The notes below the pieces were generated by a model that worked only from the letters and a program-made list of their open reading frames with translations, was not told the origin of the DNA and made no database searches. From the IMG/VR virus record IMGVR_UViG_3300025122_003952, positions 1 to 53,180 of that record: a DNA stretch of 53,180 bases; one strand, written 5' to 3'. This DNA is from a virus. Positions 1 to 53,180 of the stretch are shown piece by piece (position 1 is the stretch's first letter; every line of letters begins with the position of its first letter). The translations under genes were made by a program, and so were the position numbers.

Positions 1-120
1 GGGTTAGAGTTTTTAAAAAAAGTAAAGGACGTTATTGAAAGACATGACAAGTTTCCTACGAAAGTAAGTTGGGGACCAAATTATCACGAAATGAAAGACA
101 TAACAGGAAGGTTTGTATGA
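1..120 (+). CDS. C-terminal end of an unknown protein (partial)
   Basis: An open frame enters from the left edge and runs 39 codons to a TGA at 118-120, ending in DITGRFV. The stop overlaps the ATG of the next gene (ATGA at 117-120), the junction style used throughout this window, which supports it being a real gene end. Too little is visible to name a family; no motif is seen. Confidence 0.6.
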   Translation, partial: GLEFLKKVKDVIERHDKFPTKVSWGPNYHEMKDITGRFV

Positions 121-2822
121 AGTATATCGATAAAATACTGAACGAATTAAGTTTTAGGGTTAGTGATGGTATGCCTGATTTCACCAATGAACAACACTTA
201 ATTAAGTTGTATGATATTTTGAATGACCTTAATTGGGATGAAGAAGTTATAAATGAATTGTTATATAATTTGTCGGAAGATGAAGATAAAGTTCCTAATC
301 CAAATCCAAAAACAAAAGAAAGATATCCAATGGTAACACCAGCCACGGCCGCTAAATATTTGGGTAAACAACAAGATGGTGCAGAAGAGGATGGAATTAC
401 TACTACTAAAAAGAAAAAAACGACTAAAAAGAAAAAGAAAAAGAAAACTGAACCGGATAGTAAGAGAACTGGTGCAGAAAGAAAAGATAAAATTGATAAA
501 GATAAAGCAATAATAAATGCTATAAAAGACCCAGTTAAAAGATTTCAAGAAATGAAAAAATTAACTAACCATAGAAGAAAAGAGATTTATGAAGGAAAAG
601 ATTTACCTGCAGGGAAGGCAGGTTCAACCACAGGTGAGATGGGTGGTGGAATTGCAGCAGAGGATATTGGTGATCCCGATGATCCTAATATTTCAGAAGA
701 AGAGTGGATTGAACAAGAATTAAAGGCGATAAATGACGCCGAGGGGGAAGAAACGTTAAAAGATAAATTATGTGAGGATAAAAGTCCTAAAGATTGTGAA
801 GCTGCAATTAAAGAATGGTTAGGAGTTGCTTATAGAACTGGATTAAATGAACTTAATGCATTAAAAACAAATCCTAAATATAACGCGGAGTGGCCACAAC
901 CAGAACCATATCCATCAGGCCATATAATGGATTTCCATGGCAAAGCTATGGTTAAAAATGAGTTAGAAAAAAAGAGTGAAGAATCAAATGAAAAATATCA
1001 AGCCTGTATAAAAACTCCTGAAGGTGAGAGGGAAGAAAACGGGTTTGCTGGAACTCCTTATGATTGTAGTATAGAGAAAAGTGTAGTAGAACATTATGAT
1101 AAACAATTAAGGCGTGTAGGAGTACCACCTGGAAATCCAGATGAATTAGAGGAATCCGATACAGGTATTTTATATCTTATGAAGAATGGTGAACTTGGTT
1201 TTAAACATACATCAAATAAGAAAAGTCTGGGAGATACACATAATAATAAAACTATATCATCTAAAATTAAATCAATGACTGAAGCTGCCCAAAGACAAAA
1301 AGATAGGAAACCGCCGATATTTGACTCGACTGATATAGACGAAATAACAGGGGTTGTAAGTAAAGAAATGGATGAGTCAATTGCAATTGTAGAAATAGCA
1401 GATAGACAGGCCCAAGCTGATGCTGGTAAAGTAGATGAAAGTGCATTAGTTTCTGGAGCAGGTAGTTTAATGAAAAAATTACCTGGCCAGGCTAGCACTA
1501 AAGGTACTAATTATGCGGAGAAGGTAAGAAAAGCTAAAGATGGAACTGCTTCTGTTAGAAAAGAACTAAAAAGACTGAAGATAGATGTAAAAACAGCTTC
1601 AGATGCGGAGATATTACAAGCTACGTTAAATGTGTTAAAAAATGGAAATTTCCCATCTAAAAAAGCTGAGAAAGAAGTAATAGCAAAAAGAGAAGAACTA
1701 AAGAAGAAAATTGCTGAATTAGAGGAAAAAGAGGAACTTACTCCAGAAGAAGAAGCTCAGTTGGGAGAAGCTAAAGAAGCTTTAGAAGCACCGATACAAT
1801 CTGGAAACGATAGTAGTGGTAATCCATTGTATTATAAAGCAGTTATTATTGAAGGAAAAGAAGAAATTAGACAATGTGATTCTGAAGGAAATCCAGCTTC
1901 TCCTGTTTTTGTAGGGAAAATGGTATATAAAATATCACAATTAATAAAAAAGACGAGAACAAAAGCCGCAAAAGTTGATCCACCACTTACAGAAGATTCA
2001 ACTGATAAAGAATTAGAAGAATTTGGAAAATTTTATGATCCAAACCTTACTGCAGACGAAGTAAGATGGATGTTATTTTCAGAAGAAGCTGATGCATTAG
2101 AAAATACAAATGATGATAGAAAATCTGGTATGGATAGAGCACACGCAAAAGTAGTAAAGGCATGTAATGATGAAGACCAAAAATGGTTTGCAAAAAATCC
2201 AGATAAAGCAAAAGAAATGGGATGGAGACAGAGAGAAGATGGAACATGGGAATCAGATCCCGATAAACCTACAAAAAATGGGCCAGCAACACAACAATAT
2301 GTAGATTCTTATATGGAAGATATGCATTGGAATAGATATATTGATGGAGACCATGATGGTGTTGGAGATATGAGTATAAATGGTCAAAATGTAGATCCAG
2401 CAGATTTTAGAACTTGTTTATCAAAATTATCTGGACATCTCAAAAAAGAAGAGGATGAAACAGATGAGGATTATGCTGCAAGATGTGAGGAACATTATAA
2501 AGACCCTGCTAATAGAGAAGCATTTAAACAACATTTAAGAGAACAAACAAGAATTTCAGCAGAGGTAGAAACAGATGGAGAATCTGACGATACTGGTAGA
2601 GTAACAAAAGAAAGTAAAGAAGCACATATTTCATTTGATACTGAAGTACCTGCAAAATTAAGAGGTAGAGAAACTGGGAGAATGAGAAAAGTTAGTGTAG
2701 GTGAAGAAACATATAGAAGTAAAGGTGTTGGTGTTAATAGTGTTTTAGGTGGTCTTGGTGTAGATATGCAAACTTGTTTACAGGGTGAGATGAATAGAAA
2801 AAATGTAGGAGAGGATTTTTAA
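117..2822 (+). CDS. Large hydrophilic protein, possible internal (ejected) head protein
   Basis: 901 residues if started at ATG 117, which has AGGAAGG five bases upstream and overlaps the previous stop; an upstream in-frame ATG at 69 is less likely. The protein is very rich in Lys and Glu with long predicted coiled stretches, a poly-Lys tract near residues 105-125, and a calcium-loop-like DGDHDGVGD near residue 760. The first ten residues, MKYIDKILNE, match the layout of T4 capsid-targeting peptides, which are ten residues long and are cut by the head protease after L/I-x-E. I infer a protein packed inside the head, but no enzymatic domain is recognised. A short inverted repeat at 605-623 encodes LPAGKAG in frame. 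The following gene starts in the stop codon (TAATG). Confidence 0.55.
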   Translation: MKYIDKILNELSFRVSDGMPDFTNEQHLIKLYDILNDLNWDEEVINELLYNLSEDEDKVPNPNPKTKERYPMVTPATAAKYLGKQQDGAEEDGITTTKKKKTTKKKKKKKTEPDSKRTGAERKDKIDKDKAIINAIKDPVKRFQEMKKLTNHRRKEIYEGKDLPAGKAGSTTGEMGGGIAAEDIGDPDDPNISEEEWIEQELKAINDAEGEETLKDKLCEDKSPKDCEAAIKEWLGVAYRTGLNELNALKTNPKYNAEWPQPEPYPSGHIMDFHGKAMVKNELEKKSEESNEKYQACIKTPEGEREENGFAGTPYDCSIEKSVVEHYDKQLRRVGVPPGNPDELEESDTGILYLMKNGELGFKHTSNKKSLGDTHNNKTISSKIKSMTEAAQRQKDRKPPIFDSTDIDEITGVVSKEMDESIAIVEIADRQAQADAGKVDESALVSGAGSLMKKLPGQASTKGTNYAEKVRKAKDGTASVRKELKRLKIDVKTASDAEILQATLNVLKNGNFPSKKAEKEVIAKREELKKKIAELEEKEELTPEEEAQLGEAKEALEAPIQSGNDSSGNPLYYKAVIIEGKEEIRQCDSEGNPASPVFVGKMVYKISQLIKKTRTKAAKVDPPLTEDSTDKELEEFGKFYDPNLTADEVRWMLFSEEADALENTNDDRKSGMDRAHAKVVKACNDEDQKWFAKNPDKAKEMGWRQREDGTWESDPDKPTKNGPATQQYVDSYMEDMHWNRYIDGDHDGVGDMSINGQNVDPADFRTCLSKLSGHLKKEEDETDEDYAARCEEHYKDPANREAFKQHLREQTRISAEVETDGESDDTGRVTKESKEAHISFDTEVPAKLRGRETGRMRKVSVGEETYRSKGVGVNSVLGGLGVDMQTCLQGEMNRKNVGEDF
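605..623. repeat. Inverted repeat inside a coding region (ACCTGC-7-GCAGGT)
   Basis: ACCTGC at 605-610 pairs with GCAGGT at 618-623 around AGGGAAG. It contains the palindrome CCTGCAGG and is clearly GC-richer than its surroundings. It is read in frame as LPAGKAG, in a low-complexity linker of the large protein. It may be a small inserted palindromic element tolerated because it keeps the frame. Confidence 0.5.
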
Positions 2823-3724
2823 TGATTAAACTAAAAGATTTATTAATGGAAGATTGGATTGATGATAAGTGGTATCCTGCCCATACCAAATCAGCATTAA
2901 AATGGGCTCTTATGCGTAGGACTATTCCTATCTATCCAAAGACAATGGAAAAAATAATTGGTAAAATACCAATAACTTCTTTTCATGTAACAACTCTTGA
3001 CCATTTAGATAATGTAACAAGATTACTTGGTACTAAAAAATCTATGTCAACATTCACTCGAATGGGTAAAGACTCTCAGTTAGCTAAAGGAAAGGGTATT
3101 CAGACTGAAGGTGGAGTTGTATTTTGGTTAGAAGGAACTTTATTAGCAAGAAAATATATTGATATGCAAAGTGAACCCGATAAAACAGGTCGTAGATGGA
3201 TATCTTCACTAATAGTTTTCGGTAGGGAAAAACAGCTGGTGCCATTTAACGCCGCAAAAAGAAAGAAGATACCTGACCGTGATGAATGGCAAGATTATGA
3301 GTGGGAAGTAAAAGATAAACTGATGAAAAAATATGGTGGTGGTGCAGATAATATCAAAGAATATGAAGCGGAAGTTAAAAAAGTATTAAATAAAAGGGCA
3401 AATGAAATAATTACTGCCTATATTACTTTGTCAAATAATTTGTTGAAAAAACATAAAAAATTAGTAAAGAAAAATCTTTCAACACCATCCAGAAAAGGTT
3501 CTTCTTGGTGGAATGAAATTTTGATATATAATGCAAAGATTAAAGAAATATTTGTAATGAGTAGAGCATCTAAAAAAGATTTGGAGTGGGGGGATAGCAA
3601 ACAAAAAGCCAGTCTTGAAAAACTTATTTCGACTGCAACAGGTGATAACCCAATCACTATTGGAACTCCAGCAAAATATCGTAAGTGGTATACGGATAGA
3701 AAAGGAAAGCTTGATGTTTATTAA
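2822..3724 (+). CDS. Putative head-packaged protein, possible ADP-ribosyltransferase fold
   Basis: 300 residues, beginning in the stop of the previous gene (TAATG). The N-terminus MIKLKDLLME again fits a ten-residue capsid-targeting peptide ending in L-x-E, as in T4 Alt and the IP proteins. Residues about 50-110 have the order FHVT, then STFTR, then GVVFWLEG, which resembles the strand pattern of ADP-ribosyltransferases (H or R in the first strand, an STS/T-type motif, later an acidic residue). T4 Alt is such an enzyme and is injected to modify host RNA polymerase, so an Alt-like role is an attractive inference, not a demonstrated one. The C-terminal half is Lys-rich with no recognised motif. 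Next to the other putative internal protein. Confidence 0.5.
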   Translation: MIKLKDLLMEDWIDDKWYPAHTKSALKWALMRRTIPIYPKTMEKIIGKIPITSFHVTTLDHLDNVTRLLGTKKSMSTFTRMGKDSQLAKGKGIQTEGGVVFWLEGTLLARKYIDMQSEPDKTGRRWISSLIVFGREKQLVPFNAAKRKKIPDRDEWQDYEWEVKDKLMKKYGGGADNIKEYEAEVKKVLNKRANEIITAYITLSNNLLKKHKKLVKKNLSTPSRKGSSWWNEILIYNAKIKEIFVMSRASKKDLEWGDSKQKASLEKLISTATGDNPITIGTPAKYRKWYTDRKGKLDVY

Positions 3725-3773
3725 GGAGTGGAATAAATTATTATGAGAACTCAATTTATGGTTGGAGAATATT

Positions 3774-4199
3774 ATGACTAAAACACAATTGTTGTGTACT
3801 TTCACCCGTAGAAACAGACTACACGACACAGTTGATGTAATTATTGAGTGTAATGAAATAGTATTTAGCAAAATTTATGTGTTTCAAAATGAAAAAGATT
3901 ATCATCAGTTAATTTGCACATACAATATAGAGTATTCAGATGATTTCATGGAAAATGTTAAAGATACAATTTCTCTACATAGGAAGAAACAGACAAATAC
4001 TCTTTATACAATAAATGCACTTAATGAAGTTATCAGATCACTAAACGAAGGTATTCTTGACAAGACATTTTCAGTACCCTGGGAAGAATATAAAAATTCA
4101 TTACTTCTCACAAATGAAGATGGATTAAATATAATACCGACAAGAATTTATTCAATAATAGATGTTAATACGTGGGATAGAAATTTAGAGGGAAATTAA
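3774..4199 (+). CDS. Conserved-looking phage protein of unknown function
   Basis: 141 residues from ATG 3774, chosen because GGAG at 3764-3767 lies six bases upstream; a TTG at 3762 would add four residues. No known domain recognised. The protein is mixed alpha/beta in appearance, soluble, with no signal peptide or membrane helix. A 12-codon frame (3743-3781, MRTQFMVGEYYD) ends across the start codon and could be a leader peptide or chance. It separates the putative head proteins from the two small membrane proteins. Confidence 0.6.
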   Translation: MTKTQLLCTFTRRNRLHDTVDVIIECNEIVFSKIYVFQNEKDYHQLICTYNIEYSDDFMENVKDTISLHRKKQTNTLYTINALNEVIRSLNEGILDKTFSVPWEEYKNSLLLTNEDGLNIIPTRIYSIIDVNTWDRNLEGN

Positions 4200-4201
4200 T
4201 A

Positions 4202-4453
4202 GTGGAAACTTTAGCTAAGTTGGTTGCTTTAATTTTGGGTTTGATGGGATTGAGTTCTAAAGCAACATCAATAAAAAAATCCAAAGTTAAGAAAATAGAT
4301 GTTAAGAAAGAAGAACTTGAGAAACAAGTTAAAAAGGTTGATAAGGAACTGAAACGGGTTAAGAAAGCACAAGCTAAAGCTAAGAACCCTATTAAGAGAA
4401 AGAAGATAAAAGACGCTGCTAAGTTTTTGAAGGATTTTGCGAAGAAGAAATGA
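4202..4453 (+). CDS. Small Lys-rich coiled-coil protein with N-terminal hydrophobic segment
   Basis: 83 residues from GTG 4202, with GAGGGA eight bases upstream. Residues about 5-18 are hydrophobic (LVALILGLMGL) and could anchor the protein in the inner membrane; the rest is a strongly basic coiled coil. It overlaps the next gene by four bases (ATGA). The topology resembles an inner-membrane spanin subunit, and the partner next door has a signal peptide and coiled coil, but there is no family match I can name. A small DNA- or RNA-binding protein is an alternative because of the high Lys content. Confidence 0.5.
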   Translation: METLAKLVALILGLMGLSSKATSIKKSKVKKIDVKKEELEKQVKKVDKELKRVKKAQAKAKNPIKRKKIKDAAKFLKDFAKKK

Positions 4454-4779
4454 AGAAACTAATAATTGTTTTAATATTATCATTTGGGTTTTCCCAAACA
4501 ACTTTAACTAAAGAACAGGCGGATGAACTTGCCAAAAATATACAAGAATTACAAGTTAGAGCCGATTCTCTATCTATTTCAGATAGCTTAAAAACTTTAG
4601 AAATAGATTTACTTAATCAGAAGGTTGCATCGTTAGAAGAAGATTTAACTATTACAGAAAAGAAAGCTAAGTTAGTTAAGGCAAGTTGGTATGAGAACAA
4701 ATGGTTATATTTTGGATACGGGGGAATTTTATCATACGCCTTAGTAACAGCTTTAAATGCACTGGACAACTTTTTTTAA
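4450..4779 (+). CDS. Small exported coiled-coil protein with C-terminal membrane helix
   Basis: 109 residues. The N-terminus (MKKLIIVLILSFGFSQ) is a clear signal peptide of the style common in Bacteroidota/Marinimicrobia. Residues about 25-75 form a heptad-like coiled coil, and residues about 88-105 (YFGYGGILSYALVTALNAL) are a membrane helix. There is no Cys, so it is not a lipoprotein. Signal peptide, periplasmic coiled coil and C-terminal anchor is the arrangement of fused spanins apart from the missing lipobox. A lysis role is only an inference. The long non-coding region follows. Confidence 0.55.
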   Translation: MKKLIIVLILSFGFSQTTLTKEQADELAKNIQELQVRADSLSISDSLKTLEIDLLNQKVASLEEDLTITEKKAKLVKASWYENKWLYFGYGGILSYALVTALNALDNFF

Positions 4780-4800
4780 TGATTAAAAAAAAATCACGTT

Positions 4801-4834
4801 TTGGCGTTTTTGGTTTATATATATAATATCAGTC
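4801..4834 (+). promoter_or_regulatory. Candidate promoter for the structured RNA
   Basis: TTGGCG at 4801-4806 and TATAAT at 4822-4827, within an AT run at 4816-4829, are separated by 15 bases. Transcription would start near 4834, just at the first hairpin of the non-coding region. The spacing is shorter than the usual 17, so it may instead be read by a phage-modified polymerase. Other AT-boxes of this type occur before several genes here. Confidence 0.4.
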
Positions 4835-5343
4835 TATAGTAATAGACAACAGTTTTTTGACATTTGAAATTGGCAAAGCAGAAAGGCCGTACACCTTTCT
4901 GTGGGGTTGACTGAACAACAGGTTTTGATAAAGGCTTGTAATGTATCCCAATCCTCTATGGTAGAGAATCAGCACCTAAATGTTGGTGTTTTTAGGATGA
5001 CAGTCCGTGCGGGAGTTTGAGTCAACACTACTTGAGAAAGTAAACCAACTTTTTCGCTTCATTGGGAGTACCCGAAAGGAAATCTCCCTGAGAACTGGCT
5101 GAATAAATCTTCTTTGAGGATTAAAGCAATCGGTTAGAAATTGTATTCGCCTCAACGATGTTTAATAGCATTGAGAGAGAATCGAAGTAACTTTCGGAAA
5201 CGAGATATGAAGTAATCTATCAAAGTGGCTCAATGTGAAATGGTATTTTCACACCCCCAAAAATTTCAAAATTTTAAAGTAGTTCGTTATTTTCAGTCTC
5301 CACCATACCACCAGACGTGAAAACGATGAGCTACTTTTTTTTT
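4832..5343 (+). ncRNA. Large structured non-coding RNA candidate, class unknown
   Basis: About 510 bases with no plausible gene, bounded by a promoter-like box and a strong terminator. Visible helices: GTCTAT/ATAGAC (4832-4847); CAGAAAGG/CCTTTCTG (4879-4901); a long-range helix GTTGACT (4906-4912) with AGTCAAC (5020-5026) that encloses CTCTA/TAGAG (4954-4966) and CCTAAA/TTTAGG (4975-4996); GAGAAAGT/ACTTTTTC near 5034-5055; GGGAG/CTCCC (5064-5088) capped by CC-GAAA-GG, a GNRA tetraloop; CTCAA/TTGAG (5151-5175); TGTGAAA/TTTCACA (5234-5253). A multibranched domain, a GNRA loop and a dedicated terminator argue for a folded, independently transcribed RNA. I see no tmRNA ends, RNase P core or group I intron core. 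It may belong to the large ornate phage RNAs (GOLLD/ROOL type), but I cannot match it by eye. Confidence 0.65.
5276..5343 (+). terminator. Strong intrinsic terminator of the structured RNA
   Basis: A long stem: AAAGTAG (5276-5282) with CTACTTT (5331-5337), then TCG/CGA, TTTTCA/TGAAAA and GTCT/AGAC (5296-5299 with 5313-5316) around a C-rich loop, with a three-base bulge. It runs directly into nine T residues (5335-5343). This is a textbook Rho-independent terminator and separates the RNA from the gp32-like gene. Confidence 0.85.
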
Positions 5344-5444
5344 ACAAAAAAACTTGGATGGTTTTAGAATCTGGCTGATATATATTACAGAATGATGGTT
5401 ACATCATTACTAATTAATAAATGAAATGTATAGGAGAATAAAAA
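5344..5444 (+). promoter_or_regulatory. Leader of the gp32-like gene: promoter-like box and hairpin
   Basis: After the terminator, GATATATATTAC (5377-5388) with a preceding TG looks like an extended -10 element. A perfect 7-bp hairpin AATGATG-GTTA-CATCATT lies at 5391-5408, followed by a Shine-Dalgarno AGGAGA near 5431 and the ATG at 5445. In T4 the gp32 message is autoregulated through a structured leader; this hairpin could be the corresponding operator, but it is a simple stem, not an obvious pseudoknot. Confidence 0.4.
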
Positions 5445-6203
5445 ATGGATATTGATGCAATTCGTAAGAAATTAGAACAACTTCAAACAACAAACACCAG
5501 AACAACAAATCTTTGGAAACCACAGCCTGGTAAAACTCAAATAAGGATAGTACCTTATAAGTACAATAAATCAATTCCGTTCATTGAGTTATTTTTTCAT
5601 TATGACTTGGGCGGAAAGAGTTATTTGTCACCTATCAGTTTTGGTCGTCCAGACCCGATTGAAGAGTTCGCAGATAAACTAAAATCTTCCGGAAATAGGG
5701 AAGATTGGAGACTTGGTAAAAAGTTAGAAGCCAAGATGAGAACTTTTGCTCCCGTTGTAGTAAAAAGCGAAGAAGGAGAGGGTGTTAAATTCTGGGGTTT
5801 TGGTAAGACAGTTTATCAAGAACTTTTAAGTATTATAGCAGACCCTGATTATGGTGATATTAGTGATCCCGTAAATGGTCGTGATGTAGTAGTAGAGTTC
5901 AAGACAGCTGAAGAAGTTGGATCTTCATTTCCAAAAACAAATATTCGTGTAAAACCAAATCAAACTCCTGTAACTGAAAATAAGGCAGTATTTGAAAGTA
6001 TTCTTGAAAATCAAAAGAACATCACAGAAATCTATCAGGAACAGTCTTATGATGAACTTGCAGAAGTTTTACAAAATTGGTTAAGTCCCTCTGATGACGA
6101 GACAACTACAAAAGAAAGTGATTCAGCTACAGAAGCCACTTTGGAACAGACAACAACTGTAACAAATGCATCTGAAGCATTTGATGAATTATTTAATAAG
6201 TAG
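5445..6203 (+). CDS. 32: Single-stranded DNA-binding protein, T4 gp32-like
   Basis: 252 residues (T4 gp32: 301). It binds and protects single-stranded DNA at the fork and recruits recombination and helicase proteins. The N-terminal part carries the gp32-type basic region and OB-fold sequence (LWKPQPGKTQIRIVPYKYN at about 22-41). The C-terminus from about residue 210 is acidic and Thr/Ser-rich, ending EAFDELFNK, as expected for the protein-interaction tail. There is no Cys in the whole protein, so the zinc site of T4 gp32 (His and three Cys) is absent; the corresponding loop reads HYDLGGKSYLSPISFGRP. It is followed by uvsX 12 bases downstream, a replication-recombination cluster. Confidence 0.85.
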   Translation: MDIDAIRKKLEQLQTTNTRTTNLWKPQPGKTQIRIVPYKYNKSIPFIELFFHYDLGGKSYLSPISFGRPDPIEEFADKLKSSGNREDWRLGKKLEAKMRTFAPVVVKSEEGEGVKFWGFGKTVYQELLSIIADPDYGDISDPVNGRDVVVEFKTAEEVGSSFPKTNIRVKPNQTPVTENKAVFESILENQKNITEIYQEQSYDELAEVLQNWLSPSDDETTTKESDSATEATLEQTTTVTNASEAFDELFNK

Positions 6204-6215
6204 GGGGAGTGTAAT

Positions 6216-7307
6216 ATGTCAGTCAGAGATGAATTGGCAGATGTTCTCGCTGAAAAGTTAAATAACCAATTCAAAGATTATAAGGTAGCTTATTTTCTAG
6301 ACGGCTCAGACCCGACTCCAACAGACATTAAGGAATTTGTATCTACAGGTTCTACTGTGTTGGATTTGGCTATTTCAAACAAACCTAACGGTGGAGTTGC
6401 AGTTGGCCGAATTACTGAAATCAATGGATTGGAGTCAAGTGGTAAATCTTTGCTCGGTTCTCATATTTTAGCTGAAACACAGAGAAAAGGTGGAGTTGCT
6501 GTTTATATTGACACAGAAACTTCCGTCAGTAGAGAATTTCTCGAAGCAATTGGAATCGAAATTCAGAACTTATTGTATCTTCATTTGGAAACAGTTGAAG
6601 ATGTATTTGAGGCTATTGTAGAAATAGTTGCAAAAGTTCGTGAGTCAGATAAAGATAGACTTGTAACAATTTTGGTTGACAGTTTAGCAGGAGCTTCTAC
6701 AAAAGGTGAATTAGACGGCGATTTTGATAAAGAAGGTTGGGCGACTGATAAAGCTATTATCACAAGTAAAGCTATGAGAAAGATTACTCAGATGATAGGA
6801 AAACAGAGAGTTGCCCTTATCTTTACAAATCAACTCAGAACCAGACTTGGAGTAATGTTTGGTGATCCTTGGACAACAAGTGGTGGTAAGGCATTACCAT
6901 TTCACGCTTCCACTCGTATCAGATTAAAAAATCTCGGTCAAATCAAAGATTCTAAAAAGAACACAGTTGGTATTAAAATGAGAGCTCAGGTCATTAAGAA
7001 CAGACTTGGACCCCCAATGAGACATGCCGATTTCAATCTTTACTTTGAAAGTGGACTAGATAATGATGGAAGTTGGTTACAGGTGTTAAAAGACCATAAA
7101 TTAGTGAAACAAAGTGGAGCATGGTATTCTATGGAAAACCATGAAGGAGAAGAATTAAAGTTTCAGTCTAAGGATTGGTCAGAACAGCTGGAAGACGAGG
7201 GATTTAAATCTCATTGTTATGATTTGATTTGCGACAAAGCAATTTTGAAATATGACAAGAACTTTGGAATTGACGAAATTACAATCTCAGAGGAGTCTGA
7301 TGAGTAA
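6216..7307 (+). CDS. uvsX: RecA-like recombinase UvsX
   Basis: 363 residues. It forms filaments on single-stranded DNA and performs strand exchange for recombination-dependent replication. The Walker A motif GLESSGKS is near residues 71-78, IDTETS follows for the catalytic Glu region, the Walker B strand is VTILVDSLAG near 150, and FTNQLR near 205 corresponds to the RecA NQ switch. The C-terminus is acidic (EESDE). A GGGGAG ribosome site precedes the ATG. The end overlaps the exonuclease gene by eight bases. Confidence 0.92.
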   Translation: MSVRDELADVLAEKLNNQFKDYKVAYFLDGSDPTPTDIKEFVSTGSTVLDLAISNKPNGGVAVGRITEINGLESSGKSLLGSHILAETQRKGGVAVYIDTETSVSREFLEAIGIEIQNLLYLHLETVEDVFEAIVEIVAKVRESDKDRLVTILVDSLAGASTKGELDGDFDKEGWATDKAIITSKAMRKITQMIGKQRVALIFTNQLRTRLGVMFGDPWTTSGGKALPFHASTRIRLKNLGQIKDSKKNTVGIKMRAQVIKNRLGPPMRHADFNLYFESGLDNDGSWLQVLKDHKLVKQSGAWYSMENHEGEELKFQSKDWSEQLEDEGFKSHCYDLICDKAILKYDKNFGIDEITISEESDE

Positions 7308-8331
7308 TGAACGATATTTATCTATTCTTGAAGAAATAAAGAAACACGGCGGCGATGTAGATGTAGGCAAGCCAAATGATAAGGTATTGATAATAGATGG
7401 CCTGAATACTTTTATACGAGTATTCAGTGTTATACCAACTACCAATGATGATGGAGTTCATGTTGGTGGAATAGTTGGTTTTCTCAAATCAATCGGTTAC
7501 TCTATAAAGATGCTTGGACCCACCCGTTGTATTGTTATTTTTGACGGTAAAGGTGGTTCTACTCGTCGCCGAAAAATTTATCCAGAATATAAGCAAAAAC
7601 GAAAAACTAAAGTTCGTTTGAATAGATCATATGATTTTAGTTCTATGGAAGACGAACGCCATTCTATGTTAATGCAGTTGAGTAGATGTGTGGAATACCT
7701 TGAAAAATTGCCTCTAACAGTCTTGTCGGTAGACAGCGTAGAAGCTGACGATGTTATTGCGTATATTACAGAACAAGTGCTCACAGAGAGTAAGGTTACA
7801 ATAATGTCTACCGATAAAGATTTTTTACAACTCGTTGATGATCGAGTTTCAGTTTGGAGTCCAACCAAGAAAAAGTTATATACTCCAGAAAGTGTAAAAG
7901 AAGAATACGAAATTGCATCGTCTAATTTTATTATGTATAGAGTTTTAGATGGTGATAAGTCGGATAATATTTCTGGGATAAAGGGATTTGGATTAAAAAC
8001 CATTATTAAAAAATTTCCACTTCTTTTAGAAAACAAAGAGATAGATATAGATGAGTTAAAAGATTATGCAAGAAATAACGAGGTTGTACTTGAAGACGAT
8101 GTTATAAATAGAAATTATAAATTAATGCAACTGAAAGAAGTTGATATATCAGCCAATGCAAAACTAAAAATTAGCACAAATGTTAATAAATCAATACCAC
8201 CAACTGCCAAGATGCAATTTGAAAAAATGTTTATCGAGGATAGATTATTTTCTACATTTCCAAATCTTAATAGTTGGTTATTGACAACTTGGACTCAGTT
8301 GAATAGATACGCTGAAATGACAAATGGGTAG
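7300..8331 (+). CDS. rnh: 5'-3' exonuclease / RNase H of the FEN family
   Basis: 343 residues from ATG 7300, which has AGGAG four bases upstream; the open frame extends further left inside uvsX but that start is not supported. It is expected to remove RNA primers and flaps during lagging-strand synthesis, as T4 RNase H does. Acidic metal-binding residues appear in order: LIIDGLNTF (about 27), IVIFDGKGG (about 86), SVEADDVIAY (about 148), MSTDKDFLQL (about 170) and LDGDKSDNISG (about 219), then the helix-hairpin-helix KGFGLKTI. Length fits the family (T4: 305). It overlaps the next small gene by eight bases. Confidence 0.88.
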   Translation: MSNERYLSILEEIKKHGGDVDVGKPNDKVLIIDGLNTFIRVFSVIPTTNDDGVHVGGIVGFLKSIGYSIKMLGPTRCIVIFDGKGGSTRRRKIYPEYKQKRKTKVRLNRSYDFSSMEDERHSMLMQLSRCVEYLEKLPLTVLSVDSVEADDVIAYITEQVLTESKVTIMSTDKDFLQLVDDRVSVWSPTKKKLYTPESVKEEYEIASSNFIMYRVLDGDKSDNISGIKGFGLKTIIKKFPLLLENKEIDIDELKDYARNNEVVLEDDVINRNYKLMQLKEVDISANAKLKISTNVNKSIPPTAKMQFEKMFIEDRLFSTFPNLNSWLLTTWTQLNRYAEMTNG

Positions 8332-8503
8332 AAAACGAAAATATTTTACAGAAGAAGAACAACAAGATGCTCAAAGGAGATGGCAGATGGAGCATTATGA
8401 ACGCAACAAAGAAAAAATTCTGAGGAAAGCCCGAGACCGATATAGACAGAGGAAGTTGAAGGAGACACGGGAAAAAAATAGAAAAGAATTATATGGAGAG
8501 TAA
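8324..8503 (+). CDS. Small highly basic protein of unknown function
   Basis: 59 residues from ATG 8324, overlapping the end of the exonuclease gene. It fills the gap to the helicase gene. The composition is almost entirely Arg, Lys, Glu and Gln (starts MGRKRKYFTEEEQQ; later RKARDRYRQRKLKE), predicted as one long charged helix. Such short basic helices occur in phage DNA-binding proteins and next to nuclease domains, but no function can be assigned. Its position between exonuclease and helicase suggests a nucleic-acid role. Confidence 0.6.
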   Translation: MGRKRKYFTEEEQQDAQRRWQMEHYERNKEKILRKARDRYRQRKLKETREKNRKELYGE

Positions 8504-8512
8504 ATTTATACT

Positions 8513-9871
8513 ATGAGTGAGAATTTAACTAGCTTTGGTCCTACTTTTCAAATGAAAGTTATAGCTTCTCTATTAGAAGATCCTGTTTTTACACAAACAG
8601 TATTAGATATTTTAAAGCCAATATACTTTGAGTCAGATGCCAATAGATGGATAGTAGATACAATCGTTTCGTATTTTATGGAATATAAAACCAATGCTAC
8701 ATTGGAAGTATTGAAAGTTAAGATAGATGAAATTGAAAATGATATATTGAAAGCGGGAGTTGTAGAAAATCTGAAGGAAGCTTGGCGAAATATTGAATCT
8801 CCTGACTTAGAGTTCATAAAAGAAGAAACTCTCAATTTTTGTAAGAACCAGGTCTTGAAAAATGCCATTGTACAGTCAGTTGACTTATTGGAAATTAAGG
8901 ATTATGATGGAATCAAAAAATTGATAGATGACGCGATGAGATCTGGTGCAGAAAGAAATTTAGGACACGATTATATTATTGGAATAGAAGAAAGACTTAC
9001 TAAAAATGCAAGGGAAACTATAAAGTCGCCGTGGGATGTTGTAAATGAAATTATGGATGGTGGATTAGGTACAGGAGAATTGGGAGTTATTGTTGCACCA
9101 GCGGGAATTGGTAAAACTTGGTGTTTACAGTCTATTGCGGCAGGGGCAGTTAGAGATGGATTGTCAGTAATCCATTATACATTAGAATTGAATCAGGCTT
9201 ATGTTGGATTACGATATGATACTGTTTTTAGTGGAGTTACTACTACTAATATAAAATTTCATAAAGAAAAAGTTGAAAAAATAATAAGTGAGTTGGAAGG
9301 AAAATTGTTAATAAAATATTATCCAACAAAATCAGCTTCAGTTCAGACTCTTTCATCTCATCTTAAACAATCAGAAATACAAGGAATTAAACCTGATTTA
9401 GTAATAGTAGATTATGCAGATATTTTGGTTGGAGTGGGAAGTGAAAGGAGATTTGTTTTAGAAAATGTATATGAGGAGTTAAGAGGACTGGCTGGTGAGT
9501 TTGACGTTCCAATTTGGACAGCATCACAAGCCAACAGAAGTGCACTTGAGGAACATATTATAGATGCAACAAAAGTTGCTGAGGCTTACGCAAAAGTTAT
9601 GATTGCAGATTTTGTAATGAGTATGAGTAGGAAAGTTGAAGATAAAATTTCGAATACAGGCAGGTTTCATGTGATTAAAAATCGGTTTGGACCAGATGGA
9701 ATTACATTTCCATCTACAGTTAATACTAATATAGGTAATATTCAAGTTTATGAAGAGACTACTAAAGGTGGAAAGATAGCACAAGGTAAAATGGACAATT
9801 CAAAAGAATATGAAAGAAAAATGTTATCAAAAAAATATGATGATATGAATAAAGTTGATGGATTTGAGTAA
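8513..9871 (+). CDS. 41: Replicative DNA helicase, gp41/DnaB-like
   Basis: 452 residues. A hexameric 5'-3' helicase that unwinds the fork ahead of the polymerase. The N-terminal helical domain (about 1-150) is followed by a RecA-fold motor: Walker A APAGIGKTW near residues 195-203, HYTLELNQAYVGLR near 222, Walker B LVIVDYADIL near 294-303 and TASQANRSALE near 337. This order matches DnaB-like helicases; length is close to T4 gp41 (475). A GGAGAG lies 12 bases before the ATG. No primase is found in this window. Confidence 0.88.
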   Translation: MSENLTSFGPTFQMKVIASLLEDPVFTQTVLDILKPIYFESDANRWIVDTIVSYFMEYKTNATLEVLKVKIDEIENDILKAGVVENLKEAWRNIESPDLEFIKEETLNFCKNQVLKNAIVQSVDLLEIKDYDGIKKLIDDAMRSGAERNLGHDYIIGIEERLTKNARETIKSPWDVVNEIMDGGLGTGELGVIVAPAGIGKTWCLQSIAAGAVRDGLSVIHYTLELNQAYVGLRYDTVFSGVTTTNIKFHKEKVEKIISELEGKLLIKYYPTKSASVQTLSSHLKQSEIQGIKPDLVIVDYADILVGVGSERRFVLENVYEELRGLAGEFDVPIWTASQANRSALEEHIIDATKVAEAYAKVMIADFVMSMSRKVEDKISNTGRFHVIKNRFGPDGITFPSTVNTNIGNIQVYEETTKGGKIAQGKMDNSKEYERKMLSKKYDDMNKVDGFE

Positions 9872-9956
9872 TAGAATGCAATATATATTATACTTATGGA
9901 TGTATTGGAATGAATGTTGTACTAAAATTAATTTTATTTGAAGAGGGATAGTTTAT
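9872..9956 (+). promoter_or_regulatory. Intergenic leader with AT-box before the reductase gene
   Basis: 85 bases between helicase and ribonucleotide reductase. ATATATATTATACTTATGG begins near 9881 and resembles the AT-rich boxes seen before other transcription-unit starts here. GAAGAGGGA, about seven bases before the ATG at 9957, is the ribosome site. A promoter is plausible but unproven. Confidence 0.3.
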
Positions 9957-11924
9957 ATGGAAAAATTCAAGTTATCAGATAATTTCATAGATAAATACAA
10001 GCGAAAAAGACCCCCATTTGGATTTAACGGACTCGGAGAATTAGTTTATATGAGAACTTATTCTCGCATCAAGGAAGATGGAAAAAACGAGCAATGGTGG
10101 GAAACTGTTCAAAGGGTTGTAGAGGGCACTTACTCAATGCAAATGAATTGGATTGATTCTCATCAACTTGGTTGGAATCCTTGGCAAGCACAGCGGTCAG
10201 CTCAAGAAATGTATGATAAGATATTCAATATGAAGTTTTTACCACCCGGCCGAGGTCTTTGGGCAATGGGAACTCCACTTACAGAAGAAAAAGGTCTTTA
10301 TGCAGCACTGAACAATTGTGCATTTGTATCCACATCTACTATTAAAGACGATTATGCAAAACCATTTTGTTTTTTGATGGACGCATCAATGTTGGGGGTA
10401 GGAGTTGGGTTTGATACAAAAGGTGCAAATCAAATCCTAATTAAAGGCCCCAATAAAAATAGAAATTCAGAATTATATGTAATTCCAGACACTCGGGAGG
10501 GTTGGATAGAATCTTTAAGGTTATTGTTAGAGAGTTATTTTCATGGAACATCACCTATAAAGTTTAATTATAATAAAATAAGAAAAGAGGGAGAACCAAT
10601 TAAAGGTTTTGGTGGTCTTTCAAGTGGCCACAAACCATTAGAAGAGTCACACACAGGTATAAGAAAGGTTCTTGATGAAAACGTTGGATCTCCAATTAGT
10701 TCTACGGTTATTGTTGATATTATGAATCTTGTAGGTAAATGTGTAGTTGCGGGCAATGTTCGTAGAACAGCAGAGATTGTATTTGGTGATCCAAGTGATG
10801 AAGAGTATCTAAATCTCAAAAACTATAAAAAGAATCCACATAGAGAACAATATGGTTGGACTTCTAATAATTCAGTATTTGCAGAACTTGGAATGGATTA
10901 TACAGAGTCTTGTAAAAGAATTACAGACAACGGTGAACCTGGGTTTGCATGGTTAGAAAATATGAGAAGTTATGGTAGAATGTGTGATGAACCAAATGGT
11001 TATGATACACGAGCAGCAGGTGGCAATCCGTGTTTAGAACAGACATTAGAGTCATATGAGTTATGTTGTCTTGTAGAAACATTTCCGTTTCGTCATGAAA
11101 ATTTGGAAGAGTTTAAAAGAACACTTAAATATGCCTATTTGTATGCTAAGACAGTAACACTCGGAAAGACTCATTGGCCAGAAACTAATCGTGTTATGTT
11201 AAGAAATCGTAGAATTGGTTGTAGTGTTAGTGGTATTGCACAATTTATAACTTACAAAGGAATAGATGAACTGAAAACGTGGTTAATGGATGGATATAAT
11301 GTAATTCAAGATTGGGACAAGGTTTATAGTGAGTGGTTCGCAACCCCCCGTTCTATTAAGACTACTTCCGTAAAACCAAGTGGTACTGTTTCACTATTAG
11401 CAGGTGCTACTCCAGGACTACATTATCCAGAAAGTAGATTATATATTAGACGAATAAGATTATCAAAATACAGTCCTTTACTTAAACCACTTGAGGCCTC
11501 TGGATATAAGATAGAACCAGCATTTGGTTCAGAGGATACTACGGTAGTGGTGGAAGTTCCAGTCGATGTTGGTAAAGGAATAAGAACTTCTAAGGAATTA
11601 TCAGTATGGGAACAATTTAGTTTGGCAGCTTTTATGCAAAAGTATTGGGCAGACAATCAAGTTAGTTGTACTGTTACTTTTGATCCAGAAACAGAGAAAA
11701 GAGACTTGTCTCATGTTTTGGATATTTATCAGTATCAATTAAAGGGGATTTCTCTATTACCGAGAAGGAATGGAGGGGCTTATGCACAAATGCCATATGA
11801 AGAAGTGGACAAGAAAAAATATGACACGATGATGTCAAAACTTAAATATTTATCTTTTAGACAGATTAAGGGAAGTGAGGCAGTGGTTGAAAAATTTTGT
11901 AATAATGATGTATGTGAAATTTAG
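9957..11924 (+). CDS. nrdJ: Adenosylcobalamin-dependent (class II) ribonucleotide reductase, monomeric type
   Basis: 655 residues. It converts ribonucleotides (triphosphates in the Lactobacillus-type enzyme) to deoxyribonucleotides for phage DNA synthesis, using coenzyme B12 to make the active thiyl radical. Key residues are all visible and correctly spaced: Cys121 in NNCAFVST, the radical Cys359 and Glu361 in GNPCLEQ, Cys370 (the redox partner eleven residues on), and the C-terminal pair Cys648/Cys653 in FCNNDVCEI, matching the C-x4-C tail of the Lactobacillus leichmannii enzyme. It therefore appears intact. It depends on host cobalamin; no B12 synthesis gene is in the window, but an outer-membrane TonB-dependent receptor gene is immediately downstream. 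Confidence 0.9.
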   Translation: MEKFKLSDNFIDKYKRKRPPFGFNGLGELVYMRTYSRIKEDGKNEQWWETVQRVVEGTYSMQMNWIDSHQLGWNPWQAQRSAQEMYDKIFNMKFLPPGRGLWAMGTPLTEEKGLYAALNNCAFVSTSTIKDDYAKPFCFLMDASMLGVGVGFDTKGANQILIKGPNKNRNSELYVIPDTREGWIESLRLLLESYFHGTSPIKFNYNKIRKEGEPIKGFGGLSSGHKPLEESHTGIRKVLDENVGSPISSTVIVDIMNLVGKCVVAGNVRRTAEIVFGDPSDEEYLNLKNYKKNPHREQYGWTSNNSVFAELGMDYTESCKRITDNGEPGFAWLENMRSYGRMCDEPNGYDTRAAGGNPCLEQTLESYELCCLVETFPFRHENLEEFKRTLKYAYLYAKTVTLGKTHWPETNRVMLRNRRIGCSVSGIAQFITYKGIDELKTWLMDGYNVIQDWDKVYSEWFATPRSIKTTSVKPSGTVSLLAGATPGLHYPESRLYIRRIRLSKYSPLLKPLEASGYKIEPAFGSEDTTVVVEVPVDVGKGIRTSKELSVWEQFSLAAFMQKYWADNQVSCTVTFDPETEKRDLSHVLDIYQYQLKGISLLPRRNGGAYAQMPYEEVDKKKYDTMMSKLKYLSFRQIKGSEAVVEKFCNNDVCEI

Positions 11925-11939
11925 AAATATCGTGGGAAA

Positions 11940-11975
11940 AACAGGCAGTTGACGCACCTGTTGAAAAATGCGTCA
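11940..11975 (+). promoter_or_regulatory. H-type RNA pseudoknot in the leader of the TonB-dependent receptor
   Basis: Stem 1 is AACAGG (11940-11945) with CCTGTT (11957-11962). Stem 2 is TGACGCA (11950-11956) with TGCGTCA (11969-11975). Loop 1 is CAGT, there is no spacer between stems, and loop 3 is GAAAAA. All 13 pairs are perfect Watson-Crick, and loop lengths suit coaxial stacking with an A-rich third strand, as in preQ1-type riboswitches and the T-even gene 32 pseudoknot. The Shine-Dalgarno AAGGAG (11992-11997) starts 17 bases downstream. A competing hairpin TTGAAA/TTTCAA (11961-11981) could switch with it. No T-run follows, so it is not a terminator. Confidence 0.6.
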
Positions 11976-12003
11976 TTTCAATAAAACAATGAAGGAGACG
12001 ATT

Positions 12004-14796
12004 ATGAAGAATCGTAACTTAATTTCTACATTGGCGGTGTTTTTTATGCCGATTGTTCTTTGGGGACAATCAGTTGCGGGAACAGTTACCGATGCAGAAA
12101 CGAGTAAACCCCTAGTTGGAGCTAATGTTGTAGTAGAAGGAACTGATTTGGGTGCCGCTGCAGACGCAGATGGTGCTTATTCTATCAAGGTAGATGCAGG
12201 TTCTTATACACTTACAGCTTCTTCAATTGGATATGCATCTCTTTCAGTAGAGGTTGATGTAGCGGAGGGGAAAGCGGTAAGTGCCGTAGACTTCTCCCTT
12301 TCAGTATCTGCATTAGAGATGTCTGCACTTGAGGTTTTGGCTTCGAGGGCAGATGAAAAAACACCTGTTGCTTATACTACGGTAGGAAAGGAAGAGATTG
12401 AATTTCGTCTTGGTTCACAAGACTTACCAATGTCTCTTAATCTTACTCCGAGTGTATATGCAACTCAACAGGGTGGTGGAGCAGGAGATGCACGTATCAA
12501 TGTTCGTGGGTTTAACCAACGGAATATTGCGGTAATGATTAACGGAGTTCCACAGAATGATATGGAAAATGGTTGGGTCTATTGGTCTAACTGGGATGGT
12601 GTAGCAGATGTTGCACAATCCATCCAGATGCAACGTGGATTAAGTGCTGTTAATTTAGCTGCACCTTCTATTGGTGGAACTATGAACATCATAACAGATC
12701 CTGCTGCTCTTGAAAAGGGTGGTAAATACAAACAGGAAGTTGGAGCAGGTGGATTCCTGAAATCAACTTTCAATTACAACACTGGGTTGGTAGCGGACAA
12801 GTTCGCTTTCAGTTTTACTGGTGTTAGAAAGACAGGTGATGGTGTCATAGACAAGACGTGGACAGATGCTTGGGCATATTACTTTGGTGCAAGTTACGCA
12901 CTGAATGAAAAGAACCGATTCGAATTATATGCAGTCGGTGCACCACAACGTCATGGTCAGAATCTATACAAACAGAATCTTGGCGCATACGATGCCGAGT
13001 TTGCTGAAAGTGTAGAAGGATATGACGCTACAGCTCTTGGTGAAGATGGTCAGTTCAAAGATGTTGGACGAACATTTAACCAGAACTGGTCACCAATTGA
13101 CCCGTCTTATGAGGGTAAACAATATTGGTATATGTATGGAGCCAATACAGTTGCTAGACACGATCCTAACTATCTAAATGAAAGAGAGAACTTCTTTCAC
13201 AAACCATTGGTTAACCTTAACCATTTCTTAACTATCAATGACAAAACAAGACTGAGTTCAGTCTTTTATTGGAGTGGTGGTTCAGGAGGTGGAACTGGTA
13301 CTTATGGTAGGATTCCTACCTTAGATGCTGATGGTAACTTAGGTGATGATGATTATAAGTTCTATTATGGTCGTGGTCCCTGGACTCGTGATTGGAATGC
13401 TCTTGTTGCTATGAACTCTGGCACAGATTCAGTAGTATATGTTGATAAGAGAGCTATTAGTAGAGAATCTGGTCAATCAGTAGGTATTTTGAGGAACAGT
13501 ATTAATCGTCAAAATACGATTGGTGTTATTTCTAAACTCAACTTAGATTTAAGTGATGCACTTAAATTACAGGCGGGTATAGATTGGCGTACTGCAGGTA
13601 TAGAACATGCACGTGAAGTTCGTGATTTACTTGGTGGTGATTTCTATGTGGATTTTGCTGATGATAATGCACCTGATGGTAAAAATGTTGAGTTAGGTGA
13701 TATTATTGCTTATCACAATGAAACTACAGTTGATTGGTTAGGTGGATTCTTACAAGGATCATATTCCTCAGGTCCACTTTCAGCATATGGTATGGGTGGA
13801 GTATCGAGCATTGCTTATACTTACCAAGACCATTTCACTGTTGCAGATGAAGTTATAGATCACGGTGATCCTATTATTACTACTCAGTTCAAAGGTGGAG
13901 CAATGTATGATGTTGCAGATAACGTTAGTGTTTTCGGTAACTTCGGTATTGTGGAAAAACCACCTATTATGGATAACGTGATTTACTTTGATGGAACAGT
14001 TGCTTCAGACCCGGCAAATGAACAGTTTGTCAGTTCAGAAGCTGGAGTGAATTACAGTGCTAGAAATCTGGCAGTTAAAGTCAGTGCATACAATACAGAT
14101 TGGAAAGATAGAAACCTTACCAAAGCTGTAACGAGTGGACAAGGTAGTTCAGGTGATACTGATGTTATCTTCTTATCTGGTATAAACCAGAATCATAAAG
14201 GTGTTGAAGTAGAGGCATCTACTAATGTTACCAATATGGTTCGTTTGGATGCCGCAGTAAGTCTTGGAAACTGGACTTTTGTTGGTGATGCAGATGGTAA
14301 TTATCAGGAAGATGAGTATAATGAACAAGGTCAGGTTGTTGGACAGACAACCACTCCATATTCTTACGCACTTGATGGTTTGTTTGTAGGTGATATGCCT
14401 CAGACAGCTTATGTTGTAGGTGTTACAGTAACACCAATAAAAGGACTTAGATTGCAATCTTCGTTCAATGTGTATGATGACAATTATGCAGATTGGAGTC
14501 CTAATGCAAGAGAGTATGATGGTTCAGACGCAGACGCTGATAGAGAACAAGTATGGCAGGCACCTGGATTTTCTAGGATGGACTTACATGCTACATACGA
14601 TTTGCCAAAAATCGGTGGGTTGAATCTACAGGCATTTGCTCATATGTTTAACGCATTAGATGCTGTATATGTGCAGGATGCAGTAGATCACAGTCAATAC
14701 AATAGTTACGGAGATAAAACTCACGCAGCTCATAACGCAGAAGTATTTCTTGGAATACCAAGATACTTTAATGCAGGTATTACTGTAAATTTCTAA
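12004..14796 (+). CDS. TonB-dependent outer-membrane receptor with carboxypeptidase-like regulatory domain
   Basis: 930 residues from ATG 12004, set by AAGGAG six bases upstream. Signal peptide at residues 1-22 (ends VLWGQ). Residues about 24-105 form a carboxypeptidase-D-like regulatory fold (VAGTVTDAETSKPLVGANV, then GAYSIKVDAGSYTLTASSIGY). The plug domain is about 115-235 (INVRGFNQRNIAVMINGVPQ, GLSAVNLAAPSIGGTMNI). The rest is a long beta-barrel ending in the C-terminal strand FNAGITVNF. Such receptors import large nutrients (siderophores, cobalamin, glycans) with TonB energy. The gene looks intact. It is visibly richer in G+C than its neighbours, interrupts the replication genes and has its own terminator, all signs of acquisition from a host. 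The substrate cannot be read from sequence. No SusD-like partner is present. Confidence 0.92.
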   Translation: MKNRNLISTLAVFFMPIVLWGQSVAGTVTDAETSKPLVGANVVVEGTDLGAAADADGAYSIKVDAGSYTLTASSIGYASLSVEVDVAEGKAVSAVDFSLSVSALEMSALEVLASRADEKTPVAYTTVGKEEIEFRLGSQDLPMSLNLTPSVYATQQGGGAGDARINVRGFNQRNIAVMINGVPQNDMENGWVYWSNWDGVADVAQSIQMQRGLSAVNLAAPSIGGTMNIITDPAALEKGGKYKQEVGAGGFLKSTFNYNTGLVADKFAFSFTGVRKTGDGVIDKTWTDAWAYYFGASYALNEKNRFELYAVGAPQRHGQNLYKQNLGAYDAEFAESVEGYDATALGEDGQFKDVGRTFNQNWSPIDPSYEGKQYWYMYGANTVARHDPNYLNERENFFHKPLVNLNHFLTINDKTRLSSVFYWSGGSGGGTGTYGRIPTLDADGNLGDDDYKFYYGRGPWTRDWNALVAMNSGTDSVVYVDKRAISRESGQSVGILRNSINRQNTIGVISKLNLDLSDALKLQAGIDWRTAGIEHAREVRDLLGGDFYVDFADDNAPDGKNVELGDIIAYHNETTVDWLGGFLQGSYSSGPLSAYGMGGVSSIAYTYQDHFTVADEVIDHGDPIITTQFKGGAMYDVADNVSVFGNFGIVEKPPIMDNVIYFDGTVASDPANEQFVSSEAGVNYSARNLAVKVSAYNTDWKDRNLTKAVTSGQGSSGDTDVIFLSGINQNHKGVEVEASTNVTNMVRLDAAVSLGNWTFVGDADGNYQEDEYNEQGQVVGQTTTPYSYALDGLFVGDMPQTAYVVGVTVTPIKGLRLQSSFNVYDDNYADWSPNAREYDGSDADADREQVWQAPGFSRMDLHATYDLPKIGGLNLQAFAHMFNALDAVYVQDAVDHSQYNSYGDKTHAAHNAEVFLGIPRYFNAGITVNF

Positions 14797-14807
14797 CAAG
14801 CAAAAAG

Positions 14808-14859
14808 AAATGAAATGTAACAGGGGAAGTAGAAATATTTCCCCTGTGTTTCATTTTTT
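14808..14859 (+). terminator. Intrinsic terminator after the TonB-dependent receptor
   Basis: Outer stem AAATGAAA (14808-14815) with TTTCATTT (14849-14856), inner stem ACAGGGGAA (14820-14828) with TTCCCCTGT (14839-14847), loop GTAGAAATAT, then TTTTTT (14854-14859). A strong Rho-independent terminator that isolates the receptor gene from the DNA polymerase gene. Confidence 0.9.
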
Positions 14860-14879
14860 AATCTATATTTAGGTTATAG

Positions 14880-17393
14880 ATGTATCAGAATATTTATTTC
14901 GATAATTTCAGAAAAAAAATACATATTTGGGATGATAAAAAAGGCTATCTTGTTTTGCCACACAAGAGGTATGCTTATGTGAAAAATTCAAATGGAAGAT
15001 ATGTTTCATTATATGGTGATAGATTAAATAAAGTTTATAAGTGGGATAATGACCAGCCAGGACTTCACGAGAGTGATGTTAATGCAGAGATAAGGGCGTT
15101 AGTAGATATATATACAGATTCGGATGAAGTTTCAGAAGGACATAGAGTTGCTTTTATAGATATAGAAGTTGAAGTTACAGAGGGGTTTCCAAATGTTAGT
15201 AAGGCGGAAAACAAGATTACTTCAATAGCATTTTATGATAAAATTATGGATGAATATAGTTGTTTTGTATTAGATCCAGACAATAAATTAAATATAGATG
15301 TTCAAGAAAATAGAATTATAGAAACATTTAAAACTGAAGAAGAATTATTATCTGGGTTTTTTAGAAAATACCTTGAAGTATCTCCTACAATTCTTTCTGG
15401 ATGGAATATAGATTTTTTTGATATTCCATATCTTTATAATAGAGCAATTCAAGTTCTTGGAAATGAATTTGCAAATTTATTATCTCCTATAAGAGAGGTA
15501 CATTGGAGTAAGTATAAAAATAGATATTTGATAGCAGGAGTATCGTGTCTTGATTATTTAAGTCTTTATAAGAAGTTTACATTTGGAGGAAAACCTTCCT
15601 ATAGATTAGATGATATAGGTGAGAACGAAGTTGGTGTAAAGAAAATTCCATATTCTGGAACATTAAATGATTTATATGAAAATGATTTAAAGAAGTTTGT
15701 TGAATATAATATTAATGATGTTGAAATTATTAAGAAGTTAGATGATAAGTTAGATTTTATAGAAATTTGTAGAGGTATATGTCATATGGGGCACTGTCCG
15801 TATGAAGACATTTATCATAGTAGTCGATATTTGGAAGGGGCGATTTTAACTTATCTTAAAAGATTGGATATCGTAGCACCAAATAAAGATCCAAAGGGCA
15901 GAGAAAAAATGGATACAGGGGTTAAGTTTGTTGGTGCTTATGTACAAGAGCCACAGAAAGGAAAACACGATTGGATTTATGATTTAGATGTTACTTCAAT
16001 GTATCCATCTACAATTATGAGTTTGAATATATCTCCAGAAACTAAAATTGGTAAAGTGAAAGGGTGGAATGCTAAACAATTTATTAGGGGTGAGAAAAAA
16101 ACATATACAGCACATACTAAAGATGGTAAATTAAAAGGAAGTACAAGTGAATCTAAATTAAAAAAATATTTAGATGACAATAAGATTTCAATTTCTACGA
16201 ATGGAATTCTTTACAGAACAGACAAGAGAGGATTGATACCAGCATTATTAGAAACTTGGTTTGATCAGAGAGTGGAATATCGAAAATTAATGAAAAAATT
16301 TGCAGAAAAAGAAGATAATGAAAAGTATTTATATTTTAATCGGAGACAACACTTACAAAAGATTTTATTAAATTCTATGTATGGAGTATTGGGATTGCCC
16401 GTTTTTAGGTTTTACGATTTAGATAATGCAGCTGCTACAACTGAAACCGGCCAATCTCTTATTAAATACAGTAAGGAAATTGTGAATTTCTATTACAATA
16501 AAGAACTTGGAACATCTAAGGACTATGTAATTTATATAGATACTGATAGTATTTTTGCTCCAGCATTACCATTAATAGAAAAAAAATATCCAACTGTCGG
16601 TATTAAAAGTGATGTTATGATTTCAGAGAAAATTTTAGATGTTGCAGAAAATGTTCAGGAGTTTATAAATGATTCTTACAATCATTTCGCCAAAAACTTT
16701 TGTAATTTGGACACACACAGATTTCAAATTAAACAAGAGGTCATAGCTAAGAGTGGATTGTTTGTTACTAAGAAACGATATGGGATGAGAATAATAAATG
16801 ATAATGGAGTTAAAGTAAATAAAATTCTTGTAAAGGGATTGGATACAGTTAGGAGTAATTTTCCACCCGCTCTTAGAAAATTATTATCTGATGTTTTAGA
16901 AGATATTTTGGCAGATGTACCGAAAGATAAAATAGATGATAGAATTATTAATTTTAAGAAAAGTATGAAATTAATGAATATAGATAAGATAGCAACTCCA
17001 ACTGGTGTAAAAGGACTTAGGAAGTATGCTAGAAAAGGAGAAGAAAACGGATCTATTCTCACAACCTTTAAGAAAGGAGCTCCAGTTCACGTCAAAGCAG
17101 CAGTCAGATATAATGATTTGTTAAAACATTACAAAAGAGATGATAAATATATGTTCATAAATAACGGAGATAAAATTCGGTGGTCATATATGAAGAATAA
17201 TGAACTTGGAATTGAAGTGGTTGCTTATAGGGGGCATGAAGATCCACCAGAAATTATAAAGTTCATCAAAGAAAATATAGATTATAATAAAATTTATAAA
17301 CAATCGTTAAAGAAAAAAATTGATATGTTCTATAAAAGTTTGAAATGGGGCGACCCAGTAGATAAACAGCAAACAATAGAAAGATTTTTTTGA
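14880..17393 (+). CDS. 43: Family B DNA polymerase, T4 gp43-like
   Basis: 837 residues (T4: 898). The replicative polymerase with 3'-5' proofreading. Exonuclease motifs: FIDIEVE (Asp94, Glu96), SGWNIDFFDIPYLYN near 180 and YNINDVEII near 280. Polymerase motifs: A, DLDVTSMYPS near 367-376; B, KILLNSMYGVLG near 495; C, IYIDTDSIF near 551. All catalytic acids are present. The C-terminal peptide (QQTIERFF) resembles the clamp-binding tail. There is no strong ribosome site: the ATG follows TATATTTAGGTTATAG, so initiation may rest on a separate promoter after the receptor terminator. Confidence 0.95.
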   Translation: MYQNIYFDNFRKKIHIWDDKKGYLVLPHKRYAYVKNSNGRYVSLYGDRLNKVYKWDNDQPGLHESDVNAEIRALVDIYTDSDEVSEGHRVAFIDIEVEVTEGFPNVSKAENKITSIAFYDKIMDEYSCFVLDPDNKLNIDVQENRIIETFKTEEELLSGFFRKYLEVSPTILSGWNIDFFDIPYLYNRAIQVLGNEFANLLSPIREVHWSKYKNRYLIAGVSCLDYLSLYKKFTFGGKPSYRLDDIGENEVGVKKIPYSGTLNDLYENDLKKFVEYNINDVEIIKKLDDKLDFIEICRGICHMGHCPYEDIYHSSRYLEGAILTYLKRLDIVAPNKDPKGREKMDTGVKFVGAYVQEPQKGKHDWIYDLDVTSMYPSTIMSLNISPETKIGKVKGWNAKQFIRGEKKTYTAHTKDGKLKGSTSESKLKKYLDDNKISISTNGILYRTDKRGLIPALLETWFDQRVEYRKLMKKFAEKEDNEKYLYFNRRQHLQKILLNSMYGVLGLPVFRFYDLDNAAATTETGQSLIKYSKEIVNFYYNKELGTSKDYVIYIDTDSIFAPALPLIEKKYPTVGIKSDVMISEKILDVAENVQEFINDSYNHFAKNFCNLDTHRFQIKQEVIAKSGLFVTKKRYGMRIINDNGVKVNKILVKGLDTVRSNFPPALRKLLSDVLEDILADVPKDKIDDRIINFKKSMKLMNIDKIATPTGVKGLRKYARKGEENGSILTTFKKGAPVHVKAAVRYNDLLKHYKRDDKYMFINNGDKIRWSYMKNNELGIEVVAYRGHEDPPEIIKFIKENIDYNKIYKQSLKKKIDMFYKSLKWGDPVDKQQTIERFF

Positions 17394-17411
17394 TTTTAGA
17401 AACCCCAACCA

Positions 17412-17427
17412 ATATATATGTATATAT
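17412..17427 (+). promoter_or_regulatory. AT-box (16-base motif shared with 25335-25350) before the sliding clamp
   Basis: ATATATATGTATATAT lies in the short gap between the polymerase and clamp genes, followed by a TATAAT-like TATAATTAAGG. The identical 16 bases recur at 25335-25350, also directly before a gene. It could be a phage-specific promoter element comparable to the AT-rich T4 late box; this is inference from position and identity. Confidence 0.4.
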
Positions 17428-17450
17428 GGTTATAATTAAGGAGAATGGTT

Positions 17451-18170
17451 ATGGATAAAAATACATTTACAAGATTCATTGACAAATATCATTTGAGTGG
17501 AAATGTAAATTCAGTTGTATTGGAAATTAGTGATAATACATTGTCGACCAGATTTATAACAGGAGATAAATCTTTACTCGGCGAATTAACTTTGGAAAAT
17601 TGGAATTTTGGTAACAGCGAATTTGGAGTATACAATACAGATCAATTGGTTAGGTTACTGGGAGTTCTCTCAGATAATATTACATTAGAACATAAAGAAT
17701 CTGGAGATAAGGTAGTATCTTTAAAGGTGTCTGATGACAATGCTTCAGTTAATTTTATGTTATCTGATTTGTCTGTTATAAACAGACCACCCGATCTTAA
17801 AAAATTGCCTGAGTTTCAAGTTCAAATTAAAGTGGATTCAACTTTTATAAACAAGTTTATTGCAGGAAAGAATGCATTACCAGACACAGATTATTTTGCT
17901 GTTCTTACAGATGATGTTGGTGTAAAACTTGTGATTGGATATGCCGAAATTAATACAAATCATGTTACACTACCGGTTTCAACAGAGACTTATGATGTAA
18001 TAGATACGATATTTTTTAATGCAGACCTTTTTAGAGAAGTTCTTTCAGCTAATAAGGAATGTGAGAGTGCAACTTTTGAAGTTAGTGACCAGGGACTATC
18101 TCGAATAAATTTCAAAGTCGATGATTATGATGTAACTTATTATTTGGTGGCGATTCAGGATCCAGTTTAA
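17451..18170 (+). CDS. 45: DNA polymerase sliding clamp, T4 gp45-like
   Basis: 239 residues from ATG 17451; AAGGAG at 17438-17443 is seven bases upstream, which rules against the in-frame ATG at 17445. The protein forms a ring that holds the polymerase on DNA and, in T4, also activates late transcription. Its size (T4: 228), two-domain beta-rich pattern, and place between polymerase and clamp-loader genes support the call. There are no short signature motifs to cite. The stop overlaps the next start (TAATG). Confidence 0.82.
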   Translation: MDKNTFTRFIDKYHLSGNVNSVVLEISDNTLSTRFITGDKSLLGELTLENWNFGNSEFGVYNTDQLVRLLGVLSDNITLEHKESGDKVVSLKVSDDNASVNFMLSDLSVINRPPDLKKLPEFQVQIKVDSTFINKFIAGKNALPDTDYFAVLTDDVGVKLVIGYAEINTNHVTLPVSTETYDVIDTIFFNADLFREVLSANKECESATFEVSDQGLSRINFKVDDYDVTYYLVAIQDPV

Positions 18171-19381
18171 TGTATTTAACATATTTCGATAAATTTAGAA
18201 ATATGGAGCCTTACATTTATATTGATGAAGAAGAGTGGAATTATATAAAAAAGAATTTCGAGAGACACGACATACAAGATTCACTTGTAGAAATTTTGGC
18301 TGACTATGAACCACCGTATCAAGTAATATCTAAAAAACAGGCTTACAATGATTTCATGAAATTGAAAGCAACTCATTGGTATGATGTTACAATTGAAAGT
18401 GAGTGGTTTGCTAGGTCTGATTATAAATGGCCTCTTGGTAATAAGATAGTTAGGCGAATCAACACTGGAAATAGTGCGAGTAATTATTTTCAACAAGAAA
18501 ATAGATGGTCTGTTGATGGTACAATTTCACCAGGACCTCTTAGAACTTGGAACAATCCGAAGTTTATGTACACATTGTTAGGATCACTTTTTACATTGGA
18601 AGTAGAAAAAGTAAGTAGAGGAACTTTAAGGTCTTGTATTGCACTTCGTAAGTATATCTGTTCTCAGTTCAAACCAAATGTTGCCAAGGCAATTTATGAT
18701 TTTTATGAAGCAAGAAATATTCTTGATTTTAGTATGGGTTGGGGAGATAGGTTGGCTGGATTTTACGCATCTAATACTGGGAAGTATTATCTTGGTATTG
18801 ACCCGAGAGAAGAGAACCATCCTATATACGAAGAACAGGCCGAGTTTTACAATAAACATTTAGGATTTTTTGAAGAACCTAAAAAGTCAGATTTTATGTG
18901 TGAACCAGCAGAGGATGTAGATTTGAGTAAATATGAAAGTTTCTTTGATTTAGTATTCACAAGTCCACCATATTTTAATGTTGAGAGATACAGTTATGAT
19001 AAAACTCAGAGTTGGGTTAGGTATAAAGATATAGAAAGTTGGAATGAATTGTTTTTACATAAAGCATTAAAAAATATTTGGAAAACTTTGAAGCCAGGTG
19101 GATATTTATTAGTCAATATCAGTGATGTAAATGCAGCCAGTAAAGGTAGAAAAAAAGGATGGTTGTCTATTTGTGATCCAATGAATGATTTTTTAGATAC
19201 ATTTCCTGACAGTCAATATGACGATTGTATAGGTTATGAGATGGCAAAAAGACCCAATTGTATTGGAGTTGGGACTGCAAAAGTAACAGAAGTAGCCAAT
19301 AGAAAACCCGAATATATATTGCCTGATAGAGCGGGGTTATTTGGAGAACCAACGTGGATTTGGAGAAAGAGGAATGACTGA
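18170..19381 (+). CDS. DNA methyltransferase of the TSPPY type (first of two paralogues)
   Basis: 403 residues. S-adenosylmethionine-dependent methyltransferase. Motif I reads ILDFSMGWGDRLAGFYAS near residues 182-199 and motif IV is FTSPPYFNVERY near 262-273, the signature of amino-methyltransferases acting on cytosine-N4 or adenine-N6 in DNA. LKPGGYLLVNISD near 305 fits the following strand. The long N-terminal part (about 1-170) is unique and may recognise target DNA or a clamp partner. A second gene at 22122-23210 shares the same GWG-R-L motif I and SPPYF core. It lies inside the clamp/clamp-loader cluster and overlaps gp44 by eight bases. Confidence 0.8.
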   Translation: MYLTYFDKFRNMEPYIYIDEEEWNYIKKNFERHDIQDSLVEILADYEPPYQVISKKQAYNDFMKLKATHWYDVTIESEWFARSDYKWPLGNKIVRRINTGNSASNYFQQENRWSVDGTISPGPLRTWNNPKFMYTLLGSLFTLEVEKVSRGTLRSCIALRKYICSQFKPNVAKAIYDFYEARNILDFSMGWGDRLAGFYASNTGKYYLGIDPREENHPIYEEQAEFYNKHLGFFEEPKKSDFMCEPAEDVDLSKYESFFDLVFTSPPYFNVERYSYDKTQSWVRYKDIESWNELFLHKALKNIWKTLKPGGYLLVNISDVNAASKGRKKGWLSICDPMNDFLDTFPDSQYDDCIGYEMAKRPNCIGVGTAKVTEVANRKPEYILPDRAGLFGEPTWIWRKRND

Positions 19382-20300
19382 TAAATTATCCCATTATTTG
19401 TGGGTTGAAAAGTATCGACCTTCCACTTTAGATACTTATATTGGGAACGAGCATCTTAAGAGTAAGGTGTCTTTGTATCTTAAGAATGGTGACTTACCAC
19501 ATCTTTTGTTTTATGGAAAACCAGGTACAGGCAAAACCACTATTGCTAAAATACTTGTTAATCATATTGAATGTGATTCTATTTATATTAATGCGAGTGA
19601 TGAAAATAATGTAGATACAATCAGAAATAAAGTAAAGATGTTTGCGTCAACACTTGGGTTTAAAGAATTGAAGATTGTAATTCTTGATGAGTGTGATTAT
19701 ATAACTCCTAATGCACAAGCTGCACTAAGGAACTTAATGGAAACATTTAGTAGACACTGTAGGTTCATTTTAACTTGTAATTTTGTTGAGAGAATTATTG
19801 ATCCCATTCAGAGTAGGTGTCAGTTGTTTCAGACAACACCACCATCTAAACCAGATGTTGCGAAAAGATTGGTAGAAATTCTGGGAGAAGAAAGTGTAGG
19901 ATATGAACTTGAGGATTTGAAATTGGTGATTGATTCAGGTTATCCAGATATTCGTAGAGTAATTAATTCTGCTCAACGACAGGTAGTAGATGGAGTTGTT
20001 AAGATAGATAAAGAGAGTTTGTTAGAGAGGGATTATAAATTAAAAGTACTTGAAATATTAAAGACACAAGATAAGAAGAACGCTTTTAGAAATACAAGAC
20101 AATTGTTAGCAGACAATCAAGTTAAAGATTTTGCAGATTTATTTAGGTTGTTATATGATAAGGTAGATGAATATGGTAAGGGTCATGTAGCAGAATGTAT
20201 TTTAATAATTGCCAGGTATGAATTATCAGATGCACAAGTTGTGGATAAAGAGATTAATGCTATGGCTATGATTATAGAACTATTAGGAGCAATAAAATGA
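19374..20300 (+). CDS. 44: Clamp-loader large subunit, T4 gp44-like AAA+ ATPase
   Basis: 308 residues from ATG 19374; an upstream in-frame start inside the methyltransferase is not supported. It opens and loads the sliding clamp using ATP. Walker A GKPGTGKTT is near residues 46-54, Walker B VILDECDYI near 102-110, sensor ILTCNF near 136 and the arginine finger SRCQ near 150. The N-terminal LWVEKYRPSTLDTYIG is typical of RFC small subunits. The small subunit (gp62) is probably encoded at 21625-22125, separated by ClpP and zinc-ribbon genes. Confidence 0.92.
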   Translation: MTDKLSHYLWVEKYRPSTLDTYIGNEHLKSKVSLYLKNGDLPHLLFYGKPGTGKTTIAKILVNHIECDSIYINASDENNVDTIRNKVKMFASTLGFKELKIVILDECDYITPNAQAALRNLMETFSRHCRFILTCNFVERIIDPIQSRCQLFQTTPPSKPDVAKRLVEILGEESVGYELEDLKLVIDSGYPDIRRVINSAQRQVVDGVVKIDKESLLERDYKLKVLEILKTQDKKNAFRNTRQLLADNQVKDFADLFRLLYDKVDEYGKGHVAECILIIARYELSDAQVVDKEINAMAMIIELLGAIK

Positions 20301-20893
20301 AAGAATATTGGGGAGAAAAAAATCCGGCACCAAAGAAAAATGTAAAACCAGGTGAAGAAAAACATATTTCAGTTTATGAAAATAAAATATATTATTATTC
20401 TGGAGTGAATAGAGAAACGGTAGTTGAATTAAATCACAAACTTAGTGAATTAGAAGCAAAACATCTTACAGTATCTAATGTATTAGAAATTGATCCACCA
20501 CCAATTAGATTATTTATAAATTCAGGTGGAGGTTCAATCACTGCTGGTATTGCATCTATGGATACAATTTCAAGATGTAATGTTCCTGTATACACTTTTG
20601 TAGATGGATTTTGTGCAAGTGCAGCTACATTTCTTTCAGTAGTAGGCAAGAAAAGATTTATGAGTAAAAATTCATATATGTTAATTCATCAATTATCTTC
20701 ACAATTGTGGGGAAAGTATTCTGAAATAGAGGATGAGAAAAAGAATTTAGATTTGATGATGGAAACTATTAGAACTGTATATACAGAACATACTAAAGTT
20801 CCAACAGAAGAATTAGATGAAATATTGAAACATGATTTACTTTGGGATGCCAAAAAGTGTCTTGAATATGGATTAGTAGATGAAATTATATAG
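20297..20893 (+). CDS. clpP: ClpP-like serine protease
   Basis: 198 residues, overlapping gp44 by four bases. ClpP family peptidase: RLFINSGGGSITAGIA near 71-86, nucleophile Ser108 in GFCASAATF, His131 in YMLIHQLSS, and Asp near 180 in KHDLLWDAKKCLEYGLVDE. The triad looks complete. In cells ClpP forms a barrel fed by a Clp ATPase; no ATPase is in this window, so it would work with the host's or act alone. In phages, ClpP-like proteins also serve as head-maturation proteases, but its setting among replication genes argues for a role in protein turnover during infection. Confidence 0.87.
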   Translation: MKEYWGEKNPAPKKNVKPGEEKHISVYENKIYYYSGVNRETVVELNHKLSELEAKHLTVSNVLEIDPPPIRLFINSGGGSITAGIASMDTISRCNVPVYTFVDGFCASAATFLSVVGKKRFMSKNSYMLIHQLSSQLWGKYSEIEDEKKNLDLMMETIRTVYTEHTKVPTEELDEILKHDLLWDAKKCLEYGLVDEII

Positions 20894-20902
20894 AGGAATG
20901 CA

Positions 20903-21169
20903 ATGAGTAATTATCAAACAGTAAAAAATGAATTTGAACGGTTATTTGAAATGTATGATATACCGAAACCAAAAATAATACGAAAAGCATTATTGACAGA
21001 CCCATGTGATTATACAGCACCTCCTAATGAGGTTAGAATAAATAATTTAGAATGTGAAGAGATTTATCAAGCACGACATTTGTTTGGACATTATTTGGCA
21101 GATTTACATGCAATAGATGATGAGAAGTCAGATTTGGTTGCGGATACCATTGCTGATATGATTAAATAA
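20903..21169 (+). CDS. Small acidic protein of unknown function
   Basis: 88 residues, with GAGGA a few bases before ATG 20903. The C-terminal half has a helix with ARHLFGHYLADLHAIDDEKSDLVADTIADMI, carrying two His spaced H-x3-H and a later His; metal binding is possible but not established. Two Cys (DPCDY, LECEE) are present. No family recognised. It sits between ClpP and zinc-ribbon genes in the same transcript. Confidence 0.6.
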   Translation: MSNYQTVKNEFERLFEMYDIPKPKIIRKALLTDPCDYTAPPNEVRINNLECEEIYQARHLFGHYLADLHAIDDEKSDLVADTIADMIK

Positions 21170-21193
21170 TTTAAGAGATGAGGTAATAAAATA

Positions 21194-21442
21194 ATGCAGA
21201 AATTAACACAATCATCAAACTCTGAAGTTAATGTAGATATATCTAAGGCAGAGACTTTGGAATGTAAAAAGTGCAATAACAATGTATTTCTTCTTACATA
21301 TATTATTAAGAGAATATCGCCAATAATGTCACCGACAGGACAAGAAGCTGTAGTTCCAGTTCAAGTTTATTCTTGTGGTAGTTGTGGAGAAATTATGGAG
21401 ATATATAAAAATCTAGTGGAGACTGAGGATGCCGATTTATGA
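21194..21442 (+). CDS. Small zinc-ribbon protein
   Basis: 82 residues. Two Cys pairs, CKKC near residue 24-27 and CGSC near 61-64, are separated by a beta-rich stretch (VFLLTYIIKRISPIMSPTG), a typical zinc ribbon. It overlaps the next gene by 14 bases. Small zinc ribbons in T4-like phages often bind nucleic acid or RNA polymerase; here the role is unknown. Confidence 0.65.
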   Translation: MQKLTQSSNSEVNVDISKAETLECKKCNNNVFLLTYIIKRISPIMSPTGQEAVVPVQVYSCGSCGEIMEIYKNLVETEDADL

Positions 21443-21737
21443 GTATGTTTGTCCTAATTGTGGACACGAAGAAGAAGTTTTACAGAAAGTAGATGATAAG
21501 GCTCCAGACTGCCCTGATTGTGTAGAGTTAAAAAGTTTACCATTTTATAGTATTGAAAGAGTGGTAACTGAAATGAGAAGGAAAATTTCAAAACCCGCAG
21601 TTATATTTAAAGGAACAGGATTTTATGAAACCGATTACAAGAAAAAACCAGAACCGAAGGAAGATAAACCAAAAAAAGAAGATAAAAAGCAAGAATCTGT
21701 TTCATCACCTAAAAAATCTGACGGAGATTCAGAATAA
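21429..21737 (+). CDS. FmdB-type zinc-ribbon protein
   Basis: 102 residues. The N-terminus MPIYEYVCPNCGHEEEV and the second pair CPDC match the FmdB putative regulatory family, as does KPAVIFKGTGFYETDYKKK near residue 54-72. The tail (from about 72) is a Lys/Glu/Ser-rich, probably disordered extension. Function of the family is unclear; a regulatory role is often assumed. The last 113 bases overlap the following gene in another frame. Confidence 0.75.
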   Translation: MPIYEYVCPNCGHEEEVLQKVDDKAPDCPDCVELKSLPFYSIERVVTEMRRKISKPAVIFKGTGFYETDYKKKPEPKEDKPKKEDKKQESVSSPKKSDGDSE

Positions 21738-22125
21738 AAATTATTGGGAATTTCTAACAGAAGGAGATAAGAAAACTTGGTCAAATTATATGATAAATCG
21801 TTTCTTATCTATGAAGGTGGAATGGGTAGATTTTGTAAATGAAATTCAGAAATATCCAATATCACCAAAAGATTTATATAGATTGTATATTGATATTTTA
21901 CCAAAAGGGAAGCAGTGGCTTCGTTATGTTAAAGGGAGAAAAGAGATGGAATATCCACAGTGGTTGCTTGAATTAGTTTCAAAACATTTTAGCGTCAGTA
22001 ATTTAGAATCAGAAGAATATGTTGATAGATATTATATGACCGAACAGGGAAAGGCTGAGTTATATTCTCTTCTTGAAAGTTATGGAACTGATCCAAGACA
22101 AATTGAAACTTTACATTTGAGATGA
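21625..22125 (+). CDS. 62: Probable clamp-loader small subunit, T4 gp62-like
   Basis: 166 residues from ATG 21625 (AGGA four bases upstream). That start makes a 113-base overlap with the FmdB-like gene; the first 31 or so residues are unusually basic and may be partly an artefact of reading the other gene's tail, but no better start is seen. The stretch DLYRLYIDILPKGKQWLRYVKG near 90-111, followed by LLELVSKHFSVSNLESEEY, resembles the conserved part of gp62 (VPRGKR-YGKWAK, then LLAKRYQV). Together with gp44 it would form the clamp loader. A four-base overlap joins it to the next gene. Confidence 0.6.
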   Translation: MKPITRKNQNRRKINQKKKIKSKNLFHHLKNLTEIQNKNYWEFLTEGDKKTWSNYMINRFLSMKVEWVDFVNEIQKYPISPKDLYRLYIDILPKGKQWLRYVKGRKEMEYPQWLLELVSKHFSVSNLESEEYVDRYYMTEQGKAELYSLLESYGTDPRQIETLHLR

Positions 22126-23210
22126 AACAAGTTGATTATGAAGTTCTATCTAAATTTACAGAGTATGATAAAGAAGATTTAGAATTTTATAAGGTTACAA
22201 ATAATATAAATACTATAAATATAGATTATGGTGTTGAAGTAATCTTTGATTATTATCGAAGGCATGGATTCCCACATTACAGTATAACAGAACAAGAAAA
22301 GCATCAACACATGAAGAAACTTAGGAAGTTTGATGTTAATACTATTTTTATAGATAATCAAATTATTCAGACTATGCACTGTTTAAGATTAGCTTGGTCA
22401 TATTTTCCATTTTTTTGGGAAATTAGATGTGGTGACGCAATGAAATCACCAATGGAAACTTTTAATGATGATGATAAATTTAAATCTACAATTAGGAAGG
22501 CCTGGAAGTGGCAAATGAAACATGGTAATGATGAAGAGGAAGAAGTGGAAAGAAATATATTTCGTGAAAATAGGTTACGACAATCACTTAAAATATATAC
22601 AGGCACTCAATCAGTATCTAATTTTAGACCAACAGCAGCCAAACTAATATATGAGAAGTATGGTGGTGGTGGAGTTATAAGAGATATGTCAAGTGGTTGG
22701 GGCGGACGGTTATTGGGGTTTTTAGCATCATCAAATACTAAACATTATATTGGAACTGAACCTGCCACGAGGACATATAATGGGTTATTAGAAATGAAAA
22801 AAGATTTTACATATCTAAATAAGAAAGTTGATATTTATATGAAAGGAAGTGAAGATTTTGTTTCTGAAAAAGAATCACTCGATTTATGTTTTACTTCACC
22901 ACCTTATTTCGATACGGAAAAGTATTCCGATGAGCTCACACAAAGTTATATTAAGTATCCATCAGAAGATAAGTGGGAGAATGGATTTTTAAGAAAGACT
23001 ATAGAGAATTGTTATTATGGATTAAAAAAAGGTGGTTATATGTTATATAATATCGCAAATACACCTAAGTATAAATTTATAGAAGATGCAACTGTTAAAA
23101 TTTCTAAAGAATTAGGATTTAAACAAGAAGAAACTCTCCAATTAACTTTATCTTCAGTTATGGGAGCTGGATATAAATATGAGCCAATTTTTGTTTTTAA
23201 AAAGGAGTAA
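22122..23210 (+). CDS. DNA methyltransferase of the TSPPY type (second paralogue)
   Basis: 362 residues. Motif I is VIRDMSSGWGGRLLGFLAS near 187-205 and motif IV CFTSPPYFDTEKY near 258-270, then LKKGGYMLYNIANT near 300. The layout and motifs match the gene at 18170-19381, so the two arose by duplication or were acquired as a pair. The N-terminal 170 residues differ and probably set different targets. Likely modifies phage DNA against restriction, or marks it; the modified base cannot be told from sequence. Confidence 0.78.
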   Translation: MKQVDYEVLSKFTEYDKEDLEFYKVTNNINTINIDYGVEVIFDYYRRHGFPHYSITEQEKHQHMKKLRKFDVNTIFIDNQIIQTMHCLRLAWSYFPFFWEIRCGDAMKSPMETFNDDDKFKSTIRKAWKWQMKHGNDEEEEVERNIFRENRLRQSLKIYTGTQSVSNFRPTAAKLIYEKYGGGGVIRDMSSGWGGRLLGFLASSNTKHYIGTEPATRTYNGLLEMKKDFTYLNKKVDIYMKGSEDFVSEKESLDLCFTSPPYFDTEKYSDELTQSYIKYPSEDKWENGFLRKTIENCYYGLKKGGYMLYNIANTPKYKFIEDATVKISKELGFKQEETLQLTLSSVMGAGYKYEPIFVFKKE

Positions 23211-23213
23211 ATA

Positions 23214-23615
23214 GTGAAAGTTATAAAAGAAAGTAGTAAGAAGAAATCTTATCCGAAAAAGAAAGTCAAAAAGGAAAATTTAAGTCCAGCAGAACATTTG
23301 GAATTACATTATCCAATAATGACTCGTGAGTTTAAGAGATTACAACAGGAGGATTACGACTTGTTTTGTAAAAAACAATATGATTACGGTCCTTCAAATA
23401 TTGCAATGGGTACTACATTAGAAAATGAAGAAGATGTTAAATTGTCTACAACTGGGTTGGTAGTACGAATAAATGATAAGGTTAATAGATTAATAAATTT
23501 AACTGTGAAGTCAGATAGAGAAGGAGTTACGGAATCTGTGAAGGATTCATTTCAAGATTTAACAAATTATAGTATTATGGCAAGAGTAGTTAGAAACGGA
23601 AAATGGGGAAAGTAA
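23214..23615 (+). CDS. Nucleotide-modification-associated protein (DUF1599/Nmad1-like)
   Basis: 133 residues from GTG 23214, with AAGGAG about eight bases upstream. After a Lys-rich N-terminus, the pattern FCKKQYDYGPSNIAMG (about 51-66), LVVRINDKVNRLINL (about 82-96) and ESVKDSFQDLTNYSIMA (about 107-123) fits the DUF1599 domain, named Nmad1 for its association with phage DNA-base modification. Its position just after a DNA methyltransferase supports that link. It overlaps the next gene by 13 bases. Confidence 0.65.
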   Translation: MKVIKESSKKKSYPKKKVKKENLSPAEHLELHYPIMTREFKRLQQEDYDLFCKKQYDYGPSNIAMGTTLENEEDVKLSTTGLVVRINDKVNRLINLTVKSDREGVTESVKDSFQDLTNYSIMARVVRNGKWGK

Positions 23616-24478
23616 TATCATATAGCCAATTTTCACAATGGGCTGCATGTCCTTATCGATGGAAACTGAATTACATAGATGAGCGCAGGGAGTTTGCTGG
23701 AAATATACATACTTTATTTGGAACAAGTATGCATGAAGTATTACAGAAATATCTTACTGTTATGTATACAGAAACTGCAAAGAAAGCAGACAGTTTAAAT
23801 TTAGAGTCTATGTTAGAAGATAGAATGAAGGTGAATTTTTTGAAAATTAAAGAGGAGTCTGGAGAAGAATGTTGTAATAGACAAGATATGGCAGAATTTT
23901 ATTCAGATGGAATATCCTTTTTAAAATGGTTTGTTAGCCGTAGGGGGCAGTATTTTCAAAAAAGGGGTTATGAATTACTTGGAACAGAAATAGCTATTAA
24001 TTATGATTTGCCTGGAAATATAAGATTTAGAGGGTTTATAGATTTAATTTTATTTGATTCAACTGAAAGTAGATTGAAAATTTATGATATAAAAACTTCT
24101 ACTATGGGGTGGAATAAATATATAAAAAAAGATAGGAACAAAACAGATCAATTATTATTATACAAACAGTTTTATTCAAAACAATTTGATTTTCCTATTA
24201 ATAGAATTGATGTGGAGTTTTTTATAGTAAAGAGAAAATTATATGAGAATGTATCTTTTCCACAAAAAAGAGTTCAACAATTTTCACCAGCAAGTGGAAC
24301 TCCAAGTTTAAATAAGGTATCATTGAGATTAAGTGAATTTATTAAAGAGTGTTTTACTGACGATGGACAATATAATATGGAACATATTTATAGAAAAGAA
24401 GCATCTAAGAAAAATTGTAGGTTTTGTGAGTTTAGAGAAATGCCAGAGTTATGTGATGCGAATTATAATAGGAGATAG
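23603..24478 (+). CDS. PD-(D/E)XK nuclease, RecB/Cas4-like with Cys cluster
   Basis: 291 residues. The N-terminal SYSQFSQWAACPYRWKLNYI is the usual opening of RecB/Cas4-type nucleases. The nuclease core is FRGFIDLILFD near 147-157 then LKIYDIKTS near 163-171, giving the D and D-x-K residues. Cys in AACPYRW plus a C-terminal NCRFCEFREMPELC can hold an iron-sulfur cluster, as in Cas4 and AddB. A likely role is processing of DNA ends during recombination or replication. It is not near any CRISPR array, so not an adaptation Cas4. Confidence 0.8.
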   Translation: MGKVISYSQFSQWAACPYRWKLNYIDERREFAGNIHTLFGTSMHEVLQKYLTVMYTETAKKADSLNLESMLEDRMKVNFLKIKEESGEECCNRQDMAEFYSDGISFLKWFVSRRGQYFQKRGYELLGTEIAINYDLPGNIRFRGFIDLILFDSTESRLKIYDIKTSTMGWNKYIKKDRNKTDQLLLYKQFYSKQFDFPINRIDVEFFIVKRKLYENVSFPQKRVQQFSPASGTPSLNKVSLRLSEFIKECFTDDGQYNMEHIYRKEASKKNCRFCEFREMPELCDANYNRR

Positions 24479-24480
24479 TT

Positions 24481-24954
24481 ATGTATCGAAACTTCAATAG
24501 TCACGTGAAATTATCTGTCAGATTGAAATTATCAGATTTTATTGGAACTGAAAAAGAAGAAGACGTTATGAATAAGATAAGTTCAATTTGGGACGATTTA
24601 CATTTTCCATTTATGTTATACCTGTGGTATGAAGAAGACAAAGATATTTCACACGATATTTTGAAAAAATTTATAAAGAAGTGGGAAGGGAGTTTACATT
24701 ATAAAACAAAGATTAAACCAGCCAATACTCAAACGTATAATGAATTTACGTGGTTTAATATTGTAAATTCTTGGGATGCCGATCCAAAACACAATTTTAG
24801 ATTTCAGTATATCTATGCTGAAAATGATGTAGATGATTTGTTGAACGGCTTGGAAGAATTTTATAAAGCTGCTAAATTTTCAATATCACCGAAACCATCC
24901 AAAAAAGTTCAGAAGAGGAATGATTATGAAGAAAGTCGGCATAGTAGGCAGTAG
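24481..24954 (+). CDS. Protein of unknown function
   Basis: 157 residues. Soluble, aromatic-rich middle (FPFMLYLWYEEDKD; EFTWFNIVNSWDADPKHNFRF) and a basic C-terminus (PKPSKKVQKRNDYEE). No recognised motif or signal. It starts two bases after the nuclease stop and overlaps the next gene by 29 bases, so it is co-translated with DNA-metabolism genes. Confidence 0.6.
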   Translation: MYRNFNSHVKLSVRLKLSDFIGTEKEEDVMNKISSIWDDLHFPFMLYLWYEEDKDISHDILKKFIKKWEGSLHYKTKIKPANTQTYNEFTWFNIVNSWDADPKHNFRFQYIYAENDVDDLLNGLEEFYKAAKFSISPKPSKKVQKRNDYEESRHSRQ

Positions 24955-25330
24955 AAAATATACTAATAAAAGAAAGATAAAGGATTTCATCTTCGACTTA
25001 AAGGAAAAGTTTGGAGACGAGGTAGAAGTTGTGAGTGGTGGTCAACCATTAGGAGCAGATGGTTACGCTAAGAAGTTTGCACTTGAATTTGGAGTTACAT
25101 ATAGAGAATTTCCACCAGCTCATTATTCTTATAATATGCATTGTGTATTGAACGAGAAAAATTATGGAAAACGGTATTATGTAAGTAATTTTTTTACAAG
25201 AAACAAACAGATAGCAGAATATAGTGATGTTATTGTTGCATTCATTCCAACGGGAGAGGAATCTAGGGGAACTATGAATACAGTTGGACATGCTAAGCGA
25301 ATGAATAAAAAAGTTGTAATAATGGATTAA
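24926..25330 (+). CDS. SLOG-family protein (DUF2493/YspA-like)
   Basis: 134 residues from ATG 24926; AGAGG seven bases upstream favours this over ATG 24920. KKVGIVGSRKYTN at the start, VVSGGQPLGADGYAKKFA near 38-55 and FPPAHY near 65 match the DUF2493 branch of the SLOG (Rossmann-like) superfamily, which binds nucleotides or nucleotide-derived ligands. DVIVAFIPTGEESRGTMNTV near 104-123 completes the fold. Its role in phages is unknown. Confidence 0.7.
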   Translation: MKKVGIVGSRKYTNKRKIKDFIFDLKEKFGDEVEVVSGGQPLGADGYAKKFALEFGVTYREFPPAHYSYNMHCVLNEKNYGKRYYVSNFFTRNKQIAEYSDVIVAFIPTGEESRGTMNTVGHAKRMNKKVVIMD

Positions 25331-25334
25331 ATAG

Positions 25335-25350
25335 ATATATATGTATATAT
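25335..25350 (+). promoter_or_regulatory. AT-box (second copy of the 16-base motif)
   Basis: ATATATATGTATATAT, identical to 17412-17427, lies in the 34-base gap before the gene at 25365 and is followed by the ribosome site GGAG. Its place at the border between the DNA-metabolism genes and the surface-sugar island makes a promoter plausible. Confidence 0.4.
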
Positions 25351-25364
25351 CGGAGACTTAAAAT

Positions 25365-25559
25365 ATGGATATTACTAAGCTAACTACGGTTAAGGTTTTA
25401 GAAGAGTTATATAAGAACTTTAAATCTGTTGGGCTAACATATGAATTTACTCTCCAAAAACTTGTCAATAGAACTATGGATTTATATGTTAAAGACAAAG
25501 AGTATAGAGAGAAAATTCACGAATATGATAATTTGACAGCTAGTGGCAGTAGGTTTTAA
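25365..25559 (+). CDS. Small protein of unknown function
   Basis: 64 residues starting MDITKLTTVKVLEELY, largely helical and charged, no membrane segment. A GGAG lies about 9-12 bases upstream. The size and helix-rich pattern could suit a small regulator or a subunit, but nothing is recognised. It opens the short run of small genes ahead of the glycosyltransferases. Confidence 0.55.
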   Translation: MDITKLTTVKVLEELYKNFKSVGLTYEFTLQKLVNRTMDLYVKDKEYREKIHEYDNLTASGSRF

Positions 25560-25576
25560 TTGAAATGGATGGAGCT

Positions 25577-25720
25577 ATGAAGAATACTGGAAGTATGACA
25601 AACAATAAAAATGTTGAGAGATTATTAAATAATATACTTAGAGTATTGATTAGAATTGAAAAACATCTACTCAAGGATGAACCTAAAAAAGAAGATACTA
25701 AACAGTTATTAATTGATTAA
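25577..25720 (+). CDS. Very small protein of unknown function
   Basis: 47 residues from ATG 25577 (in-frame ATG 25565 would add four; ATG 25595 would remove six). Helical, with VERLLNNILRVLIRIEKHLLKD as an amphipathic stretch, then a charged tail ending LLID. It fills the space between two genes on the same strand. Kept with modest confidence because of its size. Confidence 0.45.
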   Translation: MKNTGSMTNNKNVERLLNNILRVLIRIEKHLLKDEPKKEDTKQLLID

Positions 25721-25734
25721 ATAAAGAGGTTTTT

Positions 25735-27138
25735 ATGGCAAAACGGAAAATTTTGTTGATGTCAGATGATTTAAGAATGTCATCTGGAGTTGGAACAGTT
25801 TCACGAGAGGTTGTATTTGGAACATTAGATCATTACGATTGGTTTCAGGTCGGTGGGGCTATAAATCATCCAGAAGAAGGCAAGCTTGTTGATTTAAGTG
25901 AAGAACTCCAAAAAGACACAGGAATAAAAGATGCTTATTTGAAGATATTTCCTGTTAGTGGTTATGGCAATCAAGAACTTGCACGAGATATAATTGCGGA
26001 AGAAAAACCAGATGCAATTCTACATTACACCGACCCAAGATTTTGGGGTTGGTTGTATCAAATGGAACATGAAATTAGGCAGCAGATGCCTATTTTTTAT
26101 TATAATGTATGGGATGATTTACCGTATCCAAGATATAATGAATTCTTTTATGAGTCATGTGATTTGATTATGAATTTATCTAAACAAACTTGGAACATAG
26201 TTAATAATTGTGCAGTAAAGAAACCAAGAACAGATTGGGATTGTACTTATATTCCACACGGAATAAATGATACCCAGTTTTACAAAATTTCAGAGTTACA
26301 CGATGAGTGGGATGAGTTTGAAAATTTTAGAAATAATGCACTTAAGGATATGGATATAAATTTTATTGTTTTGTGGAATAGTAGAAATATTCGTAGAAAA
26401 GTACCAGGTGATGTAGTATTAGCTTATAAAACATTTTGTGATATGTTACCAAAAGAAGATGCAGACAAATGTGCATTAGTTATGCACACTCAGCCTATTG
26501 ATGAAAATGGAACTGATTTACCTGCACTTGTTTCTGCTGTGTGTTCTGATTATAAAGTTTTCTTTTCGGAAGATAAGTTAGATAATAAACATATGAATTT
26601 TCTTTATAATATGGCAGATGTTACTATGTTAATTTCATCTAATGAAGGATTTGGATTAAGTCCTGCAGAATCTCATATGGCAGAAACTCCAACTATATTG
26701 AATGTTACAGGTGGACCACAAGACCAATGTGGTTTTAGATTGAAAGGTGAATTGTTATTAGAGAAACATTATAGTGAAATCCATTCTTTACACGATGATA
26801 GAAAGTGGAAGAATAATCCAGATTTAACTCACGGAGATTGGGTAAAGCCAGTTTGGCCTTCAAATAGATCTCTTGTAGGTTCAGTTCCAACACCATACAT
26901 TTTTGATGACAGGTGTAGATTTGATGATGTAGCGGATAGACTTAAAGAATGGTATGATACATCAATAGAAGAAAGAGAACGGTGTGGAGCACTTGCAAGA
27001 GAATTTGTAATGGATCCAAAAGTCGGACAATCAGTTGGAGAAATGTGTAGGAGATTTAAAGCTGATATGGACAGAGTATTTGATAAATGGAAGCCGAGAA
27101 AAAGGTTTACCTTATTTGGAACACAGGAGATAATATGA
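25735..27138 (+). CDS. Glycosyltransferase, GT-B fold (family 4-like)
   Basis: 467 residues. N-terminal Rossmann half starts ILLMSDDLRMSSGVGTVSREV. The C-terminal half carries NEGFGLSPAESHMAETPT near 302-319, the E-x7-E donor-binding signature of retaining family 4 enzymes. No signal peptide or membrane helix, so it acts in the cytoplasm on a nucleotide-sugar donor. First of the sugar island; it overlaps the next glycosyltransferase by four bases (ATGA). Confidence 0.82.
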   Translation: MAKRKILLMSDDLRMSSGVGTVSREVVFGTLDHYDWFQVGGAINHPEEGKLVDLSEELQKDTGIKDAYLKIFPVSGYGNQELARDIIAEEKPDAILHYTDPRFWGWLYQMEHEIRQQMPIFYYNVWDDLPYPRYNEFFYESCDLIMNLSKQTWNIVNNCAVKKPRTDWDCTYIPHGINDTQFYKISELHDEWDEFENFRNNALKDMDINFIVLWNSRNIRRKVPGDVVLAYKTFCDMLPKEDADKCALVMHTQPIDENGTDLPALVSAVCSDYKVFFSEDKLDNKHMNFLYNMADVTMLISSNEGFGLSPAESHMAETPTILNVTGGPQDQCGFRLKGELLLEKHYSEIHSLHDDRKWKNNPDLTHGDWVKPVWPSNRSLVGSVPTPYIFDDRCRFDDVADRLKEWYDTSIEERERCGALAREFVMDPKVGQSVGEMCRRFKADMDRVFDKWKPRKRFTLFGTQEII

Positions 27139-28463
27139 GTGATAAACCGTTAGTTTTAGTTACAGCACCAGTTGCTACGAGAAGTGGTTATGGTTCACAC
27201 AGTAGAGATATTGTTCGTTCATTAATTGCAATGGATAAGTATGATATAAAGATTTTCCCGGTCAGGTGGGGAGCTACACCGATGAATGCTTTGAACAAAA
27301 AGGATCCTAATGATAAAGTTATTATTGATAGATTATTAGAGAATCCTAATTTACCTAAACAACCTGACATTCATATTCACATTGTAATTCCAAATGAATT
27401 CGGTCCAATAGGAAAATACAATATCGGAATTACAGCTGGAATAGAAACTAATATATGTATTCCGCAGTGGATTGAAGGTATGAATAGAATGGATTTAGTT
27501 ATAGTTCCATCTAAGTTTACTAAAGAAGTTTTGGAATCAACATCGTATGAACAACGAGATAAAGAAACAAATCAAAAAGTTGGAGATTTAACTTGTCAAA
27601 AGCCCATTGAAGTTTTGTTTGAAGGAACAGATACTAATATTTATAAAAAGACTGATGAATTTTCTAAGGAGTTGGTTACTGAGTTGGATAAAATACCAGA
27701 GGATTTTGTGTTTTTATATGTTGGACATTGGTTAAATGGAACATTAGGACAAGATAGAAAAGATGTTGGTATGTTGATAAAGACGTTCTTGGAAACATTT
27801 AAGAATAAATCAAAACAACCAGCACTATTACTAAAGACAAGTGGGGCCAGTTTTTCAGTTTTGGATAGAGAAGATATTTTGAATAAAATAGAACAAATCA
27901 AAGTTACAGTTAAGGGTGATTTACCTAGTATTTATCTTTTACACGGCGATTTAACTGATGAAGAAATGAATGGATTATATAACCACCCTAAAGTTAAAGT
28001 TCATACTTCATTTACAAAGGGAGAAGGATTTGGGAGGCCATTGTTGGAAGCAACTTTAAGTGAAAAACCAGTAATGGCGTCTAATTGGAGTGGACATTTA
28101 GATTTTCTATCAAAGGATTTGGCTATTCTTTTACCAGGTGAGTTGACTGAGGTTCATAAATCAGCACTTAATGAAGATTTTATGGTAGAAAAGTCGAAAT
28201 GGTTTAGTGTTAATTATCCATATGCATCTAAAATATTATTTGAAGTTTATAAGAATTATAAGAAATACAGACTTAACGCAAAGAAACTAGCTGTTGCGAA
28301 TAGAGGTAACTTTTCATTAAAGGCTATGACTAAAAAATTTGAGAAAATCTTGAATGATTATGTTCCAGAGTTTCCGAAGGAAGTGAAGCTTAATCTTCCC
28401 AAGTTAAAGAAGACAGGGAAAACAACAAGTGGAATTAAACTACCAAAATTAAAAAGAGTGTAG
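27135..28463 (+). CDS. Glycosyltransferase, GT-B fold (family 4-like)
   Basis: 442 residues from ATG 27135 with AGGAGA four bases upstream. The N-terminus VLVTAPVATRSGYGSHSRDIV resembles the previous protein's opening. The donor site KGEGFGRPLLEATLSEKPVM near 295-314 has the E-x7-E pattern. The C-terminal tail is Lys-rich and repetitive (LPKLKKTGKTTSGIKLPKLKRV contains the unit LPKLK twice). The pair probably add successive or related sugars. Confidence 0.82.
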   Translation: MSDKPLVLVTAPVATRSGYGSHSRDIVRSLIAMDKYDIKIFPVRWGATPMNALNKKDPNDKVIIDRLLENPNLPKQPDIHIHIVIPNEFGPIGKYNIGITAGIETNICIPQWIEGMNRMDLVIVPSKFTKEVLESTSYEQRDKETNQKVGDLTCQKPIEVLFEGTDTNIYKKTDEFSKELVTELDKIPEDFVFLYVGHWLNGTLGQDRKDVGMLIKTFLETFKNKSKQPALLLKTSGASFSVLDREDILNKIEQIKVTVKGDLPSIYLLHGDLTDEEMNGLYNHPKVKVHTSFTKGEGFGRPLLEATLSEKPVMASNWSGHLDFLSKDLAILLPGELTEVHKSALNEDFMVEKSKWFSVNYPYASKILFEVYKNYKKYRLNAKKLAVANRGNFSLKAMTKKFEKILNDYVPEFPKEVKLNLPKLKKTGKTTSGIKLPKLKRV

Positions 28464-28465
28464 TT

Positions 28466-28678
28466 ATGAAAGAATCATTAAAGAAAAAGTTAATATCTAT
28501 TTTCGATTGGGATAGAAATAAAAAAATAGATTGGTATGAAATACTCTTTCCAATACCAGATATAAATAGAAATAAAAAAGTTGATTGGTGGGAAGCTTTG
28601 TCAGCTATAATAGTACTAATAGTATTTTATGGGTCAATACTATGTGGATTACTGGTGGTACAGAATATAATAAGATAA
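28466..28678 (+). CDS. Twin EF-hand-like membrane peptide
   Basis: 70 residues. Residues 14-25 (DWDRNKKIDWYE) and 32-43 (DINRNKKVDWWE) both fit the 12-residue calcium loop with D/N at positions 1, 3 and 5, a hydrophobic residue at 8, D at 9 and E at 12. Residues about 46-66 form one membrane helix. The two loops are near copies, so they arose by tandem duplication. Probably a small inner-membrane protein that binds calcium; its role in phage infection is unknown. It lies between glycosyltransferase and zinc-ribbon genes. Confidence 0.65.
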   Translation: MKESLKKKLISIFDWDRNKKIDWYEILFPIPDINRNKKVDWWEALSAIIVLIVFYGSILCGLLVVQNIIR

Positions 28679-28687
28679 GGATTAGAT

Positions 28688-29209
28688 ATGGAAATTAAAA
28701 TTAGTTGTCCTGTTTGTAATATGCACACAGCGTTTCAAACTACAGAACAAAATATAGAAAGTTATTTATGTTTCACGTGTGGTTATACTTCTAATTCTCT
28801 TTTTACAGAAGAGTCTGAAAAGTTAGCAGCACTATTAAAAACTACATCTGAATTGATTAAGGATTTAAAAGTATTTGATACTGTACGAGAAATATATTGG
28901 TTTCCTTCTGTAATCAATATGGGTAAACTTGGAATAATTTATCCAGAAGGGACACTTGAAGATTGGAAGTGGAAGTATGCTAGAGTAGTTGATGTTGGTA
29001 AAGATGAAGAGATGAAATATCGTATTCCAGACAAACCAGGAGAATATTATGAAACCAAACTTGATGTTGATAATGCTGAAATATTTGGACGATTAGAGTT
29101 TCTTCAGGCGTGTAAAGCAATGGGAATAGCGAGAGAAGTTGGTGGTGAGGATAGTGCTTTAAATGACTTTCTAAGATCAAATACACAAGTTAAAATGGAG
29201 AAGAACTAG
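28688..29209 (+). CDS. Zinc-ribbon protein of unknown function
   Basis: 173 residues. Two Cys pairs at the N-terminus, CPVC near 7-10 and CFTC near 28-31, form a zinc ribbon. The rest (IYWFPSVINMGKLGIIYPEG near 69-88, then an acidic helical C-terminus) has no recognised motif. The stop overlaps the next start by one base (TAGTG). Similar zinc-ribbon proteins are found in other large marine phages, but I cannot give a function. Confidence 0.6.
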   Translation: MEIKISCPVCNMHTAFQTTEQNIESYLCFTCGYTSNSLFTEESEKLAALLKTTSELIKDLKVFDTVREIYWFPSVINMGKLGIIYPEGTLEDWKWKYARVVDVGKDEEMKYRIPDKPGEYYETKLDVDNAEIFGRLEFLQACKAMGIAREVGGEDSALNDFLRSNTQVKMEKN

Positions 29210-29760
29210 TGGCAAAATTGGCTACAACTTGGAACAAAATTCAGGCGGGTGATGTTATTTCTTTTAGGTATCAACCAACTGATAAATCCAAACCACTGAG
29301 AACTCATACCGTTCTAGTACTAAATCCAAAATTTCCAAAGGCTTTAAAAGATGGAACTAAAAAATTCTATATAAATACTCTTAAATTAGAAGAATCTAAT
29401 AGAAGTATTTTTACGAATAAAAACCAAGCTTGGCAGTTGTTAAGAGAATTGGGGTGGATCTCTATAAGGTCTTTAAAAAATGAAATTTATTCAGTAGAAA
29501 TTAATCCAACTTTTATTGGAACATATGGAGCAAAAGAAAAATTGTATAAAATGTTGCAACGAACTCCAGTTGGAAAAAAAGCAGAATATAGAACTTATTT
29601 ATGGGAAGTAGCAAAAAAGAACTCTTGTTTTTATGAACCAATAAAACTTCCAAAAGATAAAATAATGATGTTAGAAAATCAACGACATGAAAAATTAACA
29701 GGAAATAAATTATGGAAAAATGTTGGTTCTGGAGATCCTGAAATAGGTTTAAATGAATGA
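29209..29760 (+). CDS. Protein of unknown function
   Basis: 183 residues from GTG 29209 in the previous stop codon. The N-terminal domain reads GDVISFRYQPTDKSKPLRTHTVLVLNPK near 14-41, a small beta-barrel-like pattern, followed by a Lys-rich region. No catalytic motif is evident. The ATGA overlap with the glycosyltransferase downstream shows co-translation. Confidence 0.6.
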   Translation: MAKLATTWNKIQAGDVISFRYQPTDKSKPLRTHTVLVLNPKFPKALKDGTKKFYINTLKLEESNRSIFTNKNQAWQLLRELGWISIRSLKNEIYSVEINPTFIGTYGAKEKLYKMLQRTPVGKKAEYRTYLWEVAKKNSCFYEPIKLPKDKIMMLENQRHEKLTGNKLWKNVGSGDPEIGLNE

Positions 29761-30383
29761 AAATTTCATATACAATACTTACTCACAATGAAACCGATAG
29801 TTTATCTAAACTATTAGAATTTGTCTTTGAACATAAAAAAGAAGATGATGAAATAGTTGTGGTAGATGATTATTCTAAAAAGCCAACAAGAGAGATTCTT
29901 TATTTATATTCAGAAAGAGACGATTTTAGGTATTATCAAAGAAAGTTAAAGAAAGATTTTGCAGCCCAACACAATTATGCAAATTCATTATGTAGGGGGG
30001 ATTATATTTTCAGTTTTGATGCTGATGAAGTACCTCACGAATTTTTGATTGACAATGTACACGAATTACTTGAAAATGAAGTTGAATTGATTTGGGTGCC
30101 AAGAGTTAATACTGTGGAAGGTTTGACAGAAAAGCATATACAACAGTGGGGATGGAGAGTTAATGATAAAGGATGGATTAATTATCCAGATTATCAAGCT
30201 AGAATTTACAAACACGTTTCTCATATTAAATGGATAAGACCAGTTCATGAATATGTTACAGGTCCTAAATCTTATGCACATTTACCACCACAGGAAGAAT
30301 TTAGTATATATCATCCAAAGGTTATAGACAAACAAGAATCCCAAAATGAACTTTACACTGAAATAGCAGAGAAAAATAGATAA
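29757..30383 (+). CDS. Glycosyltransferase family 2-like
   Basis: 208 residues. GT-A fold: SYTILTHNETDSL at the start, the nucleotide-binding VVVDDYS near 34-40 and the metal-binding FSFDADE near 85-91. It matches the small family 2 enzymes that add single sugars to lipopolysaccharide cores (LPS heptosyl/glucosyl type), acting in the cytoplasm. No membrane segment. Overlaps the epimerase gene by one base. Confidence 0.82.
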   Translation: MKISYTILTHNETDSLSKLLEFVFEHKKEDDEIVVVDDYSKKPTREILYLYSERDDFRYYQRKLKKDFAAQHNYANSLCRGDYIFSFDADEVPHEFLIDNVHELLENEVELIWVPRVNTVEGLTEKHIQQWGWRVNDKGWINYPDYQARIYKHVSHIKWIRPVHEYVTGPKSYAHLPPQEEFSIYHPKVIDKQESQNELYTEIAEKNR

Positions 30384-31351
30384 TGAAAAATGTATTGGTT
30401 ACAGGAGGTACTGGATTTTTAGGGGCAAATTTAACGAAGAGGTTATTGAAATTAGACCAGAGCCCACTTCGAGATGTAGAGACCATTATTATTCCTACTA
30501 CTAGGATTAGAACCAATACTGCTCTACATTTATTGGGAGTGAAATCAAATAAAATCAATTTTGTTCAAGGTGATATTAGAGATTTTGAATTTCTTAAACT
30601 TCTTTTTAATGACTACGAATTCGATACAGTTTTTCATCTTGGAGCTCAGTCAGAAGTTAGAAAATGTCAGAGAGATGCTAAATTGGCATTTGATGTTAAT
30701 ATTAATGGAACTATAAATGTACTTGAAGCTTGTAGACTTTATAGTAATGTAGAAGCAATTGCGGTTAGTAGTTCAGTTACAGCGTATGGTGTAGGAGAGT
30801 TACCATACCGTGAAGAAACCCCTTTAAATGGGAAAGCAATATATGAAGTATCTAAATCGTGTGTAGATTTAGTTGCAAGAGCATATGCAAATAATTGTGG
30901 AGTTCCAATTGTAGTAACACGTTGCACAAATTTATATGGACCAGGTGATAACAATCTCAGTCGAGTAATACCAAATAATATACGGAAAATTTTGATAGGA
31001 AAATCTCCTATGGTTTGGAAAGGAAGTGAAGCAGTAATAAGGGAATTTTTATATGTTGAAGATGCGGCTGATGCTTACTTTTCGTTAATTGAAAATATAA
31101 ATACAGTAAAAGGAAATGTTTATAATATTGGAAGTGGAGAAAGATTAACAATTGGAGAATTAGTTCAAAAGTTAATAGATAAAATAAATCCGAGTCTTGA
31201 AATATCATATCCTGAAAAAGATTTTCCAGAAATAACTCATCAATATTCAGATTGTACTAAAATTAAAAATGATATTAATTGGAATCCAAAAACTATGGTA
31301 GATGATGGACTGGACAAAACAATAAAGTTTTATAGGGAGCTTTACAAATGA
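30383..31351 (+). CDS. NAD-dependent nucleotide-sugar epimerase/dehydratase
   Basis: 322 residues of the extended SDR family. NAD motif GGTGFLG at 8-14; VFHLGAQSEV near 85; the active-site Ser region AVSSSVTAYG near 124-133; YEVSK (Tyr154, Lys158); and RCTNLYGPGDN near 174, as in GDP-mannose dehydratase and UDP-glucose epimerase relatives. It makes or interconverts an activated sugar for the transferases around it. The exact substrate cannot be read from sequence. Confidence 0.82.
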   Translation: MKNVLVTGGTGFLGANLTKRLLKLDQSPLRDVETIIIPTTRIRTNTALHLLGVKSNKINFVQGDIRDFEFLKLLFNDYEFDTVFHLGAQSEVRKCQRDAKLAFDVNINGTINVLEACRLYSNVEAIAVSSSVTAYGVGELPYREETPLNGKAIYEVSKSCVDLVARAYANNCGVPIVVTRCTNLYGPGDNNLSRVIPNNIRKILIGKSPMVWKGSEAVIREFLYVEDAADAYFSLIENINTVKGNVYNIGSGERLTIGELVQKLIDKINPSLEISYPEKDFPEITHQYSDCTKIKNDINWNPKTMVDDGLDKTIKFYRELYK

Positions 31352-31527
31352 CGAAGTATAAAAATAAAGATGGTATTGAATTAAGTTATGATGGACATGA
31401 AAATGATTATCACGCTAATTTAGTTAAAGAAGTAGTTCGAGAAGGATTAAAACTTTTAGAGGAAAACTTTCTGAGCGGAGATGTTAAAAAATGTAAGGAG
31501 TTTTTTGAAGTAAATTTTTCATTATGA
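31348..31527 (+). CDS. Small acidic protein of unknown function
   Basis: 59 residues, joined at both ends by ATGA overlaps to its neighbours, which is good support for a real gene. MTKYKNKDGIELSYDGHENDYHANLV is a charged start, followed by a helix (EVVREGLKLLEENFL) and a single Cys near 49. No family recognised. Confidence 0.65.
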   Translation: MTKYKNKDGIELSYDGHENDYHANLVKEVVREGLKLLEENFLSGDVKKCKEFFEVNFSL

Positions 31528-32546
31528 TTAAGATTAAACTGGCTGAATTAGATAAACATAGAAATGAAACAACTTTCAGACCGTATATTTTAATTCAGGA
31601 TCAATTAAGGGACATAGGAATTGAATTAACTCACTCTGATGATTGTGATTTTATCTTTGTTGGACAAGCAAGTATAATTGACAAGAAAGTTTCATTAGAG
31701 AAATCTATTGAAATGGGGTTAGAATTTCTTAGTACGCTTGGCAATGACTATTTTATTGTAGATGGACAAGATGCGACTTCTCTTATTGGAACAGTTGATG
31801 TATTTAGAGAGTCTAAGGCTCTCTTTTTTTTAAAGAACTGTTATTTAAAGGACTTCTCTTTATACAAGAACAAATATGCAAATGGTAGAATATATTGGGG
31901 AGAGGGAAATTATTCAGTAGATGATATTGACAGTTTAAAGGATAAGATGAAATTGTCTGGAGTCAATTGGTTGAATACGGTCAATCCAAATTGGCAGGAT
32001 TATACTCCAAATAAACCTTATGATGTATCTTGTATGTTTGGATATCCAACTGAAGAACCTGTTTATGAACACGAACTTTGTCAGACTGATTATTATGATC
32101 CTCATAGAAAAGCTCTTTTAGATAAATTAGAAAATACCAATTATAAAGTGGCAAAACTTGTAGATGGTAAAAGAATTTCACAACAAGAATATATGCAAAA
32201 TATGTACAATTCAAAAATTATTATGGCACCATTAGGATATGGAGAAGCAGCAGTGAGAGATATTGAAGCAGCAATGTTAGGTTCAGTTTTAATGAAACCA
32301 GATATGAGTTACATTAATACAACTCCAGACATATATGTAGATGACGAGACATATATAGCTGTAAAATATGATTGGTCTAATCTTATAGAAAAAATAGATT
32401 ATGTTTTAGATAATTATGACTCATTACAAGGTCATTTAGTTGAAGGTATGAGATGGAAATTTGTTGAGGAAGCAAAACCAGAAAAAACAGCACAACACTT
32501 ATATAATATTTTGTCAGAGACAGAAGGAGTTGAAGTTGAATCCTAA
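31524..32546 (+). CDS. Glycosyltransferase-like protein (GT-B type C-terminal domain)
   Basis: 340 residues. The region YNSKIIMAPLGYGEAAVRDIEAAMLG near 229-254 resembles the C-terminal donor site of CgeB/family 1-type glycosyltransferases, in which a Glu precedes an Arg and a conserved E-A pair. The N-terminal half (DDCDFIFVGQASIID) looks Rossmann-like. Assigned by pattern and by its place in the island. Confidence 0.6.
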   Translation: MIKIKLAELDKHRNETTFRPYILIQDQLRDIGIELTHSDDCDFIFVGQASIIDKKVSLEKSIEMGLEFLSTLGNDYFIVDGQDATSLIGTVDVFRESKALFFLKNCYLKDFSLYKNKYANGRIYWGEGNYSVDDIDSLKDKMKLSGVNWLNTVNPNWQDYTPNKPYDVSCMFGYPTEEPVYEHELCQTDYYDPHRKALLDKLENTNYKVAKLVDGKRISQQEYMQNMYNSKIIMAPLGYGEAAVRDIEAAMLGSVLMKPDMSYINTTPDIYVDDETYIAVKYDWSNLIEKIDYVLDNYDSLQGHLVEGMRWKFVEEAKPEKTAQHLYNILSETEGVEVES

Positions 32547-33534
32547 CATTATAGTTTTTGGACCTTGGGTAGGAGAATTCACATTTGAAATAAGTTGGTG
32601 GGCTCCTGAAATCCGTCTATTAAGAAATACTAAGTATCAGGCTTACAAAGCAATTCATGTTGGTTATATTGGTAGGAGTGGAATATATAAAGATTTTGTT
32701 GATGAGTATATTCCGTTTACACAAGAATTACACGACAGTATAGATTCTCCAGATTGTTATTTAGTAAGAAATGAAGATGATGAGAGAAGCGGAATTCAGA
32801 TGCCACGAAATATTTGGTCGTTTTATGAAGACATAGTAAATAGTTATAAACAGAAATTATATATGGTTAAAACTTATACTCCAATGGACAATCCGATTGA
32901 TTTTAACAGAGGTCGAGCACAGAACCCGATTGGGGAATATAAACACCTTTCTCCAACTGAAGAAGTTGATATGAGAGTAAAAACAGAACTTCAGCAGAGA
33001 TTTGATAATGATAGAGATACAATAGCTATAAATGCAAGGTCAAGGTATAGAAGAGATGAAGATGAAAGTGGAAATTTTTCATCTGACGGAGAAGATTGGA
33101 ATCCCGATCATTGGGAAGTTTTTATAGATAGAATTATTAATGAAATGAAATTAAATGTTGCCTTGTTTGGAATACCAAGACGGGGACTTTACCCAGGCTC
33201 ATTGGATATGAAACAAAATCCATATTTGAAATCATTTGTATCTGAAGGTGAAGATTCTGTTGATTATCAGTTGGCATTGTTAAAGAATACTAAGTGTAGT
33301 ATATATGGAGCGACAGGCGCAGTTACATTGACATTTTTTGCTAATACTCCAGTGTTTACTCAGCAGTCAGAGGACAATGGAAATAGGTTGAACTTTGAGT
33401 GGCAGAGAAAGTTGACGGACAATCATAAAAATGTTAGAATATTTAACAAGTATCCAATGGGACAATTATATGATTCTCCTGTGGATGAACTATTTCAAGA
33501 ATTTAAGAAGTTTTATAACCGGGTGGGAAGATGA
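32536..33534 (+). CDS. Glycosyltransferase-like protein of unknown family
   Basis: 332 residues from TTG 32536, chosen because AAGGAG at 32524-32529 is six bases upstream; it overlaps the previous gene by 11 bases. It opens NIIVFGPWVGEFTFEISWWAPEIR, a pattern seen in putative phage and capsule glycosyltransferases, and has INARSRYRR near 170-178 and IYGATGAVTLTFFANTPVF near 266-284, like the acceptor/donor loops of heptosyltransferase-type proteins. The function is inferred from these and context. Confidence 0.5.
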   Translation: MNPNIIVFGPWVGEFTFEISWWAPEIRLLRNTKYQAYKAIHVGYIGRSGIYKDFVDEYIPFTQELHDSIDSPDCYLVRNEDDERSGIQMPRNIWSFYEDIVNSYKQKLYMVKTYTPMDNPIDFNRGRAQNPIGEYKHLSPTEEVDMRVKTELQQRFDNDRDTIAINARSRYRRDEDESGNFSSDGEDWNPDHWEVFIDRIINEMKLNVALFGIPRRGLYPGSLDMKQNPYLKSFVSEGEDSVDYQLALLKNTKCSIYGATGAVTLTFFANTPVFTQQSEDNGNRLNFEWQRKLTDNHKNVRIFNKYPMGQLYDSPVDELFQEFKKFYNRVGR

Positions 33535-34460
33535 AGAAAAGTCATTATGACCCTAATGATAATTATTTGGAAATGAGAGATAAAGACTACCTTGAAGAGC
33601 GTACAAAAATAGGAATTATAGGTAGGGGATTTGTTGGTTCTGCGGTAGAGTTCGGATTTTCAGCCCAAACAGGGTGTGATGCCGAAGTTAGAATATATGA
33701 TGTAGATCCAACCAAGAGTTTGAATTCATTATCGGAAACGGTGAATGAATCTAAATTTATATTCCTTTCAGTTCCAACTCCAGCTAAAGAGGATGGTTCT
33801 GTTTGTTTGGATATTGTATATGAGGCAGTTGAAAGTATAGATAAATGTAATGAAAGTAGAGATAATGTTATATTATTAAGGTCAACAGTAGTGCCAGGAA
33901 CAACGAGAAAATTACAGAACAAATTTCCTAAATTGAATATTGTATTTAATCCTGAGTTTTTAACTGAAAGGTCTGCTAAATATGATTTCATAAACCAGTC
34001 AAGATTTATTATTGGGGGATCTGGTAAAGCAGCAAATCACTCAGCGAAAGAAGTATCAAAACTGTTTCAGTGGAGATTTGGAGAATCAGTTCCTATAATT
34101 TTAACTAACTATGAAACAGCAGAATTGATAAAATATATGAACAACTGTTTCTTTGCAACTAAAGTATCTTTTCTAAATGAAATGAAATTAATAGCAGACA
34201 AGTGTGGAGTAGATTGGGAGATGGCACTTGACGGATTTGTCAGAGATGGTAGAGTTGGACATTCTCATATGAATATACCAGGACCAGATGGCAAGTTAGG
34301 ATTTGGAGGTAGTTGTTTTCCAAAAGACATTCAGGCAATTATCAATTTTGGAGAATCATTGGGATTAGATATGGATACATTAAATGGAGTATGGGAGACT
34401 AATTTAAAAGTAAGACCCGAGAAAGATTGGGAGAAACTAAAAGGGAGAGCAATATCATGA
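33531..34460 (+). CDS. UDP-glucose/GDP-mannose 6-dehydrogenase-like, lacking the C-terminal domain
   Basis: 309 residues; the usual length is about 390-450. It oxidises a nucleotide sugar to a uronic acid using NAD. Rossmann motif GIIGRGFVGS near 28-37; SVPTPAKEDGSVC near 80; the catalytic Lys in ELIKYMNN near 203; and the catalytic Cys in GFGGSCFPKD near 258-267. The catalytic residues are complete, but the UDP-binding C-terminal domain is missing or replaced by a short tail. A compact active form is more likely than a broken gene, because the downstream gene is coupled by ATGA. Confidence 0.8.
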   Translation: MKKSHYDPNDNYLEMRDKDYLEERTKIGIIGRGFVGSAVEFGFSAQTGCDAEVRIYDVDPTKSLNSLSETVNESKFIFLSVPTPAKEDGSVCLDIVYEAVESIDKCNESRDNVILLRSTVVPGTTRKLQNKFPKLNIVFNPEFLTERSAKYDFINQSRFIIGGSGKAANHSAKEVSKLFQWRFGESVPIILTNYETAELIKYMNNCFFATKVSFLNEMKLIADKCGVDWEMALDGFVRDGRVGHSHMNIPGPDGKLGFGGSCFPKDIQAIINFGESLGLDMDTLNGVWETNLKVRPEKDWEKLKGRAIS

Positions 34461-34687
34461 GAAGTAAAAATGAATTTGAAGATGAATCAGGAGCATGCAC
34501 AGTAGCTACTGTTTTTTCAACAATACAAGAGTGGAGAATTCAGGCATCAAGTGCACACAATGATGGTTGGACACAGAATTTCTATAGAGAGAAATTAAAT
34601 ATGGTTTACGATCTAGTAAGGGATGTACCAAAAAAATTCAAATTTTACGGAAGTAATGATACGTCAGTTAACGTTGAAATGAATTGA
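34457..34687 (+). CDS. Small protein of unknown function
   Basis: 76 residues from ATG 34457 (ATGA overlap with the dehydrogenase). Central TVATVFSTIQEWRIQASSAHNDGWTQ and a charged C-terminus; no motif. The frame continues upstream to 34427, but the start chosen has the ribosome site AAGGGAGAG. Confidence 0.55.
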   Translation: MRSKNEFEDESGACTVATVFSTIQEWRIQASSAHNDGWTQNFYREKLNMVYDLVRDVPKKFKFYGSNDTSVNVEMN

Positions 34688-34694
34688 AGTTAAA

Positions 34695-35864
34695 ATGAAA
34701 AACGAAATACCATTATTTAAAGTTTTTATGTCAGATACGGCAGGTGATGTAGCCAAAGAAGTTTTATATTCTGGCTATATAGGTCAAGGTCCTAAGTCAG
34801 TAGAATTTGAAGATGAGTTGAAAGGGTTTCTTTCCAATGATCTAGTATTATTGGTCAATACGGCTACATCAGCTGAACATCTAGCAATTCATTTATTGAA
34901 GAAACCATTTGAAACATATTATAATAATGAACATCATAAGTGGCCAGGTATACAAGATGGAGATGAAGTGTTATCTCCGCCATTAAGTTGTACAGCAACC
35001 AATTTTCCAACACTAGCAAATAACTTGAAAATAAAATGGGTTGATATTGACCCGACAACTCTAAATATGGATTTGGATGACCTTGCACGTAAAGTAACTC
35101 CAAAGACAAAAGTGATTATGGTAGTTCATTGGGCAGGATACCCAGTCGATTTAGATAAACTTAGAAAAATTCAAGAACACGCTAAAAAGATGTATGGATT
35201 TAAACCGGCGGTTATTGAAGATTGTGCTCATGCATTTGGAGCCACTTATAAGAGAAAAAAGTTAGGAAATCACGGAAATATATGCACTTATAGTTTTGGT
35301 GCAATTAAACATTTAACTTCTATTGAAGGTGGTCTTTTGGTTCTTCCACATCTTGAGTTATATAGACGAGCCAAACTTCTGAGGTGGTATGGAATAGACA
35401 GAGAAAGTAACAGGCAGGATTTTAGATGTGAGACTGATATTCCAGAGTGGGGATTTAAGTTTAATATAAGTGATGTTAATTCTGCTGTTGGAATTGAAAA
35501 CTTGAAACATATGAAACAGATACTTGCTACATACAGAGATAACGCAAAGTATTACGATAAAGAACTAAAGGGAGTTGATGGAGTTACTTTATTGAATTAT
35601 AAAAAAGACAGACAGGCCTCATATTGGATATACAGTATGTTAGTTGAAAGAAAAGATGATTTTATGAGGTGTATGAAAGATTGGGGAATAGTGACCAGTC
35701 AGGTACACGAAAGAAATGATATTCATAGTTGTGTAAGTGAATTTAGAAGTCAATTGCCAGTTTTGGATAAAGTCATTCCAAAGACAGTTTCCATTCCCGT
35801 TGGGTGGTGGGTTACAGAAGAAGATAGGGAATATATAGTGAATTGTATAAAAAAGGGTTGGTAA
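34695..35864 (+). CDS. DegT/DnrJ/EryC1/StrS family sugar aminotransferase
   Basis: 389 residues. A PLP-dependent enzyme that adds an amino group to a keto nucleotide sugar. SGYIGQGPKSVEFEDEL near 28-44; LLVNTATSAEHLAI near 53; DEVLSPPLSCTATN near 90; IEDCAHAFGATYK near 173; and the PLP-binding Lys in YSFGAIKHLTSIEGG near 197-211. Complete. It probably makes an amino sugar for the glycan built by this island. Confidence 0.87.
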   Translation: MKNEIPLFKVFMSDTAGDVAKEVLYSGYIGQGPKSVEFEDELKGFLSNDLVLLVNTATSAEHLAIHLLKKPFETYYNNEHHKWPGIQDGDEVLSPPLSCTATNFPTLANNLKIKWVDIDPTTLNMDLDDLARKVTPKTKVIMVVHWAGYPVDLDKLRKIQEHAKKMYGFKPAVIEDCAHAFGATYKRKKLGNHGNICTYSFGAIKHLTSIEGGLLVLPHLELYRRAKLLRWYGIDRESNRQDFRCETDIPEWGFKFNISDVNSAVGIENLKHMKQILATYRDNAKYYDKELKGVDGVTLLNYKKDRQASYWIYSMLVERKDDFMRCMKDWGIVTSQVHERNDIHSCVSEFRSQLPVLDKVIPKTVSIPVGWWVTEEDREYIVNCIKKGW

Positions 35865-36425
35865 ATGTATAAAGAACCAAATGTATATTCTTCATATAAA
35901 AAAAATAATATAGGCAAAACTATTTATGATATTGTTTTAGAATACAAACCGATTAAGATAGTAGAGATTGGAGTATTAGACGGATATTCTATTATCTGTA
36001 TGGCACAGGCAATAAGGGATTTAAATAATGGCGGTCTTGTTTATGCATATGATTTATTTGGAAATTATGATTATAATAGTTCTACTATGAAACAGGTGGT
36101 GAATAATGCTTCTGATCACGGAGTAGTTCAATATATAACTGTGAAAATGATGGGGCTAGAAGATTGGTTAAAAACCCCAGAGGAATTTGATTTAATGCAT
36201 TTAGATGTTTCTAATACAGGAGATATTATTGAATTGGTATATAAAACTGTGGCTGAATGGAAGAATACAGGACCAATATTATTTGAAGGTGGGACGGAAG
36301 AAAGAGATAAGGTAGATTGGATGATAAAATATGATAAAACTCCAATTTTTCCATTAAAGGATGAAATTGGATATGAGATTTTAGATGATAGGTTTCCAGG
36401 ACTATCAATTATAAGGGAGAGTTGA
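35865..36425 (+). CDS. S-adenosylmethionine-dependent methyltransferase-like protein
   Basis: 186 residues. KIVEIGVLDGYSIICMAQA near 31-50 is a class I methyltransferase motif I, followed by VYAYDLFGNYDY near 60 with the acidic residue that binds SAM. EFDLMHLDVSNTGD near 106 matches the family 24 type found in sugar clusters. It begins directly after the aminotransferase stop and overlaps the next start. A sugar N- or O-methyltransferase is likely. Confidence 0.7.
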   Translation: MYKEPNVYSSYKKNNIGKTIYDIVLEYKPIKIVEIGVLDGYSIICMAQAIRDLNNGGLVYAYDLFGNYDYNSSTMKQVVNNASDHGVVQYITVKMMGLEDWLKTPEEFDLMHLDVSNTGDIIELVYKTVAEWKNTGPILFEGGTEERDKVDWMIKYDKTPIFPLKDEIGYEILDDRFPGLSIIRES

Positions 36426-37270
36426 TGTATTTAGACCAATATAAAATAGAAGGAACTGTTAATTTAGACCATCATGCTTGTTTTGAAATTCCAAATACAG
36501 ATCCAGATTTTCAACGAAATTTAGAAAATATGAAGTATGTATTGGAAAAGGAAGTAGATGAAAAGTCTTGTAAAAGTTTTTATAAGTTCGGAGATGGAGA
36601 TTATCATTTTTTCAGAAATACACAACTTGGGAGTTCTGAGCCAGGAAGAAGAGATGTAGAAAACTATAATAATGTTGATTTTAATGAGTTTTATAATGGA
36701 GTTCTCAAGAATGATTATTTTTCGGTTGATATATATCCAGAAAATAAACAGATGTTTAAAGAGTTGTGGCCACATTCTCCGATACATTTTCATTCGGAGT
36801 TCATATATGGATTGGTTGCGAACAGATGGATATTTAGTAATTTTAATGGTAAAGTGGGGTTGATTGGAGCCGATACCAAACTTAATATTATTAAAAATTT
36901 AATGAACTTTAATGTATATAGGGATTATATTGGAGTTGAAAGGTTTAATGATTATATTGGAATACCACAAAAGTTTGCATGTAATAAAGTTGATGAAATA
37001 GAGGAAGATATTTCAAACCAACTGATAGAATCTACAAGTGATATTTTCTTGGTGGGAATTGGATTGGTACATTCTGCTTTACTATATAGATTTAAGAAAT
37101 ATACGGATGCTGTGTTCTTTGAAATTGGAAGTGGAATTTGTGCACTTGCTGGAGTTCAAGATTATTTAAGACCATATTTCGGAGACTGGATCAATTTTCG
37201 GTTAAAGGATTATGATTATTCGGAAGTTGAAGTTTGGAGAGATAGATATGATAAGGTTGTTGTATTATGA
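36425..37270 (+). CDS. GT-D-type glycosyltransferase-like protein
   Basis: 281 residues from ATG 36425 (TGATG junction). FYKFGDGDYHFFRNTQLG near 52-70 matches the RFGDGE-type motif of the GT-D fold (DUF1792 family), a metal-independent glycosyltransferase group from streptococcal adhesin glycosylation and capsule loci. VGLIGADTKLNI near 142 and IFLVGIGLVHSAL near 208 fit the rest of the fold. Fold-level call. Confidence 0.6.
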   Translation: MYLDQYKIEGTVNLDHHACFEIPNTDPDFQRNLENMKYVLEKEVDEKSCKSFYKFGDGDYHFFRNTQLGSSEPGRRDVENYNNVDFNEFYNGVLKNDYFSVDIYPENKQMFKELWPHSPIHFHSEFIYGLVANRWIFSNFNGKVGLIGADTKLNIIKNLMNFNVYRDYIGVERFNDYIGIPQKFACNKVDEIEEDISNQLIESTSDIFLVGIGLVHSALLYRFKKYTDAVFFEIGSGICALAGVQDYLRPYFGDWINFRLKDYDYSEVEVWRDRYDKVVVL

Positions 37271-38019
37271 ATGATTTAAATATCTATGTTTCAACATCAG
37301 ATGGCCATTTACATGCTATAAAACCATTTCAGTTTTTATTCAATAAATTTTGGGGTGAAGATCAGAATGTTACTATTTTGGGATACAGACCACCAGATAT
37401 TGAACTGAATAATAATTTTAAATTTGTTTCCTTAAGAGAAGAGCAAGGTCCAGTAGAAGAATGGGCTATAGATTTAAGACAGTTTTTTGAATCAATAGAC
37501 GATGAATATTTTATTTATTGTATGGAAGACCATTTTATAATGGACCCTGTAGATTTTGATGTATTATCGGTTTTATTTTCTTATATAGGACACGAAACAT
37601 TTTCAATATTAACTGGAAAAACATCTAAAATAGGAAGAATTGGTTTAACAAATGATATTCAGTATATTCATGGAAAACAATATGAGCCATTTGAAACTAA
37701 GAATGAAATTAAAGTCATCAATAAAACTCCTACGGCAGAATATAGAATATCTACTCAGTTTTCCGTGTGGAGTAAAGAATATATGCTCAGGTATTTGTTA
37801 CCAGGAATAACACCCTGGGAATTTGAATTAGAAGGTTCGGAGGCCGCTTTGAATGATGGATATTTGATTTTGTCAACAGAAGATAGACATGCTATAAAAC
37901 ATGCACAGGCAATAAGAAAGGGAGATACAAGTAAGTTTGATTTTACTTTTGTTAATGATTATGATAAATCTTTAGACCCAACCACATTAAAAGAAATGCA
38001 AATTAAAGGAATTATATAG
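37267..38019 (+). CDS. Probable glycosyltransferase, GT-A-like
   Basis: 250 residues. An N-terminal LNIYVSTSDGHLHAIKPFQFLFNKFW is followed by YFIYCMEDHFIMDPVDFD near 84-101, which resembles the acidic metal site and following helix of family-2-like enzymes; SVWSKEYMLRYLLPG near 167 is another match to surface-sugar transferases. No membrane helix. The next gene starts in its stop codon. Confidence 0.55.
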   Translation: MNDLNIYVSTSDGHLHAIKPFQFLFNKFWGEDQNVTILGYRPPDIELNNNFKFVSLREEQGPVEEWAIDLRQFFESIDDEYFIYCMEDHFIMDPVDFDVLSVLFSYIGHETFSILTGKTSKIGRIGLTNDIQYIHGKQYEPFETKNEIKVINKTPTAEYRISTQFSVWSKEYMLRYLLPGITPWEFELEGSEAALNDGYLILSTEDRHAIKHAQAIRKGDTSKFDFTFVNDYDKSLDPTTLKEMQIKGII

Positions 38020-38660
38020 TGGAGTTTACTCTTGGAATAATAACAGGTGGAAATAGTTTTGATTTACTTAATGAAGTTTTTAAATCTATTCAAGATCAAT
38101 ATATAGACAAAAGTAAATTTGAAGTTGTTATTGTTGGTGGAGAAGAAGTTGAAGGAGAAAATGTAACTCACGTTCCATTTGATGAGAGTTCAGGTAAATA
38201 TACCGCAAAAAAGAATTTAATAACTAAGTTTGCCAAGTTTGAAAATGTTGTATATTTGCATGATTATATGGCATTGTGTGATGGTTGGTATGAAGGATAT
38301 GTAAAGTTTGGAAATGATTGGGATATTTGTATGAATGTAGTAGAAAATTCAGATGGAAGTAGATTCAGAGATTGGTGTGCATGGGACGATCCTGAATTGT
38401 GTTATCCTGATGGAGTTCATAATATTGCATTACCATCGTATGATTACAATAAAACTCATTATATGTATATCTCAGGAAATTATTGGGTTTCGAAGAAAAG
38501 AGTTATGGAAGAAGAACCATTAAATGAAGATTTAGATTGGGGTGAGGCTGAAGATGTAGAGTGGTCAAATCGAATCCGAGATAAATATCAATATGTAATG
38601 AATACACATTCTAAAGTTAAGTGTCTTAAAGACAAGAAACTATCAGCGAGATATGTTTAA
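38019..38660 (+). CDS. Glycosyltransferase family 2-like
   Basis: 213 residues from GTG 38019. FTLGIITGGN at the start, FEVVIVGGEEVEG near 36-48, VVYLHDYMALCDGWYEGYVKFGNDWDI near 75-101, where the usual D-x-D becomes H-D, and SGNYWVSKKRVM near 148-159. This fits the short GT-A enzymes in phage and LPS clusters. Cytoplasmic. Confidence 0.65.
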   Translation: MEFTLGIITGGNSFDLLNEVFKSIQDQYIDKSKFEVVIVGGEEVEGENVTHVPFDESSGKYTAKKNLITKFAKFENVVYLHDYMALCDGWYEGYVKFGNDWDICMNVVENSDGSRFRDWCAWDDPELCYPDGVHNIALPSYDYNKTHYMYISGNYWVSKKRVMEEEPLNEDLDWGEAEDVEWSNRIRDKYQYVMNTHSKVKCLKDKKLSARYV

Positions 38661-40045
38661 TGATTAAACTTATAATTTTTGATTTAGATGGAGTGTTAGT
38701 TGATGCAAGAGAGTTACATTACGAGGCACTTAATAGAGCTTTAAAAAGTATCGGTGAAGAATATGTTATAAAAAGAGAAGAACACTTATCTACTTATGAT
38801 GGATTACCTACTAATAAGAAACTCAACATGCTGAGTAAGAAAAAAGGCCTTCCAAAAGAATTGCACGATGAAGTTTGGAAGTTGAAACAAGAAATGACTC
38901 GTAAAATCATAGATGAAGAAATGACTTATGACGAAAAAATGAGAGGTATTCTTAGAAGGTTTAAGTCAGAGGGATACAGAATTTGTGTAGCTTCAAACTC
39001 TATTCGAGAGTCTTGTAAGATGATGTTGGTTAGAAAAGGGTTAATTGATTATATTGAATTTTTCTATTCTAACCAAGATGTAAAAAATCCAAAACCAAAC
39101 ACGGAAATGTATTTGAAGTGTATGATAAAAGCGGAGGTGAATCCAAATGAAACGGTTATTGTTGAAGATTCAGATGTGGGTAGAAAATCTGCTACTGCGT
39201 CTGGAGCAGTTCTTTGCGCGGTAGAAGATACTGATGATGTTTCTTATGAGAAAGTTAGAAGAGTTGTAAATGAAGCAGACAGAGAAGAAGAAATTAAACC
39301 AAAATGGCAAGGGGGTAATATGAATGTACTTATACCGATGGCTGGTGCCGGAAAGAGATTTGAAGAAGTAGGATATACTTTTCCAAAACCGTTAATTGAT
39401 GTTTCTGGAAAACCTATGATTCAACTTGTAGTTGAAAATTTGAACATAGAAGCTAAGCATGTTTTTGTAGTTCAGAAAGAACATTATGAGAAATACAATC
39501 TCAAACATATGTTGAATCTTGTATCACCGAATTGCGAAGTTGTACAAGTTGAAGAATTAACAGAGGGAGCAGCCTGCACTACTTTATTGGCAGAAGAGTA
39601 TATTGATAATGATGAACCACTCTTATTAGCAAATTCAGACCAATATCTTGATTGGAACAGTAACGAGTTTATGTATTCTATGATAGCAGATGATATAGAT
39701 GGTGGGATATTAACATTTACAGCAACACACCCTAAATGGAGTTTTGCGAAACTGGATGACAGTGGATTTGTTGAACGTGTTGCAGAGAAAGACCCTATTA
39801 GTGATGTAGCAACAGTTGGTTTATATTTTTGGACTCGCGGCTCGGATTATGTGAAGTATGCCAAACAAATGATAGAAAAGGATATAAGAACTAACAATGA
39901 ATTTTATGTTTGTCCAGTATATAATGAAGCTATAGCAGATGGAAAGAAAATTAAGACATATCACATTGATAGAAAACAAATGTGGGGTTTAGGAACTCCA
40001 GAAGATTTGGACACTTTTACAAAGGAGAAACGAAATGGAGCATAA
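38660..40045 (+). CDS. Fusion: HAD phosphatase plus sugar-phosphate nucleotidyltransferase
   Basis: 461 residues. Residues 1 to about 205 are a HAD hydrolase of the beta-phosphoglucomutase type: FDLDGVLVD at 7-15, VASNSIRES near 113, KPNTEMYLK near 148, VIVEDSDVGRKSA near 166. Residues about 221-455 are an NTP-transferase: VLIPMAGAGKRF near 223-234, FPKPLIDVSGKPMIQ near 241, ANSDQYLDWN near 328. The two steps (phosphoryl handling and activation with a nucleotide) fit one pathway, as in sugar-activating fusions of capsule loci. An internal ATG at 39320 with AAGGGGG four bases upstream could release the second domain alone. Overlaps the next gene by 11 bases. Confidence 0.85.
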   Translation: MIKLIIFDLDGVLVDARELHYEALNRALKSIGEEYVIKREEHLSTYDGLPTNKKLNMLSKKKGLPKELHDEVWKLKQEMTRKIIDEEMTYDEKMRGILRRFKSEGYRICVASNSIRESCKMMLVRKGLIDYIEFFYSNQDVKNPKPNTEMYLKCMIKAEVNPNETVIVEDSDVGRKSATASGAVLCAVEDTDDVSYEKVRRVVNEADREEEIKPKWQGGNMNVLIPMAGAGKRFEEVGYTFPKPLIDVSGKPMIQLVVENLNIEAKHVFVVQKEHYEKYNLKHMLNLVSPNCEVVQVEELTEGAACTTLLAEEYIDNDEPLLLANSDQYLDWNSNEFMYSMIADDIDGGILTFTATHPKWSFAKLDDSGFVERVAEKDPISDVATVGLYFWTRGSDYVKYAKQMIEKDIRTNNEFYVCPVYNEAIADGKKIKTYHIDRKQMWGLGTPEDLDTFTKEKRNGA

Positions 40046-41006
40046 AGGATTAGTTGCATTTGGGGGGGTCTGGCCAAATTCTCATCAAGAAAATTTTGAA
40101 GCAGAGTGTGATAGAATTCTCGCTAGTACTGCTCTTGAATTTGGAATATCTGGGTTTAAAGGTGAAGCTGAATCTGAATTTACACGAATTGTAGGAATGT
40201 CAACGGCTGGAACTAAAGGTGAGGATTATGTAAAAGCAATTAATGAAATAGACCCAGAATTGTTTGATTATATTGATAAATTTAGAGAGAATGATAAATG
40301 TGGAGATCCAATATTAAAAGATTTTGGTGAAGTGGAAGCAACTGTTTCTGGATCCATAACATATAAGACTTTAATAGAAGCAAGTAGAGATGAAAGTGGA
40401 AACCCAGTATTAAAAGATTTTAGTAAATTAGGCAAGATATCTGCAAATACATTACGCTATGTTATGACTTTAGCTTTTTTAAGAAAACATTTTTCAACCA
40501 AGTTAGATAATATGACATTTGTGGAAATTGGCGGTGGTTATGGTGGTTTATGTAAAGTTATATCTTGTGTTGTTGATTTTAAATCTTATACTTTAATTGA
40601 TTTACCATCAGTAGTTCGATTACAAAGAAAATATTTAGAAATATTGGGATTTGATAAAGACGATCCTGATACACCAGTACGAGTAGTTCATTTTTATGAT
40701 TCAGAAAATATAGATGTTGATAAAGAATATGATATATGCATAAGTGAATATTGTATATCAGAATTTGATATTCCTGGACAAGAATTTTATATTGATAATG
40801 TGATAGGAAAAAGTAAAAATGCATATCTTTTAATTAATTTTCATCATAGTGGTGGGTATAATCATCCAGATGTTACTACACCATTTATGGATAAGCTAAA
40901 AAATTATTTTGATATAGTAGAGTTAATTGAAGATCCAGAGTTTCCTTCAATTGATAAAGTTAAAGATGGTAAATATATAATATGTAAGGATAATAAAAAT
41001 TTGTAA
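40035..41006 (+). CDS. Putative sugar O-methyltransferase
   Basis: 323 residues. ISANTLRYVMTLAFLRKHF near 135-153 then FVEIGGGYGGLCKVIS near 160-176 is the SAM site of the 'putative sugar O-methyltransferase' family found in LPS and capsule loci; YDICISEYCISEFDIPGQEFYIDN near 234-257 and LLINFHHSG near 266 follow. Complete. Methyl capping or decoration of the glycan is the likely role. Confidence 0.72.
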   Translation: MEHKGLVAFGGVWPNSHQENFEAECDRILASTALEFGISGFKGEAESEFTRIVGMSTAGTKGEDYVKAINEIDPELFDYIDKFRENDKCGDPILKDFGEVEATVSGSITYKTLIEASRDESGNPVLKDFSKLGKISANTLRYVMTLAFLRKHFSTKLDNMTFVEIGGGYGGLCKVISCVVDFKSYTLIDLPSVVRLQRKYLEILGFDKDDPDTPVRVVHFYDSENIDVDKEYDICISEYCISEFDIPGQEFYIDNVIGKSKNAYLLINFHHSGGYNHPDVTTPFMDKLKNYFDIVELIEDPEFPSIDKVKDGKYIICKDNKNL

Positions 41007-41833
41007 TGTTAAGTAAAAATCAATATGAAGATAAAAATAGGTGTTTCATTTTAGGAACGGGACCGAGTCTTGCACAAATAGATTTAGAACCACTTAAAAA
41101 TGAAATAACAATTGGAGTTAATTCTATACTTTTAGTGGATGTTTTTTCATCAGATGCTGGTTCTATACATACGAGAAAATTAATTCCAAATGTATTAGTA
41201 ATGGGAGATACATTACATATTAATGAAATTGCTGATTTAATTTTTATCCCAGAAATGAAAGACAGCGATTATGTTTTATGTGGTGGATGTAAAATGGATA
41301 CTTGTGATAGGTCAGCAGGTTCTACTTGTCATTTGCCACCGCAACTTCTCGAACATATCAATCTATTAAATCAACATAATAATAATGTAAGATTTGTTTA
41401 TCATTATGAAAAGAGTGGATGGCACAATCACTTAGCAGATGGAACTGAACTTCCCTTTGAAAAATCAACTGAGTTTGTAAGGGAGAATTTTTACATTGAT
41501 GATGATTTAAATACATTTAGTACTTATGGTGGTGGTGTGATTAATGATTTGGCATTTTCTACGGCAGTATATTTAGGATTTAAAAAGATATATTTACTTG
41601 GATGTGATGGTGGATTTGATCATTTTGTTGAAACAGGAAGAGACCATATTGATACTAGAATTGGTTACAATATTAGAAAGCATGGTGCAAAAAGACCAAA
41701 TGTTCACTATGGAGTATTAAGAGAAAAATTAAATAAAAGGGGAATTGAAGTATTTAATTGTTCTCCAACAAACGCACATTCAGATTTAGAATATAGAGAT
41801 TACAAGGAGATAATAAATGAAGAAAGTAATTAA
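41006..41833 (+). CDS. DUF115/Maf-like or sialyltransferase-like sugar transfer protein
   Basis: 275 residues. CFILGTGPSLAQIDLEPLKNEITIGVN near 13-39 is the nucleotide-binding opening shared by DUF115 (MptE-like, Maf) proteins and family 42 sialyltransferases; GVINDLAFSTAVYLGFKKIYLLGCDGGFDH near 179-208 is the second half of the same fold. Several Cys (CGGCKMDTC near 93-101) could bind zinc. Since NeuA- and NeuB-like genes lie in the same island, transfer of a nonulosonic acid is an attractive inference. Another protein of this kind is at 46000-47100. Confidence 0.65.
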   Translation: MLSKNQYEDKNRCFILGTGPSLAQIDLEPLKNEITIGVNSILLVDVFSSDAGSIHTRKLIPNVLVMGDTLHINEIADLIFIPEMKDSDYVLCGGCKMDTCDRSAGSTCHLPPQLLEHINLLNQHNNNVRFVYHYEKSGWHNHLADGTELPFEKSTEFVRENFYIDDDLNTFSTYGGGVINDLAFSTAVYLGFKKIYLLGCDGGFDHFVETGRDHIDTRIGYNIRKHGAKRPNVHYGVLREKLNKRGIEVFNCSPTNAHSDLEYRDYKEIINEESN

Positions 41834-42272
41834 TATAGAGACATTTAAATTATTCACAGACATTACTGGAACGGTTCAAAATATGGCGAGGGATTGGGCA
41901 AAGAGTGGATTGGTACATATTTTTTCAACCCACACTACAGGTTGCGTAAGAGTATTAGAAAATGAAATTTTATCATATGCAGATATTCGTTTTTGGTTAG
42001 ATAAATATACACCAAAAGATAAACCAGAAAATAGAAGATATTTACATGACTTGATTTCTTTGAGAGAGGATGTCGATCAAGATGAGAGGATAAATGGATT
42101 TGCTCATATGAGAAGTTTATTTTTTAATACTTCAGAAACGATTCCAGTTGCAGAGGGACGAATTGTTTTAGGAAAATGGCAATCAATTGTATTTGTAGAA
42201 TTAGACCCAGGAGATGGAGAGAAAGTCAAGTTAAAAGCCAGAGAGTTAATTGTTACATTTATTGAAGAATAA
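41817..42272 (+). CDS. YjbQ-family protein (UPF0047)
   Basis: 151 residues, with AAGGAG upstream and a 17-base overlap with the previous gene. HIFSTHTTGCVRVLENE near 34-50, RINGFAHMRSLFFNTSETIPVAEGRIVLGKWQSIVFVELD near 90-129 contain the conserved His, Asn/Gly and GxWQ features of the YjbQ family. E. coli YjbQ has weak thiamine-phosphate synthase activity, but the true role is unclear. Its presence inside a glycan island is unexpected. Confidence 0.8.
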   Translation: MKKVINIETFKLFTDITGTVQNMARDWAKSGLVHIFSTHTTGCVRVLENEILSYADIRFWLDKYTPKDKPENRRYLHDLISLREDVDQDERINGFAHMRSLFFNTSETIPVAEGRIVLGKWQSIVFVELDPGDGEKVKLKARELIVTFIEE

Positions 42273-42282
42273 AAGTTAGATA

Positions 42283-42648
42283 ATGAGTAAAATAAACGGT
42301 AAAAAAGCAGAAGATTGGATTGAAGAAAATCATCCAGAGAATGGAATATTCAGAGTTTATTGGAAAGATCCGGTGCCCCGTGAAACTCGCAACAGTGGAG
42401 GATATACAACCTATGATGGTGGAGCAACTTTTGATCCAGAAGAAGGTGAAGGATTGAGGTATGAGTGGTATTATGAAAAAGGACACCGAGCAGACGGTCT
42501 CTCTAGAAGTTGGTGGCCCAATGGTAATTTAAAACAAACAGCAACTTGGCAAAACGGGAAAAGATATGGATGGTGGACTGAATGGTATGAGAATGGGCAG
42601 AAGAAGTGGGCAGGTCCTCGTTTTGATGGCCAATATGAACCCGATTGA
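42283..42648 (+). CDS. MORN-repeat protein (YwqK-like)
   Basis: 121 residues. The C-terminal half has repeated units of the MORN_2 type: WWPNGNLKQTATWQNGKRYG and WTEWYENGQKKWAG, plus a weaker one (YEWYYEKGHRADG). Such repeats form beta-strand ladders that bind protein or lipid surfaces; in bacteria some are annotated as YwqK-like antitoxins. No toxin partner is visible. Function unknown. Confidence 0.65.
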   Translation: MSKINGKKAEDWIEENHPENGIFRVYWKDPVPRETRNSGGYTTYDGGATFDPEEGEGLRYEWYYEKGHRADGLSRSWWPNGNLKQTATWQNGKRYGWWTEWYENGQKKWAGPRFDGQYEPD

Positions 42649-42663
42649 TCTCCGGAATGAAGA

Positions 42664-43335
42664 ATGAAATTTTTTACTATTATTAAAGAACATTCTGAAA
42701 GGCTTCCAAATAAAAACTTTTTAGACTTGGGTGGCCTTCCAATTTATAAACACCTTTTGTATGAATTAAGAGGGAAGGAAGTATATTTGGATACAGATAG
42801 TAAGAAAGTAATTAAAGAGTGTCATGAAGATAAAAATTTACATCACGTGATAGCTTACAAAAGAAGAAAGAAATTTATAGATTTGGAAAATAGTGGAGAA
42901 TTTGGAGCAAGTCCGGCGTTGCTAATGATAGAAAATTTTTTAAATAAGTATGTTGAAGATGATGATGAAATAATAATAACACCTCACGTAACATCGCCAT
43001 TTATAAAGATGAAAACAATTAAGAAAGCAGTTAAGAAATTAGGAGATAAATTTGACAGTGTTTGTTCAGTTACTATGCACAAAGAATTTGCTTGGTTAAA
43101 ATACAAGAATGGTGAATATTCTGCCATTAATTTTAATCCAGGCATAGTGGAAAAGACACAGAATTTGCCTCCAATTATAATGGGAAATGGGGCTTTCTTT
43201 ATATTCACGAAGAGGACATTTATAAAATACAATAATAGATTAGGAAAGAACCCGTATTATTTTGTTTTATCTATGCCAGAAAGTATAGAAATAGATTATC
43301 AAGAAGATTATGAACTAGCACAAAAATATAGTTAG
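42664..43335 (+). CDS. Acylneuraminate cytidylyltransferase-like protein (first of three)
   Basis: 223 residues. It would activate a sialic-acid-like sugar with CTP. IIKEHSERLPNKNFLDLGGLPIYKHLL near 6-32 is the nucleotide-binding loop, with the usual ARxGSK-type motif altered to KEHSERLPNKN; VYLDTDSKKVI near 40; ITPHVTSPFIKMKTI near 105 corresponds to QPTSPLR of NeuA. GNGAFFIFTKRTFIKY near 176 is conserved-like. Degenerate loop residues mean it may activate a different sugar or act as a partner. Confidence 0.7.
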   Translation: MKFFTIIKEHSERLPNKNFLDLGGLPIYKHLLYELRGKEVYLDTDSKKVIKECHEDKNLHHVIAYKRRKKFIDLENSGEFGASPALLMIENFLNKYVEDDDEIIITPHVTSPFIKMKTIKKAVKKLGDKFDSVCSVTMHKEFAWLKYKNGEYSAINFNPGIVEKTQNLPPIIMGNGAFFIFTKRTFIKYNNRLGKNPYYFVLSMPESIEIDYQEDYELAQKYS

Positions 43336-43344
43336 GGGAATATT

Positions 43345-44316
43345 ATGAAAGAAATTCAAATAATTGATGTAACATTAAGAGACGGTGGTCATATGGTAGA
43401 TTTTGATTGGCCTATGGAATTCGCTCAAGAGTATTATAGTTTAATGACAAGACTACGGGGAGTAGAATTAGTAGAATTGGGTTATTGGAAACAGACCGAA
43501 AAAAGTGAAAACCCATTTTATAATTTGAACCAAGATGTAGTAGAAGAAGTTACAGGAGGAAGGGGCAGAAGAAATGTATCTGTAATGGTAGATTATCATT
43601 ATTGTAGCCATGAATTAGATGATTATCCTACAAATTTACAGAGAGAAATAGGTTTGATACGATTGACTTGTAGGAAAGACCATTTGGATGATGGATTAGA
43701 GTTTGCTTCTGCACTTAAAAAACACACTAAACTTCCTGTTTCATTCAATATTTTTAATATAAGTAACTATAATAAAAGAGAATTTACTCGTGTGTGTAGA
43801 AAAGTTATAAAACGTGATTTTGATTATATTTACACTGCTGATACTCACGGTAATATAAACTTTACGCTAACTTTGGCGACATTCTTTTTAAATTGGGAAA
43901 GATTAAAGACCGCAGGTAAGAAGGTTGGGATGCATCTCCACGATCATACAGGTAAAGCTTATTTTAATTATGGAATTTGTCAATACAATCCTTTCATTGA
44001 TTCTGTAGATACTTCTATTAGAGGGATGGGAAAGGGAGCTGGAAATCTTCAATTAGAGCATGTCTTGCCAGATAAAGATGCATTTAAAGTTTTAGAATTT
44101 ATTCACAAATACAAAGATAAATTTGAGAGACCGTTTGATCCATACTGCACTGTTACAGGAAGATTTAGTATTACTGACAATTATGCAAAACAAGCAGTTC
44201 AACTTGGAGTGTCAGTAGGAGATTTTGTAGAGTTTTGTAGAACTGTAGCGAAAATAGAGAAGGATTCTTTTAACAATCAATTACTAATAGATTGGAAGGA
44301 TAAATATTTAATATGA
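43345..44316 (+). CDS. HMGL-like aldolase (DmpG/4-hydroxy-2-oxovalerate aldolase type)
   Basis: 323 residues. TIM-barrel of the DRE metallolyase family: IIDVTLRDGGHMVDFDW near 5-21 with the catalytic R-D, ELVELGYWK near 40, HLHDHTGKAYFNYG near 194-207 with metal-binding His residues, and SIRGMGKGAGNLQLEHVL near 222-239. Aldolases of this kind occur in capsule and LPS loci, where they probably make or break a keto acid precursor of an unusual sugar. ATGA overlap with the dehydrogenase downstream. Confidence 0.8.
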   Translation: MKEIQIIDVTLRDGGHMVDFDWPMEFAQEYYSLMTRLRGVELVELGYWKQTEKSENPFYNLNQDVVEEVTGGRGRRNVSVMVDYHYCSHELDDYPTNLQREIGLIRLTCRKDHLDDGLEFASALKKHTKLPVSFNIFNISNYNKREFTRVCRKVIKRDFDYIYTADTHGNINFTLTLATFFLNWERLKTAGKKVGMHLHDHTGKAYFNYGICQYNPFIDSVDTSIRGMGKGAGNLQLEHVLPDKDAFKVLEFIHKYKDKFERPFDPYCTVTGRFSITDNYAKQAVQLGVSVGDFVEFCRTVAKIEKDSFNNQLLIDWKDKYLI

Positions 44317-45008
44317 AGAATGCATTAATTACAGGAATAAGTGCTGGGTTAGGAAAGGCACTTGCTGAAACATATAAAGAATTTGGATATGAAGTATATG
44401 GTTTAAGTAGAAGAAAAGTTGAAGGGTATAAACATATTGAATGTGATCTTATATGGAAACATCAAATTCCTGAAAAATTACGACAGGTGTTAACGGATGT
44501 AAGTGAAATTGATGTGGTTATTTTTAACGCTGGTGTTCTCGGTCAAATTGAATTTTCAAATAAAGTAGTTTTACCCGAACTAGAAAGAGTACTTGATATT
44601 AATACATTATCTAATAAAATGATACTTGATTATTTAATTAATAAAAAAGTTAAAGTAGAACAAGTAGTAGCAATATCTTCTGGAGCGTCAATTAGTACTT
44701 ATCCTGGATGGGGAGCTTATTCTATTTCTAAGGCAGCACTTAATATGATGATGAAAGTTTATGCAGTAGAAAATCCCAAAACACATTTTTTATCACTTTC
44801 TCCAGGACCAGTAAATACTTCAATGCAGGATTTTATATGTGAAGAGATAGATGGAGAGAAATTTGAATGGAAGGAGAAGTTTGTTGAGTTAAGAGAAAAT
44901 GCTGGTGCCCCTTCTCCAGAGAATACTGCAGATAAAATTTATGGATTATTACCACGATTAAAGGACGAACTTGAAAGTGGTAGTTTTGTAGATATAAGGA
45001 AGTTATAA
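44313..45008 (+). CDS. Short-chain dehydrogenase/reductase
   Basis: 231 residues of the classical SDR family. Cofactor loop TGISAGLGKAL near 7-17, NAGVLG near 72-77, catalytic Ser in AISSGASIS near 118-126, and YSISK near 136-140. All the catalytic residues are present. It most likely reduces or oxidises a sugar or keto-acid intermediate made by the neighbouring aldolase. Confidence 0.82.
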   Translation: MKNALITGISAGLGKALAETYKEFGYEVYGLSRRKVEGYKHIECDLIWKHQIPEKLRQVLTDVSEIDVVIFNAGVLGQIEFSNKVVLPELERVLDINTLSNKMILDYLINKKVKVEQVVAISSGASISTYPGWGAYSISKAALNMMMKVYAVENPKTHFLSLSPGPVNTSMQDFICEEIDGEKFEWKEKFVELRENAGAPSPENTADKIYGLLPRLKDELESGSFVDIRKL

Positions 45009-45011
45009 TAT

Positions 45012-45959
45012 TTGAAAGAAGTTACAATCAATTATCTTGGCCACGACAGATCTCATTATTTTAATACTATATTTGGCCAACTCGTTAATATCAAACCAGA
45101 AAATAAAGAATTGATTGAAGTCAATATATTTGTTTCATATGAAGTCAATCCACTTATCAACTTAAATTTATTATTAGACAATGGAATTGATGCTCAAATT
45201 ATTTATGATCCAGTACAAGGTAGACACTATATGTCTAAAGTGGAAAGGGCAGTAGAAATATCAAAAGAGTATAGTGTTTCATTAGATGAAGATGTTTTTA
45301 TAAACAATCATATTTGGGATTTTCTAATTGAGAATAGAAATGAGTTAGACCGAGAAGATGTTCTATTGATGTGTCCTTTATTATCTACTGGACTTCCAAT
45401 GGTAGATTGGTTTGTAGAACAATTTTTTGATGACGATACGATAAGTTATATTCATAATTTATTTAAAAATATAAAATTTGAGCCGAGATCTTATGCTCCC
45501 CCTGGATGTGAAGTCTTAAATAAATGTACAATGGAAGCTGATGAGTGGGATTATGAAAATTTTTATAGTGAAGTACATAAGATGGATACTTATTACAAAG
45601 GAATTCATCCAGTTAGATTTTCAGGTGATATTCAAGAGAAACTTTTACTGCAGGTCTTGAATAATAAGAGAAAATTGTTTGAAAAGTTTGACTATAGTAT
45701 TTTTTCTGGAAAGGATAGACCATATTTTTGTAATAATATGTTTATGATGAAGACAGAAAACTGGAGAAAATTTGTTTTTGATACGACACTTTTTGTTGAT
45801 AGGTTTGAAGAAGTTCCTTTGAATAGATTTAGAGATATGCATGATTTAGATATGTTATATATTAATAATGCATTCGGAGTACATCCAGCATATAACTGGA
45901 TGGGAATGGATAGATATAGAGAAATGTCAGATTGGTTTTTTCATGATATCAGTACGTGA
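45012..45959 (+). CDS. Glycosyltransferase-like protein, GT-A type
   Basis: 315 residues from TTG 45012 with GGAAG about nine bases upstream. ISKEYSVSLDEDVFINNHIWDFL near 84-106 has the D-E-D metal site expected of GT-A enzymes. Long, aromatic-rich C-terminal half with FRDMHDLDMLYINNAFG near 278-294. No family is certain. The end is 40 bases before the likely start of the next gene. Confidence 0.55.
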   Translation: MKEVTINYLGHDRSHYFNTIFGQLVNIKPENKELIEVNIFVSYEVNPLINLNLLLDNGIDAQIIYDPVQGRHYMSKVERAVEISKEYSVSLDEDVFINNHIWDFLIENRNELDREDVLLMCPLLSTGLPMVDWFVEQFFDDDTISYIHNLFKNIKFEPRSYAPPGCEVLNKCTMEADEWDYENFYSEVHKMDTYYKGIHPVRFSGDIQEKLLLQVLNNKRKLFEKFDYSIFSGKDRPYFCNNMFMMKTENWRKFVFDTTLFVDRFEEVPLNRFRDMHDLDMLYINNAFGVHPAYNWMGMDRYREMSDWFFHDIST

Positions 45960-45999
45960 TTTTACATTAGATAGAGTATTAGAATACAAGGAGATAGAG

Positions 46000-47100
46000 G
46001 TGGAAGTAACTTCTGGTGATTTAAATGTAAATTGGAGTGGAAGTGAGGATATTACAGGCTCTTTAAATGAAAAAGCATTTTATGGATTTAAGGATAAACA
46101 TAAAGATAAGGAAGCTATTTTATTTTGTACAGGTCCGAGTTTAGCTCATTATGAGAAATTGGAAAATGAAGATGAAATGATTAGAGTAGGAGTGAACGGG
46201 ACTATATTGAATAATGAAATAGCTTTTGCTCCACACCCAAAACTATCTGATAATAGGAGCCATCTGCTAGAACAGTCGGAAACCTCCAGATGTCAAAAAT
46301 GTGGATATGAAGAAGGAGATAGTGTTTTACAGTATTGTCCATTAATAGAACACACTTTGGATTATTATTTTTTCGGAGATGACAGAAATCAAAATTCATA
46401 TCTTGTAGCCAAACCAGGTACAGATGAACGTGAAGAAGATATAAAATTAATGGGGAATAGATTTGATGCTGGAGGTGGACAATCTTTAGGAATTGGAGTT
46501 AGAAGTTATAAACCGAGGATTCAAAAATTTGCTCACACACTAAGAATAGATTGGGCTCATCCAAATCATGTTAGAGTAGAAGACGCTAGAAATATTTATG
46601 GTGCTTTACCTTACGCTGAAACTATTGATTTACCTTATGCGAAAGATATAAGAAAAGAATGTCTATTTGGTCATGGAGTTGGTCTTAGAGCTATACAATT
46701 CATTCTTTTTACAGGAATTAGAAGACTTTATTTAGTTGGAGCGGATTGTTCCGCATTTTCGAGTGGCCCTAATTTAGATACAGACATGGATACATATCAT
46801 TTTTACGATGGTAATAAAATTGGTAATGTAGAGAATCCTGAAAATGCTGTTGATTCTGAAATAGAAATGCAGGATGTACATAGAGGAATTAGTCTTAAAG
46901 AAGATTGGATAAACTTGAAAAAGTTTAAAGAAAAAGAATATCCAGATGTAGAAATAGTATCAGTTAATCCTTTGTATTTGAAGGGATTGTATGATAAAGA
47001 TATAGTTCAAGAAAAGTGGAATGAAAAACAAAACAAAGATTCGGGAAACTTAGAAAGTGGTGATATAATTGGTGATGAGGGAGAGGTTAAAACTTATTAA
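46000..47100 (+). CDS. DUF115/Maf-like sugar transfer protein (second)
   Basis: 366 residues if started at GTG 46000, which has AAGGAG (45988-45993) six bases upstream; ATG 45943 is an alternative without a ribosome site, adding 19 residues and overlapping the previous gene. AILFCTGPSLAHYEKLEN near 36-53 and IRRLYLVGADCSAFSSG near 244-260 give the same fold as the protein at 41006-41833. A Cys set (CQKCGYEEGD ... QYC) could hold zinc. In this island it may transfer a nonulosonic acid or act as a Maf-like protein. Confidence 0.6.
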   Translation: MEVTSGDLNVNWSGSEDITGSLNEKAFYGFKDKHKDKEAILFCTGPSLAHYEKLENEDEMIRVGVNGTILNNEIAFAPHPKLSDNRSHLLEQSETSRCQKCGYEEGDSVLQYCPLIEHTLDYYFFGDDRNQNSYLVAKPGTDEREEDIKLMGNRFDAGGGQSLGIGVRSYKPRIQKFAHTLRIDWAHPNHVRVEDARNIYGALPYAETIDLPYAKDIRKECLFGHGVGLRAIQFILFTGIRRLYLVGADCSAFSSGPNLDTDMDTYHFYDGNKIGNVENPENAVDSEIEMQDVHRGISLKEDWINLKKFKEKEYPDVEIVSVNPLYLKGLYDKDIVQEKWNEKQNKDSGNLESGDIIGDEGEVKTY

Positions 47101-48223
47101 TAAAGTTAAAATTTATGGAGCTGGGTCAATAGGAAACCATTTGGCTCATGCTTGTAGAAATAAAGGTTGGGATGTAACGGTATGTGATAGAGATGATGAT
47201 GCTTTGACCCGTATGAAGAACGATATTTATCCATCAAGATATGGGAAATGGGATGAGTCAATAAAGTTATCACGCGATGCATCAGGTATGCAAACCAAAT
47301 ATTTTGATGTAGTTATCATAGGAACACCTCCTGAAAGTCATGTACCTTTGGCTTTAAAAGAGCTAAAATATTTTAATCCTGAAGTTATAATGATTGAAAA
47401 ACCATTGAGCACACCAGATATGGAAGGTTGTCAAGAACTATTTGAACTGTCTGAACAAAAGGGAGTTTTTGTAACTTGTTCATATAATCATACATTAACT
47501 CCTAATACCAATATGGCATCAGAATTGATTAGTAATGGTTTAATAAAAAACGGTAAGTCTATACACGTAAGATGGTTAGAACATTGGGGTGGTATATTTG
47601 ATGCACATCCTTGGCTAGATGGTCCTCAAGATAGTTATCTCGGGTTTTCTGATAGAGGTGGTGGTGCTTGTGGAGAACATTCTCACGGTATTAGTATATG
47701 GCAACATTTTTCACATCTTTTGAATCAAGGAAAGATTTCTGAAGTTACATCTACAATGAAAATAGTAAACGACACTTATGATGAGACAACTCAAATTTTA
47801 GTGAAATCAGAAAATGGAATTATAGGTACTATTATACAAGATGTTGTTACTGATCCATCTGTTAAAAAAGCTAGAATACAAGGAGAAGATGGATACTTAG
47901 AGTGGATAGTAAATTATTCTGATTCTGAAGATGCTTTAATATGTAATAGCTATTATCCATCTGGTGAAGGTGCTTTTCGCGGAAGATTTCCGAAATGCAT
48001 TCCTTTCTTTAAATCTAGACCAGACGATTTTAAATGGGAAATTGAACATATTGAAGATATTTTAGATAATAAGACAGATAGAGACAGTTCACCAATATCA
48101 CTTGAACGGGGACTTGATGTTATGCTGGTTATAGCAGCCGCACATTTATCAAATGAAACTGGAAAAAAAGTAAAAATAGATTATAAAAAAGGTTATTCAT
48201 TGGAAGCTTTAAATGTTATATGA
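47075..48223 (+). CDS. Gfo/Idh/MocA-family NAD(P)-dependent oxidoreductase
   Basis: 382 residues from ATG 47075 (upstream TTG 47069 and GTG 47072 are alternatives). Rossmann motif KVKIYGAGSIGNHLAHACRNKGW near 10-32, VVIIGTPPESHVPLA near 80-94 and the EKP motif MIEKPLSTPDMEG near 106-118 define the family; GGGACGEHSHGISIWQH near 194-210 carries the conserved His of the active site. Such enzymes oxidise or reduce nucleotide sugars, including the 3-position of amino sugars. It overlaps the previous gene by 26 bases and the next by 11. Confidence 0.82.
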   Translation: MRERLKLINKVKIYGAGSIGNHLAHACRNKGWDVTVCDRDDDALTRMKNDIYPSRYGKWDESIKLSRDASGMQTKYFDVVIIGTPPESHVPLALKELKYFNPEVIMIEKPLSTPDMEGCQELFELSEQKGVFVTCSYNHTLTPNTNMASELISNGLIKNGKSIHVRWLEHWGGIFDAHPWLDGPQDSYLGFSDRGGGACGEHSHGISIWQHFSHLLNQGKISEVTSTMKIVNDTYDETTQILVKSENGIIGTIIQDVVTDPSVKKARIQGEDGYLEWIVNYSDSEDALICNSYYPSGEGAFRGRFPKCIPFFKSRPDDFKWEIEHIEDILDNKTDRDSSPISLERGLDVMLVIAAAHLSNETGKKVKIDYKKGYSLEALNVI

Positions 48224-48935
48224 TAAAAGAATTTTAACTGTAGTACCAGCTCGTGGGGGTAGTAAAGGAGTAAAGTTAAAAAATATTCAGCCTATATTGG
48301 GAATACCGTTAATAGGTTATACAGGAAAAATTATTACTTCAATTGATTTTATAGATAGGTCTGTGGTTTCTACAGATAATGAAGAGATAGCTAAAATAGC
48401 AGAATCGTATGGGATAGACGCTCCATTTAGACGACCTGAAGAATTAAGTGGTGATATAATTGGTGATTGGGATGTTTTATATCACGCGTTAACTACTATG
48501 GAAGAAATAGATTCGTGTGTGTATGATGTTATTGTAATGTTACAACCAACATCTCCATTACGCAAAGTAAACCACGTTGTTGATGTTATAAAAAAACTAA
48601 TCAAAGAAAACCACGATTCAGTGTGGGCCGTTTCTGAAACTGACGCTAAAGACCATCCATTAAATCAATTTAATCTTAATTCTAATGGGTTGTTAGATTA
48701 TTATGATATTGATTCAGCAAAATTTGTAGCTAGACAACAATTTAAATCAACGTATCAGAGAAATGGTGTAGCTTATGCTATAACAAGAGAGTGTATTCAA
48801 AAAAATAAAGATAAAAAAACCTTAATGGGGGAAAGTACGGCTGCTTTTATAATTGATGAGTATGTAGCTAATATAGATACACATTTTGATTTGAAGTTGG
48901 CTGAATTTTTATTGAAGAATAAGGAATCTGAATAA
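48213..48935 (+). CDS. neuA: CMP-nonulosonate (sialic-acid-type) cytidylyltransferase, NeuA-like
   Basis: 240 residues. VVPARGGSKGVKLKNIQPILGIPLI near 10-34 is the canonical CTP-binding loop, VVSTDNEEIAKIAESYG near 51-67 the second motif and MLQPTSPLRKVNHV near 109-122 the third. This is the best match of the three cytidylyltransferase-like genes and probably supplies the CMP-sugar. The stop overlaps the start of the amidotransferase gene (TAATG). Confidence 0.85.
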   Translation: MLYDKRILTVVPARGGSKGVKLKNIQPILGIPLIGYTGKIITSIDFIDRSVVSTDNEEIAKIAESYGIDAPFRRPEELSGDIIGDWDVLYHALTTMEEIDSCVYDVIVMLQPTSPLRKVNHVVDVIKKLIKENHDSVWAVSETDAKDHPLNQFNLNSNGLLDYYDIDSAKFVARQQFKSTYQRNGVAYAITRECIQKNKDKKTLMGESTAAFIIDEYVANIDTHFDLKLAEFLLKNKESE

Positions 48936-50788
48936 TGTGTGGAGTGGCGGGGGCTGTATCATATACAAAAAAAATAAATAGACAAGTAATTGACAAAATG
49001 CTGGATTCCATTCATCATCGAGGACCTGATGGAGATGGAATGTTTGTTCGTGAGCAACCATCACATCGGCATGGTCTGATTTTAGGTCATAAACGATTAA
49101 AGATTATAGATTTATCTGATAGAGCTAAACAACCAATGTCAATAGATAATGATAGATTAGTTATTTCATATAATGGTGAAATTTATAATCATATAGATTT
49201 AAGGCGTGAAATCGGAAATGTTAAGTGGATTTCAAGTAGTGATACTGAAACTGTAGTTGAATCTTACAATAAATGGGGAATAAATTTTCTATCAAAGTTA
49301 AATGGTATGTGGTCATTTGCTATTTGGGATGAAACAATAAAGACATTAATTATTTCCAGAGATAGATTTGGTATAAAACCAATGTATTATTCAGAATATG
49401 ATGGAGTTTTATATTTTGCATCTGAAATAAAATCTTTTTTTAATTCACCTGTACCTATAAAACCAAATTATAAAACTATTAGTGATTTTTTATGTGGGGG
49501 TGTTATAGATCATTCATCTGACACTTGGTTTAAAAATATATATTCGTTACCACCAGGTAGTTATTTATCTTGGAAAGGTGGTAAATTTACAATAAAGAAA
49601 TATTACTACCTGCCTGATTATGTAGATGAAGATAATTCAAAATCAATAGATAAAACAATAGAGGACGCTACTAACCTAATTGTGGATTCAGTTACCAGAT
49701 GCACTTATTCTGATAGAAAGGTGGGAGTTCACTTTTCGGGTGGTATAGACTCTTCAGTTGTGGCTACAAAAACTTCAGAAGCTCTAAATGGAAATATTGA
49801 TACATATACTTACGGGTATAATGAAGAAAAATATTCAGAAATACCTTTTGCTAAAAATGTTTCTGATGCATTGGGTGTTAAAAATTTTCAATCTATATTA
49901 AAAAATGAAGATTTAGATAAATTACTATTACAGATATTGATTGAACAAGATGAGCCTTATACTTCAGTGCGTGTAGTTTCAGAACATAAATTATATTCAG
50001 ATTATAAAAGTAATGGAGCTACGGTTATTCTTGAATCAGCTGGTGGAGATGAGGTATCTGCTGGATATTCTAGATATTTGTGGCCTTGGTATTTAGATTC
50101 AGTTTTGGATAATGGACCTCAAAGAGCCATTTCTGATTTTATTAATATTTCTTCACAAATTAGTGAAAAAGATAATTTTAAAAAATTTATATTGGGCACT
50201 GCAGCAAGTCATTTACGGCCGAGTACATGCACTTCTGATGGTGTACCATTTTTAAATTATGATTTATTGGATAGAAGTTTGGTTAAAATATCAACACCCA
50301 TTGAATTTGATAAACCATTTAAAAGTAATTTAAGAAACTCTCAATTTCTTGATTTTACTTATATTAAGTTACCACGTTTTTTGAGATTTTTGGATAGAGC
50401 TTCAATGTCAAGTAGTAGGGAAGCTAGACTTCCATTGTTAGATTATAGAATAGTTGAATTGGGGTTTTCTGCTTTAAATGAAGCAAAAATTAATAACAAT
50501 CATCAACGTTATTATATGAAAAAGGTCGCGTCTAATTTATTATCATCAGAGTATATGCCAAATAAAAGGAGTATAGTTGACCCACAGAGAGATTGGATGA
50601 AAACTGGACGTCTATCTGAAATGACAGATGATATATTTAATTCAAAATCTTTTTGTGAGAGGGGAATTTATAATTCTGTATCAGTACAACAAGAATATGA
50701 AAAATACAAGTCATCTAAAACACCAATGAATAGTTTTGGACTTTTTCAATTATTGATGACTGAAATGTGGTTTGAAAATATTATTTAA
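48935..50788 (+). CDS. asnB: Asparagine synthase-type glutamine amidotransferase
   Basis: 617 residues. N-terminal glutaminase: MCGVAGAVSY with the catalytic Cys2, HHRGPDGDG near 27-35, SYNGEIYNH near 74-82. Synthetase: VGVHFSGGIDSSVVATK near 265-281 is the ATP loop, ESAGGDEVSAGYSRYLW near 367-383 follows. Length and motifs fit AsnB (about 550-630). In surface-sugar loci similar proteins amidate uronic acids or other sugar acids, so a role in glycan building is at least as likely as making asparagine. Confidence 0.87.
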   Translation: MCGVAGAVSYTKKINRQVIDKMLDSIHHRGPDGDGMFVREQPSHRHGLILGHKRLKIIDLSDRAKQPMSIDNDRLVISYNGEIYNHIDLRREIGNVKWISSSDTETVVESYNKWGINFLSKLNGMWSFAIWDETIKTLIISRDRFGIKPMYYSEYDGVLYFASEIKSFFNSPVPIKPNYKTISDFLCGGVIDHSSDTWFKNIYSLPPGSYLSWKGGKFTIKKYYYLPDYVDEDNSKSIDKTIEDATNLIVDSVTRCTYSDRKVGVHFSGGIDSSVVATKTSEALNGNIDTYTYGYNEEKYSEIPFAKNVSDALGVKNFQSILKNEDLDKLLLQILIEQDEPYTSVRVVSEHKLYSDYKSNGATVILESAGGDEVSAGYSRYLWPWYLDSVLDNGPQRAISDFINISSQISEKDNFKKFILGTAASHLRPSTCTSDGVPFLNYDLLDRSLVKISTPIEFDKPFKSNLRNSQFLDFTYIKLPRFLRFLDRASMSSSREARLPLLDYRIVELGFSALNEAKINNNHQRYYMKKVASNLLSSEYMPNKRSIVDPQRDWMKTGRLSEMTDDIFNSKSFCERGIYNSVSVQQEYEKYKSSKTPMNSFGLFQLLMTEMWFENII

Positions 50789-50844
50789 AGTGATTTGTTT
50801 TAACTATATTTATATATATAAAATTGTTATAAGGGAGATATAAG
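50789..50844 (+). promoter_or_regulatory. AT-rich gap before the NeuB-like gene
   Basis: 56 bases between asnB and the NeuB-like gene, the longest gap in the sugar island. AACTATATTTATATATATAAAATTG (about 50802-50825) has the AT-box character seen elsewhere, with TATAAAA near the T4 late-type box; GGGAGATA is the ribosome site. A promoter here would drive the NeuB/cytidylyltransferase pair separately. Confidence 0.35.
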
Positions 50845-52365
50845 ATGTTTTTTATTTTTGAAATGGCTAACAATCATATGGGAGATGTTAGTCACGGAAA
50901 AAGAATCATAGATGAATTTTCTAAGTTGGCTAAAAAATATAATATTAATGCTGGTGTTAAATTACAATTTAGACAATTGGATACTTTCATCCATAAAGAC
51001 TTCAAAAATTCAGATTTAAAATATGTAAAAAGATTTAATGAAACAGTACTTACAAAAAATCAATTTAAAGAGCTTATTGATTATACAAAAAAGAGTGGAT
51101 TAAAATCTGTAGTAACTCCATTTGATAATGAATCTATCGATATTTTGGTTGAATTGGATGTTGATGTTATAAAAATAGCTAGTTGTTCTATTGACGACTG
51201 GCCGCTATTGAATGAGGTTAGTGATATTAATAAAAAAATTATAATATCTACTGCTGGAATTGATTTAAATTTATTAAGGGAAGTTTATAATTTATTCAAA
51301 AGTAAGAAAAGTGATTTTTCTTTTTTACATTGTGTGGCTGAATATCCAACTCCACGTGGTCATGCTAATTTAGAGAGAATCAATTTTTTAAAAGATGGAT
51401 TTTCAGATGTGGAAATTGGATTTTCAACACACGAACCACCTTCAGAGAAATCAATTGTACCTTATGCAGTGGCAATGGGTTGTCGTATAATAGAAAAGCA
51501 TGTAGCTATACCAACTGAAAATTGGGGTGTGAATAAATATTCGTGTACTCCTGAACAAATTGAAAATATATTTAAAGATTTACAAGTATTAAGTTTATCA
51601 ACTTATGGTGACCCTGAAGATAGTAAGTCTGATGGAAAGTGGGGTATAAAATATGGAGAACTTGAAAAAAAATCACTGAAGTCCTTGAAACGAGGAATAT
51701 ATGTAAACAAAACATTGGAATCAGGACATACTATTACAGAAGATGATCTTTACTATTCGATGCCATTACAGGACAATCAATATGATACTTCCTATTTTTA
51801 TGATGTAGTTAAAAGTAGAGTTGGGGAGAATAGTATTATAAAAGACAGTCCGTTATTAGAAAATGATGTACTAACAGTAAGTCACGATGATATGATCGAA
51901 GAAATAAAAAGTAAATGTCTTGGTATTTTAAGTGAGAGTAATGTAAATATTACAAAAGAAGATAAAGTTCAATTGTCAGCTCATTATGGATTGAAAAATT
52001 TTTTAGATGTTGGGTGTTTAATTATTGATAAGATCAATAGAGAATATTGTAAGAAGTATATTATACAATTACCAAATCAAAAGCATCCCCCACATTATCA
52101 TATTAAAAAAGAAGAATCTTTTGAGTTATTACACGGAGATTGTACATTAAATTTAAATGGTACTGATGTGCATTTAGAGTTAGGAAAACCTATTTTAATA
52201 AACCGAAATGTGGTTCACTTTTTTTCAAGTAAAAATGGTTGTATTGTTGAGGAAATTTCTACGACACATTATTTAAATGATTCTAAGTATGAAGATACTA
52301 ATATAAATAAATTGGATTTATCCGAAAGAAAAATAAATATTAATTTGGAGAGTTTAGGAAATTAG
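50845..52365 (+). CDS. neuB: NeuB-like nonulosonate synthase fused to a cupin domain
   Basis: 506 residues. Residues 1 to about 240 are the NeuB barrel: FEMANNHMGD at 4-13, VKLQFRQLDTFI near 37, KIASCSIDDWPLLNEV near 111, and IEKHVA near 213; it condenses phosphoenolpyruvate with an amino sugar to make a sialic-acid-type sugar. About 275-350 resembles the SAF antifreeze-like domain (KSLKRGIYVNKTLESGHTI). About 410-465 is a cupin: HPPHYHIKKEESFELLHG with metal-binding His and Glu. NeuB-SAF-cupin (D-lyxose-isomerase-like) fusions exist in some sugar loci; here the cupin could bring an isomerase step. Confidence 0.85.
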   Translation: MFFIFEMANNHMGDVSHGKRIIDEFSKLAKKYNINAGVKLQFRQLDTFIHKDFKNSDLKYVKRFNETVLTKNQFKELIDYTKKSGLKSVVTPFDNESIDILVELDVDVIKIASCSIDDWPLLNEVSDINKKIIISTAGIDLNLLREVYNLFKSKKSDFSFLHCVAEYPTPRGHANLERINFLKDGFSDVEIGFSTHEPPSEKSIVPYAVAMGCRIIEKHVAIPTENWGVNKYSCTPEQIENIFKDLQVLSLSTYGDPEDSKSDGKWGIKYGELEKKSLKSLKRGIYVNKTLESGHTITEDDLYYSMPLQDNQYDTSYFYDVVKSRVGENSIIKDSPLLENDVLTVSHDDMIEEIKSKCLGILSESNVNITKEDKVQLSAHYGLKNFLDVGCLIIDKINREYCKKYIIQLPNQKHPPHYHIKKEESFELLHGDCTLNLNGTDVHLELGKPILINRNVVHFFSSKNGCIVEEISTTHYLNDSKYEDTNINKLDLSERKININLESLGN

Positions 52366-53073
52366 ATGAAAAATATAAAAGATGTTTGCTTTATTATTCA
52401 AACTAGATTAAGTTCTTTAAGATGCCCACAAAAGGCTATAAGACCGTTTGCTGACACCACTTTAACAGATATAGCTATACAGAAAATTTTGAAGTCTAAA
52501 GTTATTCCAAAAGAAAATTTTTATGCCTCTGTATATGAAAAAGAATTATTAGATTTATGTGATAAATATGATATTAATATCTATTACAGATCTGAAGAAT
52601 CAGCTAATTCTCGTGGAAATATAGGTACAATTGTTTATGAGTGGTATAATAGATTACCGTATGAATATTGTGTTCTTATAAGTACGTGTCAACCTTTAAT
52701 GAAAATAGAAACTATAGATTCTTTTGTAAAAGCTTATTTAGAAACAGAATCCGATGGATTGTTTGCAGTTGTTCCTAAAAAACAATACTATTGGAACAAC
52801 GATGGTGATTTGATTTCGCCTTGGCCTGAAGGATGCAATTTAATGAATACCAATGTGGTTGAGCCAACTTTTGAGGCAGCACATTGTTTATATGCTTCAA
52901 GAATGGATGCCGTAGGAAATGGTATGTTTATGGGAAAACCACCATACACTAAGAATAACCCAGATTTATTTTCAGTAGAAGAATTGGAAGTTTTTGATGT
53001 AGATCATGAATGGGAATTTGAAGTAGCAGAAATATTATATAGAAAATTTAGAAATGATTTTAATATCTCATAG
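52366..53073 (+). CDS. Cytidylyltransferase-like protein (SpsF/NeuA type, third)
   Basis: 235 residues, starting immediately after the NeuB stop. CFIIQTRLSSLRCPQKAIRPFADTTL near 8-33 is a nucleotide-binding loop in the SpsF style (Q-x-R...S-R-P/K), VLISTCQPLMKIETI near 103-117 corresponds to the QPTSPL region. It lacks the full ARGGSK motif. Probably activates a sugar made by the NeuB-like enzyme, or assists the NeuA-like protein at 48213. Overlaps the next gene by 20 bases. Confidence 0.7.
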   Translation: MKNIKDVCFIIQTRLSSLRCPQKAIRPFADTTLTDIAIQKILKSKVIPKENFYASVYEKELLDLCDKYDINIYYRSEESANSRGNIGTIVYEWYNRLPYEYCVLISTCQPLMKIETIDSFVKAYLETESDGLFAVVPKKQYYWNNDGDLISPWPEGCNLMNTNVVEPTFEAAHCLYASRMDAVGNGMFMGKPPYTKNNPDLFSVEELEVFDVDHEWEFEVAEILYRKFRNDFNIS

Positions 53074-53180
53074 AGGAAATTTAGAAGGTAAGAATCCTGA
53101 GAAAGAAAATTCACCAATTTATGTATTGCAAGCACTTTCAAAGGGATTTGATGTTGAAGTAGATGTTTGGTATTTAGAAG
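53054..53180 (+). CDS. Start of a glycerophosphodiester phosphodiesterase-like protein (partial)
   Basis: 42 codons from ATG 53054 run off the right edge. MILISHRGNLEGKNPEKENS then ALSKGFDVEVDVWYLE matches the start of the GDPD barrel: the H-R-G-N catalytic motif, the E-N-S-x and the later E-x-D metal ligands. It overlaps the previous gene by 20 bases in a different frame, like other junctions here. GDPD-like proteins also occur in capsule loci. Only the N-terminus can be judged. Confidence 0.6.
   Translation, partial: MILISHRGNLEGKNPEKENSPIYVLQALSKGFDVEVDVWYLE

Follow-up and report, generated by a model that had tools for sequence, protein, structure and literature searches.

A complete TonB-dependent receptor is encoded between a class II ribonucleotide reductase (RNR) and a family B DNA polymerase (PolB) in a T4-type phage, and related receptors are common in the uncultivated phage group to which this virus belongs. 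On balance, the receptor probably is a working transporter that has been kept as an auxiliary uptake gene, with its translation under the control of a phage-specific RNA. Its carriers are widespread ocean viruses whose hosts probably are uncultured marine Marinimicrobia. Computation gives a complete receptor of host-nested origin, purifying selection that is strongest on the plug and the TonB-box region, a conserved and covarying pseudoknot, a cassette architecture and repeated loss; the expression, export, transport activity and substrate of the receptor, as well as what the pseudoknot would sense, we infer.

The window analysed here is the whole of a 53,180-base virus record (IMG/VR IMGVR_UViG_3300025122_003952). 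Its replication genes identify it as a T4-type phage, with genes for gp32, UvsX, an exonuclease, DnaB and the clamp close to the receptor locus; the capsid gene gp23 lies outside the window and was seen on the receptor-bearing contig in three related records. A preliminary description had placed a full-length receptor between RNR and polymerase, and the open reading frame, domain matches, structure model and neighbours (Table 1) bear this out. It had also named misassembly at 11.93 or 14.86 kb as a danger. Two independent metagenomes (3300020331 and 3300035206) contain contigs that agree with window positions 11000-15500 at 100%, without gaps and across both junctions, additional contigs span one junction each, and the same arrangement is common to dozens of phages; the independent contigs make a chimera of phage and bacterial DNA so improbable that it is ruled out for practical purposes. 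Elsewhere the window carries a ClpP-type protease gene (20297-20893) and, at 25735-53073, surface-sugar genes encoding glycosyltransferases, a 4,6-dehydratase/epimerase, a nucleotide-sugar dehydrogenase and a DegT aminotransferase, together with genes for three cytidylyltransferases, an MptE-like protein, a sugar O-methyltransferase and an asparagine synthase-like protein.

Table 1. Features of the receptor locus in the window; dN/dS values are from 60 phage pairs.
Feature	Position	Strand	Evidence and remarks
RNR, class II (B12-dependent type), upstream neighbour	9957..11924	+	RNR_Alpha and RNR-II_ins_dom; phrog_367 E 3e-130
H-type pseudoknot core, 34 nt	11941..11974	+	phage leaders, covariation
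Pseudoknot S1	11941-11945/11957-11961	+	ACAGG/CCTGT
Pseudoknot L1	11946-11950	+	CAGTT
Pseudoknot S2	11951-11956/11969-11974	+	GACGCA/TGCGTC, six continuous pairs
Pseudoknot L3, A-rich	11962-11968	+	
Shine-Dalgarno AAGGAG of receptor	11992..11997	+	sequence
TonB-dependent receptor, 930 aa plus stop	12004..14796	+	ORF (ATG at 12004), domains, alignment, AlphaFold2 model, PDB comparison
Signal-like segment, residues 1-21	12004..12066	+	sequence; dN/dS 0.46, least constrained
Carboxypeptidase-regulatory-like N-terminal domain, residues 22-105	12067..12318	+	CarbopepD_reg_2 match, PF13715, E 2e-19; strands in model; dN/dS 0.36
Presumed TonB-box region, residues 106-122	12319..12369	+	by position only; dN/dS 0.12
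Plug domain, about residues 118-236	12355..12711	+	PF07715; dN/dS 0.07, lowest
Transmembrane beta-barrel, residues 237-930, aromatic-terminated last strand	12712..14793	+	model, PDB comparison; dN/dS 0.13 (with loops)
Intrinsic terminator, 12-bp stem then T-rich tail	14820..14857	+	hairpin 14820-14847
Family B DNA polymerase (PolB), downstream neighbour	14880..17393	+	PF00136 E 6e-37; phrog_262 E 1e-180

The protein begins with a signal-like N-terminus (MKNRNLISTLAVFFMPIVLWGQ) and ends in phenylalanine, a residue that also terminates 99% of the phage sequences aligned with it. The Plug domain is matched at residues 118-226 with an E-value of 5e-13 and 50.0 bits against a cut-off of 23.9, and the presumed TonB-box region is conserved in both phage and host sequences. 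In the AlphaFold2 model (mean pLDDT 77.7, pTM 0.74) an N-terminal beta-sandwich, a plug and a barrel can be recognized, and the PDB chains aligned to it are TonB-dependent transporters. Among solved structures BtuB ranks highest in VIA-align (Z 37.7, 536 aligned, rmsd 2.7; best non-BtuB Z 35.1); Foldseek places siderophore and PQQ receptors first. Sequence matches to relatives of known structure are confined to the N-terminal quarter and short C-terminal pieces, and from these no substrate could be read. The SusC/RagA subfamily model TIGR04056 reaches 59.1 bits against a cut-off of 368.25, over the N-terminal part only, so that membership is not indicated, and no SusD lipoprotein is encoded beside the receptor, the neighbours being RNR and PolB.

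A phage that carries such a receptor had been thought unusual. In this group it is a common gene and no oddity of a single phage: a protein search of IMG/VR found at least 317 stretches that encode relatives, of which 80, 64-100% identical, were kept. The phage records are metagenomic fragments, and contig counts are lower bounds. In 69 of the 80 the fetched locus also contains RNR, PolB or another replication gene known from the window, and the relatives, some 80 distinct sequences from uncultivated marine phages, sit mostly at the RNR/PolB site. All 23 phage records examined encode one Plug-domain protein each. Among 50,697 annotated phage records no counterpart of the family was found above about 32% identity; weak receptor matches occur there in very large phage genomes. 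A further 57 loci lie in bacterial or archaeal genome contigs, nearly all of them from Marinimicrobia MAGs, with L099 and L129 being phage contigs binned with other organisms. The family is present in at least 124 of 245 Marinimicrobia genomes (E up to 1e-100), and the 20 genomes examined for Plug proteins encode 8-30 each. Since the host orthologues adjoin genes that, from a reading of their sequences, are named dnaG, cvpA and yqeY, and no nutrient operon, the host neighbourhood is uninformative on the substrate.

The suspected host origin is upheld by a tree of 127 receptors, in which the phage copies form, with one exception, a single clade inside the Marinimicrobia receptors (SH-like 99); quick methods were used, so that the fine branching is unsure. 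The exception comes from L109, a Marinimicrobia contig of 4.3 kb on which a DegT gene is accompanied by tandem receptors (986-4265) and the pseudoknot is missing. The first receptor copy of L109 nests within the phage clade, and a phage clade that excludes L109 is rejected by a topology test (p-AU 5e-5). The DegT-like match had suggested a phage contig, a reading that we rejected because the open reading frames, DegT and tandem receptors, argue for a host contig. Transfer back from phage to host would be the simplest reading, with a second capture being possible. The receptor's own phylogeny, and that alone, points to Marinimicrobia (Fidelibacterota) as the phage host. Judged by its sequence, the phage RNR does not look Marinimicrobial, with a distant match in one of 120 Marinimicrobia genomes. 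In L055 (match from 3396), and perhaps L047, the RNR seems to be interrupted by a stretch with an intein-like end (HHFFVKN, then IVSHN).

The gene is, as had been noticed, GC-richer than the other long genes of the window (0.405 versus 0.28-0.37), but nothing marks it as foreign and recent. The excess is located at codon positions 1 and 2 and thus comes from amino-acid content, whereas GC at third positions (GC3), 0.254, falls within the 0.12-0.28 of the other window genes; on average GC3 is 0.234 in phage copies and 0.345 in host copies. The phage-like GC3 implies that the capture is old, and together with the tree and synteny it led us to reject a recent foreign acquisition. As far as these comparisons indicate, one large phage lineage has passed the receptor on by descent, at times losing it or moving it to other loci. 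Its description as a moron therefore holds in part: it is of host origin, has its own terminator and leader, and is an extra gene between RNR and PolB, which are adjacent in relatives, but it lacks a foreign base composition and was not taken up recently.

Comparison with related phages, which had been proposed as a check, revealed empty sites: in several branches the receptor is absent and RNR and PolB are separated by 59-174 nt. In a PolB tree the receptor-bearing phages make up most of a 67-row group, which adjoins 15 phages that have different genes at the RNR/PolB site. In L343, L378, L403 and their relatives, which have no receptor, the genes at this site look by sequence like those of a glutamine synthetase, a nucleotidyltransferase and a trypsin-type secreted protease. 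The loci L263 and L264 are 98-99% identical on both flanks; L263 has neither pseudoknot nor receptor and retains the receptor's last codons and the terminator. The aligned flanks overlap by 8 bases, as expected of a deletion between short repeats, and the locus appears to have undergone a recent deletion; no other Plug protein is encoded in the L263 record (95.9 kb). Empty sites and recent deletion mark the receptor gene as accessory. The cassette has also been found relocated: L021 and L024 share 2,945 bases at 95.8%, from about 90 bases before the start codon to about 25 past the stop, with no similarity outside this block in the fetched loci, and several further pairs are alike. As the identity is kept at other loci with unrelated flanks, pseudoknot, receptor and terminator act as a unit. 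The 12-bp hairpin and T-rich tail confirm the terminator that had been described, and in the relatives read the receptor is likewise followed by hairpins that resemble terminators; promoter-like sites before the gene are no more frequent than in shuffles and thus reveal no promoter of its own. No terminase was found on the second-locus contigs, which are fragments. Contigs with a relocated cassette also carry a QueE-like radical SAM gene (L051:11396-12151) and a tryptophan halogenase-like gene (L006:1410-2975).

A leader structure had been claimed as well, and it proved real, conserved and covarying, but it is a pseudoknot and not the minimum free energy fold; the latter (z -0.21) is no better than shuffles and was discarded, the folding program being unable to show pseudoknots. 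In 80 distinct phage leaders, anchored on the receptor start without selection for the motif, the pseudoknot is present in every one, with strict pairing in 76 and one G-U pair in four. Across 57 distinct cores 97.1% of the cells are paired and six of the eleven pairs change on both sides; double changes amount to 44 cells versus 9.5 in shuffles (0/500), and the pairing collapses when the partner is shifted by one, two or three columns. The last bases of loop 3 are AAAAA, and loop 1 almost always reads CAG and then two bases that vary. A protein-independent DNA pattern scan (at least 120 contigs), its pattern derived from the receptor leaders, had the receptor downstream in 126 of the 126 distinct complete cases listed; eight more matches lie so close to the contig edge that the gene breaks off in its first codons, and a single other match was spurious, produced by a loose script pattern. 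The pattern is absent from all 245 Marinimicrobia genomes, though the receptor family is present in at least 124 of them, and the host leaders lack the pseudoknot. Rfam gave no match to the leader (96 bases) at E up to 10, the rows for sraA and CRISPR-DR24 being dismissed as chance-level. Of 76 leaders (L004-L081), 59 contain a TTC(A/G)CATAC motif (TTTCACATAC) upstream of the pseudoknot, in most cases about 75-100 nt ahead of the receptor's start; with 19 other sites on both strands, the motif is rare in the rest of this 1.1 Mb of sequence, and at the window's own locus (L002, L003) only the reverse complement is found, in the RNR 3' end. Upstream of gp32, positions 5064-5257 of the window resemble the manA RNA, although the match (39.8 bits, E 1.4e-7) falls short of the gathering score of 55.2.

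In the window the pseudoknot ends 17 nt before the ribosome-binding site and no T-run is present, which makes translational control more likely than termination; from this arrangement, the pseudoknot would set the translation of the receptor. The conserved, covarying leader structure expected of a riboswitch is present, and it is conceivable, although we offer this tentatively, that the pseudoknot is a phage-specific riboswitch of a new class that senses the imported nutrient, by which the lytic phage would tune outer-membrane uptake to the supply of the cell. A protein-binding translational operator that senses no ligand is a plausible alternative, though by analogy and still short of probable. 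In the operator of T4 gene 32 a compact pseudoknot is joined to the ribosome-binding site by a few unpaired, A-rich bases; the present leader resembles it in position and architecture, and a gp32 gene is present in the phage. If gp32 were the binding protein, however, the operator would be expected before gene 32, and against this stands the occurrence of the motif before the receptor, with no convincing instance in the rest of the fetched loci, among them the leaders of gp32.

Selection on the receptor is purifying throughout. In 40 independent phage pairs the counting method gave a median dN/dS of 0.135 (range 0.07-0.18), and among the regions (Table 1) the plug and TonB-box region are the most constrained. 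No 30-codon window exceeds a dN/dS of 0.40 in the 60 pairs, and thus diversifying selection was not detected. Between 25 phage and 30 host sequences there is no fixed residue difference at any position, and at plug positions 151-180 all 30 consensus residues are identical; the features of transport have accordingly been kept. This pattern, as read from the sequences, fits active transport and not an arms race of the loops, and would be compatible with a surface role. We therefore envisage that an ancestor of these T4-type phages took the receptor, probably once, from a Marinimicrobia host. During infection the receptor would be made, exported and inserted into the host outer membrane, where the TonB-ExbB-ExbD system of the host would power it, so that import of a scarce nutrient that phage production requires might be raised or maintained; the pseudoknot upstream of the ribosome-binding site, as a ligand-sensing RNA or a protein-binding operator, would set translation. 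As several phages are without the cassette or have lost it cleanly, the benefit would be conditional, and with rapid lysis a newly made outer-membrane protein may bring little gain.

Whether the receptor feeds the cell or alters superinfection had been left undecided in the preliminary description; of these two proposals, uptake fits the selection pattern better. A role in surface remodelling or superinfection control, in which the receptor, with the sugar cluster, alters the cell surface and, for instance, replaces, competes with or masks the host receptor on which this phage or its rivals depend, gains some credit from the glycosyltransferase, nucleotide-sugar and cytidylyltransferase genes that fill about 27 kb of the same window, from the frequent use of TonB receptors by phages (PDB entries show, for example, FhuA with T5 pb5, which binds it, and with Llp, which blocks it), and from the loss and relocation of the cassette, which fit a conditional trait. 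Yet the plug and TonB-box region, needless for a decoy, are the most constrained, no window is under diversifying selection and no residue separates phage from host copies, and we therefore consider this role rather unlikely. The idea of a captured host gene that brings the phage no benefit is very improbable: clean losses do exist, but dN/dS is 0.07-0.18 in all 40 pairs, and 2.8 kb with a dedicated leader and terminator have been retained over a long divergence.

A special case of the uptake reading, in which the receptor is a cobalamin transporter that feeds the adjacent B12-dependent RNR, strikes us as doubtful. Class II RNR is the usual neighbour of the receptor, this RNR type is rare and distant among the Marinimicrobia genomes searched, and BtuB has the best VIA-align score. 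That score may, however, reflect the small, short-looped barrel of BtuB, and Foldseek ranks other receptors ahead; moreover, this RNR is shared by phages that have no receptor, and the receptor is found at loci other than that of the RNR as well. Cobalamin riboswitches are present in 16 of 20 Marinimicrobia genomes, but beside genes outside the receptor family, and ten host loci of the family yielded none; in these genomes and loci no cobalamin-riboswitch control of the family was seen.

If the auxiliary uptake reading is true, viruses of widespread uncultured bacteria act on the outer surface of the cell and on its import, and the combination of phage receptor and RNA leader suggests that they control uptake by the infected cell. 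The pseudoknot is a compact RNA element, absent from the host genomes searched and amenable to testing, and were it a riboswitch that reads the imported nutrient, the system would stand beyond the known phage uptake genes. The findings also bear on how TonB receptors, the entry points for many phages, move between viruses and bacteria. In phage sequences, proteins with this receptor fold have been annotated earlier, and genes for uptake are an established category there; the literature searched, with subscription journals and preprints mostly outside its coverage, described no host-derived receptor that is under selection throughout a phage lineage and has its own RNA element without a counterpart in Rfam.

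The closest known counterpart is the chromosomal receptor near dnaG in Marinimicrobia, which has the same domains and up to 77-78% identity over 930 amino acids; it differs in its leader without pseudoknot, in its GC3 (0.345 versus 0.234 in phages) and in its chromosomal housekeeping neighbourhood. The phosphate-binding protein PstS of cyanophages is a phage auxiliary uptake gene. Like the receptor, it is a host-derived component of nutrient uptake in T4-like marine phages, whereas the component described here is a TonB-dependent transporter of the outer membrane and is preceded by a structured RNA leader of its own. The class I preQ1 riboswitch and the T4 gene 32 element are compact H-type pseudoknots with an A-rich loop in a 5' leader. 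The present motif shares this architecture and differs in its six continuous S2 pairs, its unrelated downstream gene and the lack of an Rfam match. For the manA and wcaG RNAs of T4-like marine phages a role in modifying host metabolism has been proposed (PMC2864571). They likewise are phage-carried structured leaders of metabolic genes and candidate riboswitches; they are other RNAs than the 34-nt H-type pseudoknot without Rfam match described here. A SusC of an uncultured marine phage (UniProt A0A8D9FQQ5, BFVD), of which no description was found in the literature searched, is also a predicted TonB-dependent receptor in a marine phage sequence, but its 10% identity in the structural alignment indicates a different family. 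Finally, deep-sea Lentisphaerae phages encode ExbB, proposed to aid uptake (PMC11361711), and thus also possess a gene for a part of the TonB system; there, however, it is the energiser and not the receptor, and the phages are chronic.
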